A stretch of DNA of 44,910 bases from Paludibacteraceae bacterium (lineage in GTDB: Bacteria; Bacteroidota; Bacteroidia; Bacteroidales; Paludibacteraceae), in NCBI GenBank assembly GCA_017446455.1, contig JAFSQV010000068.1, positions 1 through 44,910 on the forward strand, in the 5' to 3' direction. The notes beneath the pieces were generated by a model, which did not search any database, had not been told where the DNA came from, and worked only from the letters and a program-made list of their open reading frames with translations. This document shows positions 1-44,910 of the stretch, in pieces (the stretch's first letter is position 1; the number at the start of each line of letters is the position of its first letter). The position numbers were made by a program, and so were the translations under genes.

Positions 1-2232
1 ATCACACCACACATTGATAAAATGGTGATACGCTGATCTGGTTTTTGAATATGCAACGCCTGTGAAGAGATAGTTGGCAGTAGAACTGGTATACGTTTCC
101 ACTTCGTTGGCATCGATGGCTCCTACGACACCCTTTGCGGATGAACGACAGTTCAAAACATGCACGGGGTGAGATGTCTCCTGATTGAAAAATGCAGATG
201 AGTTATTGCCTCCGGATGTATTTTCTAACGCCACGTCTCCGGATGTCCAGCATTGCGAGATGGTAATATCCTCATTCCAGTTATACGTCACACCTGCGAG
301 AATACCGACATAATTATTTGCTCGTATATAGGCACCCGTGATACCGAGGTTGCGGATGACTGCTCCGTCCGCCAGCGTACCGAAAAAGCCCTCGCGGACT
401 TCCGTACTCCTTAGATACATGTTCTGGACTTCATGGAAACCACCATTATACGTGCCGCAGAAAGCATTGACAAGCTCTTCGTTAAAATGGGCGTTCTTTT
501 GTCGGTTCGCGATAGCTGTCCAACGTGTAGGAGCCTCATCTTCCCACTGCTCATAAGGTGCATTCAACGCAATATCGGCTGTTTGCAACAGGTATTCTCC
601 GCGGAAATCATAGCCTCTGTTTACGAACCATTGGAAATTCTCCAACTGCGCCTTGTTACTTATTAAGTACGGATTTTCGGCTGTCCCGTCACCGCCACCC
701 AGGAAATCCGATATATTGGTAGCCTTTACACCGGTAGCACGAGGGAACTGACCGGGGCGATATTCCCACGTACTGGTACCGCACAGGGCAGCCATCTTGT
801 TTAGTTCATCCACAAAAGCTTGGCTTTGCATCTGCGCTACCGTGAGGGCTGTACCAGCCCAACGGAAAAAATGTTTGTTGGTGCCGTGTGTCAGTCCGTC
901 CGTATTCCAATAACAGTTGGCCTGACGACTTTTGGCGGCACTCTGCAATGAGGTATATTCCCGAACAAAGCCCGACGCATTATTGACATTTAAATCCTCA
1001 TCTGCCACGTGACAACTGCCTGCGCCGAAACAGTTGATACATGTTCCGGCACCTACCATCATTTCGCGACCTACAGCAGAGCGACAGTTATACGAAATAA
1101 ACAATGCCATATTGGCGTGTGCAGTGACGCCGTCAAGCGGCGTATTATAGAGGTCGCCTGTTGCATAACATGACTCAATGAGTCCTTCGTTCTCATGGCA
1201 GAAACCGGCAAGCCAACCAACGCCTCTCAATGTACCGGTAGCTACACAGTTACGAATCACTCCGAAGTTCTGCTCTACAAAACCATAACCGCTATTTGGA
1301 GCTTTTCGCCCATAGCCGCATGTAATATCCACGGAAGCGGTGCAGTTCTCAATCAAGCCGAAGTTCTGACCGACGAAACCACTGCCGTTATCAGCAGAAC
1401 CGGAAACGGTACAATTCCGAATGACACCATGCGCAAAATTTTCAAAAGTTAATCCTCCGAAATCGATACCACGGTCAGTAGATGTCTTTCTACCGGTGGA
1501 AGAGATATTGAGTGTACAATTCTCGATGAGACCATCGTTGCTCCGAACTAGGCCACCACCTGTGGCACCGGTACCCATCGTCGTGCCGCTGACATGACAA
1601 TTGGAAATGGTACTTCCTTCCCGTACATAATTCACTAACAAGGACACACTGCTGACGCCGGTTATACGTGCATCACTGACGTTGAGGTTCTTGATGGTAC
1701 CACCGACCAATTGGCCAAACAGCGCTTTATTCCATGTGGAGAAATCAAGGTCAGTCAGACTGCTTCCCCAACCGGCCATATCGAAGTCGTTCGGGTCGAA
1801 ACCATCACCCCATCCGGCTCCTTGACCATAATAGACATTATATATGGTGTGTCCGTCGCCATCGAACGTACCGCAGAAAGCGATACTATCCACCTTTGGA
1901 CCGCTTAGTTGGCCCATTTCATCTTCGGAATAGTTTCCCCAGAACACACCTGAAATAGGTGTCCATTCTTTCCAACTGGCCGTGTCGGGATCGTTGAAGT
2001 TAGTGAGATAGATGTCCGCCGTCAGTTTGATGTACTTGCCTGCGAAGTCTTCACGATCAGTATTCACTCGCTCTGCCAGACCGGCTAACTGCTCTGGAGT
2101 GGAGATTAAGTACGGGTCGGCTTGTGTACCCGAACCGCTGAACACTTTGTTACTTGTACCGTTCCAGTACGTTTGTGCCTGCATAGCTACTGCCATCAGC
2201 AGTGTCAATGCGATAAATAGTTTGCGTTTCAT
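1..2232 (-). CDS. GLUG-repeat secreted surface protein, partial (C-terminus off the left edge)
   Basis: An open frame runs without a stop from ATG at 2232 to base 1, so at least 744 residues are present and the C-terminus is missing. It opens with a signal peptide (MKRKLFIALTLLMAVAMQAQ) followed by a mature start resembling other Bacteroidetes surface proteins (TYWNGTS...DPYLIST). Motifs of the type GFVGQNFGLIENCTA, GLVRSNDGLIENCTL and GFVEQNFGVIRNCVATG recur and match the GLUG repeat, which builds beta-solenoid stalks in adhesin-like proteins. A second block with the same opening logic (ENPYLISNKAQLENF) follows, suggesting an internal duplication. Export is seen; an adhesin-like or glycan-contacting role is inferred. 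Whether it ends in a type IX sorting domain cannot be seen here. It lies downstream of a long inverted repeat (2305-2444) with no clear promoter. Confidence 0.85.
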   Translation of the reverse strand, partial: MKRKLFIALTLLMAVAMQAQTYWNGTSNKVFSGSGTQADPYLISTPEQLAGLAERVNTDREDFAGKYIKLTADIYLTNFNDPDTASWKEWTPISGVFWGNYSEDEMGQLSGPKVDSIAFCGTFDGDGHTIYNVYYGQGAGWGDGFDPNDFDMAGWGSSLTDLDFSTWNKALFGQLVGGTIKNLNVSDARITGVSSVSLLVNYVREGSTISNCHVSGTTMGTGATGGGLVRSNDGLIENCTLNISSTGRKTSTDRGIDFGGLTFENFAHGVIRNCTVSGSADNGSGFVGQNFGLIENCTASVDITCGYGRKAPNSGYGFVEQNFGVIRNCVATGTLRGVGWLAGFCHENEGLIESCYATGDLYNTPLDGVTAHANMALFISYNCRSAVGREMMVGAGTCINCFGAGSCHVADEDLNVNNASGFVREYTSLQSAAKSRQANCYWNTDGLTHGTNKHFFRWAGTALTVAQMQSQAFVDELNKMAALCGTSTWEYRPGQFPRATGVKATNISDFLGGGDGTAENPYLISNKAQLENFQWFVNRGYDFRGEYLLQTADIALNAPYEQWEDEAPTRWTAIANRQKNAHFNEELVNAFCGTYNGGFHEVQNMYLRSTEVREGFFGTLADGAVIRNLGITGAYIRANNYVGILAGVTYNWNEDITISQCWTSGDVALENTSGGNNSSAFFNQETSHPVHVLNCRSSAKGVVGAIDANEVETYTSSTANYLFTGVAYSKTRSAYHHFINVWCD

Positions 2233-2275
2233 ATTATGATGCGTTTTAATTGTTTCTTATCAGGCATATACACAC

Positions 2276-2294
2276 GAAAAGCGTGCGCTTTCGT
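2276..2294. other. Small dyad in the leader of the GLUG gene
   Basis: CGAAAAGCG and CGCTTTCG face each other around TG, 44 to 62 bases upstream of the GLUG start codon. If transcribed it would form a stem in the 5' leader. No function can be assigned from sequence. Confidence 0.35.
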
Positions 2295-2304
2295 TCGCTT
2301 CAAT

Positions 2305-2444
2305 TTGACATTTTGAGGTCCTGAACTTACCTTTAACAACTCAAATCTATGCACGGAAAACTCACGCTGATACGTGAGCGTACATAAAAACCGCAACTTG
2401 AGTTGTTAATGACTTTTGAAGTTGTTCAGGTTTCAAAATGTCAA
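2305..2444. repeat. Nested 140 bp inverted repeat upstream of the GLUG gene
   Basis: Four pairs of arms are nested. TTGACATTTTGA (2305-2316) pairs with TCAAAATGTCAA (2433-2444); CCTGAAC (2320-2326) with GTTCAGG (2424-2430); TTAACAACTCAA (2333-2344) with TTGAGTTGTTAA (2398-2409); and CTCACG (2361-2366) with CGTGAG (2373-2378). The whole can fold into one long interrupted hairpin. It fills most of the 346 bp gap between the KilA-N gene and the GLUG gene, both on the minus strand. It could be a terminator-like structure, a small mobile-element remnant or an invertible segment; no recombinase is nearby in the window. The rest of the gap (2445-2578) is AT-rich with no convincing gene. Confidence 0.7.
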
Positions 2445-2489
2445 GCTTTTTCGGCTTATTACGCTTTATTTATGTATGTTGTTTGTCTG

Positions 2490-2510
2490 TTGTTTTATGC
2501 TATAGGCATA
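2490..2510. repeat. Copy 1 of a short direct repeat flanking the KilA-N gene
   Basis: TTGTTTTATGC followed by TATAGGCATA. A similar stretch occurs at 3438-3459 (TTGTTTTATGC, then CAGAGGCGGTA), on the other side of the KilA-N gene, and both continue into a similar T-rich tract. The inner TATGC/GCATA arms also make this copy a small hairpin. Confidence 0.4.
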
Positions 2511-2578
2511 TTTTGTTGCTATATTAGTTTTATTCTATTCTAAACGTATCGAATTGCACAGGATTAAAATAGATGGTA

Positions 2579-3403
2579 TTATCCTTTCAAAATGTGCTTG
2601 CTCTCCACATTCTCCAGTACAGTCATTTGCTGGATGGCTATCTGGTTGAGTTTCTGGAGACGCTCGCCCTGAGGCATACCTTCATGTATAAAGACGGCAT
2701 TCAGATTCTCCATATTACTCAAACAGATCAGTTGGTTAATCGTTGCGTAGTCGCGGATGTTGCCTTTGTCCTCAGGATGGGCATCGCGCCACTCTTTAGC
2801 GGTCATTCCAAACAACGCCACATTGAGTATATCGGCTTCGTTAGCATAAATCAGCGAACGATGGTATTGACTGATCTCTTCCGGCACAAGGTTTGCTTTG
2901 ATGGCGTCCGTGTGTATATGATAGTTGATCTTCGCCAACTCACGTTTTGCTGACCAACCAAGTGCCTTTTGTTCTTCCTCTTTAAGGCGCTGGAACTCCT
3001 TGACGACAAGCAAGTTAAACTCCGGTGATAGCCACATACCAAAATGGTATGCTATATCTTTGTGCGCGTATGTTCCTCCATAACGACCGGATTTAGCGAT
3101 AATACCGATAGCTCCTGTGCGTTCTATCCATTCTTTGGCAGTCAAGATAAAACGATTGGTACCTGAGGCATTTTTAATTGCATCGAATTCGATGCTTTTA
3201 AAATTAGGGTTGTGCAGATTCTCCCATACACCGAGATACGAAATGGTATCTTTGCGGCGCATCCAGTTCTGAATAACAATATTCGTTCTATCACTGTTGT
3301 CACCGGCCTTCACCATGTCCGTCAGGCAAATATAGTCCTCATCGTGCAAACCGAAGATAACCGATATTTCCGAGTCGTCAATATTGATTTTGCGTACTGC
3401 CAT
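2579..3403 (-). CDS. KilA-N domain protein (putative DNA-binding)
   Basis: A 274-residue protein. Residues 1-145 match the KilA-N type domain (YICLTDMVKAG, NWMRRKDTISYLGVWE, NPNFKSIEFDAI, KSGRYGGTYAHKDIAYHFGMW, LVVKEFQRLKEEE). The C-terminal half carries the region usually fused to it (HTDAIKANLVP, EADILNVALFGMTAKEWR, GNIRDYATINQLICLSNMEN). KilA-N is a DNA-binding fold common in phages, phage remnants and mobile islands; in Bacteroidetes such proteins occur as lone accessory genes. It lies 152 bp downstream of the DUF3791/DUF3990 cassette on the same strand, with a hairpin (3515-3538) and a 16-bp palindrome (3489-3504) between them, so it may have its own promoter although none is clear. Family assignment is firm; its target and role are unknown. 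Confidence 0.9.
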   Translation of the reverse strand: MAVRKINIDDSEISVIFGLHDEDYICLTDMVKAGDNSDRTNIVIQNWMRRKDTISYLGVWENLHNPNFKSIEFDAIKNASGTNRFILTAKEWIERTGAIGIIAKSGRYGGTYAHKDIAYHFGMWLSPEFNLLVVKEFQRLKEEEQKALGWSAKRELAKINYHIHTDAIKANLVPEEISQYHRSLIYANEADILNVALFGMTAKEWRDAHPEDKGNIRDYATINQLICLSNMENLNAVFIHEGMPQGERLQKLNQIAIQQMTVLENVESKHILKG

Positions 3404-3437
3404 TATTTTCTAATCATATACATTTTTTGCCTATTGG

Positions 3438-3459
3438 TTGTTTTATGCCAGAGGCGGTA
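3438..3459. repeat. Copy 2 of a short direct repeat flanking the KilA-N gene
   Basis: TTGTTTTATGC followed by CAGAGGCGGTA, partner of the copy at 2490-2510. It lies in the leader region of the KilA-N gene. Confidence 0.4.
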
Positions 3460-3488
3460 ATATTGTTTTTGTTTAGTTTTGTTTTAAT

Positions 3489-3504
3489 CGGTCATATATG
3501 GCCG
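3489..3504. promoter_or_regulatory. 16-bp near-perfect palindrome upstream of the KilA-N gene
   Basis: CGGTCATATATGGCCG is self-complementary except for one G-T pair. It sits 86 bp upstream of the KilA-N start, where an operator for this DNA-binding protein or another regulator could lie. Operator function is inference. Confidence 0.4.
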
Positions 3505-3514
3505 ATAGATTATT

Positions 3515-3538
3515 TCTCTGTGTTTAACGTCTCAGAGA
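3515..3538 (-). terminator. Hairpin after the DUF3791/DUF3990 cassette
   Basis: TCTCTG (3515-3520) pairs with CAGAGA (3533-3538) across a 12-base loop, 18 bp after the last cassette gene ends. There is no strong T-run on the minus strand, so it is at best a weak or factor-assisted terminator. Confidence 0.35.
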
Positions 3539-3555
3539 GGGGACGGTTATTTATT

Positions 3556-3768
3556 TTATTTCTTGTAGCCGAATTCAATCAATAGTTCGTCAGCGAGGTA
3601 TTCATCGCTGAAACAATGCATGTCGGCAACGCCGTTGCTGATGAGATCATACGTCGTGGAGTCGTAGAACTTGCCCAATGCCTCTTCGTACGAAAGTCCC
3701 GCTTGCTCTGCAAAGAGTTTCACAATGCGAGCGTACTTCATTTGTAATATGGTTGGATTAGCTTGCAT
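3556..3768 (-). CDS. Small DUF3791-like protein, third gene of the cassette
   Basis: A 70-residue protein with the pattern of the small DUF3791 proteins: an N-terminal helix with hydrophobic spacing (MKYARIVKLFAEQAGLSYEEALGKFYDS), then TTYDLISNGVADMHCFSDEYLADELLIEF. It is similar in layout to the other small protein of the cassette (4235-4450): both have a helix, a YD or YH...A motif, a short turn, and SDEYLADEL or SKEYIVDDL near the end. It starts 2 bp after the DUF3990 gene stops, so the two are probably cotranslated. DUF3791 genes are commonly next to DUF3990 genes, as I recall the families; an antitoxin or partner role is inferred from that context. Confidence 0.7.
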   Translation of the reverse strand: MQANPTILQMKYARIVKLFAEQAGLSYEEALGKFYDSTTYDLISNGVADMHCFSDEYLADELLIEFGYKK

Positions 3769-3770
3769 GG

Positions 3771-4238
3771 TTATAGTCTTTGGGATAATTTAAAATGAAG
3801 GAATTTATCCAATACAACTTGAGAGGTAATACATATCTGATGATTCGGTTTCTTCTCACGCAGTTCGCCCAAAGCCTGTTCACGTGTATAAATGCCTGAA
3901 AAATAGAGATCTATTGTGTCAAACACTTGATCGTCCGCTATGCCGCCTTCGATAATATCAAATTGTTCATGGGGCAATCCTTTGCGACAAGCAGTTATGA
4001 AATCCAACCACTCGCCATTATATGCAGAAAAGACTTTACGGGTACATCCCGGGCATTCCTCGAATTCATAGATATTCATAATAGCCTTCTGTCCGCGTCT
4101 GATAAAACGCTCGCCATAGCGCTCTGCCTGCGCACGCAAAGGAGTAAGGTAAAAGCCCACTCCGAAATCGAGGCGAGGACGAGAATGAAGCAAGTCTGGG
4201 TGAGGAATTTCCGTGTATGATGTATGATAAAGAATCAT
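3771..4238 (-). CDS. DUF3990-type ADP-ribosyltransferase-fold protein, putative toxin
   Basis: A 155-residue protein matching the DUF3990 pattern: ILYHTSYTEIPHPDLLHSRP, then LDFGVGFYLTPLRAQAERYGERF, and near the end KKPNHQICITSQ. This layout fits a compact ADP-ribosyltransferase fold: His5 in the first strand, Tyr30 in the GFY motif, and Gln134 where the third catalytic position is expected. The catalytic reading is inference; I see no classical E-x-E. Family members are usually genomic partners of small DUF3791 proteins. Here the start overlaps the upstream small gene by 4 bases (ATGA) and the stop lies 2 bases before the downstream one, giving a tightly coupled trio. A toxin acting on a cytoplasmic target, held in check by one or both small proteins, is the best guess; the target is unknown. 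Confidence 0.75.
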   Translation of the reverse strand: MILYHTSYTEIPHPDLLHSRPRLDFGVGFYLTPLRAQAERYGERFIRRGQKAIMNIYEFEECPGCTRKVFSAYNGEWLDFITACRKGLPHEQFDIIEGGIADDQVFDTIDLYFSGIYTREQALGELREKKPNHQICITSQVVLDKFLHFKLSQRL

Positions 4239-4450
4239 AGTTTGACTCCTTTCTGCTGCATGAGAGATACTAAATCATCCACTATATATTCCTTGGAAAA
4301 ACTATGCAACACATCGTAGCAAGGCACAATATAACCGTCTATCATACCTGCATTCTGCATAGCGTGATAAACGTCTTTTGCACTTTTGTTCAAAAACGAT
4401 GCTACATTATTGACGCAAAAGATAGTGAAATTCAGTATTTTAAAGTCCAT
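4235..4450 (-). CDS. Small DUF3791-like protein, first gene of the cassette (putative antitoxin)
   Basis: A 71-residue protein beginning MDFKILNFTIFCVNNVASFL and ending SKEYIVDDLVSLMQQKGVKL, DUF3791-like. An ATG six codons upstream (4468) is in frame, but the predicted start site from the promoter at 4479-4509 is near 4472, which would leave almost no leader; ATG 4450 leaves about 20 bases and matches the usual family N-terminus, so I chose it. The 3' end overlaps the DUF3990 gene by 4 bases. Being first in the operon fits an antitoxin made before its toxin, though two similar small genes flanking one enzyme is less usual than a simple pair. Confidence 0.72.
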   Translation of the reverse strand: MDFKILNFTIFCVNNVASFLNKSAKDVYHAMQNAGMIDGYIVPCYDVLHSFSKEYIVDDLVSLMQQKGVKL

Positions 4451-4478
4451 ACAACTAACTCTTTGCAACTTCTGGCTG

Positions 4479-4509
4479 CAAAGTTACTGCTTTTTTACGA
4501 TATATGCAA
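4479..4509 (-). promoter_or_regulatory. Bacteroidetes-type promoter of the toxin-antitoxin cassette
   Basis: On the minus strand the -7 box TAACTTTG (4479-4486) is preceded by TTGC (4506-4509) with 19 bases between. CTTTGCA/TGCAAAG arms (4461-4467 and 4477-4483) form a dyad spanning the -7 box and start site, a plausible autoregulatory operator. The remainder of the 4510-4671 gap is AT-rich with no gene seen. Confidence 0.7.
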
Positions 4510-4671
4510 GTTTTTGGGCAAGAATCTTCGGAATTTGTTAAAATTGCATTTAAAATCCTCTATTTTGGAAATTGTATGGGTTTTCTAAACGTTGGAATAA
4601 TTTTGGAAAAAGTTTGGAAATGGTGTGTACTGATTAAAAATGAAATTATTTTGAAGAAAAGTGTTGAAATA

Positions 4672-4703
4672 TTTGTTTATATCAAAAATTTTTAGTAATT
4701 TTG
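4672..4703 (+). promoter_or_regulatory. Promoter of the SUMF1-fold gene
   Basis: TTTG (4672-4675), 20 bases, TAATTTTG (4696-4703). The predicted start is near 4710, giving a leader of about 70 bases. Confidence 0.7.
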
Positions 4704-4723
4704 CATACCCTCACTCTCCGCTT

Positions 4724-4748
4724 AAAAGGACCAGCAATGGTTCTTTTT
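4724..4748 (+). terminator. Terminator-like hairpin inside the SUMF1 gene leader (possible attenuator)
   Basis: AAAAGGACC (4724-4732) pairs with GGTTCTTTTT (4739-4748) with one G-U, closing on a 6-base loop and running into a T-tract. It lies between the promoter and the start codon on the same strand, the position of an attenuator. A 31-codon open frame also starts in the loop (ATG 4738) and runs past the main start codon. Function is inference. Confidence 0.45.
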
Positions 4749-4780
4749 TCTTTTGGCATAGTATTTGATGAGTCCAGGGC

Positions 4781-6091
4781 GTGCGTGTTAGGACCGTCAT
4801 ATTTGTTCTCTCCCTTCTTTCCGTGCTGCCGGTGATGGCGCGGAAGCATAAACCGGTTGTACCTGATTCGTTGCAGCGCTTGGAAATAGACGTTAACGGT
4901 ATCGGTCTTACGATGCAACGCATCGAAGGCGGTTCGTTTATGATGGGTGCTACGCTGGACCAGACAGACAGAGACTTATACAGCGACAAACCGGCGCATC
5001 TTGTTTTTCTTTCTCCTTATTATATTGCTACCACGGAAGTGACTGTGCAGTTATGGCGTGCGGTGATGCCGGAGCGCGAGGTCATCGTGCCGAACGGCTA
5101 CCCAACCGTGCCTGTCTCATATGTTTCATGGTACGACTGCCAGGAGTTCGTGCGGCGCTTGGACAGCATCACGGGCCTGCCCTTCCGTTTGCCTACCGAG
5201 GCCCAATGGGAATATGCGGCGCGGGGCGGCGAGAAGAGCAAAGCATACCGTTTTGCCGGCGGGAATGAACCGGATAGCGTAGGGTGGACTTACTCCTGTT
5301 CCGGCAACTGGAAGCACGCGGTAGGAAGTAAGCACGCGAACGAAATAGGACTGTACGATATGACGGGCAATGTGTCGGAGTGGTGCCAGGATCTCTACGG
5401 TCCTTATACGCTCAGCACGCAGCCGAATCCGTGCGGCGCCGATACCGGCAGTTATCGTATTGTACGCGGCGGTAGTTACGACGAGTGCGTGGCGAACAGT
5501 CATCTATCCGTGCGCCGTTGGTACACGCCAGAGACTGCTACGGAGTATATCGGTTTTCGGGTGGCCCTAACTCTTCCGGATGATCCGATGCTGCAAGTGG
5601 TCCAAGAAGAACCGCCGCTTATTCGTTCGGTTCGAATCCATGGTAAGAAACTGCGGTTTGTCTATGTGCCGGCCGAGCAGCCTTATTATATCTCGGAAGA
5701 GGTCGAATGTGCGCTGTGGCGGAAGATGATGCAGAAAGATCCGCCGGAGCGGTCCAAGAGTGTGGCGCTCGGCATGAGTAAGTCCGATCGTACCCGTTTT
5801 GCCGAATATTGCAGCCGGGCAGCCAACGAGGCTTTGTTGGTCGCCTCTGCCGAACAGATCGTCTTGGCGGAGCAGCAACATATCATTGAAGCGTTCCAAC
5901 CGAATGTGAACCATAAACGTAAAAACGAGACGACACGCGCTATTCAACGCAAACGGAAAGCAGCCGATACCTTTTCTCCCTGGGCGGAGTTGGTAGGTGT
6001 GCGCCTGCCAAAACCCGACGACCCTATACTCCTGCAATTCAAAAAGGCTGATGACGAGTCTCGCCCGCTTCGATTAGTCCTATTTTTATAA
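4781..6091 (+). CDS. Secreted SUMF1/formylglycine-generating-enzyme-fold protein with a degenerate second copy
   Basis: A 436-residue protein starting with GTG at 4781; an in-frame stop at 4769 and no nearby ATG fix this start. A signal peptide (FVLSLLSVLPVMA) leads to a full SUMF1-type domain at about 35-265: GGSFMMG, YYIATTEVTVQLW, VPVSYVSWYDCQEF, FRLPTEAQWEYAARGG, LYDMTGNVSEWCQDLYG, RIVRGGSYDE, GFRVAL. The Cys pair of true formylglycine-generating enzymes is not evident after the RGGS motif, so a structural role, as in other periplasmic Bacteroidetes SUMF1-fold proteins, is more likely. Residues 280-436 look like a worn second copy (KLRFVYVPAEQPYYISEEVECALWR, then AELVGVRL and PLRLVLFL), with the catalytic middle eroded. 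It is transcribed alone behind its own promoter, 78 bp before the DUF349 gene. Confidence 0.85.
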   Translation: MRVRTVIFVLSLLSVLPVMARKHKPVVPDSLQRLEIDVNGIGLTMQRIEGGSFMMGATLDQTDRDLYSDKPAHLVFLSPYYIATTEVTVQLWRAVMPEREVIVPNGYPTVPVSYVSWYDCQEFVRRLDSITGLPFRLPTEAQWEYAARGGEKSKAYRFAGGNEPDSVGWTYSCSGNWKHAVGSKHANEIGLYDMTGNVSEWCQDLYGPYTLSTQPNPCGADTGSYRIVRGGSYDECVANSHLSVRRWYTPETATEYIGFRVALTLPDDPMLQVVQEEPPLIRSVRIHGKKLRFVYVPAEQPYYISEEVECALWRKMMQKDPPERSKSVALGMSKSDRTRFAEYCSRAANEALLVASAEQIVLAEQQHIIEAFQPNVNHKRKNETTRAIQRKRKAADTFSPWAELVGVRLPKPDDPILLQFKKADDESRPLRLVLFL

Positions 6092-6115
6092 AAAATGTAA
6101 ATTTTCGTCAAAATA

Positions 6116-6147
6116 TTTGCGCATGTGAAAAAATTGTTGTAATTTTG
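6116..6147 (+). promoter_or_regulatory. Promoter of the DUF349-ftsE-sufE operon
   Basis: TTTG (6116-6119), 20 bases, TAATTTTG (6140-6147). A dyad ATTTTGC-TGC-GCAAAAT (6142-6158) covers the -7 box and predicted start. Confidence 0.75.
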
Positions 6148-6169
6148 CTGCGCAAAATGTTTTGAAATT

Positions 6170-7450
6170 ATGGCAAGCACCAGACAACAGATTATCGAGG
6201 AGCTCCAAAACCTCTTGAGTCAAGACGTGACGGAGATTAAAGAACAAGTGGATCAACTCAAGAATCGCTTCTACAAAGAGGCCGAAGAAGTCGAAGAAGA
6301 AGCGAAAGAGACAGAGGAAGCATTGGAGCAGCAATTCAAAGAATTGTTGACGGAGTATAAGACGCGCAAGGCGGAGATCACCGCAAAGGCTACGCAGGAG
6401 CTGCAGGCGAACCTGGAGCGTAAGAATGTGATCCTCGAGCAGATGAAAGCCATCGTGGAGTCCGGTGAGGCCGGTTTGGAAAACGAAGAGTGGAAGTCGG
6501 CTACGGAGCGCATGAAAGCGCTGCAGGCGGAGTGGAAAACTATCGGAGCCGTTCCTGCTCCCGAGGCGCAGAACATCCGTAAGGCATACCAGCGCTGCCA
6601 AGAGCAGTTCTATGACCTGGTGAAGATCAATATTGAGTTGCGCGACCTCGATTTCAAGAAGAACCTCGAGTTGAAGACCAAACTGTGCGAGGCAGCCGAG
6701 AAACTGCAGAACAACGAGAACATCGTTGAGGCTTCCCGCGCCTTGCAGCAGCTCCACGACGAGTGGGCAGAGATAGGACCTGTTGCCCGCGAACTGCGCG
6801 AGGAGATCTGGAATCGTTTCAAGACCGCTTCGTCGATCATCAATAAGAAACATCAGGCTTATTTCGATAATATCCACGCCAAAGAGAAAGAGAACCTCGA
6901 GCGCAAGCAAGCGTTGGTAGCCCAACTCACCGAACTCCTGAACAACGCGACAGAGCAAGCAAAGCAAGAAGGCGCTAAAGTGTGGGAAGAGACCACGAAG
7001 CAGGTGCAGGAGATTCAGGCTGAATGGCGTAAGATCGGTTTTGCCCCGAAGAAATTCAACCAGTCTATCTACGACCAATACCGCACCTTATGCGACGAGT
7101 TCTTCCAGGCGAAGAATGCGTATTTTAAGACCCGTCGTGAGGAGTGGAAAGCCCGTGCAGAGCAGCGCAAAGCGCGTGAAGAACAACGCAAAGCACGCGA
7201 AGAGCAGCGCAAGGCCCGTGCTGAACAACGTGCGGAGCACCGCGCAGAGCAACGCATCGCTAAGACCGAGGACCAACTGCTTCGCATCCGCGAGCGCCTG
7301 CGTCAAGAGATCAAGGTAGCAGAGAACAATATCCTCTTCTTTACCGCCAAATCAAAGACGGCCAATAAGTTAGTGGACGGTCTGCAGTCGAAGATCGATG
7401 AGCTCAAGAAGCAACTCGACGATATCAACAAACGTCTGGAGGAGGAATAA
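6170..7450 (+). CDS. DUF349 family coiled-coil protein
   Basis: A 426-residue, highly charged, helical protein with several DUF349 repeats, recognisable as QAEWKTIGAVPAPEAQNIRKAYQRC, LHDEWAEIGPVARELREEIWNRF and QAEWRKIGFAPKKFNQSIYDQY. An acidic coiled-coil N-terminus (EEVEEEAKETEEALEQQ) precedes them. Residues 325-360 hold a seven-residue repeat (KAREEQR and variants) encoded by 21-bp units at 7148-7231. The C-terminus is again coiled coil. The family is common in Bacteroidetes; its biochemical role is not settled. The stop codon shares one base with the ftsE start, so the two are translationally coupled. Confidence 0.92.
   Translation: MASTRQQIIEELQNLLSQDVTEIKEQVDQLKNRFYKEAEEVEEEAKETEEALEQQFKELLTEYKTRKAEITAKATQELQANLERKNVILEQMKAIVESGEAGLENEEWKSATERMKALQAEWKTIGAVPAPEAQNIRKAYQRCQEQFYDLVKINIELRDLDFKKNLELKTKLCEAAEKLQNNENIVEASRALQQLHDEWAEIGPVARELREEIWNRFKTASSIINKKHQAYFDNIHAKEKENLERKQALVAQLTELLNNATEQAKQEGAKVWEETTKQVQEIQAEWRKIGFAPKKFNQSIYDQYRTLCDEFFQAKNAYFKTRREEWKARAEQRKAREEQRKAREEQRKARAEQRAEHRAEQRIAKTEDQLLRIRERLRQEIKVAENNILFFTAKSKTANKLVDGLQSKIDELKKQLDDINKRLEEE
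7148..7231 (+). repeat. 21-bp tandem coding repeat in the DUF349 gene
   Basis: Four imperfect 21-base units each encode a KAR[A/E]EQR heptad, followed by a degenerate AEHRAEQR. Third-position differences between units show an old, protein-level repeat, consistent with an extended charged helix. Confidence 0.8.
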
Positions 7451-8112
7451 TGGCTGAACTGATCACATATACCAACGTAGAGGTTCGTCAGGCGGAGCAA
7501 GTCGTGTTGCGCAATGTCAATCTCCACGTGCAAAACGGCGAGATGATCTATCTGCTCGGTAAAGTAGGTAGCGGTAAGTCTTCGCTGATGAAGACTATCT
7601 ACGGCGCCCTGCCTATCGCAGCCGGCGAGGCGCGCGTGCTGGATTATGACATCGTGCATATCCGCCGCCGCAAACTGCCGTACCTCCGTCGCCGCTTAGG
7701 CATCATCTTCCAGGATTATAAACTGCTCACGGACCGCTCCGTGGAGGAGAACCTGCTCTTTGTGCTGCGTGCGACGGGTTGGAAGAACAAACAGCTCATG
7801 CATGATCATGTCTTTGAAGTGCTCAAACAAGTAGGCATGGAGACCAAGGCCTATAAGAAACCGCATGAGTTATCCGGAGGTGAGCAGCAGCGTGTCGTCA
7901 TTGCCCGTGCGCTCCTCAACACGCCGGAGATCATCCTCGCTGATGAACCGACGGGAAACCTGGATGGCGAGACGGGTCGCGAGATCATGGATTTGCTCTA
8001 TTCCATCAGTCAGGCCGGTATCACGGTCCTCATGTCCACGCATAATATCAACTGGCCGGAGTTATACCCGGGCCGTAAATGGCTCTTTGAGAATGGCGAA
8101 ATCCATCAATGA
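7450..8112 (+). CDS. ftsE: FtsE-like ABC transporter ATP-binding protein
   Basis: A 220-residue ABC ATPase. It has the Walker [10 protein letters not shown] (about 37-45), Q-loop IIFQDYKLL, signature LSGGEQQRV, Walker [13 protein letters not shown] and H-loop MSTHN. The order and the Q-loop text [23 protein letters not shown] fit FtsE, the ATPase that works with FtsX at the divisome to regulate cell-wall hydrolases. FtsX is not adjacent here; in Bacteroidetes ftsX often sits elsewhere. It overlaps the upstream DUF349 gene by 1 base and the downstream sufE gene by 20 bases. Confidence 0.88.
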
Positions 8113-8521
8113 GATACAAGATGAGGTGATCGAAGAGTTCGAACTCTTTGAGAATTGGCTCGAGCGCTATCAACTCTTGGTCGATTATGCCAAAGAGCTG
8201 AAGAAGAATCCGCTTCCCGAGGCCGATAAGAACGACCGCAATAAGATTGACGGATGTCAGTCTATCGTGTGGTTTACCTGCGAACTCAAAGACGGAAAGT
8301 TGATGATGAAAGGGGATGCGGATGCCGTCTTGGTGAAAGGTATCGTAGCCCTTTTGCTGCACGTGCTGAACGACCACACGCCTGAGGAAATCATCAAGGC
8401 TGACCTCTATTTTATCGAACGGATAGGCTTGCGCGAGCACCTTAGTCCCACGCGTAGTAACGGCATAGCCGCGATGCTTAAACAGATTAAACTATACGCG
8501 CTCGCGTATCAAGCGAAATAA
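8093..8521 (+). CDS. sufE: SufE-like sulfur acceptor protein
   Basis: A 142-residue protein starting [16 protein letters not shown] at ATG 8093, inside the last codons of ftsE. The SufE core is clear: LKKNPLPEADKNDRNKIDGCQSIVWF with the sulfur-accepting Cys55, then GDADAVLVKGIVALLLHVLNDHTPEEI, and HLSPTRSNGIAAMLKQI. SufE takes persulfide sulfur from the cysteine desulfurase SufS and passes it to the Fe-S scaffold. No other suf genes are in the window. Its last 30 bases overlap, tail to tail, the end of aroK on the opposite strand. Confidence 0.93.
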   Translation: MAKSINEIQDEVIEEFELFENWLERYQLLVDYAKELKKNPLPEADKNDRNKIDGCQSIVWFTCELKDGKLMMKGDADAVLVKGIVALLLHVLNDHTPEEIIKADLYFIERIGLREHLSPTRSNGIAAMLKQIKLYALAYQAK

Positions 8522-9037
8522 CTCCTCTGCGATCCGTTCATCGGATTCTTCATCGCAGATTGTTACATCAAGAATATGATGAGCCTGGCTATAGAAAGGC
8601 TCGCGCGCTTCCAGTTGCGGCGCGATGAACGCCAGCAACTCTTCTTCTGTGCGCCCTTGTAACACCGGACGCTCGCTTAAGTCCGTCAGACTCAGGCGCT
8701 TGGCCAGGTGCTCGGGTTTCCAACGGATATAGATACTTGTGCCTAACTCGCGCAGACACTCCATATTATCTTCCCAACACGGATAGCCGCCGCCCGTAGC
8801 ATAGATGATATGCTCGAACGGAATCTGATCCGCGAGGTCTTCGACTACATATTTCTCTTTCTTGCGAAACTCCTCTAATCCGAAACGACGGATATACTCC
8901 GCAGTACTATAACCGTGAATCTGCTCGAAGGCATCGTCCAAATCCACGAAACGCCAGCCGAGTTTGTCGGCCAGCAGACGGCCGGCTGTAGTCTTACCGG
9001 CGCCCATATAACCTACTAAATAGATCGGAAGTTCCAT
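8492..9037 (-). CDS. aroK: Shikimate kinase
   Basis: A 181-residue P-loop kinase. The Walker A is YLVGYMGAGKTTAGRLLA near the N-terminus, then FVDLDDAFEQ (shikimate and magnesium site), FGLEEFRKKE and ATGGGYPCW, with a lid segment LSERPVLQG. It phosphorylates shikimate at O3 in the chorismate pathway, in the cytoplasm. Its start shares one base with the stop of the small upstream gene, so it ends a minus-strand run that includes ispF. Its last 30 bases overlap the end of sufE on the other strand. Confidence 0.95.
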   Translation of the reverse strand: MELPIYLVGYMGAGKTTAGRLLADKLGWRFVDLDDAFEQIHGYSTAEYIRRFGLEEFRKKEKYVVEDLADQIPFEHIIYATGGGYPCWEDNMECLRELGTSIYIRWKPEHLAKRLSLTDLSERPVLQGRTEEELLAFIAPQLEAREPFYSQAHHILDVTICDEESDERIAEELFRLIRERV

Positions 9038-9363
9038 CAGTATTCCCAGTTATCATTGTCTTTCCATACGATCCGGCCGTTCTCGATGGTCGCCAGCGGA
9101 AAGATGGACGGGGTAGGAGATTGCGGAATGGCGATGAGTTGCCCTTCCTTATTATAAACGCGCGCGCATGAAGAACACTGCGGCGCGCAGGCCGTGAGAA
9201 CGACCAGAATAGAGTCCGCTCCCTTGTATACCTCCATTTGCGTACTGTCTGTTAACGCGATGCGCTCGTACGCTCCGTCTTGATATACTACCTGCGGATT
9301 CCCGCCTACTTGAAACAAATCGGCGAGGATCGAAAGTCCTATTGCGAGAAGAAATCCTTTCAC
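9037..9363 (-). CDS. Small exported protein of unknown function, possibly DUF3256-related
   Basis: A 108-residue protein starting GTG at 9363, with a short N-terminal hydrophobic segment (GFLLAIGLSILADLF) that may be a signal. The middle (MEVYKGADSILVVLTACAPQCSSCARVYNKEG) resembles from memory the core of the Bacteroidetes DUF3256 proteins, but at roughly half their length; this is a weak match. The start codon lies inside a heptamer repeat array (9364-9384), so the true N-terminus is uncertain. It sits between ispF (17 bp upstream) and aroK (1-base overlap) in the same direction. Confidence 0.6.
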   Translation of the reverse strand: MKGFLLAIGLSILADLFQVGGNPQVVYQDGAYERIALTDSTQMEVYKGADSILVVLTACAPQCSSCARVYNKEGQLIAIPQSPTPSIFPLATIENGRIVWKDNDNWEY

Positions 9364-9384
9364 CTTTCAATTTTCCCCTTTCAA
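9364..9384. repeat. Heptamer tandem repeat between ispF and the small exported gene
   Basis: Three seven-base units, CTTTCAA-TTTTCCC-CTTTCAA. The ispF stop codon is formed within the array. Same class as the arrays at 40155, 41530 and 42753. Confidence 0.7.
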
Positions 9385-9869
9385 TTGATCAGCGCTACGG
9401 CATATGCCGCGATACCTTCTTCACGACCGACAAATCCCAAGTGCTCGGTAGTCGTCGCTTTGAGGCTTACTTGATTGGTTTGAACACCCATAACTTCCGC
9501 CAGACAAGCCTGCATGGCGTCGATATAGGGATTGAGTTTCGGGGCTTGCGCACAGATCGTGATGTCGCAATTCCCCAATTCATAGCCCGCTTCGCGGAGC
9601 ATAGCCATCACGCGGCGAAGAAGAATCTTCGAGTCAATACCCTCGTATTCGTTACCCTTCGTATCCGGGAAATGATAGCCGATATCCCGCATGGCTGCAG
9701 CGCCGAGCAGCGCATCGCATAGCGCGTGAATGACCACATCGGCATCGGAATGACCGAGCAGACCGCGCTCGCATGGCACCTCAATTCCCCCTAACCACAA
9801 TTTGCGGTCAGGGGAGAATTGATGGACATCAAATCCAAAGCCGATGCGCATGGAATTGTTACAATTCAT
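9381..9869 (-). CDS. ispF: 2-C-methyl-D-erythritol 2,4-cyclodiphosphate synthase
   Basis: A 162-residue IspF. It has GFGFDVHQF with the metal-binding Asp-x-His, GLLGHSDADVVIHALCDALLGA, DIGYHFPDT, and CAQAPKLNPYIDAM. It forms the cyclic diphosphate in the non-mevalonate isoprenoid pathway. Family members usually begin at MRIGFGYDVH, so ATG 9851 (six codons in) is an equally likely start; the first six codons contain a GAATTGT/ACAATTC dyad. It lies 15 bp downstream of porV on the same strand; no promoter was seen between them, so they may be cotranscribed. Confidence 0.95.
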   Translation of the reverse strand: MNCNNSMRIGFGFDVHQFSPDRKLWLGGIEVPCERGLLGHSDADVVIHALCDALLGAAAMRDIGYHFPDTKGNEYEGIDSKILLRRVMAMLREAGYELGNCDITICAQAPKLNPYIDAMQACLAEVMGVQTNQVSLKATTTEHLGFVGREEGIAAYAVALIN

Positions 9870-9884
9870 AGTCCAAAGGACTAT

Positions 9885-11129
9885 TTATTTTTTCTTTCTG
9901 TTATCCACAAGATCCTTGATACCTGCGAGGTCGAAGCCCAGCGTGAAGCGCATCGTCTGATCCAGCGGGTTGGTAGAAGCCAGACCTACGCAGTAGGATA
10001 CATCGAGCGTTACGATCGAGAGGTGGAAACCCGCACCGAAGGTGAGGTAGTTACGGTTACCTTTGTAGTAGTTCTCGTAGCTGTAACCGGCACGTGCAAA
10101 GAACTGCTTGTTGTAGCTATACTCGATACCTGCGCCCCAACGAACCTCGTTGAACTCCTCACGTGCACCGCCCGGAGCGTCTGCGAAAGACTGGAACCAA
10201 CCGCGGGCCGAAGAGATATTCGAGTAAGCACCTTCGCTCATCTTCCAAGTCTCTACATTGGACGGGTCAATCGGCGTACCATCGTCATTCCACAGTTCCG
10301 GATTAGCAGCCGTCTCTTTGGTCGTCTTGCTGGAGTAGCGGGTCGGTACCAACATCTTGTTGGTCTCGAGGGTAAAGGTCAGGAAGTTATACTTATCGCA
10401 CGGCAACTCATAGCTGATACCGAGGTTCATGCTGGCCGGGATGAAGTTACTGCGGTCATCTGCATAAGACATCTTACCGCCTAAGTTCTTCAAGGTGAAA
10501 CCTAAGCCGAAATGACTCGTACCCATCGGCAACTCAATCGGCTGACGATAGTACAGCGCGATGTCTGCTGCAGCCGTTACAGCCGGGTGCAGGTCAATCG
10601 AACTGCTCTGCGCATTCACGCCGTTGTTGAGGTCCGAGTAGAGCACGCGGATAGCCACAGACATTGAGACATACTCGTGCAACTTACGGAAATAACTCAG
10701 ATCGAGCGACCACTCATTCGGACGTACGTTCTGAATCACTGCTCCGCTGGGATCTGTCAATGCTACATCACCCATCGAGAAATACGTGAAGCTCGCGCCG
10801 ATACCGCCACCGAGGTCACCGAAGTTATAGAAACCTGCCAGATAAGCGAGGTCGATGTCACCTACCAGTTTACGCAACCACGGCGTGTAGTTTGCGGTGA
10901 TACCACCCTTCGAGTACATGTACGCATACTTGGCGGGGTTCCAGTACTGCGCGTTAAAATCAGCCTCCGTCGCCACACCGACATCACCTTGTCCGGCCGA
11001 ACGAGCATCCGGAGCAATAGACAGAGACGGCATCGCCGTGATCAATGGGTTCATCGTGTCATCTGCAGTCTGGGCACTCATCGTCATGGCGCATACCAAG
11101 GCTGCGAGAGAAAGAATTGTTTTTTTCAT
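9885..11129 (-). CDS. porV: PorV, type IX secretion system outer-membrane beta-barrel
   Basis: A 414-residue protein with a signal peptide (KKTILSLAALVCAMTMSAQ) and the PorV hallmarks: SLSIAPDARSAGQGDVGVATEADFNAQYWNPAKYAY near the N-terminus, alternating barrel strands, and a C-terminus ending MRFTLGFDLAGI. PorV (LptO) is a FadL-like barrel that takes cargo from the SprA translocon and presents it to PorU for removal of the sorting domain and attachment to A-LPS. It sits directly downstream of porU, the usual arrangement in Porphyromonas and relatives, separated by 127 bp that hold a perfect 16-bp palindrome and a 16-bp tandem repeat. Confidence 0.95.
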   Translation of the reverse strand: MKKTILSLAALVCAMTMSAQTADDTMNPLITAMPSLSIAPDARSAGQGDVGVATEADFNAQYWNPAKYAYMYSKGGITANYTPWLRKLVGDIDLAYLAGFYNFGDLGGGIGASFTYFSMGDVALTDPSGAVIQNVRPNEWSLDLSYFRKLHEYVSMSVAIRVLYSDLNNGVNAQSSSIDLHPAVTAAADIALYYRQPIELPMGTSHFGLGFTLKNLGGKMSYADDRSNFIPASMNLGISYELPCDKYNFLTFTLETNKMLVPTRYSSKTTKETAANPELWNDDGTPIDPSNVETWKMSEGAYSNISSARGWFQSFADAPGGAREEFNEVRWGAGIEYSYNKQFFARAGYSYENYYKGNRNYLTFGAGFHLSIVTLDVSYCVGLASTNPLDQTMRFTLGFDLAGIKDLVDNRKKK

Positions 11130-11167
11130 TTGTTGTTATTTTGTTGTTTGTTTGTATTCTATGTAGT

Positions 11168-11183
11168 CCTAGGTCGACCTAGG
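11168..11183. promoter_or_regulatory. Perfect 16-bp palindrome upstream of porV
   Basis: CCTAGGTCGACCTAGG is exactly self-complementary and lies 39 bp upstream of the porV start. It could be an operator or the tip of a cruciform; no -7/-33 pair is clear here. Confidence 0.45.
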
Positions 11184-11227
11184 TAATCCTATATTAATTT
11201 TCAGCGATTTGCTTCATAGGCTCACTC

Positions 11228-11259
11228 ATTCACTAATTCGTTAATTCACTAATTCGTTA
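11228..11259. repeat. Two perfect 16-bp tandem repeats at the end of porU
   Basis: ATTCACTAATTCGTTA occurs twice, head to tail (11228-11243 and 11244-11259). The second copy supplies the porU stop codon. Confidence 0.75.
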
Positions 11260-14200
11260 TCTTGTTACAATGATTTTTCCGGAGGAAACGCTGTATCCGC
11301 TACTTGCGGACTTGATACGCACGCTATATACGTATACGCCTGCCGTCAGGCCTAAATCGGCCAGATTGATCTGTACGCGATCCGGATTCTGTTGGGTATG
11401 ACTCCAAATCATTTGCCCGCTCGTGTTATACAGATAGACTTCCGTCTGCAGCAACTCATCCGGCTGGTCGTAGTTGACTACTAAGTTGAGTACGCCTGCT
11501 GCCTGAACCGGGTTGGGGTAGGTGGTGATGGAGTAGATAGACGGGTCTAAGCCGGCTTCTACGATGAAGTTCAACACCTGCGTCGTACTGTTGTTCAGCA
11601 GGTCCCATGCGCGGAACATCAGGCTGTGCGGACCATTCGGTAGGGTCTCCATCAGGTAACTGACTTGTCCGGCTTGGTAACTGTTGTTCGCCGCTGTGAA
11701 ATACTCGTTAAGCGTGTAGGTCTGCTTCGCATTGTCATCGATGATCAGCATCAAGTCATGTCCGATACCTGCGCCCGCGGTGTTGATACCGTTCTCGTCG
11801 TATAGGTCGGCAAAGAACCGCGGCGTCTCATAGGTCTTATCGCCGTCTTTGAAGACCGGCGTGTTCAGATAGATGTGCATCTGCGGACCTACGGTGTCCT
11901 GTATCAGATACGAACCCGTTCCGCCGATGGTAAAGTCCTCGAAATGACCTACCGCCTCAACGGTCTCCGTCTCATCCGCCGTACGGGCATAATAGACGAT
12001 GCGGCCGTTGCCGTAGTTATAGCGGATATCCTTGGGTACCATGAACGTGTACTCGAAGCGCCCGTCTTTCACGGCTGTAGAACCGGAGAAGAGCATGTTC
12101 GGATAGTCTTTGTAACTCACCACTTTGGGATCTCCGCCGGTATTATCGTTGTCGCGCGTCGGGATGTCTTGGATCTTATCATATACGGCGATATCCACTT
12201 CACCGTTGAAGTCTTCTACTATCAATTGGTCCTCATCTACGATACTTCCCTTCACCTGTTGTACGCTGAGCGCGTTGAGGGTGTCGATATTCGTTTCGGT
12301 TTGTATCTGATACTCTGTGGGGAAGTTCAGTCGCAAAGCCGGATCGCCTAACAGCACATACGGTAAGCGGTTCATCTCGCTCTTGGCTGCCCGCTTATTC
12401 TTACCGGCAGCGATCGCCTCGCCGAGCGTAGCGTCATAATGGAACGGCGTCTCGTGCTTGAACAACTCGGCGCACACCGCCCGGTTGATCTCGTTGTTCT
12501 GCGTTGCATACACCGTACGTGTAGCAGCCAGAATACCGACCGCACCGCCGTTCGGATTCAGCACGCAGGCTTCGGCTGCACAACGGCGACCGGAGTCAAA
12601 CTGCGCAAAGTTACAGGTCGCGAACAGCCAGAAACCGAGGTTCGTATTACGCATGTTCTCGATATCCTTGAGGTTCAAGATGGACTCGTTGGTGATGGCG
12701 TTATAACCGCCGTGACCGGAGTAGTCGAAGAAGAGCACACCGCTCTTGAGCAAGTTCTCCACGCGGTTCTTGGCCAGCGGATAACTCTCGCCGTTAGCGT
12801 TCACCTCTTGCGGGTAGGCATCCAGGAAAATCTTATGAATCACGAAGTCCGGATTTGCCAGACGAATCATCTCGGCGCTTATCTCCGATGTCTCGGTATG
12901 CGTGCCGCCTTCTCCGTCGTCCGCCAGATACATCAACTGCGTCTTCCACTTGCCCGCCTGCTCATTGTTCATATAACGAATGAGTTTGTCTACCACCTCA
13001 CGGGCTTCGGTAAGGTTGTTTATCGGCAGACGACCTACGCCGATCTCCATCGTACCGGTGTTGTCGTTCTCGCCTTCTTTATCCTCGAGAAAACCGAAAT
13101 AGTCATCGGTCGCATAGGCGTTCACCTCATTCACGGAGTTCTTTGCCTCGTAGGTCAGCAAGAGCGAAGTACCCGAGTTGGGCAACAGCTTGCGGTTGTC
13201 GAACGTACCGTGACCCATGAGCAATAACCACCGCGGCTTGGCGATGCCATTCCCGTCTGCACGGTCATACAGCATCTTCATCAGCCAGCGGTAAGCGGTT
13301 GCATCCGGGGTACCCGACGAGAACTCGTTATATACCTGTTGGTCGGTCACTACCGCCCAAGTGATACCTTGTTTCTGCTCGTGCGCTTTCGCCAAGTCGG
13401 TCGATACCGCTTCGTAGCCTTCCGGACAGATAATGACGTAGTCAATATTCTTCAGCGCGTGCAGGTTTTGGTTCTCCACATTGCCCACAACCTGTGCACT
13501 CACCCAAGAATTACCTTGCGGATCAACGGCTACGTACTCGCGTACGCCCTCTTCTTGCGAACCAACCCACAGCATCGTGTCGTTCACCATCGTGGTCGGC
13601 ATACGTTGTATGTGCGCCAAGTCCGTGATATCCCAGATCTGCGTAGCAGAAGTAGCGTTATTGAGATGGAAACGAACCGGCTCATAGGAACGGTAGTTGC
13701 TGTTCGTGCGAACCGGCATCCAACTGCCGCGCATCTTCAGCTCCGTCGGAGTAGTCATCTCGATATAGTTGAGCCATCCCAACGCACCTGCGGTACTATT
13801 GGAGAAAGTCAGTTGTACCTGCTGCTTGTCCGCCGCCGTGGTCGCCACCATACTTAGCGAGCCTACGCACGCGAAGGTATAGAAATCCGGGTAAGGCTTG
13901 ATAGAGATAGAGCCGGTATTGCCGTTGAAGTTACAACGGAAAGTCGAGTTGATCTTCGAATAACCGGCTACATCGATATACGCGCGACTCGACTCACCCT
14001 CGATTGCATTCGGCGTCGAAAAAGTGAACGTACGTTTCTGGTTCGCATTGAACTGCTCGCCGTAGAACTCGCGTCCGCCGCCCGATACACCGCTGCGGTC
14101 AATCAGGTTCAGCGAGTCTTTCTCGTGTACCTGGTAGTTCGGATATTGGTAGATATCGATCGCATCATAATCGGCTATCGGTTCTGCCGTCGTCGGCGCC

Positions 14201-14610
14201 AGCAGCTCGCCGGTATCGTCGCTCAGCAGGTAGTAGCCGTAGTTAGAGTAGGGATTGCGGGTATGCGTGAAGCGCGAACCGTCGAATGTCCAACGTATAG
14301 GACCTTGTACCCAGAAGAGCACATAGTCATCGCCCACATATACCGGCACTTGCGGAAGGTCATCTATCTTGGTTTTCGAGAAGTCTTGTACCAGCATCGC
14401 GCCGCCGTAGCCATACACGCGCAACTGCGTAGGCTCGATACCTGCGCTACGTAATTGACTGAACGTCATGCGACATACGCCGCTCTCGCTCACGCGAATC
14501 TTCACCCAATGCCCGTTCGCCAAAACCGACTCATCGGTATACGAGTGAATACCCGCCATCAGCGGAAGGCACATCGCCATGAAAAGTACTATCGATAGAA
14601 TCTTTCTCAT
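11257..14610 (-). CDS. porU: PorU, type IX secretion system C25-family sortase
   Basis: An 1117-residue protein with a signal peptide (ILSIVLFMAMCLPLMAG), a long beta-rich N-terminal region, a gingipain-type (C25) caspase-like domain at about 390-760, and Ig-like and C-terminal modules. The catalytic His633 (DYSGHGGYN) and Cys666 (LFATCNFAQFD) are 33 residues apart, as I recall for the Porphyromonas enzyme. The last 75 residues look like a T9SS C-terminal domain (SITTYPNPVQAAG, then GVYVYSVRI and SSGKIIVTR). PorU cleaves this domain from cargo and joins it to A-LPS at the cell surface, with PorV. Its start overlaps the FAH-like gene by 4 bases, so both belong to the operon started by the promoter at 15151-15182. 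Confidence 0.95.
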   Translation of the reverse strand: MRKILSIVLFMAMCLPLMAGIHSYTDESVLANGHWVKIRVSESGVCRMTFSQLRSAGIEPTQLRVYGYGGAMLVQDFSKTKIDDLPQVPVYVGDDYVLFWVQGPIRWTFDGSRFTHTRNPYSNYGYYLLSDDTGELLAPTTAEPIADYDAIDIYQYPNYQVHEKDSLNLIDRSGVSGGGREFYGEQFNANQKRTFTFSTPNAIEGESSRAYIDVAGYSKINSTFRCNFNGNTGSISIKPYPDFYTFACVGSLSMVATTAADKQQVQLTFSNSTAGALGWLNYIEMTTPTELKMRGSWMPVRTNSNYRSYEPVRFHLNNATSATQIWDITDLAHIQRMPTTMVNDTMLWVGSQEEGVREYVAVDPQGNSWVSAQVVGNVENQNLHALKNIDYVIICPEGYEAVSTDLAKAHEQKQGITWAVVTDQQVYNEFSSGTPDATAYRWLMKMLYDRADGNGIAKPRWLLLMGHGTFDNRKLLPNSGTSLLLTYEAKNSVNEVNAYATDDYFGFLEDKEGENDNTGTMEIGVGRLPINNLTEAREVVDKLIRYMNNEQAGKWKTQLMYLADDGEGGTHTETSEISAEMIRLANPDFVIHKIFLDAYPQEVNANGESYPLAKNRVENLLKSGVLFFDYSGHGGYNAITNESILNLKDIENMRNTNLGFWLFATCNFAQFDSGRRCAAEACVLNPNGGAVGILAATRTVYATQNNEINRAVCAELFKHETPFHYDATLGEAIAAGKNKRAAKSEMNRLPYVLLGDPALRLNFPTEYQIQTETNIDTLNALSVQQVKGSIVDEDQLIVEDFNGEVDIAVYDKIQDIPTRDNDNTGGDPKVVSYKDYPNMLFSGSTAVKDGRFEYTFMVPKDIRYNYGNGRIVYYARTADETETVEAVGHFEDFTIGGTGSYLIQDTVGPQMHIYLNTPVFKDGDKTYETPRFFADLYDENGINTAGAGIGHDLMLIIDDNAKQTYTLNEYFTAANNSYQAGQVSYLMETLPNGPHSLMFRAWDLLNNSTTQVLNFIVEAGLDPSIYSITTYPNPVQAAGVLNLVVNYDQPDELLQTEVYLYNTSGQMIWSHTQQNPDRVQINLADLGLTAGVYVYSVRIKSASSGYSVSSGKIIVTR

Positions 14611-15134
14611 TTAATTTTGCAATATAATTTCTCTTCTCCGTCGATTTCTATGCGGATGATCTCTTCTTTTGCTACCGGCCTCGGAGCCTGTTTGGCTTGG
14701 ATATAAATCAAATCCCCTTGCCGAATGGTCATCACCTTACTGGCTCTCGCAATCGCCTCTTGAGGCGTCATCAGCCATTCTTTCACTCCTTCATTCTTTA
14801 ACTCTTTCAGTCCATCCAGCCATTCTCCGATTGCCAGCGAGTAGTCGAAAGCCAGGGCTTCTGTCCAAGGCCGACCGGCTTTCTCTGCCTCTCGCGCCAA
14901 GTCCATTGCGATGAAGTCCGCTCCGGGAGCTACAGCGTCGTAGTAACGGTCTGCGAACTTAGGAGCGATCTCTTTTCCCAAACGGCTCACGCGCAAAATC
15001 ATGCATTCTGTCACCCCCAATTCCTTCGTCCATTCCGGCATGAATAGCGGCTTACGACCGTTCAGTAGACAGGAGTCGCCCTTGAGCACCATCTCGCTTT
15101 CTTCCCCTCGATATATAAAGCCGATAATCTTCAT
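14607..15134 (-). CDS. Shortened FAH-family (fumarylacetoacetate hydrolase-like) protein, probably not catalytic
   Basis: A 175-residue protein. ATG 15134 is preferred; the only longer in-frame start is TTG, two codons upstream. It follows the FAH-fold pattern of Bacteroidetes homologues: a first strand MKIIGF, LLNGRKPLFMPEW, LRVSRLGKEIAPKFADRYYDAVAPGADFIAMDLAREAEKAGRPW, FDYSLAIGEWL, and a final RQGDLIYI. Typical members have about 200 residues with a metal-binding E-x-E where this one has TECM, and a GTP-x-G loop near the end that is missing here. I infer a decayed or repurposed family member. It starts about 10 bases after the predicted transcription start and overlaps porU by 4 bases. Confidence 0.75.
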   Translation of the reverse strand: MKIIGFIYRGEESEMVLKGDSCLLNGRKPLFMPEWTKELGVTECMILRVSRLGKEIAPKFADRYYDAVAPGADFIAMDLAREAEKAGRPWTEALAFDYSLAIGEWLDGLKELKNEGVKEWLMTPQEAIARASKVMTIRQGDLIYIQAKQAPRPVAKEEIIRIEIDGEEKLYCKIK

Positions 15135-15150
15135 TCGCAAAAATCGGGCG

Positions 15151-15182
15151 CAAATTTACGATTTTTTTTGCATATATGCAAA
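15151..15182 (-). promoter_or_regulatory. Promoter of the FAH-porU operon
   Basis: On the minus strand, TTTG (15179-15182), 20 bases, TAAATTTG (15151-15158). The predicted start is near 15144, about 10 bases before ATG 15134. It lies in the 85 bp gap after der. Confidence 0.7.
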
Positions 15183-15219
15183 TAAAAATGCAAATTGGAC
15201 ACTTTTTCTTAATATTTGT

Positions 15220-16536
15220 TTACTTTGCGCGGATGAAAAGTTGTACGGGCGTACCCTCGAAGTCCCACCACTCGCGCAGCTTATTCTCGAGGAACCGCCT
15301 ATACGGCTCTTTGACGTACTGCGGCAGGTTCGCGAAGAACACAAAGGTCGGGATCTGCGTATTCGGCAACTGCGTGCAGTACTTGATCTTGATGTACTTG
15401 CCCTTCCATGCGGGTGGGGGATAGTTCTCGATCAGCGGCAGGAACTTATCGTTCAGTTGGGCCGTCGGAATCTTCTTGTTCTTGTTCTCGTACACATGAA
15501 TCGCCGTCTCTACGACCTTGAAGATACGTTGTTTAGTGACCGCACTCGTGAAGATGATCGGGAAGTCTGTAAACGGCGCCAAGCGCTCGCGAATGGCACT
15601 TTCGAATGCCTTTATATCCTGGTTCGTCTTGTTTTCTATCAAGTCCCACTTGTTGACGCAGACCACCAAACCCTTCTTGTTTTTCTGAATCAGCGAGTAG
15701 ATATTGAGGTCTTGCGCCTCGATGCCGCGTGTTGCATCGATCATCAGGATACATACGTCCGAATTCTCTATCGCACGGATGGAACGTACTACAGAGTAGT
15801 ACTCCAGGTCCTCCGTCACTTTCGCTTTCTTGCGGATGCCGGCGGTGTCGACGAGATAGAAATCTTTGCCGAACTTATTGTACCGCGTGTAGATGCTGTC
15901 GCGCGTCGTTCCGGCGATGTCGGTCACGATGGTCCGCTCCTCACCGATAAACGCGTTGAGGATACTCGACTTGCCGGCATTCGGACGACCTACGATCGCA
16001 AAGCGCGGTAACTCCTCGAGGTCCTCGTCGCTGTTGTCTTCCTTGCGGAAACGACCCACTACTTCGTCCAACAAATCGCCGGTGCCTAAACCGTTCTCTG
16101 CCGAGACGATGAACGGCTCGCCAAGACCGAGTTTATAGAACTCCGCCGCGCCGTATTGGTTCTCGAAGGTATCGACTTTGTTGACCGCCAGGATCGTCGG
16201 TTTCTTAGCCTGACGCAGCAGGTGCGCCACTTCGGTGTCAAACTGCGTCACACCTTCATTCACATCGACCACCAGCAGCACTACATCCGCTTCGCGGATA
16301 GCAAGGTTCACTTGACGGTTGATCTCGGATTCGAAGGTGTCATCGCTGTTCACAACCCATCCTCCGGTGTCGATCACCGAGAACTCGCGTCCGCACCATT
16401 CGGCTTTGCCGTACTGACGGTCACGCGTCGTACCTGCCGTATTATTCACTATCGCCCGACGTGTTCCCGTCAAGCGGTTAAACAGGGTCGATTTCCCAAC
16501 ATTGGGACGACCCACTATCGCTACGATATTTGCCAT
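15220..16536 (-). CDS. der: Ribosome biogenesis GTPase Der (EngA)
   Basis: A 438-residue tandem GTPase. The first G domain has GRPNVGKS at about 8-15, DTGGW and NKVD; the second has GRPNAGKS near 182, DTAGI and NKWD. A KH-like C-terminal domain follows ([19 protein letters not shown], then [18 protein letters not shown]). Der acts in late assembly of the 50S subunit. It is downstream of slyD with the structured element A in the 113 bp between them; no Bacteroidetes promoter is evident in that gap. Confidence 0.97.
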
Positions 16537-16555
16537 AGTTTTTTTATTAATTTAT

Positions 16556-16650
16556 GCGAAGTATGTACTCTGAGGGGGCATGTTTTGTCGTAGGGGTACG
16601 GCAAAACTCGTAGGCAGGGGGCCGGTACCCCGAAGAGTAGCATACTGAGC
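16556..16650. other. Structured intergenic element, copy A (between slyD and der)
   Basis: An outer stem pairs AGTATG-TACTCT-(GA)-GGGG (16560-16577) with CCCC-(GA)-AGAGTA-g-CATACT (16628-16646); the GA/GA internal loop would be a tandem sheared pair. Inside, GTTTTGTCG and CGGCAAAAC form a hairpin with one G-U pair valid only for plus-strand RNA. The core GCAGGGGGC (16614-16622) is identical in copies B and C. Compared with B, the outer stem shows compensatory changes. Confidence 0.7.
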
Positions 16651-17222
16651 TATTTGCAATTATTACACTCTTTACCGCAGTCCTCGCAGGAGTCTTGGCC
16701 GCAGAGCCCGTGGCAGCCGCCGCACCCGTGCGGGTTTCGTATTGCCTTGAGCTCGCCTTCCGTTACGTCGCGGATATCGAGTATCTTGCCGGTGAAATGC
16801 AGGTCCTCTCCGGCGTACGGATGGTTGAGGTCGATGGTCACGGTGGTGTCCGTCACCTCGCACACCTGCGCCTTGACGATCTGTCCGTCCACGGTGTTCA
16901 TCGGCACGATCGCACCGACATACACGCGCTCCTCGTCGAACTCGCCGTCACCGTTGAAGAACATCTTCTTCGGCAACTCCTGCAAGCCTTCTTGGAAATA
17001 CTCGCCGTAGGCGTCCGCAGCTTTCAACTCGAAGTCAAAACTGTCGCCGACCTCTTTGCCTGCCATCTGCGCCTCAAAGGCCGGAAGCATCATTCCTTCG
17101 CCCTGGCACCATACTAACGGAGCCTCTTCCGTTGCTTGCTCCATCAATTCTTCTTTCCCACCTTCGCCCTTGATATACAAGGCGTACGTGGCTTTCACTA
17201 CTTTTAAATTCTCAATTTTCAT
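16650..17222 (-). CDS. slyD: SlyD-type FKBP peptidyl-prolyl isomerase with metal-binding tail
   Basis: A 190-residue protein. I start it at MKIENLKVVKATYALYIKG (ATG 17222); an upstream in-frame ATG would run through the structured element B. The FKBP core (PLVWCQGEGMMLPAFEAQMAGKEVGDSFDFEL) carries an inserted IF domain (AYGEYFQEGLQELPKKMFF), then VDLNHP-like text (TVTIDLNHPYAGEDLHFTGKIL). The tail is rich in Cys and His (GCGGCHGLCGQDSCEDCGKECNNCK), the nickel-binding tail of SlyD. It is a cytoplasmic folding helper and metal store. It lies between lptD and der on the same strand, with element B upstream and element A directly downstream. Confidence 0.92.
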   Translation of the reverse strand: MKIENLKVVKATYALYIKGEGGKEELMEQATEEAPLVWCQGEGMMLPAFEAQMAGKEVGDSFDFELKAADAYGEYFQEGLQELPKKMFFNGDGEFDEERVYVGAIVPMNTVDGQIVKAQVCEVTDTTVTIDLNHPYAGEDLHFTGKILDIRDVTEGELKAIRNPHGCGGCHGLCGQDSCEDCGKECNNCK

Positions 17223-17249
17223 ATATTGTGTTTTTTGCTTTTTTCTAGT

Positions 17250-17370
17250 GAGCATATAACCCTCTCGGAGGCTAGGTGTCCCCGCTAATCGGGGAAACCG
17301 TAACACGGGAAGGGGTTAATTCTAGTCATTGAGCAGGGGGCGAATTCCTCCGAAGGGTTAATATGCGAGC
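17250..17370. other. Structured intergenic element, copy B (between lptD and slyD)
   Basis: The outer stem is GCATAT-AACCCT-(CTC)-GGAGG (17252-17271) with CCTCC-(GA)-AGGGTT-a-ATATGC (17347-17366). Inside, CCCCG and CGGGG form a hairpin. The core GCAGGGGGC (17333-17341) is identical to A and C. AACCCT/AGGGTT replaces TACTCT/AGAGTA of the other copies, a paired change at two positions. Confidence 0.7.
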
Positions 17371-17372
17371 GC

Positions 17373-20249
17373 CTACCACCAATCGACACGTCCGTTCGTG
17401 CTCTGGTTACTATTCTTATCGTATTTCAGGTCGCTGAGTATCGACGCGTTCACGCCAATATGGAAGGTATAACTCTTGTACGGTCCAATAGGGTTGATGC
17501 TCGCCGACATGTTCCAGCAGTGCAGGTCGCGGCTGATGTTAATCACGCAACTCGACACGCGCATGTTATCGAAGTCATAACTCATCGACGCACTCACTTT
17601 CCATCCTTTGCCAAGACCCAGCGTTCCGCTCAGACTGAGGTTGTTGGTGAACACCATCTTATAGTACATCTTCTCGTAGTCGAACGTGCTTCCCGCGGTG
17701 TACGCCAGCGAGTAGTTCAGGGTTATACTCCACGGGAAATCCGTCCACACGTAACCGTCATCTACTTTCTCGTCTTTCTTGTTGTTCACTTTTGCGTTTT
17801 TATCCGTGCCGTCGCCATTTCGTTCTATCGCTGAGAGGTCTGCGTCGCCTCCGGAAGAATCCGAACTGCTACTCTCCGATCGCTTGCCTTGCCGTTTCTC
17901 AATCGCCTCTTTCCATTTCTTGATGGTCTGGTTGGTGATGGTGTAGTTAAAACTCCATCTCAGACCGCTCCAGTGCGGGAAGCGGCCGTTATGCCAGTAC
18001 TGTTTGTTCGTTCGAACGGGCGCACCCGTAGGACTCAGTTGGTACATATACGGGTCAAGCGCCGTGGAGAGGTTGAGGCTGTAGTTGTTCAATTTCGGGA
18101 ACTTCAGACGCAGGTTGACCTGGAACAGGCTCCAGTTCATGGAGTCCGCGGCGAAGTTATATCCTCCGTCGATGCTGAAGTTATCAATCAGGCTCACCAC
18201 CTTAAACGGATTTGCGCCTGTCGTGTCTTCTTTGTTGACGACTTTCATCTCCAGGTTGTTCGCCACGCCGAAACTCATCGTCGCTGAGGTGCCTCGGGGC
18301 GCATTACCGTATAATCGATCTCCGACAGGGAAACGCGAATAGACTTGTTCTATATAAGTGGTGTCCGTACCGGAGATCACCGGTTGCTCGTAGCGTCCCC
18401 AGTATCCCCAACCCGGTGCGCTGAAGTCAGGATGGTACGACATGCTGACACGCGGGGTGATGATATGACGGAATTTCTCCACCTTGCTATGAGGGAACAA
18501 CTTCTTCAACGGCGTGTAGAAACCGTATATCTTCGTACTCATCGAGACGCCGACGTTGAAGTCGAACACGTTATAGAAACCGGTTGTGGTATCCATCTGC
18601 AGTTTGTTCTCCGCCTCGTTCCATGTGCGGTCGATACGCTGGAAATACATACGGTCGGTCATGTTGATGTTCGGCGTGATACTCAGGTACTTGAAGAGCA
18701 TGAAACTCGCGTTGATAGGTAAGGTATGCCGCATACCCATTTGCCAGTCCTTGAGGAAGTTCGACCGCAGGATATAGCTCTCCTTCATGTCGTTGGCTGC
18801 TATTCGGCCGTCCATCGAATAACTCATCTTGATCTTCTCATACCATTTCTCTTTGCCTGCTCCCACGAGACCTTTGCGTTTCAGCGTGGCCTGGCGCCAT
18901 TCCTTAAACGGATAGACGCTGCTGAGGTTGACGTTCAACTGCGGCGCCGTGAGCGAGATCGTCGAGTCACGCGTGCGTTGCGTCAAGCTGGCTGTCATGC
19001 TCAGACTCCAAGGACTATCCGGGAAACGCTGGGTATAACTGATTGTACTGCTCTTCGTGTTCTCGGCCATCAACTCCGGGTTGTAATAACTGTTGATGTT
19101 ACTGCGGCTGTAACCGCTCGTCGAGAAGTTGACGCTCGCAGAGAAGGTGGAGTAGGGATTGAATTTGGCATCTTGCGAGTGGGTCCATTGAACCTGGAAG
19201 TTGCGATTGACCTGATAATCCGGCAGTCCTGCCTCACTCGTCACGTCGTTGCGGTAACTGATATTCAGATTACCCGAGAAATGGTAACGCCATATATACT
19301 TCATGTTACCGCGGATGGCCCATGTGCCGCGCGTGTAGATGTCGCCCGTCAACTCGAGATCCAGGTAGTCGCAGATAGCGAAGTAGTATCCGAGGCCGTT
19401 GACATATAATCCGCGGCGGTAGTCATCGCCGAAATTCGGCATGATCAGTCCGCTCGAGTATTTATTCGTGAAGGGGAAGAAACCAAACGGGATAGCTAGA
19501 GGCAGCGGCACGTCTCCGACTACCATGTACGCCGGTCCTGTGGCGATATAATGACCCGGCTTCACTTTCGCTTTCGTCATCTTCAGGTAGAAGTGCGGGT
19601 GCTCGTGGTCGTCGCACGTCGTGTACTGGCCACCGGCCATCATCATCTCGTTATTGCTCAGTTTCTTCGTCTTGTCGGAGATAATATATCCCTCGCCCTG
19701 CGCGGTCACGGCATGGCGGATATAACCCTTTTGGGTCTTGATGTTATACGTAATCTCGTTCGTCTCGTATTTGTCTTTTCCGTCGTCGAAGACCGGCTTG
19801 CCCGTCCATTCGTAGTTCAGACTGTCATACACTCCTCGCGCATAAATCTGGCTGCTGTCGATATTCATGCGGATGTAGTCGGATGTCAATTCCATCGATT
19901 GATAGCGCAACTCGCCTTTGCCGTGCAGGAACGCGTTTCCGCCTTGCGTCATCACCATCGAGTCATTGGCTTGGTAGCGCACAGGCGCTTCGAAGTCTTT
20001 CTTCGTCCGCACTTGTGACCAGCGTATACTGTCTTGCACGCGCTCGGCACTATCCCGCGGCGTGTACGTCGTCTCATCCTCATGATCATGCCCGTGGTGA
20101 TCGTGTGACTCGGAACTGCTCGACATGCCGGACATCAACCCGCCTAAGCCACCTCCCGCAGTATTCTGCGTAGGCCGCAACTTCTGTCCCCACACTGCCA
20201 CCGAGCAGAGTAGAAGAAGCAAGGTAATATGTCCGAATCTCAAGTTCAT
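17373..20249 (-). CDS. lptD: LPS assembly outer-membrane protein LptD
   Basis: A 958-residue protein with a signal peptide (HITLLLLLCSVAVWGQ), a His-rich segment at about 49-57 (HDHHGHDHE), an N-terminal OstA/LptA-like domain (about 100-220: NAFLHGKGELRYQSMELTSDYIRMNIDSSQIYARG) and a large C-terminal barrel starting around GPAYMVVGDVPLPLAIPFGFFPF. The text fits the Bacteroidetes form of LptD, the outer-membrane part of the LPS export bridge. The final stretch (FHIGVNASILSDLKYDKNS) is a barrel strand region ending DWW. A low-complexity, Ser/Asp/Lys-rich loop sits near 780-830. It has its own promoter and heads a minus-strand run toward slyD and der. Confidence 0.93.
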   Translation of the reverse strand: MNLRFGHITLLLLLCSVAVWGQKLRPTQNTAGGGLGGLMSGMSSSSESHDHHGHDHEDETTYTPRDSAERVQDSIRWSQVRTKKDFEAPVRYQANDSMVMTQGGNAFLHGKGELRYQSMELTSDYIRMNIDSSQIYARGVYDSLNYEWTGKPVFDDGKDKYETNEITYNIKTQKGYIRHAVTAQGEGYIISDKTKKLSNNEMMMAGGQYTTCDDHEHPHFYLKMTKAKVKPGHYIATGPAYMVVGDVPLPLAIPFGFFPFTNKYSSGLIMPNFGDDYRRGLYVNGLGYYFAICDYLDLELTGDIYTRGTWAIRGNMKYIWRYHFSGNLNISYRNDVTSEAGLPDYQVNRNFQVQWTHSQDAKFNPYSTFSASVNFSTSGYSRSNINSYYNPELMAENTKSSTISYTQRFPDSPWSLSMTASLTQRTRDSTISLTAPQLNVNLSSVYPFKEWRQATLKRKGLVGAGKEKWYEKIKMSYSMDGRIAANDMKESYILRSNFLKDWQMGMRHTLPINASFMLFKYLSITPNINMTDRMYFQRIDRTWNEAENKLQMDTTTGFYNVFDFNVGVSMSTKIYGFYTPLKKLFPHSKVEKFRHIITPRVSMSYHPDFSAPGWGYWGRYEQPVISGTDTTYIEQVYSRFPVGDRLYGNAPRGTSATMSFGVANNLEMKVVNKEDTTGANPFKVVSLIDNFSIDGGYNFAADSMNWSLFQVNLRLKFPKLNNYSLNLSTALDPYMYQLSPTGAPVRTNKQYWHNGRFPHWSGLRWSFNYTITNQTIKKWKEAIEKRQGKRSESSSSDSSGGDADLSAIERNGDGTDKNAKVNNKKDEKVDDGYVWTDFPWSITLNYSLAYTAGSTFDYEKMYYKMVFTNNLSLSGTLGLGKGWKVSASMSYDFDNMRVSSCVINISRDLHCWNMSASINPIGPYKSYTFHIGVNASILSDLKYDKNSNQSTNGRVDWW

Positions 20250-20298
20250 AATAACGAGCCCGCGTACGCATATGTACGCAATACCGCAATTTAGCGTG

Positions 20299-20330
20299 CA
20301 AAGGTACGACTATTTTTTGACATGTGCAAA
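20299..20330 (-). promoter_or_regulatory. Promoter of lptD
   Basis: On the minus strand, TTTG (20327-20330), 20 bases, TACCTTTG (20299-20306). The spacer opens CACATGTCAAAA, nearly the same as at dnaE. Confidence 0.7.
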
Positions 20331-20387
20331 TTTATTTGCATTTTTGTGTCATTTTGCCCTTGTAGGCTTTGTTTGTTTTGCCATGGA

Positions 20388-20615
20388 GAAGTGCCTTGAC
20401 TTGGCACTTCGAACGGAAGGAGCCGCGGGGAGCGTTGCTCCGACCCAGACTCCATCCGGTGCTTTCATTTGCATTTTTGTCGCATATTTGCGGCAACTTT
20501 CTCTGTTTTGTACTCGGCTATAGGCGGTTTAGGCCTTCGTCGTCCGCCCTCTGCGTGCGGACGGTTATCCTGTATCGTCTCGCTCCGCTCGCCCGCCCGA
20601 TACACGATTTTTTAG
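20388..20615 (+). ncRNA. Hairpin-rich non-coding stretch, candidate small RNA
   Basis: The 440 bp between lptD and the first island gene holds a chain of stems: GAAGTGCC/GGCACTTC (20388-20410, perfect), GGAGC/GCTCC (20429-20441), CGTCCGC/GCGGACG (20541-20563, perfect) and TGTATCG/CGATACA (20571-20604, perfect), followed by a T-run (20608-20613) that would serve as a terminator on the plus strand. No clean promoter is seen before it. An open frame crosses this stretch and joins the island gene, but the good promoter at 20622-20653 lies inside that frame, so the stretch is probably not coding. RNA status is inference. Confidence 0.35.
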
Positions 20616-20621
20616 TTTTTT

Positions 20622-20653
20622 CTTGCATATATGAAAATTTTTGTGTAATTTTG
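20622..20653 (+). promoter_or_regulatory. Promoter of the first island gene
   Basis: CTTG (20622-20625), 20 bases, TAATTTTG (20646-20653). A perfect dyad AATTTTGC-ACC-GCAAAATT (20647-20665) spans the -7 box and predicted start. Confidence 0.72.
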
Positions 20654-20689
20654 CACCGCAAAATTGTACTGACATTAAACTATAATACT

Positions 20690-21418
20690 ATGACAGAATT
20701 CCACGAATGGTATATGGTATTCGCTACAAAAGAGGATGCTGCCAATAATGGTCATCCTGACGCTCCGTATTTGGAAGACTATGGGTTGACATATGCTCAA
20801 TTTTGTAATTATGTAAGTAAGCATCATAAAATTCGTGATGAAAGGGCATCGGAGTATAAAAAGGAGGATAAGAGGGTAGAAATATATGCGCTTATATTTA
20901 GTTTGGCACCAATCATCTCTTGTATCGTTGGTAAAATAACGGGAAGTCTGGCTGCGGGATGGATATTTTTAGCTTTGTATATTTGCGTTGCTGCTATCGG
21001 TGCATATTGGTATTCTCACCTACCATACAAGACTTATAATGAAAAGTTTCAGAAAATCCACGATGAAAACATTGAACTATATCTAGCGAATTTAAGGCGA
21101 TACCAAGAGAAATACAACGAACAACACAAAAATGAACAACAAAACAATTCGCCTTCTGTTGATAGATTAAGTCAATGGACAATAAAAGAAAGTCGCTCCT
21201 TTACTCAGAAAGAAATCGATTCAGTTACGTCAAACATTATTGTTGAATCTGAGTACGGAAAGTCTGTTTGTTTCACAATGAAATCTGGTGGTCAGACATA
21301 CATTCCTCTTTACACTTCATCTGCCGCCAATGTGGGAGAATCTATAGACATGAGACAAGTCAAAGTACTAACATTAGGCAAAACAGGAGAGGCAGATATT
21401 TTAAGAATTAAGGTATAA
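20690..21418 (+). CDS. Membrane protein of unknown function with two helices and a C-terminal beta-rich domain
   Basis: A 242-residue protein; ATG 20690 is chosen because the promoter lies just upstream. Residues 1-60 are soluble (EFHEWYMVFATKEDAAN, YLEDYGLTYAQFCNYVSKHHK). Two membrane helices follow at about 60-105 (IYALIFSLAPIISCIVG and LAAGWIFLALYICVAAIGAYW), then a charged coiled segment (KIHDENIELYLANLRRYQEK). The last 75 residues form a separate domain (SFTQKEIDSVTSNIIVESEY, then FTMKSGGQTYIPLYT and VKVLTLGKTGEADILRIKV) that I recall seeing on small Bacteroidetes proteins with unrelated N-termini. It is AT-richer than the flanking core genes. Function unknown. Confidence 0.75.
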   Translation: MTEFHEWYMVFATKEDAANNGHPDAPYLEDYGLTYAQFCNYVSKHHKIRDERASEYKKEDKRVEIYALIFSLAPIISCIVGKITGSLAAGWIFLALYICVAAIGAYWYSHLPYKTYNEKFQKIHDENIELYLANLRRYQEKYNEQHKNEQQNNSPSVDRLSQWTIKESRSFTQKEIDSVTSNIIVESEYGKSVCFTMKSGGQTYIPLYTSSAANVGESIDMRQVKVLTLGKTGEADILRIKV

Positions 21419-21519
21419 GTGGATACAAACATATCAACAATATAACCGACATTGCAGAAGCATGAATACGTGGAAGTTATTGACGAATAATAGAATAATC
21501 CTTTGTTTATAAAAATACT

Positions 21520-22164
21520 ATGAAACCATCTAATGACAACACAAGTTCTCGGATTTCCGTTGGCATTCAACGTGAAGTGGATGATTTTGTCAAAAAATGT
21601 CTCGAAATAGTGGAAGAAACCACAAAAGAAGTAGAATCTTTAGATATTCCGGCTATTATTGATAGTTATCACGTAAAAGTGCGGCATTATTGTTTCACAC
21701 ATAGAGGTTCCGACAATTACTTAGTTTATGGAACTTGTATGGAATCTGAATGTGTCTATAATGATGGATATTTGAATATGACTGATGTAAAAGAAGCATT
21801 ATCGAGTGGCAATGATCGTTACGCTGAGGAAGAAGAAGAGATTGTCAGTTCTAAATACCCCGATAGCAGTAAGTGGGAGGAAATAGCGGAGAAGTTGGAA
21901 CATGATGAGAAAAACAAGATGAAACAATTTTATCAAACTGAATACAATAAAGATGCACATATAAATTACTTAGTCCGTTTGAGGATATGGTATATGACAT
22001 TTAATAATAAAGCAAAGTTGGAACGAATAAAAGAAGATGCAAATGCAACCAACAATATGAAAACATTAAATTTTATTAGGAATGCTTTTAAATTTGCTCC
22101 AGACGCATTTGAGGCTTATGTTTTGGAGAGTATCCTTTTAGGAATACTCAATACAAAGGATTAG
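21520..22164 (+). CDS. Unknown protein, first gene of the island operon
   Basis: A 214-residue soluble protein without signal or membrane segment. It is acidic and helical, with an N-terminal helix (VDDFVKKCLEIVEETTKEVESL), a central part that looks beta-like (YHVKVRHYCFTHRGSDNYLVYGTCM), a run of Glu (YAEEEEEIVSS) and a helical C-terminus. I recognise no family. It starts 101 bp after the preceding membrane-protein gene and ends 6 bp before the next, so it probably heads the operon continuing to 24160. Codon use and base composition are AT-rich, as in the rest of the island. Confidence 0.7.
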   Translation: MKPSNDNTSSRISVGIQREVDDFVKKCLEIVEETTKEVESLDIPAIIDSYHVKVRHYCFTHRGSDNYLVYGTCMESECVYNDGYLNMTDVKEALSSGNDRYAEEEEEIVSSKYPDSSKWEEIAEKLEHDEKNKMKQFYQTEYNKDAHINYLVRLRIWYMTFNNKAKLERIKEDANATNNMKTLNFIRNAFKFAPDAFEAYVLESILLGILNTKD

Positions 22165-22170
22165 AGTGAA

Positions 22171-22725
22171 ATGAACAAAGAAGCACAAAATACTAAACTA
22201 TTCCAAAGCCTTTGCGACAGCGTTCGCAAGTGGTTTGAAACGGACAGAGGGTATAGTATGACGTACAAGGTAACCATGGACGATGGTTGCCGGTCGTATG
22301 TATGTCCGAAGGTTGTTATCGGAGATGCGGAAAGGTATGCCCAACTAGAAGTGGATGTCTTACTATGGGTGTTTGATATGCAGCCATATTGTTGGTTATG
22401 TTGTGATCTAACATTCAACGATGAGATAAAAGTAGCCGAAGAAGATATAGAACTAGAAGTTCTACGACTCATTAACGACTTCAACCTCAATAATCCGGCT
22501 CGCTGTATATCCTATGATAAAGATAAGGATAAAATAAATGTTCATCAAGAATGGAACATCCATCAAGGCGCCGAGATAACAGACAAGGAGATAGGACAGA
22601 TGTTGGATAGCTTCATGCTGAATAGAGACTTAGAGAACCTTTGCGAAGTGATTGAGGCGGGTGGATGGCTTCATCCAGAACTATACATCGACAATAGTCC
22701 TATAGAAATAGATCTTACAAAATGA
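22171..22725 (+). CDS. Unknown protein, possibly YbjN/secretion-chaperone-like fold
   Basis: A 184-residue soluble protein. Its pattern of helix, three or more strands (YSMTYKVTMDDGCRSYVCPKV, LEVDVLLWVFDMQPYCWLCCD), helix (ELEVLRLINDFNLNN), strands (RCISYDKDKDKINVHQEW) and final helix (TDKEIGQMLDSFML) is reminiscent of the YbjN or type III chaperone-like fold, a fold often used for binding partner proteins. That is a layout-level resemblance only. Its last 4 bases overlap the lipoprotein gene (ATGA), so the two are translationally coupled. Confidence 0.7.
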   Translation: MNKEAQNTKLFQSLCDSVRKWFETDRGYSMTYKVTMDDGCRSYVCPKVVIGDAERYAQLEVDVLLWVFDMQPYCWLCCDLTFNDEIKVAEEDIELEVLRLINDFNLNNPARCISYDKDKDKINVHQEWNIHQGAEITDKEIGQMLDSFMLNRDLENLCEVIEAGGWLHPELYIDNSPIEIDLTK

Positions 22726-23549
22726 AACGCTTATTACCCATATTTATAATCATCTTTACATTCTGCACTTGCGGACCCAAGTCCCAAGACAGTCCAAGAC
22801 CCTTGGACGAAACGGTGAACCTTCTCGTAGAGAGTATTGCCGACTCAACGCTTTCATTTGAAGAGTATCAACCCGTCTTTGAAGAAATACTTGACTCAAT
22901 CGAAGATGTCGTACTTAATCACCCGGACGCAGAGTTGCGCTTCTTCGCCCGTCAGTTACCGGCAGATATGCTCCGAGAGATTTGCATGTCTGAACCGGAA
23001 CAAAAGCATGATAGCATTTTGAATCTCTACAATCAACGCAGGAGGGATATTCTCTACACCTGGTATGTGCAGCAACTCGTAGATTCTACCAACAACGCCC
23101 CATTTATCATATTGTCTTACGCGGCTCCCTACGACACGAATGGGAATGCTACCCGAGTTAGCTTCACTTTTAGTGAAAATAACAATCCGCAAAGTGAACC
23201 GGTAATGATTGTTGTTCTGCCTGTCAAAACGGAAAATCCGCTGATTCTATTCTCCGAATGGGATGAGAATGAAAAGGAATACAGTTCGGATTCCTATGTA
23301 TTGGCAAACAATAATATCATGGTGTATGCCGATTCTTGCCAAACGCATATCATGTTAATGGGTAAATTCTTGAATGATATGTTGGATTACCAGCAAATGA
23401 ATGTCTGCTATGTTAACGAAGATACTCCAAACTATAAGACCGTCGAGAACGACCTCTATAAGCGGTATGTCACTGCTATTCCCGTGGACTTGTATAAATT
23501 CCAAGAACAATATCGTTCCGCTCATAAATGGATGCAGAATTACCAATGA
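22722..23549 (+). CDS. Putative lipoprotein of unknown function
   Basis: A 275-residue protein with a lipoprotein signal: KRLLPIFIIIFTFCTCGPKS, where Cys15 or Cys17 could be lipidated. After a Ser/Pro-rich linker, the body has an acidic helical part (NLLVESIADSTLSFEEYQPVFEEILDSIEDVV) and a beta-rich part (APFIILSYAAPYDTNGNATR, VSFTFSEN, VMIVVLPVKTENPLILFSEWD). I recognise no family. It overlaps both neighbours by 4 bases, so it is made in step with the protein before it and the membrane protein after it, suggesting a cell-envelope complex. Confidence 0.72.
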   Translation: MKRLLPIFIIIFTFCTCGPKSQDSPRPLDETVNLLVESIADSTLSFEEYQPVFEEILDSIEDVVLNHPDAELRFFARQLPADMLREICMSEPEQKHDSILNLYNQRRRDILYTWYVQQLVDSTNNAPFIILSYAAPYDTNGNATRVSFTFSENNNPQSEPVMIVVLPVKTENPLILFSEWDENEKEYSSDSYVLANNNIMVYADSCQTHIMLMGKFLNDMLDYQQMNVCYVNEDTPNYKTVENDLYKRYVTAIPVDLYKFQEQYRSAHKWMQNYQ

Positions 23550-24160
23550 AACGCACGCTACTCATCATATTTTTCGTTATTCTATCAATAGTAGTTGCGC
23601 TCGTTATTGCTTGCGATATTGCTGTTATTGATGTCAGCAGGGGGAAGTGCTACGATGATATAGATGCTATTCCTCATAAAACATATGGTCTTCTATTGGG
23701 GACAGGTCGAAGCGCAGCTCCAAGCCCTTATTACGATGCGCGCTTACAAGCCACAATAGATTTGTTCCGCGCCGGCAAGATTGATTCGGTAATTGTGTCT
23801 GGAGAAAATCTCTATGATGATTACTATGAAGTAGATTCAATGGTCGTAGCCTTGGAAGATGCCGGAGTTCCTATTCGGATGGTTGATCCCTACGGAACAG
23901 ACACTTATGCCTCACTACGTCGAGTTGGCGCTTTTGACGGGTATTCCACGTCCTTGACCATTATTTCGCAGCATTTTCATAATCAACGTGCCGTCTTCTA
24001 TGGCGCTATCTTATATGACGAGGCACCAATCGCCTACGATGCACAAGATACCGATATTTGGTATTGGAACATTTGGCGTTTCGTACGTGAGTCGCTTGCC
24101 CGCACAAAAGCAGTACTTCTGTTATCGAACATTTTCAGTGCGGGAACTGCTCGGGGTTAA
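23546..24160 (+). CDS. SanA/YdcF-like (DUF218) membrane protein
   Basis: A 204-residue protein; ATG 23546 overlaps the lipoprotein stop by 4 bases. One N-terminal membrane helix (RTLLIIFFVILSIVVALVIACDIAVI) is followed by a DUF218 domain: YGLLLGTGRS, YDARLQATIDLFRAGKIDSVIVSGEN, ALEDAGVPIRMVDPYGTDTYASLRRV, and LTIISQHFHNQRAVFYG. In SanA the matching text carries conserved Asp and Arg residues in a pocket; the family affects envelope permeability to large antibiotics in enteric bacteria, and the reaction is not settled. It closes the coupled operon. Confidence 0.85.
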   Translation: MKRTLLIIFFVILSIVVALVIACDIAVIDVSRGKCYDDIDAIPHKTYGLLLGTGRSAAPSPYYDARLQATIDLFRAGKIDSVIVSGENLYDDYYEVDSMVVALEDAGVPIRMVDPYGTDTYASLRRVGAFDGYSTSLTIISQHFHNQRAVFYGAILYDEAPIAYDAQDTDIWYWNIWRFVRESLARTKAVLLLSNIFSAGTARG

Positions 24161-24226
24161 GTGCTTATTGTATGCTGGTCAAGTGCTGGTTAAGTACTGT
24201 TTAGAAATATAGAACATTTTGAATAT

Positions 24227-24595
24227 ATGGCAGGAAAAAGTTTTTACTTTACGATCCAATCATGGATGTTGGATATAATGGAGTTACCGCTTAGCGATGT
24301 GGCGGTTTACGCGTATATCTACGGCTTAACCCATTCTGAAGAATTAGGCAAACAAGGCTGGCATGGCTCGAGAAGGCGATTGGCCAAGATCCTGCATGTC
24401 AGTCCATCTACCATGAATGACATCATCAATCGCTTATGGGAGAAAGGCTACATTCATATCTATAACGGCTTCATTACCAGCACGATAGACCGAGCAGAGA
24501 GGCCAAAGAAGACAGAGGATTTCCCCCTCGAAAATGCGATTGACCGAAATCCGGACACTTTTTCGGACGAAGAAGCCAGTGAAATACCGTTTTAA
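24227..24595 (+). CDS. Winged-helix protein resembling replication-initiator N-termini
   Basis: A 122-residue protein. Residues 1-90 read as a helix-turn-helix domain of the phage or plasmid replication-initiator type (SFYFTIQSWMLDIMELPLSDVAVYAYIYGLTHS, GSRRRLAKILHVSPSTMNDIINRLWEKGYIHIYNGF), in which the AxxLxVSxSTxxxxxxRLxxKG pattern is the recognition helix. The tail (DRNPDTFSDEEASEIPF) is short and acidic, so the usual catalytic or partner-binding part is absent. Four 21-bp-period repeats begin 12 bp after its stop, and a fifth inverted copy lies inside its 3' end. DNA binding is well supported; whether it replicates anything is inference. Confidence 0.78.
   Translation: MAGKSFYFTIQSWMLDIMELPLSDVAVYAYIYGLTHSEELGKQGWHGSRRRLAKILHVSPSTMNDIINRLWEKGYIHIYNGFITSTIDRAERPKKTEDFPLENAIDRNPDTFSDEEASEIPF
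24543..24556 (-). repeat. Inverted copy of the iteron inside the winged-helix gene
   Basis: ACCGAAATCCGGAC, whose complement contains CGGATTTCGG, matches the core of the repeats at 24608-24691 with one difference. Confidence 0.4.
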
Positions 24596-24607
24596 GGGCT
24601 TGCAATA

Positions 24608-24691
24608 AACGGATTTCGTACAAGGCCTAACGGATTTCGTGCGGTATTGTGCGATTTCCGTTCATAATTGTGCAGATTCCGTACACATTTA
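24608..24691 (+). repeat. Four iteron-like repeats with an exact 21-bp period
   Basis: The units begin at 24608, 24629, 24650 and 24671. Their 14-base cores are AACGGATTTCGTAC, AACGGATTTCGTGC, TGCGATTTCCGTTC and TGCAGATTCCGTAC; six columns are invariant, and the 21-bp period places each copy on the same helical face. They are followed by a run rich in A and T (24688-24715), as at many iteron origins. The 363 bp between the winged-helix gene and mnmE otherwise hold a GTTGTTG/CAACAAC stem around 24717-24765 and the mnmE promoter. Confidence 0.75.
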
Positions 24692-24912
24692 ATAAAAATA
24701 AAATGAAAAATAAAAGTTGTTGTTAATATGACGAAGTATGACGCTAGCACACCACCAACAACAAAGAAGAAATCATAATTTATTTTTGGACTTAAATTTA
24801 TTCCTTAGCCTTTTCTTGGCTTACTCTCGGAACATGATCCCGTGATGCTCCTGTTCTTTGCCAGTTCTTTACCCTTACCACCACCAATTTTTCATCTTTT
24901 CATACCTAACTC

Positions 24913-24956
24913 TTGCACATGTCGCAAAAAAGTTGTACCTTTGCAGCCGCAAAGGT
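24913..24956 (+). promoter_or_regulatory. mnmE promoter with a dyad over the start site
   Basis: TTG (24913-24915), 20 bases, TACCTTTG (24936-24943). A perfect 8+4+8 dyad, ACCTTTGC-AGCC-GCAAAGGT, covers 24937-24956, overlapping the -7 box and leader. The leader is only about 9 bases. Confidence 0.72.
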
Positions 24957-24958
24957 TT

Positions 24959-26275
24959 ATGGCAACGATTTGTGCGATATCAACGGCGTATGGCGCTGGC
25001 GGAATAGCCGTTATCCGCGTGTCAGGCGAGCAAGCTATCTCGATAGTAGATAGCCTCTTTGTCGGTCGTATACCCCTGCGCGAAGCGGCGGCCAATACCA
25101 TTCATTTCGGCCGTATTCAACGGGGAAATGAGGTATTGGATGAGGTTCTTTGTTCCGTATTCCGTGCGCCGCATTCCTTTACGGGCGAAGACACGGTAGA
25201 GATTGCGTGTCACGGGAGCCTGTATATCCAGCAGGAGTTGCTCCGATGGCTTATCGACGCGGGCTGTAAGGCTGCCGAACCCGGAGAGTTCACTCGCCGT
25301 GCGTTCCTGAACGGCAAGATGGACCTCACCCAAGCCGAAGCCGTAGCGGACCTCATCGCCGCGCAATCCAAAGCAGAGAAAGACCTGGCGCTGAGTCAGT
25401 TACGCGGCTCCGTGTCCAATGAACTCGCTTCGCTCCGCGAAAGGCTGCTGCATTTCACGTCCCTCATCGAGCTGGAATTGGACTTTGCGGACCATGAAGA
25501 GTTGGAGTTTGCCGATCGCACGGAACTGAGCCAATTAGCCGATGAAATCGAGAAGAACTTAGCAGCACTCCTTGCGTCTTTCCGTACGGGCAATGCCATC
25601 CGAAACGGAATACCCGTCGCGATCATCGGTGCACCGAACGTAGGTAAGTCCACATTGCTCAATGCGCTGCTCGGCGAACAACGCGCGATCGTAAGCGATA
25701 TACAAGGTACCACGCGCGACACGATCGAAGACACGCTCGTGATCGACGGCATCCTCTTCCGACTTATCGACACCGCTGGTATACGCGAAACGAGCGATAC
25801 TATCGAACAATTAGGCGTCGAGCGATCGCGTAAAGCCATCGAACGCGCACAGATTATCGTGCACGTTCGTGACAATGATGAAATGAGCGAAGCTTTGCTT
25901 CTCAATGGTGAAATGGTGAAGGGCACGGTTATCAACGTCCTCAATAAATCCGACTTAGGCGTAAAGGGTGAAGGAATTCTGATTTCCGCCAAGAACAACG
26001 ATATTGAGCCGTTGAAAAGGGAGTTAGTTCGCATCGCAAGGGCGTCTCTGCAGACCTCGGCGGTGATGCTGTCCAATGCTCGCCATTACGACGCGATAAA
26101 TCGTGCACACGAAGCGATAGTGCGTGTACAAGAGGGCATGGCACAAGGTCTCTCCGGAGAACTGCTCTCGATGGACCTGCAGGACTGCCTCTCCGCCCTC
26201 GGAGAAGTGACAGGCCAGATCACCAACGCCGAAGTACTATCGAATATATTCAGCAAATTCTGTATAGGCAAATGA
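24959..26275 (+). CDS. mnmE: tRNA uridine-5-carboxymethylaminomethyl GTPase MnmE
   Basis: A 438-residue MnmE starting [23 protein letters not shown] at ATG 24959; a longer frame upstream crosses the promoter and is rejected. It has the N-terminal folate-binding domain ([41 protein letters not shown]), an inserted G domain ([29 protein letters not shown]) and the family's C-terminal FCIGK with its reactive Cys. With MnmG it modifies wobble uridines of tRNA. Its stop overlaps the yicC start by 4 bases, giving a coupled pair. Confidence 0.97.
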
Positions 26276-27162
26276 TACTATCTATGACCGGCTACGGAAA
26301 GGCCGAGACCACTTTCCGAACACACAAACTGATTTGCGAGATTCGTTCGCTCAACTCCAAAACCATGGACCTCTCTATGCGCCTGGCACCTGCGCTGCGG
26401 ACTCGTGAACTCGATATCCGCACGATTGTCAGTCAGCGCCTCGAGCGAGGAAAAGTAGATCTCTTCATATATGAAGAGTCAGCAATTAGCAATCAGCAAT
26501 TAGCAATTAGTTCTGTGAACTGGTCGGCCGCCAAAGAGTATGCGCGCCAGTACACCGAGCAGTTCGGAAGTCCCGTTTCCCCGGAAGTGATGGCATCCAT
26601 CCTTCGTTTCCCGGATGTGATCAAGCAACAGGAAGATACATCCGACCTCACCGACGAGGAGTGGAGCAACATCCAGGCGACGCTCAACAAAGCGCTCGAT
26701 GCCTTTATCGCTTTCCGTACGCAAGAAGGCGTTGCGCTCCAAGCGATGTTCATGGAAAAACTCGATGGAATCGCGGATTTGTTGGCGCAAGTAGAGCCCT
26801 TTGAGAAAGGGCGCGTAGCGAAAATCAAAGAGCGCCTGGAGCAGAACCTCGCGCAACTCTCCGCCGAGACACAGGCACAGATAGACCGCAACCGCCTCGA
26901 GCAAGAGATGATCTATTACCTCGAGAAACTGGATATCACCGAAGAAAAAGTGCGTCTCACGAACCACATCAAGTATTTCCGCGAGACGATGGCTACCGAA
27001 GGTAGCGGAGTAGGGAAGAAACTCGGATTCATCGCCCAAGAGATGGGCCGCGAGATCAATACCCTCGGCTCAAAATCCAACCAAAGCGAGATGCAGATTC
27101 TCGTCGTTAAGATGAAAGATATACTCGAGCAAATCAAGGAACAGGTCCTTAATGTGCTCTAA
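26272..27162 (+). CDS. yicC: YicC family endoribonuclease-like protein
   Basis: A 296-residue protein starting [15 protein letters not shown], the family signature, with [21 protein letters not shown] following. The C-terminal domain is intact ([52 protein letters not shown]), including the conserved EINT-SK motif. YicC-like proteins act as RNases in other bacteria. Near residues 63-80 the coding sequence contains an 18-bp perfect palindrome (26461-26478) and four tandem heptamers (26481-26508), giving [12 protein letters not shown], a likely insertion in a loop. It overlaps mnmE by 4 bases and is followed 10 bp later by gmk. Confidence 0.93.
26461..26508. repeat. Palindrome plus heptamer array inside yicC
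   Basis: CTCTTCATATATGAAGAG (26461-26478) is a perfect palindrome. From 26481 the units AGCAATT, AGCAATC, AGCAATT and AGCAATT follow head to tail. The reading frame stays open through both. Confidence 0.8.
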
Positions 27163-27172
27163 TTGGTAATTT

Positions 27173-27724
27173 ATGATATACATCTTTTGTGCGCCGTCAG
27201 GTAGCGGCAAATCGACTATGGTGAAGCACCTGCTCACCAAGCACCCGGATCTCTTTGAACTGTCCGTGTCTTGTACCACGCGACCTCCGCGAGGACAGGA
27301 AGTACACGGGAAAGAGTATTATTTCATCTCCGTGGAGGAATTCCAGAAACGTATAGAAAACGACGATTTCATCGAGTTTGAGCAGGTCTATGAAGGTCTG
27401 TATTATGGTACGCTCAAAGAGGAGATCGACCGAATCGAGTCTGCCGGCCGGCAGGTGCTCTTTGACGTCGATGTGAAAGGCGGCTTGAACCTCAAGCGTA
27501 TCCTCGGCGACAAAGCGGTGTCGATCTTTATTTGCCCGCCGTCCATCGAGGAGTTACGTCGTCGCCTGGAAGGCCGCGGAGACACCAGTCCCGAGATGAT
27601 CGAGAAACGGTTGGCGAAAGCGTCCATCGAGATAGAAGACATGCAGTATTTCGACCGCGTCGTCGTAAACGACGACCTGAACCATGCGTTTGAACAATTA
27701 GACGCCATCATCGACGAGAACTGA
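27173..27724 (+). CDS. gmk: Guanylate kinase
   Basis: A 183-residue P-loop kinase: FCAPSGSGKSTMVKHLL, SVSCTTRPPRGQEVHGKEYYFIS, FIEFEQVYEGLYYGT, and VLFDVDVKGGLNLK. It converts GMP to GDP with ATP. The length is normal for the family. It follows yicC by 10 bp, a common pairing, and its stop shares one base with the folC start. Confidence 0.96.
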   Translation: MIYIFCAPSGSGKSTMVKHLLTKHPDLFELSVSCTTRPPRGQEVHGKEYYFISVEEFQKRIENDDFIEFEQVYEGLYYGTLKEEIDRIESAGRQVLFDVDVKGGLNLKRILGDKAVSIFICPPSIEELRRRLEGRGDTSPEMIEKRLAKASIEIEDMQYFDRVVVNDDLNHAFEQLDAIIDEN

Positions 27725-29007
27725 TGACCTATCAAGCCGCTATAGACTATTTGTATAACGCTCGCCCACCGTTTCATATGGTGGGCGCGTCGGCTTATAA
27801 ACCGGGTTTGGAGAACACGCTCCGGCTGATGGCGTATGTGGGCAATCCGCACGAACAGCTCCGCGCCATCCACGTAGCCGGAACGAACGGTAAAGGTTCG
27901 ACCTCTCATCTTATCGCCGCTGCTTTGCAAGCTTCGGGGCTCAAAGTAGGCCTCTTCACCAGCCCGCATTTAGTGAGCCTGACGGAGCGGATACGCATCA
28001 ACGGAACGCCTATCGAAGAACAAGAAATAGCTGATTTCATCGAGCAAAACAAAGACTTCTTGGATGCTATACAACCTTCGTTCTTCGAGACCATGACCGC
28101 CCTCGCTTTTGCGTATTTCGTGAAGCAGAAAGTGGATGTCGCGGTAATAGAAGTAGGGCTGGGCGGTCGCTTGGACAGCACGAATGTGCTGACACCCATA
28201 CTCTCCGTAATCACAAACATCGGTTTTGACCATACGGAGTTTTTGGGCAACACCCTAAAGCAGATCGCGCAAGAGAAAGCAGGTATCATCAAACCGCATG
28301 TGCCTTGCGTCATTGGCGAGACGCACCCGCAGACAATGAATGTGTTCCTCGACCGTGCGCGTGAATGCGGTATATTAGGTGAAGGATTAGAGACCACCGA
28401 CTGCCGTATATGGTTTGCCGACCAGTGCGGTTATATGCGCTCCCGCCGCTTGCGCGAAGCGCCGGAATGTGAGTTGAAGGGCATTTATCAAGAGCAGAAC
28501 CAACAAACAGCGTATGTGGCGCTGCAAGTGTTGCGTAACTATACCTCTCTTCATGTTCCGACCTCTGCGATTAGCGAGGGTTTTGCGCATGTTTGTTCGC
28601 TGACCGGTTTGCGCGGACGATGGGAGACATTAAGTAAACAACCTCTGACGATCTGCGACACGGGGCATAACAGCCACGGACTGCAATATGTAGCGCGCCA
28701 ACTCAAAGAGTTGAAGAACCCGCACATATGGCTTGTTTTCGGCATGGTGAACGACAAAGACACTGAGGTGGTGATGCGCCTGCTGCCCGCCGGCGAGCGC
28801 TATCACTATATCTTCACCACACCCAACACCCACCGTGCCCGTAGTGCACAAGAGATGCTGGCGCTGTGGGGCAGAGAAGGCATCGCGATGGATGATCCGA
28901 AAGAGGCGATTCGCTATGCGCAACAGCATGCCGCGCCGGAAGATGCCATCTTTATCGGCGGCAGTAATTATTTAGTAGGAGACGCAATAACGAGTTATGA
29001 AGTATAA
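27724..29007 (+). CDS. folC: Bifunctional folylpolyglutamate / dihydrofolate synthase
   Basis: A 427-residue Mur-ligase-type enzyme. It has the ATP loop HVAGTNGKGSTSHL at about 50-63, TSPHLVSLTERIRING, VGLGGRLDSTNV, and the C-terminal motifs LRGRWE, DTGHNSHGL and VFGMVNDKD. It adds glutamate to dihydropteroate and tetrahydrofolate. It overlaps prmA by 11 bases. No sign of damage. Confidence 0.95.
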   Translation: MTYQAAIDYLYNARPPFHMVGASAYKPGLENTLRLMAYVGNPHEQLRAIHVAGTNGKGSTSHLIAAALQASGLKVGLFTSPHLVSLTERIRINGTPIEEQEIADFIEQNKDFLDAIQPSFFETMTALAFAYFVKQKVDVAVIEVGLGGRLDSTNVLTPILSVITNIGFDHTEFLGNTLKQIAQEKAGIIKPHVPCVIGETHPQTMNVFLDRARECGILGEGLETTDCRIWFADQCGYMRSRRLREAPECELKGIYQEQNQQTAYVALQVLRNYTSLHVPTSAISEGFAHVCSLTGLRGRWETLSKQPLTICDTGHNSHGLQYVARQLKELKNPHIWLVFGMVNDKDTEVVMRLLPAGERYHYIFTTPNTHRARSAQEMLALWGREGIAMDDPKEAIRYAQQHAAPEDAIFIGGSNYLVGDAITSYEV

Positions 29008-29770
29008 TGTATTGCACATACAGACCGCTTTTGCCGAAGAATGGCAAGCCGATGTGTTTAACCAGCAGATATGCGAGTTAGGCGTCGATACGATAGACGA
29101 TGCGGACTACTATATTCCTTCGGAACTATGGGCAGAAAATGCCGATGAGATCGAAGCATTGTGCGCGGCTACCGAAGGCGTTACATTTGTGGATGCAGAG
29201 CAATGCCCGGATGAGAACTGGAATGCCGCATGGGAGGCCGAACATCCGATGCAGGAATTGCCTCTCGGCGTGAAGATTATCCCGCATTGCGCGTTCGGCG
29301 CCGGACATCACGAGACGACCTCGATGATTATCAACACGTTAGTTCGTTCGCATCTATCGGGGAAAAACGTGCTGGATCACGGAACAGGCACCGGCGTTTT
29401 AGCCATCTTCGCCAAGCGTCTGGGTGCGGCATCCGTTGTAGCCGTCGATATCGACGATAAGAGTGTAGCGAATGCGATAGAGAATGCGGCGCTCAACGGC
29501 GAGACGATCGACGTGCGTCTCGGTTGCACTGTGCCGGAAGAAAACTACGACCTGATTCTCGCGAATATTCACCGCAATATCCTCCTCGCAAACATGGCAT
29601 CATATGCAAAGCATATGCATGCAGGCGGTGAGTTATGGATTAGCGGATTTTATGCCGAAGACTGTCCTGCGTTGCAAGAAGCAGCAGAAACCCAAGGCCT
29701 GACGCTCATCGACGTCCAAGAGAAGAACGGATGGCAGTTGATGAGATATCGAAAAGAGGGGCGTCTTTGA
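28997..29770 (+). CDS. prmA: Ribosomal protein L11 methyltransferase
   Basis: A 257-residue protein. The SAM-binding motif is LDHGTGTGVLAIFA, preceded by HCAFGAGHHETTSMI, and the substrate loop is ILANIHRNILLAN, the Bacteroidetes form of the N-P-P-like motif. It trimethylates L11. It overlaps folC by 11 bases. Its final 65 bases overlap the 3' end of nadD on the opposite strand, so the two transcripts meet tail to tail without a terminator. Confidence 0.94.
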   Translation: MKYNVLHIQTAFAEEWQADVFNQQICELGVDTIDDADYYIPSELWAENADEIEALCAATEGVTFVDAEQCPDENWNAAWEAEHPMQELPLGVKIIPHCAFGAGHHETTSMIINTLVRSHLSGKNVLDHGTGTGVLAIFAKRLGAASVVAVDIDDKSVANAIENAALNGETIDVRLGCTVPEENYDLILANIHRNILLANMASYAKHMHAGGELWISGFYAEDCPALQEAAETQGLTLIDVQEKNGWQLMRYRKEGRL

Positions 29771-30221
29771 GATAAACAATATTCGGATTGCTCGGAATAT
29801 TCGGATTATTCTGATTATTCAGCTTCCTCGGATAAACAAAGACGCGATAATTTTCCAGAATATATTCCCATTCCCGCCACTGGGTGAAGATCGCTAAGTT
29901 ATCTTCTCCTATGACGAGCGTAAACTCATGTTCTGGGTAGGCTTTGCGCAAGGCCCGAAGGGTATTGGCAGTATACGAGGGGCGGGGAAGAGAGAACTCA
30001 AAATCAGAGGCCTTAAGTCCCTTAATATCTTTGATCGCCTCGCGCACCGCCTCCAGTCGTTCTTCTTCCGGAGCAAGTATTCCTGCCGCTTTCAACGGAT
30101 TATTCGGGCTCACAAGCAGCCAGATCTCATCGAGGTCCGTGTGCTCGATGATCCACTTAGCCAAACCCACATGTCCGAAATGCACGGGATTGAAACTACC
30201 TCCGTAAATACCTATTTTCAT
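29706..30221 (-). CDS. nadD: Nicotinate-nucleotide adenylyltransferase, C-terminally shortened
   Basis: A 171-residue NadD. The nucleotidyltransferase motif GGSFNPVHFGH opens the protein, followed by SPNNPLK, ASDFEFSLPRPSYTANTL, LVIGEDNLAIF and DISSTAIRSSL. The family usually continues about 15-20 residues after the ISSTxIR motif (a helix ending in VxxYI); here it stops four residues after SSL. Near residues 140-155 an in-frame nine-base repeat (29778-29831) writes NNQ-NNP-NIP-SNP-NIV. NadD makes deamido-NAD in the cytoplasm. It overlaps dnaE by 4 bases and prmA's 3' end by 65 bases. Confidence 0.9.
   Translation of the reverse strand: MKIGIYGGSFNPVHFGHVGLAKWIIEHTDLDEIWLLVSPNNPLKAAGILAPEEERLEAVREAIKDIKGLKASDFEFSLPRPSYTANTLRALRKAYPEHEFTLVIGEDNLAIFTQWREWEYILENYRVFVYPRKLNNQNNPNIPSNPNIVYLKDAPLFDISSTAIRSSLGRR
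29778..29831 (-). repeat. Six nine-base repeats inside nadD
   Basis: On the plus strand the units read AATATTCGG, ATTGCTCGG, AATATTCGG, ATTATTCTG, ATTATTCAG and CTTCCTCGG. In the nadD frame they encode a string of Asn/Pro/Ile tripeptides, probably a surface loop. Confidence 0.8.
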
Positions 30222-33200
30222 TCGTTTGTCTTGACTGAGAAATCAAGGACACCGTCGGCTCGCTGCTCGCAGAGCCAGTGGTAGAACTGCGGGGTGACAT
30301 GAATAGATTGCGAACGACTCGTCAATACAACATGTTGCCTATTCATCGGGTTATATACCGTCACGTGAAGCCGTACTTGACCCGGATTCTTGGTCGTTTG
30401 CTCCACGAGTTCATCGATGATTTCCGGCGTGATGGTATCAAGCGACAGACGGATATTGAGTCCCTCTGTACGTTGGTTTTGCACCTCGTTCAACATATCG
30501 ACGCGTTGAACTACAAACTCAAACTCCGCTTCCTCATCCGGCGCCTCTTTGAACCACCGTTGACCGGCGTTCTTCTGCTGTACCACACCCGTGACAAGCA
30601 CATACAGGTCCTTAAGCATCAGGTGCGCAAACTGCGAGTAGGCATTGCCGAAGAGCACGAGCTGATAGGTACCGCTATAATCGGCGATCGTATATCGGCC
30701 GTAAGGATTGCCTTTCTGGCTTATTTTCTGCTCCGCCTCGGTAATGATACCGCCCAGCAGGCACGCTTGGTTCTTATGGGCCGCCAGGAACTCAGAGGGT
30801 AGGAGAATAGCCTCTTCCGGTTGCTCCGCTTTCGCGGCACGCAGCAGGTCCTCTGCATCCTTGCGTTGCTCCGGTTTGCGCCAGTTCTCGAAGAGTGTCA
30901 GCTCATTAGCGGTGATATTACACAGCTCTCTGACTTCGAACGCATACTCGTCCAGCGGGTGCGCAGAGAGATAGATGCCGATGAGGTCTTTCTCCTTGTT
31001 AAGGCGCTCGATGGTGTCCCAACGCGGCACTTGCGGTAGGTCGGGGTGCTTCACCTCTATCGCAGTGTCCAGATCGCCAAAGAGCGAGTTAGCGTTATTC
31101 TCCTTGTCGGCCTGCCATTTATTACCGTAGTTCATCAGCAGATCCAGCCCACTATTGCCGTTTTCATCGGTACCAAAGAACTGCTCGCGGTAGATGTCGC
31201 TAAAGCATTCGAATGCGCCTGCTTGCGCCAGATTCTCGATCGTCTTACGGTTGCAACTCTGCAGGTTGACACGCTCAAGGAAATCGAAGATATCTTTGTA
31301 TTTGCCATGCTTCTCGCGCTCGGAGATGATGGCTTCTGCGGCGCCTTCGCCGACACCCTTGATACCACCCAAACCGAAGCGTATATCGCCTTTCTGGTTG
31401 ACGGTAAAGGAGAGTTCAGACTCGTTGACATCGGGTTCTAACACGCTCACTTTCAGTGCGTTGCACTCGTCCATCAGTTTGGTTACCTCTTTGATATCGT
31501 CCTTATGAACGGTGAGGTTCGCCGCCATGAATTCCGCAGGATAATGGGCCTTGAGATAACCCGTCTGGTACGCTACCCACGAATAACAAGCGGCGTGCGA
31601 CTTATTGAAGGCATAGGACGCGAACTTCTTCCAGTCCTCCCAAATCTTGGTGAGAATCTTCACATCATGTCCGTTGGCTTTTCCGCCTTCCATGAACTTA
31701 TCTTGCAGCGAGGCCAGTACGTCCATCTGCTTCTTACCCATCGCCTTACGGAGTTTGTCGCTCTCGCCGCGGGTGAAGTTCGCTAATAGACGACTGAGCA
31801 GCATGACTTGCTCCTGATAGACGGTGACACCATAGGTGTCCTTGAGGTATTTCTCCATGACGGGAATGTCGTACGTCACGGGTTCGATACCTTGTTTGCG
31901 CTTGATGAACTGCGGGATATAATCCATCGGTCCCGGTCGGTAGAGGGCGTTCATGGCGATGAGGTCGCCGATGACGGTAGGTTTCAATTCCCGCAGATAT
32001 TTCTGCATACCCGCCGACTCAAACTGGAACACCGCAACCGTGCGGCCTTCCTGGAAGAGCTTATAGGTCAGTTCGTCGTCAATAGGAATATGGTCGATGT
32101 CGATGTCTATGCCGCGGGCTTTCTTGATGTTTCGCAGGCACTCCTTGATAATCGTCAGGGTAATGAGACCGAGGAAGTCCATCTTAATCAGTCCTACGGA
32201 CTCTACGACGTGGCCGTCGTATTCGGTGACAAGCACGCGCTTCTTGCTATTCTTATCTTCTACCGAACTCAACGGGGCAAAATTGGTCAAATCATCGGCT
32301 CCGATGATCACGCCGCAAGCGTGTACACCTACTTGACGAATCGTGCCTTCGAGACGCGCTGCGTACTCGAGCATTGAGCGGGTATTGGGATCGCCCTGCT
32401 CGTACTCGCGCTTGAGTTCGTCGATATATTTGTAGCAGTTTTTGAGGTTCACCTTTGGTGACTTACCCTTCTCATCCTTGATGTTTCCGGGAAATTCGCG
32501 ATCGGGGATGAGTCCTTTCAGTTCGTTGACGCGCGAGAGCGGAATCTGTTGTACGCGTCCTACATCCGCGAGGGCGGACTTGGTTGCCATCTTACCATAG
32601 GTCACGATATGCGCTACGTGCGTCTCACCGTATTTACGGCTCACGTAATCCAGCACTTTGCCGCGACCGCAATCCTCGAAGTCGGTATCGATATCGGGTA
32701 GGGAGATACGGTCAGGGTTGAGGAAACGCTCGAATAGGAGATCGTACTCCAGCGGGTCTAAGTCCGTGATTTTCAGGCAGTAAGCTACTACCGATCCGGC
32801 GGCCGAACCACGCCCTGGTCCTACGGACACATCGAGTTCCTCGCGCGCCGCGCGGATAAAATCCATGACGATAAGGAAGTAGCCCGGGAAACCCATCGAG
32901 ATGATGGTATTGAGCTCAAACTCGATACGCTCTTTAAGTACCTCGTCGTTCTCGAGCCGCTCTTTGCCGTAGCGCTCCAGCGCTCCTTCCATTGTCAAGT
33001 GGCGCAAGTACGCCGATTCGAAAGCCAGACGATCCGGATAATCTTCTTCTTTACCAAAGGACGCAGGGATGTCGAATTTCGGCATGATAGGTCCGTGGTC
33101 GATGTCATATAGCTCGATTTTATCGACTATTTCCTGGGTGTTAGCAAGTGCTTCGGGGATGTCGCTGAAGATCTGAGCCATCTCTTCCGGCGTCTTGAGC

Positions 33201-34051
33201 CACTCCTGCTTCGTATAGTGCATGCGGTTGACGTCATTCACGTAGTGGTTCGTGCTCAAGCATATCAATCGGTCGTGGGCTTCCGCATCTTCTTCGTTCA
33301 CAAAGTGCGAGTCATTGGTCGCAATGACCTTCACGCCGTACTTACGTGCCAGGTCGATGAGAATAGGGTTAACCTGTTTCTGACGCTCGTATACCTCTAC
33401 GTCCGCACCGGGTTTCTGGGTCTCATGGCGCTGGAGCTCGATATAATAGTCCTCGCCAAAGAGATTCTTGAACCATTGTACGGTCTCTTCCGCTTCGCTG
33501 AAATCCCCACCTTTGGCGATTCCATCGAGGATTTTCTGGGGTAACTCACCTCCGAGACAAGCGGAGGAGCAGATAATACCTTCGTGGTATTTCTCAAGTA
33601 ACTCGCGGTCGATACGCGGCGTGTAGTAATACGCATCGGACATGTAACCCTGCGAGACAATACGGCAGAGATTGTGGTAACCCACCATGTTCTTGGCCAG
33701 CAGAATGAGGTGCCAGCCGGAGCGGTCGATGAAGAACGAACGTCCCTCTCCATTTACCGCTTTATCGTCTTTCTTTGAAAGACGTCCGCGCCGCGCGCAA
33801 TACGCCTCCACACCTACGATAGGCTTGAAGGGCACGAATTCCTCGCCGGAAGCCGCACAGGCAGCCTTACGGTTCTTGTTGATCTTCTTGCAGTAATCCA
33901 AGAGCTCCTTGATGCCGTACATGTTGCCGTGGTCGGTTAAGGCCACAGCCGGCATACCTGTCTCCAGACATTTATCCACGATCTCTTCTACCTTCGACAA
34001 TCCGTCTAAGAGCGAGTAGTGGGAGTGCACATGTAAATGCGTAAAAGTCAT
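30218..34051 (-). CDS. dnaE: DNA polymerase III subunit alpha
   Basis: A 1277-residue replicative polymerase. I start at ATG 34051 (MTFTHLHVHSHYSLLDG); the longer in-frame start is TTG. The order is the PHP domain, polymerase core with SLPDIDTDFEDCGRG near residue 450, thumb and fingers (GMQKYLRELKPT, YRPGPMDYIPQF, YQEQVMLLSRLL, FNKSHAACYSWVAYQT), helix-hairpin-helix, and an OB-fold near the C-terminus (ACLLGGIITEAEQKISQKGNPYGRYTI). Length and motifs fit type 1 DnaE. It carries its own promoter, facing that of the EamA gene, and overlaps nadD by 4 bases. Confidence 0.97.
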   Translation of the reverse strand: MTFTHLHVHSHYSLLDGLSKVEEIVDKCLETGMPAVALTDHGNMYGIKELLDYCKKINKNRKAACAASGEEFVPFKPIVGVEAYCARRGRLSKKDDKAVNGEGRSFFIDRSGWHLILLAKNMVGYHNLCRIVSQGYMSDAYYYTPRIDRELLEKYHEGIICSSACLGGELPQKILDGIAKGGDFSEAEETVQWFKNLFGEDYYIELQRHETQKPGADVEVYERQKQVNPILIDLARKYGVKVIATNDSHFVNEEDAEAHDRLICLSTNHYVNDVNRMHYTKQEWLKTPEEMAQIFSDIPEALANTQEIVDKIELYDIDHGPIMPKFDIPASFGKEEDYPDRLAFESAYLRHLTMEGALERYGKERLENDEVLKERIEFELNTIISMGFPGYFLIVMDFIRAAREELDVSVGPGRGSAAGSVVAYCLKITDLDPLEYDLLFERFLNPDRISLPDIDTDFEDCGRGKVLDYVSRKYGETHVAHIVTYGKMATKSALADVGRVQQIPLSRVNELKGLIPDREFPGNIKDEKGKSPKVNLKNCYKYIDELKREYEQGDPNTRSMLEYAARLEGTIRQVGVHACGVIIGADDLTNFAPLSSVEDKNSKKRVLVTEYDGHVVESVGLIKMDFLGLITLTIIKECLRNIKKARGIDIDIDHIPIDDELTYKLFQEGRTVAVFQFESAGMQKYLRELKPTVIGDLIAMNALYRPGPMDYIPQFIKRKQGIEPVTYDIPVMEKYLKDTYGVTVYQEQVMLLSRLLANFTRGESDKLRKAMGKKQMDVLASLQDKFMEGGKANGHDVKILTKIWEDWKKFASYAFNKSHAACYSWVAYQTGYLKAHYPAEFMAANLTVHKDDIKEVTKLMDECNALKVSVLEPDVNESELSFTVNQKGDIRFGLGGIKGVGEGAAEAIISEREKHGKYKDIFDFLERVNLQSCNRKTIENLAQAGAFECFSDIYREQFFGTDENGNSGLDLLMNYGNKWQADKENNANSLFGDLDTAIEVKHPDLPQVPRWDTIERLNKEKDLIGIYLSAHPLDEYAFEVRELCNITANELTLFENWRKPEQRKDAEDLLRAAKAEQPEEAILLPSEFLAAHKNQACLLGGIITEAEQKISQKGNPYGRYTIADYSGTYQLVLFGNAYSQFAHLMLKDLYVLVTGVVQQKNAGQRWFKEAPDEEAEFEFVVQRVDMLNEVQNQRTEGLNIRLSLDTITPEIIDELVEQTTKNPGQVRLHVTVYNPMNRQHVVLTSRSQSIHVTPQFYHWLCEQRADGVLDFSVKTNE

Positions 34052-34068
34052 AATTGCCAAATTTGCCG

Positions 34069-34100
34069 CAAAATTACAAAATTATTTTGACATGTGCAAA
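34069..34100 (-). promoter_or_regulatory. Promoter of dnaE-nadD
   Basis: On the minus strand, TTTG (34097-34100), 20 bases, TAATTTTG (34069-34076). It overlaps the plus-strand promoter at 34086-34116. Confidence 0.72.
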
Positions 34101-34116
34101 TTTTTTTGTACCTTTG
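34086..34116 (+). promoter_or_regulatory. Promoter of the EamA transporter gene
   Basis: TTTG (34086-34089), 19 bases, TACCTTTG (34109-34116). The -33 boxes of this and the dnaE promoter are crossed, so only one polymerase could bind at a time. Confidence 0.7.
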
Positions 34117-34141
34117 TCCCCGATTTGTAATTTGGCAAAGA

Positions 34142-35077
34142 ATGGCAAAAAGAAATAGCGAAGAGTTTGTGGCCATCACGGCGCTCATCGTGTCGATGAT
34201 CATATGGTCGGTGAGCGGTATTGCGATCAAGCATGCCTTAGCCGTGTTACCGCCGTTTACGATGATCGTGCTGCGCTTTGTACCTTCGGTACTACTGATG
34301 CTCGTCATCGGTCTTATCTGCCGCAAGAGCAGCCTTTTTGCGTTGCAGAAGATTGACCGTCAAGACTGGCCGCTATTTTTAATAGCGGGTTTCTGCCAGC
34401 CTTTCCTCTATTACCTTTTGGAGACTTTTACATATGACGCGCTGCATAGCCCGACGATCGCGGAGACGCTGCTGTCTACGAGTCCGTTGTTGAGTCCGAT
34501 TTTTGCGGCCATTATTCTGCGCGAACGAGTGACGAAATACAATATTTTGGGTATCCTTGTTTCTACAGCCGGTGTGTTCGCGCTGTCGCTCATCGGAAGT
34601 AAGGACTATTCCATCGGAAATTACTGGGGCATCTTATTGGCATTTTTGGCCGTTTCTGCCGCTGTCATCGACTCAATCATGATGCGTAAGGTGCCCGCCA
34701 AATATACCTCGCTCACCTTTATTTTCTACGCGCAATGCGTGAGTCTGCTGTTCTTTATTCCTTTGTGGTTCTGGAAAGAAGGACCGGAGGCAATATACAA
34801 TTTACAATTTGCAAATGACAAATCGCAACTTTTTGTTGCGTTAGGTTGCGTGGCGTATCTGACGGTGTTTGCGAGCGTGATCGCCTTTATATTGTTCTGC
34901 GCAGCATTGCGTAAGGTAGGCGTGACGCAAGCGAATGCGTTTAACAATATCCGCCCGGCGTTTACGGCCCTTTGGATGTTCCTCTTTTTCGGCGAACATT
35001 TGCCTATCGGCAAGTGGATCGGCATGGCGCTGATCATTATCGGACTTTTCGTCTGTCAGAAAAAAGAAGCACAATAA
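34142..35077 (+). CDS. EamA/DMT-family membrane transporter
   Basis: A 311-residue membrane protein with about ten helices in two EamA repeats. ATG 34142 (MAKRNSEEFVAITALIVSMIIWSVSGIAIK) is chosen because the upstream extension crosses the promoter. Motifs: LPPFTMIVLRFVPSVLLML in the first repeat, YDALHSPTIAETLLSTSPLLSPIFAAIILRERVT, and ANAFNNIRPAFTALWMFLFFGEHLPIGKWIGMALIIIG in the second. The family exports metabolites; the substrate cannot be read from sequence. A seven-base repeat array (34791-34825) lies inside the gene and encodes part of a loop (AIYNLQFANDKSQ). It is transcribed on its own, ahead of the steroid-type operon. Confidence 0.88.
   Translation: MAKRNSEEFVAITALIVSMIIWSVSGIAIKHALAVLPPFTMIVLRFVPSVLLMLVIGLICRKSSLFALQKIDRQDWPLFLIAGFCQPFLYYLLETFTYDALHSPTIAETLLSTSPLLSPIFAAIILRERVTKYNILGILVSTAGVFALSLIGSKDYSIGNYWGILLAFLAVSAAVIDSIMMRKVPAKYTSLTFIFYAQCVSLLFFIPLWFWKEGPEAIYNLQFANDKSQLFVALGCVAYLTVFASVIAFILFCAALRKVGVTQANAFNNIRPAFTALWMFLFFGEHLPIGKWIGMALIIIGLFVCQKKEAQ
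34791..34825. repeat. Heptamer array inside the EamA gene
   Basis: Five units, CAATATA-CAATTTA-CAATTTG-CAAATGA-CAAATCG, head to tail and in an open frame. The total of 35 bases is not a multiple of three, so any insertion must have been accompanied by another length change. Confidence 0.75.
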
Positions 35078-35108
35078 TATAAGAAAAAATATACGATTAT
35101 TAAGATTT

Positions 35109-35140
35109 TTTGTTTATACGAAATGGATTTCGTAATTTTG
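35109..35140 (+). promoter_or_regulatory. Promoter of the steroid-type operon with an internal perfect dyad
   Basis: TTTG (35109-35112), 20 bases, TAATTTTG (35133-35140). Between the two boxes TACGAAAT-GG-ATTTCGTA (35117-35134) is a perfect 8+2+8 dyad touching the -7 box. A repressor bound there would block initiation directly; this is inference. Confidence 0.72.
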
Positions 35141-35165
35141 CAAGCTATTTATAACAAACAATATC

Positions 35166-35975
35166 ATGCCAATAGAAAACATTTACTCTATTGATTTCTT
35201 TTACGACTTGCTGTACATCATGTTTCTGGTAGGGCTGGTGGTATTTGTGTCGTTGTATTTTGTAGATGCCGGCTACGGAAAGATGCGCTCTGAGAAGTGG
35301 GGCCCGGCGATTAGTAACAAGGTAGGATGGCTGCTCATGGAGTGCCCGGTGTTCTTCGTGATGCTGTACTTGTATTTCAAGTCCTTCCCGCTCTACGGCG
35401 GTGTGACGAAGCAGGCGCCGTACTGGTTGTTCTTTCTGTTCTTTGAGTTCCATTATTTCCAGCGCTCATTCGTCTTCCCCTTCTTGCTGAAGGGAAAGAG
35501 TAAGATGCCGCTGATTATCATGTTGCTTTCCGTAGCATGGAACTTAATCAACGGGTATATCCAGGGTTTCTGGCTCTTCCATCTTGCGCCGCAGTACTAT
35601 CCGGAGTTGTATACCCCGACATGGGTGAGCACGCCGCAGTTCATCATTGGTACGGTCATCTTCTTCACGGGTTGGATCATCAACATGCATTCCGATCATG
35701 TGATTCGCCACTTGCGCAAACCGGGCGATACGAACCATTACCTGCCGAAGAAAGGTCTGTACAAGTATGTTACCAGCGCGAACTACTTGGGTGAGGTCAC
35801 CGAGTGGCTCGGATTTGCTATCCTGACGTGGTCGTTGGCGGGTCTGCTGTTCTTCTGGTTCAGCTGCTGCAACCTCGTGCCGCGCAGCAACGCGATCTAC
35901 AAGAAATACGAGGAAGAATTCCCCGATGAATTCGACCGAAAGAAGTTAAAACGTATTATTCCGTTCATTTATTAA
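35166..35975 (+). CDS. Steroid 5-alpha-reductase family membrane protein
   Basis: A 269-residue membrane protein with about six or seven helices, matching the SRD5A (3-oxo-5-alpha-steroid 4-dehydrogenase) family: WGPAISNKVGWLLMECPVFF near residues 45-65, FFEFHYFQRSFVFPFLL, FTGWIINMHSDHVIRHLR, and the NADPH-side signature HYLPKKGLYKYVTSANYLGE then VTEWLGF. The C-terminus NLVPRSNAIYKKYEEEFPD, then LKRIIPFIY, is also typical. The family reduces the delta-4 double bond of 3-keto steroids with NADPH. It opens a three-gene operon, 2 bp before the flavin oxidoreductase. Similar trios in gut Bacteroidales have been linked to isoallo bile acid formation, as I recall; the substrate here is not proved. 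Confidence 0.9.
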   Translation: MPIENIYSIDFFYDLLYIMFLVGLVVFVSLYFVDAGYGKMRSEKWGPAISNKVGWLLMECPVFFVMLYLYFKSFPLYGGVTKQAPYWLFFLFFEFHYFQRSFVFPFLLKGKSKMPLIIMLLSVAWNLINGYIQGFWLFHLAPQYYPELYTPTWVSTPQFIIGTVIFFTGWIINMHSDHVIRHLRKPGDTNHYLPKKGLYKYVTSANYLGEVTEWLGFAILTWSLAGLLFFWFSCCNLVPRSNAIYKKYEEEFPDEFDRKKLKRIIPFIY

Positions 35976-35977
35976 TA

Positions 35978-37285
35978 ATGGCAACAAAAAAGACTAAAGA
36001 GCCGGCTAATGAGTCGAAGCTCTTCACGCCCTTCCAATTAGGGCCTATTACGCTGCGGAACCGTATTATCCGCAGCGCTGCTTTTGAGAACATGGCGCGC
36101 GCCAATGCGCCTACGAAGGAGCTGCAGGACTACCACGTGAGTGTAGCGCGCGGCGGCGTAGGTATGACGACGGTAGCTTACTGCGCGGTAGACCAAACTG
36201 GTGTATCGTTCGACGGTCAGCTATACGTGCGCCCGGAGATTATCCCGGATATGAAGAAGATGACCGATGCGATTCATGCGGAGGGCGCCAAAGCCAGCAT
36301 CCAGTTGGGCCACTGCGGCAACATGACGCATATGAGCACCTGCCATTGTATTCCCGTCAGCGCCGATACATGGTTCAACCTCTATAGTCCGACGATTCAC
36401 CGCCGCCTGAAAGTAGTGGAGATCAAGACCATCGTCAAGCATTTCGGTGAGGCAGTGGATTTCGCCCGTGAGTGTGGCTTTGACTGCGTAGAGATCCATG
36501 CCGGTCACGCGTATCTGCTCTCGCAGTTCCTTGCGCGCCGCACGAACCACCGTCACGATGAATACGGCGGCTCTTTCGAGAACCGCGCCCGTTTCATGAA
36601 CGAGGTGTTGGATGAAGTGATGGCGCATGCCGGAAAGGATATCGCGGTGATCGTGAAGACCAACATGTGGGATGACTGCTGGCAAGGCGTAAGCCTCGAA
36701 GAGGGTATTCTGGTAGCGAAAGAGATCGCGAAACATAAGGTACACGGTATCGTGCTCTCCGGCGGAACGGTGAGTCGCTCGCCGATGACGATCCTTGGCG
36801 GCGCGATGCCTATAAAGACGCTGGCGCATTACATGTCGATGAAGGACCTGTGGTGGCTCAAGGCGGCGCTAAATATACCGTTTGTAGGTTCGATCATGAC
36901 GCCGACAGTGCCGTTCAAGGAGTTGTACTTCATGGATAAAGCGAAGATCTTCCAAGAGGCGCTCAAAGACACGAATATCCCGCTGATCTATGTCGGCGGT
37001 GTGCAGAGCGGTGATAACTGCCAGCAGATCATAGACGAAGGCTTTGAACTCTTCCAGATCGCACACGTGCTGATCAAAGATCCGGACTTCGTAAAGCATG
37101 TACAGGAGAATCCGCATTACCACGCGGGCTGTAAGCGCTCGAACTACTGCGTAGGACGTATGTATTCGAAGAACATGAAGTGCCATGAGTGCGTAGAGCG
37201 TGACGGCGAGCAGATCGCACCGCGTATTCAACGAGAAATAGCTAAACTGGAGAAAGATGCTGAGCTTAGTAACAGGGGCAAGTAG
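35978..37285 (+). CDS. Old-Yellow-Enzyme-family NADH:flavin oxidoreductase
   Basis: A 435-residue TIM-barrel flavoprotein: FTPFQLGPITLRNRIIRSAAFE, VGMTTVAYCAVD, ASIQLGHCGNM, VEIHAGHAYLLSQFLARRTNHRHDEYGGSFENRARF (FMN and substrate loop), and VGGVQSGDNC with a following phosphate-binding stretch. The C-terminal part has Cys residues spaced CKRSNYC and MKCHEC, which might hold an Fe-S cluster in related enzymes. It lacks the FAD/NAD domains of the longer BaiCD-type enzymes. In steroid clusters such proteins reduce the ring enone with the opposite (5-beta) outcome. It starts 2 bp after the 5-alpha-reductase gene and overlaps the SDR gene by 29 bases. Confidence 0.88.
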   Translation: MATKKTKEPANESKLFTPFQLGPITLRNRIIRSAAFENMARANAPTKELQDYHVSVARGGVGMTTVAYCAVDQTGVSFDGQLYVRPEIIPDMKKMTDAIHAEGAKASIQLGHCGNMTHMSTCHCIPVSADTWFNLYSPTIHRRLKVVEIKTIVKHFGEAVDFARECGFDCVEIHAGHAYLLSQFLARRTNHRHDEYGGSFENRARFMNEVLDEVMAHAGKDIAVIVKTNMWDDCWQGVSLEEGILVAKEIAKHKVHGIVLSGGTVSRSPMTILGGAMPIKTLAHYMSMKDLWWLKAALNIPFVGSIMTPTVPFKELYFMDKAKIFQEALKDTNIPLIYVGGVQSGDNCQQIIDEGFELFQIAHVLIKDPDFVKHVQENPHYHAGCKRSNYCVGRMYSKNMKCHECVERDGEQIAPRIQREIAKLEKDAELSNRGK

Positions 37286-38084
37286 TGGTATAGGCTTGCA
37301 GTACGCGACGCAGCTCGCGCGCGACTATCATAGCGACCTGTTGCTCGTCAGCAATCAGGAGAAAGAGTTAGAGCAAGTAGCGAAGGACCTCGCGGCGCAA
37401 TACGGCGTGAAGACGATCGCGCGCTTTGCGGATCTCAGTCTGCCCGATGCGGCCGAGACGCTGCATGACTGGTGCGTAGAGAACAAGTACGTGGTGGATG
37501 TGCTGGTGAATAACGCCGGTGTGTTCTTCTTTAACAAGTACTGCGAGACCTCGATGAAACGCATAGAGTTGATGCTGCAGCTGCACATGATCACGGTGGC
37601 CAAACTGACGCGTCTCTTTGCGGCGGACATGTGCCGGCGCGAATTGACGGAAGAAGAGGCCAAACAACGCATATGCGGGCACAAGCGCATGCGCGGGTAT
37701 ATATTAAATATGAGTTCGATGTCGGCATGGATGGCGATGCCGGGTATTCAAACCTATAACGCCACAAAGGCCTTCATCTATAACTTCTCGAAGTCTATCT
37801 GGTACGAACTCAAGCCGCAGAATGTCGGTATTACCGTCATGGCGCCGGGCGCAGTAGATACGGGTTTGTTCGGTCTCGCGCCGAATCTCCGTAAGTTAGC
37901 GGTAGCCTTAACGGTCTCGATTCCACCGGAGAAATTAGTGAAGCGCGCGTTACGGAAAATGTTCCGAAACAAGAAAGCCGACACCCCGGGAGTGATCAAC
38001 TGGCTCTGTACGCCGCTGCTGAAACACACACCGGACTGGATGCTTTTCTTGGCTCAGAAGAAACTGGCGCAGTTTATGCATTAA
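37257..38084 (+). CDS. Short-chain dehydrogenase/reductase, putative hydroxysteroid dehydrogenase
   Basis: A 275-residue SDR. The cofactor loop TGASSGIG is at residues 6-13; NNAGV, the catalytic Ser in ILNMSSMSAW and the Tyr/Lys pair in YNATKAF follow. A C-terminal extension (TPGVINWLCTPLLKHTPDWM) is close to that of 17-beta-HSD-12-like members. The start lies 29 bases inside the preceding gene, so it is translationally coupled. In this operon a 3- or 17-hydroxysteroid dehydrogenase role is likely; position specificity cannot be read from sequence. A strong terminator follows directly. Confidence 0.88.
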   Translation: MLSLVTGASSGIGLQYATQLARDYHSDLLLVSNQEKELEQVAKDLAAQYGVKTIARFADLSLPDAAETLHDWCVENKYVVDVLVNNAGVFFFNKYCETSMKRIELMLQLHMITVAKLTRLFAADMCRRELTEEEAKQRICGHKRMRGYILNMSSMSAWMAMPGIQTYNATKAFIYNFSKSIWYELKPQNVGITVMAPGAVDTGLFGLAPNLRKLAVALTVSIPPEKLVKRALRKMFRNKKADTPGVINWLCTPLLKHTPDWMLFLAQKKLAQFMH

Positions 38085-38111
38085 AAAAAGAGGCCCGCGC
38101 CTCTTTTTTTT
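38083..38111. terminator. Bidirectional terminator between the SDR gene and the S41 protease gene
   Basis: An A-run plus GAGGC (38083-38094), loop CCGC, then GCCTC plus a T-run (38099-38111). It works for both converging genes; the SDR stop ends at 38084 and the protease stop begins at 38110. Confidence 0.92.
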
Positions 38112-39744
38112 ATTTCAGCTCGCTTAACGCGCGCTTGAGCTCGTCGTCGAAGCGCAGGTTATATGCGGCTTGGCCTTTTTCGTAATAATAGCGCAATACG
38201 ATCTCGGAACCCAGCATCTCTTTCACTTCGTCCTTATTGCGCTCGATAGCTTCGCGGAAATCCGGCGTGAGCATCGGTTCGAGCGCTTCTAACTGCGCGA
38301 GCGTCGTGGAGTCGATGTCTTCGTGCTTCGCCATCTTGATCATGTCCGCGAAGAACTTACCGGTCTCCGTCTCGTATTTGAATTTCCGCTCATCGAGGAA
38401 GCGGCAGAAGTCTTCGATATCGGCGTCTGTGACCGTATATTCCTGCGGCGCGGCAATGCTGTCGTGCAGCTGGTGGTAGCGCGTCGCGTAGTCAAAGAAA
38501 TAATGATTGAGGTATAACGTATAGCATATATCCACCTTCGCGCTGTCGTTCAGCACGATATCCGGCAGGATACCGCCCGCCGTGTCGCGCTTGAGTTCAT
38601 GTCCTTTCTGCCGCTCGCTGTAGTCAATCGCTTGGATGCAACGCCCGGAGGGTAGGTAGTACTTGCTGGTCGTTACCTTGATATGTCCGCCGTAGATGAT
38701 AGGACGTACGTTCTGCACAAGGCCTTTACCGAAGGTGCGTTGACCGATGAGTGTCGCGCGATGCAGGTCTTGCAGCGCACCAGAGACGATCTCGCTCGCC
38801 GATGCAGAGTTCTTATCTACTAAAATAACCAGCGGCAGGTCTTTGTAGCGCGGTTTATTACGCGTCTGATAGACATAATTGCTGCGCGATGTCTTTCCCT
38901 TCGTCTCTACCACTTTCTGGCCTTCATCGACAAAGAGATTAACGATCTGCAGCGCCTCATCGACGATACCTCCGCCGTTCCCGCGCAGGTCGATGATCAG
39001 TTTGCGCGCGCCTTTGGTATAATAGAGTTCGTCCAAGGCATTCGAGAACGCCTGTGCGGAGCCTTCCGTAAACTCCCGGAACGCGATATAACCTACTGGT
39101 GTAGATAGGCTATCTGCCTCTATGCTGGTATAATAACTGACGGCGTCTAGGTGAATGTCCTCGCGAACGATCTCTAACTTCATAGGTTTGGCAACTCCTT
39201 CGCGCTCGATCTCTACCACGACCGTCGTACCCGGCACACCGCGAAGGTTGTTACTTACTTCACTTACGGTCAGTCCCTTGGTGGTCTTGCCGTCGATGGA
39301 GAGAATACGGTCGCCGGCCTGCATACCTGCCCTTTGTGCTGGTTTGCCCTCGTAGGGGTTCACAGCATAGGTCCAAAGACTGTCTTTGGGTTGCTTCTTT
39401 CCCGCTCTGTCGGGACGAGGACGCTGCTGAATAATACTACCGATACCGCCGTACTTGCCGGTGGTCATCATGCGCAACTCGCGGTCGTTCTTCTTGGGAT
39501 AATAGACAGTGTAGGGGTCTATCTTATGGAGCATGGCGTTGATGGCCGTCTCCGTCAGATCCTCGTAGTTAAGGGTGTCCACGTAGTTAACGTCCACCTG
39601 ACGCAGCACGTCATTGAAGATGCTGATGCATTCCTCCGCCCGCGCCGTCTCTTGCCGCTCTTGAGCTACTACTGCCAAAGGCAGTAAGCACAGAAGGAGA
39701 TTAACGCAGATGATTCGGGACAAATTCACTAACATCTTTTCCAT
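38110..39744 (-). CDS. S41-family (CtpA-like) carboxy-terminal processing protease
   Basis: About 544 residues with a signal peptide (LSRIICVNLLLCLLPLAVVAQ). ATG 39744, 39750 and 39735 are all possible starts; 39744 is chosen for the signal shape. A helical N-terminus is followed by a PDZ domain (YAVNPYEGKPAQRAGMQAGDRILSIDGKTTKGL), then the S41 core: LIIDLRGNGGG, the nucleophile Ser in DKNSASASEIVSGAL and the Lys in FGKGLVQ. These proteases trim periplasmic proteins after their C-termini. Its 5' end overlaps the coaD 3' end by about 44 bases on the same strand. Confidence 0.92.
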   Translation of the reverse strand: MEKMLVNLSRIICVNLLLCLLPLAVVAQERQETARAEECISIFNDVLRQVDVNYVDTLNYEDLTETAINAMLHKIDPYTVYYPKKNDRELRMMTTGKYGGIGSIIQQRPRPDRAGKKQPKDSLWTYAVNPYEGKPAQRAGMQAGDRILSIDGKTTKGLTVSEVSNNLRGVPGTTVVVEIEREGVAKPMKLEIVREDIHLDAVSYYTSIEADSLSTPVGYIAFREFTEGSAQAFSNALDELYYTKGARKLIIDLRGNGGGIVDEALQIVNLFVDEGQKVVETKGKTSRSNYVYQTRNKPRYKDLPLVILVDKNSASASEIVSGALQDLHRATLIGQRTFGKGLVQNVRPIIYGGHIKVTTSKYYLPSGRCIQAIDYSERQKGHELKRDTAGGILPDIVLNDSAKVDICYTLYLNHYFFDYATRYHQLHDSIAAPQEYTVTDADIEDFCRFLDERKFKYETETGKFFADMIKMAKHEDIDSTTLAQLEALEPMLTPDFREAIERNKDEVKEMLGSEIVLRYYYEKGQAAYNLRFDDELKRALSELK

Positions 39745-40150
39745 ATGCATATAAATCACGAACGAGGGTGGACGAGATATGCGCGTACTCCGGGCGGGTG
39801 TACAGAATGATGGTCTCTACGCCTGCTAACTGCTTGTTGGCCTCTGCCATGTTACGCTCGTACTCGAAGTCGCCTATGCAACGCATACCGCGCAGGATGA
39901 ATTGCGCCTCTTGCTCTTTGGCGAAATCCACCGTCAGGCAGTCGTATATCGCTACCTTCACGCGCGGCTCGTCTGCAAAGATTTTACGGATGGCTTCCTC
40001 CCGTTCGCGGATAGGGAAGGTCTCTTTCTTCGTACTGTTACGACCGATACCGATGATGATCTCATCGAAAATCTCCAAGCCACGCTTCACGATATCATAG
40101 TGGCCTACTGTAAACGGGTCAAAGGACCCTGGGAATATTGCTCTTTTCAT
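39701..40150 (-). CDS. coaD: Phosphopantetheine adenylyltransferase
   Basis: A 149-residue nucleotidyltransferase: RAIFPGSFDPFTVGHYDIV with the HxGH-type motif, FILRGMRCIGDFEYERNMAEAN, and HISSTLVRDL near the end. It makes dephospho-CoA, the fourth step of coenzyme A synthesis. Its end overlaps the start of the protease gene; the array of heptamers at 40155-40203 begins 5 bp upstream of its start codon. Confidence 0.95.
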   Translation of the reverse strand: MKRAIFPGSFDPFTVGHYDIVKRGLEIFDEIIIGIGRNSTKKETFPIREREEAIRKIFADEPRVKVAIYDCLTVDFAKEQEAQFILRGMRCIGDFEYERNMAEANKQLAGVETIILYTRPEYAHISSTLVRDLYAYGKDVSEFVPNHLR

Positions 40151-40154
40151 GATA

Positions 40155-40203
40155 CATTAAACATTAAACATTAAACTTTCAACTTTCAACTTTAAACTTT
40201 AAA
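40155..40203. repeat. Seven-unit heptamer array upstream of coaD
   Basis: CATTAAA three times, CTTTCAA twice, CTTTAAA twice, head to tail. It lies between coaD and the acyltransferase gene and forms the last codons and the stop of the latter (SLKFKVES). Confidence 0.85.
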
Positions 40204-41183
40204 CTCTTTCGGTGATTGATCACCGGGTTATTATACATTTCGTACAGTCGCTCGCGGAGGAACGCCTCGTCTTTGTTTGGCAGTTCTATCTTCGCCAATC
40301 GGCTCTCTATGTAGGCATCAAAATCCGTGCCACGCTCATAGATCTCGTAGCCTTGATGAATGTGGCGGTCGATGATGTTGCATATATGCTGCAACTGGTC
40401 ATGTTGAGGTAACTCACGGTATTCAGGATGCGCCGCTAACATGGCGTTAATCTCCGGATTGATACTCGGCGTCAGACGAAAAACGACGCGCCCTTTTTCG
40501 CCACGAATGCCGGTAACCATCGACTCAACATCATCCTTCGCGCGCTTCCTCCACTTGGGGTTGTCACGCTTGAGTTGCATCTCGCGGGCCTTGAGATAGT
40601 CGCAAGGATCGTACTCGTAGGTGATACTTACCGGACAGATATTTAGGGCCTTTACGGCTTCAAAGATGTCATCATTATTCATTGTCAGCATGTGTAATAC
40701 GCTGACTTGTGTGAGGTCGTTGCTGTCTTTGGCACGACCTTCGCGTTGAGCGAGCCAGATGGACTTATGGCGCCCGCGAAGATGACGGATGTAAGCGGAT
40801 AACTGTTTGGCATTCTCCAACTGTGCGTGGGTGCCGGCGCCGCGTTTGACTACAAAACAGCGGTTAAAACGAACCAGGTGTTCAATCCATTTCTTTGCAA
40901 AGAGATTATTGCCTATTCCCATGTACGGACGGATGAAATAGCGGCAGCGCAGCAGGAGCGAGAGCCAAGAGGCATCGAGGATGATGTCTCGGTGGTTGGT
41001 GATGAAGAAAGCGCCCTTCTTGATGTCGCGTTCGATTTGTTTGCGGTCTCCTAAATAGTCCAGACGGATTCCTTTTGTCGTCCGCCATGCCCATATTCCG
41101 AGCAGCGGGAAGGCGAGCAGAAAATCCGTAAAGGGTAGGAGCCATCCTACACGGTACGCACGTATGTCTTTAAACTGATCCAT
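40179..41183 (-). CDS. PlsC-like acyltransferase family protein
   Basis: A 334-residue protein with an N-terminal hydrophobic segment (VGWLLPFTDFLLAFPLLGIWAW). The first acyltransferase motif is FFITNHRDIILDASWL, an H-x5-D form rather than the usual H-x4-D; the third motif is WLAQREGRAKDS. GNNLFAKKWIEHLVRFNRCFVVKRG sits between them. It probably acylates a lipid precursor at the inner membrane; substrate unknown. The final residues come from a heptamer array. Its start overlaps the IMPACT-family gene by 14 bases. Confidence 0.85.
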   Translation of the reverse strand: MDQFKDIRAYRVGWLLPFTDFLLAFPLLGIWAWRTTKGIRLDYLGDRKQIERDIKKGAFFITNHRDIILDASWLSLLLRCRYFIRPYMGIGNNLFAKKWIEHLVRFNRCFVVKRGAGTHAQLENAKQLSAYIRHLRGRHKSIWLAQREGRAKDSNDLTQVSVLHMLTMNNDDIFEAVKALNICPVSITYEYDPCDYLKAREMQLKRDNPKWRKRAKDDVESMVTGIRGEKGRVVFRLTPSINPEINAMLAAHPEYRELPQHDQLQHICNIIDRHIHQGYEIYERGTDFDAYIESRLAKIELPNKDEAFLRERLYEMYNNPVINHRKSLKFKVES

Positions 41184-41529
41184 AATTATCCAATGCTGCT
41201 TTGCTTGCTTCTCGATAAGCGACCATTAAACCTCCGGTGCCGAGTAATGTGCCTCCGAAATAGCGCACGACGACCACGAGGATATTATCGAGATTGCGGG
41301 CATCGATAGAGCGCAGAATAGGTGCACCGGCTGTGCCGTGCGGTTCGCCGTCGTCCTTCGTGCGCCACAAGTTCGGTCCCAGACGATATGCGTAGCATAC
41401 ATGCCGCGCATCATGGTATTTCTTCTTGTACCATGCCACCCGCGCTTTGGCTTCGTCCTCGTCTTTGATGGGTTCTGCGAACCCAAGGAACTTACTGCCG
41501 CGATCCTTATAGATGCCCTCTGCTGCCAC
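41170..41529 (-). CDS. IMPACT/YigZ-family protein, short form with an abrupt N-terminus
   Basis: A 119-residue protein with GTG 41529 as the only useful start. It matches the N-terminal IMPACT domain: EGIYKDRGSKFLGFAEPI, DARHVCYAYRLG, DDGEPHGTAGAPIL, ILVVVVRYFGGTLLGTGGLMVAYREA. Most bacterial members begin about a dozen residues earlier (a DxYxTI stretch) and add a C-terminal DUF1949 domain; both are missing. The start codon follows directly after a heptamer array (41530-41564), which may have replaced the original first codons. The function of the family is uncertain. It overlaps the acyltransferase start by 14 bases. Confidence 0.82.
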   Translation of the reverse strand: MAAEGIYKDRGSKFLGFAEPIKDEDEAKARVAWYKKKYHDARHVCYAYRLGPNLWRTKDDGEPHGTAGAPILRSIDARNLDNILVVVVRYFGGTLLGTGGLMVAYREASKAALDNYGSV

Positions 41530-41564
41530 CTTTCAATTTTCACTTTTCAATTTTCAATTTCTTA
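41530..41564. repeat. Heptamer array between the C1B peptidase and IMPACT genes
   Basis: CTTTCAA-TTTTCAC-TTTTCAA-TTTTCAA-TTTCTTA. It encodes the last codons and stop of the peptidase (KLKIEK) and abuts the GTG start of the IMPACT gene. Confidence 0.8.
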
Positions 41565-42751
41565 CGGATGTCTTTCGGAAGAGCGTCCTTGTGTACGAGC
41601 ACGTCGTTGGTCTTGTATTGCATGAACGCCTCGCTGATGTACCATATACCTTTGTAGTCGGACTTGAGGGTGCCCCAAGAGTTCTTGACCATGTAATAGC
41701 GTTTGCCGTTCTGGTCTTTGGCGGTACCGAAGATCTGCATGCCGTGATCGTCTGTTGTCTCCCAGTTGTCGAAGGCGTCTTGACGCATCTGTTGGGTGAT
41801 GGCCTTCTCCGGCAAAGGTTTCTTGGTCAGTTCCTCTTTCTGTTTGTCTTTGGTCATGCCTACCCATTTCTGCATGTCGCTGCCGGTGAGGTCAGCACCG
41901 TGGTCGGCATCGGGAACGACACCTATACCTTTGCGGGTGAACCCGATCTCGCTCACATCCGCTCCCCAAGCGAGTGTGTAACCGTTGGCGATAGCGTTGT
42001 CGATGATGCGCATCATATCCTCCATGGGCACGTTGTACATCTGGTCCATGCGCCAGTTATCCGGCACTTCCAGCGCAAAGCGCTCGTAGAAAGGGTGGTG
42101 GGTATAAGAGGTGATGGACACGTAGTCTTCTGCATTCAGACCCAGACTCTTCACAAACGACTCCGGCGTGTATTTCTTGCCCTCATACTCAAACTCCATA
42201 GGACACGGTCCGAGATAGGTGTCATAGATAGCCTGCAGACCTTCGCGCCAAACAGGACTCAGTTTCTTCTGCTTCTTCAGCCCGTTCAGATAACCGCTCG
42301 CCACTGCCGTCAACTCGCTGAAGACGGGTAGGGTGTCGGCTTCGGTCCATCCGTAGCGGATACCGGGCATCGCGCTCTTCGGAACAAGACCGTAGTGCTC
42401 CATGCAGTAGATGACGTCGTAAGCGGAACCGCCCTCTGCGAATTTGGGCTCGTTATACAGGCGGACGCAGTATGTCGCGCGGTCTATGAGCGTCTTGCTG
42501 ACCACGAACATCGGACTGAGTTCCACCTCTTTGCCCTTGATACGCAGCACTTCCGACTCGAGGAATCCGAGCGTCGAGAACGCCCAGCAGGTACCGCTGC
42601 GGTGTTGATCCTTCACCCGCGTGATAGGCACACTGTCCACTGTCGTAAATTGCCAACCTTCCACGCTGTCTTTCTTTACTTGCGTGGTATCACTCTGCGC
42701 AAACGCGCTTAAACTTACCGCCAGAGCGGCTATGATCATTAACTCTTTCAT
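41540..42751 (-). CDS. Exported C1B (bleomycin-hydrolase-like) cysteine aminopeptidase
   Basis: A 403-residue protein with a clear signal peptide (KELMIIAALAVSLSAFAQ). The catalytic Cys55 is in KDQHRSGTCWAFSTLGFLE; the His is in TTDDHGMQIFG and the Asn in YMVKNSWGTLKSD. The layout is that of PepC/bleomycin hydrolases (family C1B), which are normally cytoplasmic; the signal moves this one to the periplasm or beyond, as in several gut Bacteroidetes. Its last few residues are written by a heptamer array. A second array and element C lie upstream. Confidence 0.92.
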   Translation of the reverse strand: MKELMIIAALAVSLSAFAQSDTTQVKKDSVEGWQFTTVDSVPITRVKDQHRSGTCWAFSTLGFLESEVLRIKGKEVELSPMFVVSKTLIDRATYCVRLYNEPKFAEGGSAYDVIYCMEHYGLVPKSAMPGIRYGWTEADTLPVFSELTAVASGYLNGLKKQKKLSPVWREGLQAIYDTYLGPCPMEFEYEGKKYTPESFVKSLGLNAEDYVSITSYTHHPFYERFALEVPDNWRMDQMYNVPMEDMMRIIDNAIANGYTLAWGADVSEIGFTRKGIGVVPDADHGADLTGSDMQKWVGMTKDKQKEELTKKPLPEKAITQQMRQDAFDNWETTDDHGMQIFGTAKDQNGKRYYMVKNSWGTLKSDYKGIWYISEAFMQYKTNDVLVHKDALPKDIRKKLKIEK

Positions 42752-42752
42752 T

Positions 42753-42787
42753 CTTTCAACTTTAAACTTTCAACTTTAAACTTTTTT
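42753..42787. repeat. Heptamer array upstream of the C1B peptidase gene
   Basis: CTTTCAA-CTTTAAA-CTTTCAA-CTTTAAA followed by a degenerate unit, starting 1 bp upstream of the start codon and filling the would-be ribosome-binding region. Confidence 0.82.
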
Positions 42788-42790
42788 CTT

Positions 42791-42889
42791 AGCGAGGTAT
42801 GTACTCTCTCGGAGGCGTCTCGAGCGGTTGGGGTCCGCGAGAGTCGTCGAGCAGGGGGCGAGTTACTCCGAAGAGTATATCACCGAGCG
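42791..42889. other. Structured intergenic element, copy C (between prfB and the C1B peptidase gene)
   Basis: TACTCT-(CTC)-GGAG (42802-42814) pairs with CTCC-(GA)-AGAGTA (42866-42877), with further GGT/ACC pairing outside. Inside, CTCGAGCGG and CCGCGAG can form a stem. The core GCAGGGGGC (42851-42859) is the same as in copies A and B. Confidence 0.7.
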
Positions 42890-43996
42890 TCACTCAGGGA
42901 ATTCCATTAAGTATGCTTTGATAAACGCATCGATGTCTCCGTCCATGACGGCATTGACGTTGCTCGTCTGATAGTTCGTACGGTGGTCCTTGACGCGGCG
43001 GTCGTCGAAGACGTAGGAACGGATCTGCGAACCCCATTCGATCTTCTTCTTGCCTGCCTCCACTTTTGCTTGCGCCTGGCGGCGTTTCTCGAGTTCTAAC
43101 TCGTAGAGCTGCGAACGGAGGTGACGGAGAGCATTCTCACGGTTCTTCGGCTGGTCACGCGTCTCCGTGTTCTCAATGACGATCTCGTCGGGTTGACCTG
43201 TCAATGGGTTGGTGAATTTATAATGGAGTCGCACGCCGGACTCGACTTTGTTGACGTTCTGTCCTCCGGCACCGGAACTGCGGAAAGTGTCCCAACTGAT
43301 GCCGGCGGGGTTGACTTCCACTTCGATGGTGTCGTCGATGAGCGGTACCACGAAGACCGACGCGAAAGAGGTCATTCGTTTGCCCTGCGCGTTGTAGGGG
43401 CTGACGCGAACCAGACGGTGTACACCGTTCTCGGACTTGAGATAACCGTACGCCATCTCGCCTTCTATGTTGAAGGTCACGGTCTTAATACCCGCCTCGT
43501 CACCTTCCTGCAGGTTTTCGATGGTGACCTTGTAGTCATGTTTCTCGCAGTAACGCATATACATACGCATCAGTTGCTCGGCCCAGTCCTGGGCTTCGGT
43601 CCCACCTGCGCCGGAAACGATCTTCAGCACGGCCGGCATCTGATCTTCCTCATGCGACAACATATTCTTCATCTCGAGGTCTTCCACCCCCGAGAGGGCG
43701 TGTGCGTACGCTGCGTCCACCTCTTCTTCGGTCACCAGTTCTTCTTTGTAATAGTCGAAAGCGAGGGCGAGTTCTTCTACCGCCGCACGCACTCCTTCGT
43801 AACCTTCAATCCAGCGCTTGATACCTTTTACCTTGCGCATCTGTACCTCAGCCGCTTTGGCGTCGTCCCAGAAACCGGGGGCTTGGGTGTGCAACTCTTC
43901 CTCCTCCAGTTGGATGCGTTTCTCGTCTATCTGAAGGTAGGCTTTGAGCTTGTCCGCCCGCTGCTGAACATCTTTTAATTGCTCTATCGTGATCAT
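42890..43996 (-). CDS. prfB: Peptide chain release factor 2
   Basis: A 368-residue RF2 starting MITIEQLKDVQQRADKLKAYLQ at ATG 43996; a longer frame to 44050 runs back through the promoter. The GGQ loop is SSGAGGQNVNKV, and the stop-codon-reading tripeptide SPF of other RF2 proteins appears as SPY (RLVRVSPYNAQGKRMTSF). RF2 releases at UGA and UAA. The frame is continuous, with CTT CAG where many bacteria have the CTT TGA frameshift site, so the classical autoregulation is absent. It has its own promoter and is followed by element C. Confidence 0.96.
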   Translation of the reverse strand: MITIEQLKDVQQRADKLKAYLQIDEKRIQLEEEELHTQAPGFWDDAKAAEVQMRKVKGIKRWIEGYEGVRAAVEELALAFDYYKEELVTEEEVDAAYAHALSGVEDLEMKNMLSHEEDQMPAVLKIVSGAGGTEAQDWAEQLMRMYMRYCEKHDYKVTIENLQEGDEAGIKTVTFNIEGEMAYGYLKSENGVHRLVRVSPYNAQGKRMTSFASVFVVPLIDDTIEVEVNPAGISWDTFRSSGAGGQNVNKVESGVRLHYKFTNPLTGQPDEIVIENTETRDQPKNRENALRHLRSQLYELELEKRRQAQAKVEAGKKKIEWGSQIRSYVFDDRRVKDHRTNYQTSNVNAVMDGDIDAFIKAYLMEFPE

Positions 43997-44027
43997 AAGT
44001 CTATAATTAGCCAATTTAAATCGGGTG

Positions 44028-44058
44028 CAAAGGTACAACAAAAATTGCACATACGCAA
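44028..44058 (-). promoter_or_regulatory. Promoter of prfB
   Basis: On the minus strand, TTG (44056-44058), 20 bases, TACCTTTG (44028-44035). The predicted start is near 44021, about 25 bases before ATG 43996. Confidence 0.72.
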
Positions 44059-44173
44059 GCGTATGCCATTAATTTTGCATTTTTGTTGCATTTTTGTGCC
44101 TTTCATGCTCATTTTGGCTATTGCCTGCGATGCAGTTTCTTTTGTGGATATTAGGAAGTATCGTTTATGGATG

Positions 44174-44238
44174 CGGGATATCATCCCGGTATGAGTTGTT
44201 CCGGCGGGCTTTGTTCATTGTGCGGGATATTATCCCGC
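44174..44238. repeat. Twin hairpins at the 3' end of the last gene
   Basis: CGGGAT-ATC-ATCCCG (44174-44188) and GCGGGAT-ATT-ATCCCGC (44222-44238) are near copies 48 bp apart. The stop codon of the gene at 44181 lies in the first; the second encodes its C-terminal tail. The 130 bp between prfB's promoter and here hold nothing else recognised. Confidence 0.6.
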
Positions 44239-44804
44239 GCCTTTCCTCCGGAGTAGCGCAGCGGTCCGGATCTTCCGGAAATTCCGGCTTCCCGATAACT
44301 GTTGTACGCCCTCCTTAACGGACTCGAAAACGCTTGCAATCTCGGCCGAAAATCTATCGGTTCGAATGTGATGTCCCCCGACGGAACGGGGGAACGAAGC
44401 GAAGCAGAGGAAAGGGGGTGCAAGAGAGAGACCTCCGAATTTTGAAATATTTCTTTCTCCTTCTGAGCCGCCGCCTTCAGTTCCCGGTAAATCGCTACAT
44501 ACGTATATTGGTAGAACCGCGAATATGCCTTAAAACCCTCTTCCGGCTTCTCTTTTCTATTGAACACACGGAAATAGTGCATCAAGAACCGAATCCGCCA
44601 TTCCAGACCTTCCGGCGTACAGTCCTTTTCTAACGCGTGTGCACGCCGCTGCGCTTCCTTGATGATCTCCCTGTTTTCCACGCACGCCGCCGACCATCGC
44701 TTCGGAAAATGATACGTATACAGCTCAAACAACCCGTCCCTAAACCTCGACTGCCTAACTACAATCCGCTTCTTATATTTCTGCCCCTCTTTCTCATAAT
44801 CCAT
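44181..44804 (-). CDS. Unrecognised conserved-looking soluble protein
   Basis: About 207 residues from ATG 44804 (MDYEKEGQKYKKR); ATG 44813, ATG 44837 and GTG 44852 are also in frame. The first 135 residues are dense with aromatic and basic residues (IVVRQSRFRDGLFELYTYHF, HALEKDCTPEGLEWRIRFLM, EEGFKAYSRFYQYTYVAIYREL) and look like a real folded, helical domain that I associate with uncharacterised Bacteroidales proteins. From about 145 on, the sequence is Ser/Pro/Arg-rich and partly written by hairpin repeats, so the tail may be an unstructured or recently gained extension. No function can be assigned. Confidence 0.6.
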   Translation of the reverse strand: MDYEKEGQKYKKRIVVRQSRFRDGLFELYTYHFPKRWSAACVENREIIKEAQRRAHALEKDCTPEGLEWRIRFLMHYFRVFNRKEKPEEGFKAYSRFYQYTYVAIYRELKAAAQKEKEIFQNSEVSLLHPLSSASLRSPVPSGDITFEPIDFRPRLQAFSSPLRRAYNSYREAGISGRSGPLRYSGGKARDNIPHNEQSPPEQLIPG

Positions 44805-44862
44805 CGCACCCATCAGAAAGTCCACACCTAAACACATTCTGCAATAGTGCACACCCCTTTTA

Positions 44863-44910
44863 TGAGGTGTAGCACCCCTCGGAAGAGCCTCGAACGTAAA
44901 TCCGCAACCC
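44863..44910. other. Possible fourth copy (D) of the structured intergenic element, cut by the right edge
   Basis: GAGGTGTAGCACCCCTCGGA (44864-44883) matches the 5' arm of copy C, keeping the CTC internal-loop bases followed by GGA. The 3' arm would lie beyond the window. It is upstream of the last gene, as A, B and C are upstream of der, slyD and the peptidase gene. Confidence 0.4.

Follow-up and report, generated by a model that had tools for sequence, protein, structure and literature searches.

Three adjacent genes in the genome of a rumen-type Paludibacteraceae bacterium probably encode an enzyme set for the reduction and epimerization of the steroid A-ring: an SRD5A-like membrane reductase (5AR), a flavoenzyme of the OYE family (OYE), and a short-chain dehydrogenase (SDR). 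They are located in the window, i.e., the whole 44,910-nt stretch of DNA that was analyzed, as summarized in Table 1. This explanation is based on the protein families, the conserved catalytic residues, the conserved gene neighborhood, and the purifying selection described below; the reactions and their direction are taken from the literature on Bacteroidota clusters of the same composition, and by analogy the enzymes would act in the same way here. Judging from the sequences, steroid activity of the trio is likely, and a bile-acid role in the organism carrying the window is doubtful.

Table 1. Features of the 5AR-OYE-SDR locus, in positions of the window.
Feature	Position	Strand	Description
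EamA/DMT-family transporter gene, upstream of 5AR	34094..35077	+	PF00892, E 4.2e-40
Bacteroides-type promoter-like site, 5' of the 5AR gene	35109..35140	+	pattern TTTG-N20-TAnnTTTG
5AR gene	35166..35975	+	269 aa ORF; SRD5A-like 3-oxo-5alpha-steroid 4-dehydrogenase, integral membrane (hydrophobic segments)
OYE gene	35978..37285	+	435 aa ORF; FMN ene-reductase domain and C-terminal Fe-S-type segment; candidate 3-oxo-5beta-steroid 4-dehydrogenase/reductase (5BR)
SDR gene	37257..38084	+	275 aa ORF; classical short-chain dehydrogenase, candidate 3-hydroxysteroid dehydrogenase
Hairpin between the convergent SDR and S41 peptidase genes	about 38083..38110	.	probable two-way terminator, from fold energy

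An earlier reading of this DNA (the sequence-only reading) had described a tight three-gene unit on the + strand, and the ORF coordinates confirmed this: 5AR and OYE are 2 bases apart, and OYE and SDR overlap by 29 bases. It had also placed a single promoter in front of the unit and a strong terminator behind it. A match to the TTTG / TAnnTTTG consensus, which we take to be that of Bacteroides-type promoters, does precede 5AR, but a pattern match alone is no proof of function, and a loose form of the pattern (spacer 17–23) occurs eight times across the whole window on both strands. The hairpin behind the trio folds at −14.2 kcal/mol (z = −4.4, with 0 of 200 shuffles equally good), and because its stem extends into A and T tracts, it looks common to SDR and the convergent S41 peptidase gene. 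It was absent from the list of a simple terminator scan, in which five terminator-like sites were found in 34000–38500 against 4.8 expected, i.e., there was no excess. The genes of the trio are all under strong purifying selection, with dN/dS values of 0.02–0.12 against eight relatives (dS > 1 in many pairs).

The assignments to the SRD5A-like, OYE, and SDR families were borne out by the Pfam cut-offs and by structure and profile matches. The 5AR matched Steroid_dh (PF02544) with E = 2.9e-40 and 138 bits against a curated cut-off of 22.6, and the OYE and SDR were above the curated cut-offs of Oxidored_FMN (PF00724, E = 2.6e-56) and adh_short (PF00106, E = 6.4e-32), respectively. The best solved-structure matches of the 5AR were PbSRD5A (7c83, E = 7.8e-54) and human SRD5A2 (7bw1, E = 1.7e-38), far ahead of very-long-chain enoyl-CoA reductase in the PDB (E = 4e-10). 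A best match of the membrane protein to a non-steroid family, which the sequence-only reading had raised as an objection to itself, is thus ruled out.

The SRD5A2 positions were mapped onto the 5AR through its alignment to the solved SRD5A structures. E59 and Y97 of the 5AR, which correspond to the catalytic E57 and Y91 of SRD5A2, are invariant in the window and in 134 of 134 Bacteroidota loci. The equivalents of Glu57, Tyr91, Arg94, Asp164, Arg171, Glu197, Arg227, and Tyr235 are invariant across the same 134 loci examined, Arg94 being a residue that we assume to have a role in SRD5A2. The roles of the other residues are those given in the portions of PMC7815742 available to us. Seven of the eight NADPH residues (N160, D164, R171, N193, E197, R227, H231, and Y235) are kept in the 5AR of the window. 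The likeness to PbSRD5A and human SRD5A2 covers the Steroid_dh domain, the Glu57 and Tyr91 equivalents, and these seven residues. The 5AR differs from both at two positions. H231 is replaced by Ile, and the same portions of PMC7815742 exempt the H231A variant of SRD5A2 from a significant drop. Gln56 of the QEY motif, present in PbSRD5A, is replaced by Met58 in the window and in all 134 Bacteroidota loci. Human SRD5A2 loses its activity when Gln56 is changed to Leu or Ala (PMC7815742, in part). We counted both replacements against the steroid explanation, and since Met is found lineage-wide, we placed the 5AR in the SRD5A-like superfamily without calling it a proven steroid 5alpha-reductase. 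The substrate motif is therefore conserved in part, at Glu57 and Tyr91 but not at Gln56. The loss of Gln56 and the weak relationship to the enoyl-CoA reductase would also suit an endogenous lipid role, in which the trio would belong to core lipid metabolism, with an isoprenoid or fatty enoyl compound as the substrate of the membrane reductase; the much better matches to the SRD5A structures speak against it, and we consider it very unlikely.

The catalytic residues H174, H177, and Y179 of the OYE are present in 104 of 105 relatives, with a gap in the other. A first model of this protein, for which 12 similar sequences were used, had a poor pLDDT of 58.8 and was discarded; the model used was built from 45 sequences (pLDDT 88.7). 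It matches 2-naphthoyl-CoA reductase through residue 431 and trimethylamine dehydrogenase through residue 429 (targets of 660–729 aa), i.e., it has an FMN barrel followed by the fold of the Fe-S segment, as in these FMN + 4Fe-4S enzymes. The protein stops at residue 435, and the C-terminal FAD/NAD(P)H- or ADP-binding domains are absent from it. On this model, the OYE resembles an Fe-S OYE cut off before the last domain. Of four candidate ligands of a 4Fe-4S cluster, C385, C391, and C402 occur in 45 of 45 sequences and C405 in 26 in the 45-sequence set, and in the 105-row set the respective counts are 104, 104, 104, and 84. The spacing of the three invariant cysteines and the partly conserved fourth is presumably unlike that in 2-naphthoyl-CoA reductase and trimethylamine dehydrogenase. 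The OYE shares its FMN domain and the catalytic His, His, and Tyr with the Fe-S flavoenzymes BaiCD and ci2350 (a steroid 5beta-reductase), but it is shorter, without their FAD/NAD(P)H domain, and differs from them at two reported specificity positions in the substrate site. These are Ala178 and Gln183 here, whereas N and S are reported for the steroid-hormone type of 5beta-reductase, and Y/S and E for the bile-acid type. Identity with BaiCD was rejected: NCBIfam NF041087 gave 180 bits against a cut-off of 825 and covered residues 14–266 only, whereas full-length BaiCD has about 640 aa. The distance from BaiCD and the fit to neither specificity type were counted against the steroid explanation.

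The SDR keeps TGASSGIG, NNAG, S154, Y167, and K171, which are the classical SDR motifs (TGxxxGxG, NNAG, and Ser-Tyr-xxx-Lys), and the PDB matches listed for it were a wide variety of SDRs, the best with E = 5.8e-17. The combination of 5AR, OYE, and SDR is itself already known, and Sato et al. in 2021 reportedly described the Bacteroidota 5AR-5BR-3beta-HSDH cluster. According to the parts of three papers available to us, Bacteroidota clusters of 5AR, an NADH:flavin oxidoreductase (5BR), and 3beta-HSDH make isoallo bile acids (PMC10382948, PMC12697870, PMC9645264; the source is ref. 107 of the first and ref. 51 of the second), which supports the link to such Bacteroidales trios drawn in the sequence-only reading. 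The same three gene types are side by side here; the likeness is one of gene composition, and the trio differs in belonging to a mainly stomach-dwelling lineage and to a genome without a bile salt hydrolase match. In the published model, as given in the available part of PMC9645264, 5BR runs backwards to the 3-oxo-delta4 intermediate, which 5AR then reduces, so that the 5alpha and 5beta enzymes previously described as opposing present no paradox. The disruption of 5AR in P. merdae prevented the formation of alloLCA derivatives (PMC10382948, in part), and this knockout of the same gene type was counted for the steroid explanation and against the lipid role. A literature search with subscription journals outside its scope gave no paper title on the trio in rumen Paludibacteraceae, from which we claim no absence from print.

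We analyzed the gene order in the best 80 of 236 5AR matches, a set that favors close relatives. In all 80 loci, OYE is located within about 0.5 kb downstream of 5AR, and SDR follows OYE in 79, the miss (L039) running off its contig; the exact gap and overlap vary among relatives. EamA is syntenic in the genus (matched upstream in 77 of these 80 loci), and none was found upstream in the more distant Bacteroidales loci L147–L172. Within the genus, 160 of 178 genomes carry 5AR and 161 carry OYE, a few as fragments (66 of 68 high-quality genomes in each case). Some genus members deviate from this order: L197 and L199 lack an SDR match, SDR is 3–4 kb away in L196 and L198, and OYE and 5AR are on separate contigs in G752 and G756. 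Clear 5AR relatives were present in 31 of 247 sampled Bacteroidales genomes; those of other genera are roughly 50–60% identical, most with an OYE. Of 32 close Bacteroidales loci, 25 have OYE downstream of 5AR, versus 0 of 22 distant ones, and 17 of the 32 have SDR beside the other two genes. The linkage in the close loci and the near-universal OYE in high-quality genomes were counted for the steroid explanation, and the occasional separation of SDR against it. That separation, and the great breadth of the SDR and OYE families, would be in line with a common transcript as the sole tie between genes that are otherwise unrelated; given the order kept in 79 of the 80 loci and the 5AR-OYE linkage in the wider order, we find this barely credible. 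The core-like spread and the housekeeping gene surroundings are in line with the endogenous lipid role, whereas the restriction of clear 5AR relatives within Bacteroidales is not.

The steroid explanation leaves a choice of substrate, on which the bile salt hydrolase family (PF02275) bears. A profile search found no PF02275 match in the genome of the window. Among the best 80 of 236 relatives, 9 had a match, 5 of them full-length; by the site in the title, full-length matches occurred in 0 of 16 stomach-site and 4 of 6 intestinal relatives, with no gut site in the title for the other 58, and one stomach-site relative (L018) had a partial match above the family cut-off. In the genus, 45 of 178 genomes had any match above the cut-off, of which 18 were full-length; the other 27 were weak or partial and were left out of the bile salt hydrolase count. 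Genus members with the hydrolase mostly carry a diverged OYE. Full-length PF02275 was found in 14 of 19 genomes with an OYE in the E-value band 1e-173 to 1e-181 (64–67% identical where listed) versus 3 of 142 other OYE carriers (Fisher). G614 and G761, with OYEs 65 and 67% identical, have stronger E values and no full-length PF02275, which makes the count 14 of 21 by identity. The association is confounded by ancestry because 14 of the 18 full-length carriers, namely those marked as carriers in the trees, fall into a single clade. In trees of a subset of loci, not the whole genus, with midpoint rooting, these 14 adjoin a large group of other genus loci for OYE (support 0.99), lie beside L196–L199 for 5AR (support 0.52; 0.59 for the 14 together), and do not stay together for SDR. 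On these trees, we do not claim a horizontal swap of OYE inside the genus. The hydrolase gene is about 3.6 kb from 5AR in G659 and about 6.9 kb in G616; in G659, a gene on the opposite strand, mutY-like by eye only, is located between it and the trio.

These results bear on two alternatives. The trio might be a plain isoallo-bile-acid cluster whose substrates are bile acids encountered by these bacteria through reflux, in hindgut relatives, or in passage, as its composition, the tracking of one OYE subtype by PF02275, and a rumen experiment would suggest: in the available part of PMC11193847, bile acids added to rumen fluid yielded alloCA, which the authors ascribe to “5alpha-epimerization,” and that part names no 5alpha-reductase gene. 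We counted this result for the steroid explanation in general. The same part states that bile acids are not normally present in the rumen, which makes a bile-acid role here doubtful, and with no PF02275 match in the genome, the contrast between stomach and intestinal relatives, and an association confounded by ancestry, we consider this alternative rather unlikely. Alternatively, in the forestomach the trio may reduce the 3-oxo-delta4 forms of plant sterols (or of steroid hormones) to 5alpha/5beta stanones and stanols, a tentative possibility. 5AR is near-universal in the genus, yet the stomach-site members tested have no full-length PF02275; in the accessible part of PMC6366745, sitosterol and its 5alpha/5beta stanols dominate herbivore feces and stanones are intermediates, although 5alpha-stanols also arise from plants and soil.

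The steroid A-ring explanation would work as follows. The membrane 5AR, with NADPH, would convert a delta4-3-oxo steroid to a flat 5alpha product, the 5BR-type OYE would interconvert 5beta-3-oxo and delta4-3-oxo steroids, and the SDR would oxidize or reduce the C-3 oxygen and could finish the 5alpha product as a 3-hydroxy compound. The OYE may exchange electrons not through an NAD(P)H-FAD domain but through a metal or Fe-S site in its C-terminal segment. Because the closest relatives are mostly from stomach compartments normally without bile, the real substrate may be another steroid, and in this lineage it would more often be a plant sterol ketone or a steroid hormone than a bile acid. A wider, more speculative reading, which we think unlikely as a whole, is that a mainly stomach-dwelling genus keeps a near-core sterol A-ring set for such compounds where bile is normally absent, that the bile-acid version of colonic Bacteroidales is another use of the same machinery, and that the OYE is a truncated Fe-S flavoenzyme trading electrons with a carrier protein, not NAD(P)H. 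If true, this exchange would let the OYE run as a dehydrogenase.

The Met in place of Gln56 offers a clean way to gauge the reach of the human SRD5A2 mechanism into gut bacteria. These observations also call for caution in annotation: a Bacteroidales 5AR-OYE-SDR trio should not be assigned to bile acid metabolism in every case. Should the enzymes prove active on steroids in the forestomach, their genes would be candidates for the 5alpha-epimerization of added bile acids in rumen fluid, and perhaps also for the reduction of sterols in herbivores.

The contig encodes a compact plus-strand unit of three genes: an SRD5A-like 5α-reductase (5AR), a flavin ene-reductase (OYE; candidate 5β-reductase, 5BR) and a short-chain dehydrogenase (SDR). 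This layout, proposed in the sequence-only reading, was confirmed by the ORF coordinates, the gap of 2 bases between 5AR and OYE, and the overlap of 29 bases between OYE and SDR. With dN/dS values of 0.02–0.12 against eight relatives (dS was saturated in many pairs), each member of the trio appears to be functional. The Pfam matches bore out the family assignments. The hairpin behind SDR, which was absent from the list of a simple terminator scan, is probably common to the trio and a convergent S41 peptidase gene. On sequence grounds, the trio is a real, conserved steroid-type reductase operon.

Features of the reductase operon and its upstream flank
Feature	Position	Strand	Length	Evidence
EamA-family transporter, upstream of 5AR	34094-35077			family match
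Promoter-like pattern, Bacteroides-type	35109-35140			pattern match
5AR	35166-35975	+	269 aa	Pfam Steroid_dh
OYE	35978-37285	+	435 aa	Pfam Oxidored_FMN
SDR	37257-38084	+	275 aa	Pfam adh_short
Hairpin, strong	about 38083-38110			z -4.4

In the genus set, 5AR was carried by 160 of 178 genomes (66 of the 68 of high quality), and OYE matches, a few of them weak or fragments, occurred in 161 (again 66 of 68). Among the best 80 of 236 5AR matches (loci L002–L081), OYE followed 5AR within about 0.5 kb in all 80, and SDR was next in order in 79. Among 20 further loci, SDR lay 3–4 kb away in L196 and L198 and was not found in L197 and L199; in genomes G752 and G756, 5AR and OYE sat on separate contigs. 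Stop codons were present within the stretch matching OYE in G628, G605, G730, G735, G717 and G684, and within that matching 5AR in G671; local decay, alignment beyond the gene end or assembly error could each account for these interruptions in an otherwise near-core set. An EamA match stood upstream of 5AR in 77 of the same best 80 loci (more than 1 kb away in L069), and none was seen beside 5AR in other Bacteroidales loci (L147–L172); the transporter may move a substrate or reflect plain synteny.

Some 5AR match was present in 61 of 247 sampled Bacteroidales genomes, and a strong one (about 249 bits or more; row count) in 31. OYE was downstream in 25 of the 32 close fetched loci (5AR at least 47% identical; about 2 kb away in L163) and in 0 of 22 distant ones, with a window-type SDR in 17 of 32 and, weakly, 1 of 22. 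Two Bacteroidales genomes had two 5AR copies each (G120: L125, L169; G001: L126, L171), and OYE adjoined none of these four fetched copies. Of 345 genomes in the phylum sample, 13 matched 5AR, most weakly and including the window's own; the four fetched loci (L174–L177) had no OYE.

The composition of the trio is already known, since it matches published Bacteroidota clusters. Passages of these reports describe a Parabacteroides merdae 5AR clustering with a predicted 3β-HSDH and an NADH:flavin oxidoreductase (PMC10382948; compared by description), an indirect pathway in which 3α-HSDH and 5BR yield 3-oxo-Δ4-DCA and 5AR and 3β-HSDH yield iso-allo-DCA (PMC9645264), Bacteroidetes clusters of 5β-reductase, 5α-reductase and 3β-HSDH (PMC12697870), and a 5AR annotation in nearly all chicken-caecum Bacteroidetes isolates studied (PMC6069880). 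The suggested link to Bacteroidales isoallo-bile-acid clusters thus holds, as far as these passages go (PMC10382948; PMC9645264; PMC12697870).

The best solved relatives of 5AR were PbSRD5A (7c83, E = 7.8e-54) and SRD5A2 (7bw1, E = 1.7e-38), with enoyl-CoA reductase far behind (E = 4e-10). Of the SRD5A substrate motif Q56, E57 and Y91, as described in part of PMC7815742, the Glu and Tyr were retained in every one of the 134 Bacteroidota loci, all of which carried Met at the Gln56 position. This is a real departure, because Q56A and Q56L are described as abolishing human SRD5A2 activity (PMC7815742). The Met is presumably tolerated in this Bacteroidota lineage, since disruption of the P. merdae 5AR reportedly stops allo-bile-acid formation (review, PMC10382948). 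In the window 5AR, seven of eight NADPH residues were retained; His231 was replaced by Ile, and H231A is mentioned as the variant exempted from a significant drop (PMC7815742). A second, more distant tier of Bacteroidota 5ARs (L127–L143, L173–L177; 29–40% identical, without OYE) had the Met in common but retained His, or had Asn, where His231 aligns; it is a different 5AR-like group.

The SDR had the classical motifs and is a candidate 3-HSDH; 3β specificity is not readable from its sequence, as the solved structures that it matches are only distantly related (best E = 5.8e-17). A tandem pair of SDR genes followed OYE in L144 (at 2235-3858, counted from the start of 5AR; 77–81% identical to the window SDR) and in L181 (51%); the members of a pair possibly differ in 3-HSDH specificity.

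The window's genome comprises 1.84 Mb in 100 contigs and is 80% complete. The trio is surrounded by housekeeping genes (coaD, der-like, mnmE, lptD, a release factor and, as judged by eye, a DNA polymerase III alpha-like gene) together with a PorV gene of type IX secretion; no mobile-element families were found among the proteins scanned. The closest titled relative was Bacteroidales MAG RUG372 (5AR 99.6% identical), RUG denoting rumen uncultured genomes; many further close relatives bear the title Paludibacteraceae. Titles of the best 80 loci named the rumen, reticulum, omasum or abomasum in 16 cases, intestinal sites in 6 and no site in 58.

Full-length matches to the bile salt hydrolase family, PF02275 (model positions 1 to about 305), occurred in 18 of 178 genus genomes (row count; any match, 45). 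Most of these carriers have a diverged OYE: within the OYE E-value band 1e-173 to 1e-181, 14 of 19 genomes were carriers vs. 3 of 142 others, or 14 of 21 when the set was defined by identity, which added two genomes. These 14 carriers form one clade (support 0.59 in the 5AR tree, 0.99 in the OYE tree), so they are not independent events and p-values overstate the case. By title, full-length PF02275 was present in 0 of 16 stomach loci vs. 4 of 6 intestinal ones (cecum, colon, cecum, rectum; Fisher p = 0.002, overstated as noted) and in 1 of 58 without a site (L040); the stomach locus L018 had a partial match, and a colon (L009) and a duodenum record (L038) had no full-length match. On the simplest reading, the trio in stomach members does not depend on bile. 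Of the earlier proposal that this organism converts a steroid or bile acid, the steroid-type reductase families stand, but a bile-acid role is doubtful given the stomach relatives and the window's genome, which at 80% completeness had no full-length PF02275. Herbivore feces are described, in part of one report, as dominated by sitosterol and its 5α and 5β stanol products (PMC6366745), so plant sterol ketones are a plausible candidate substrate for the trio.
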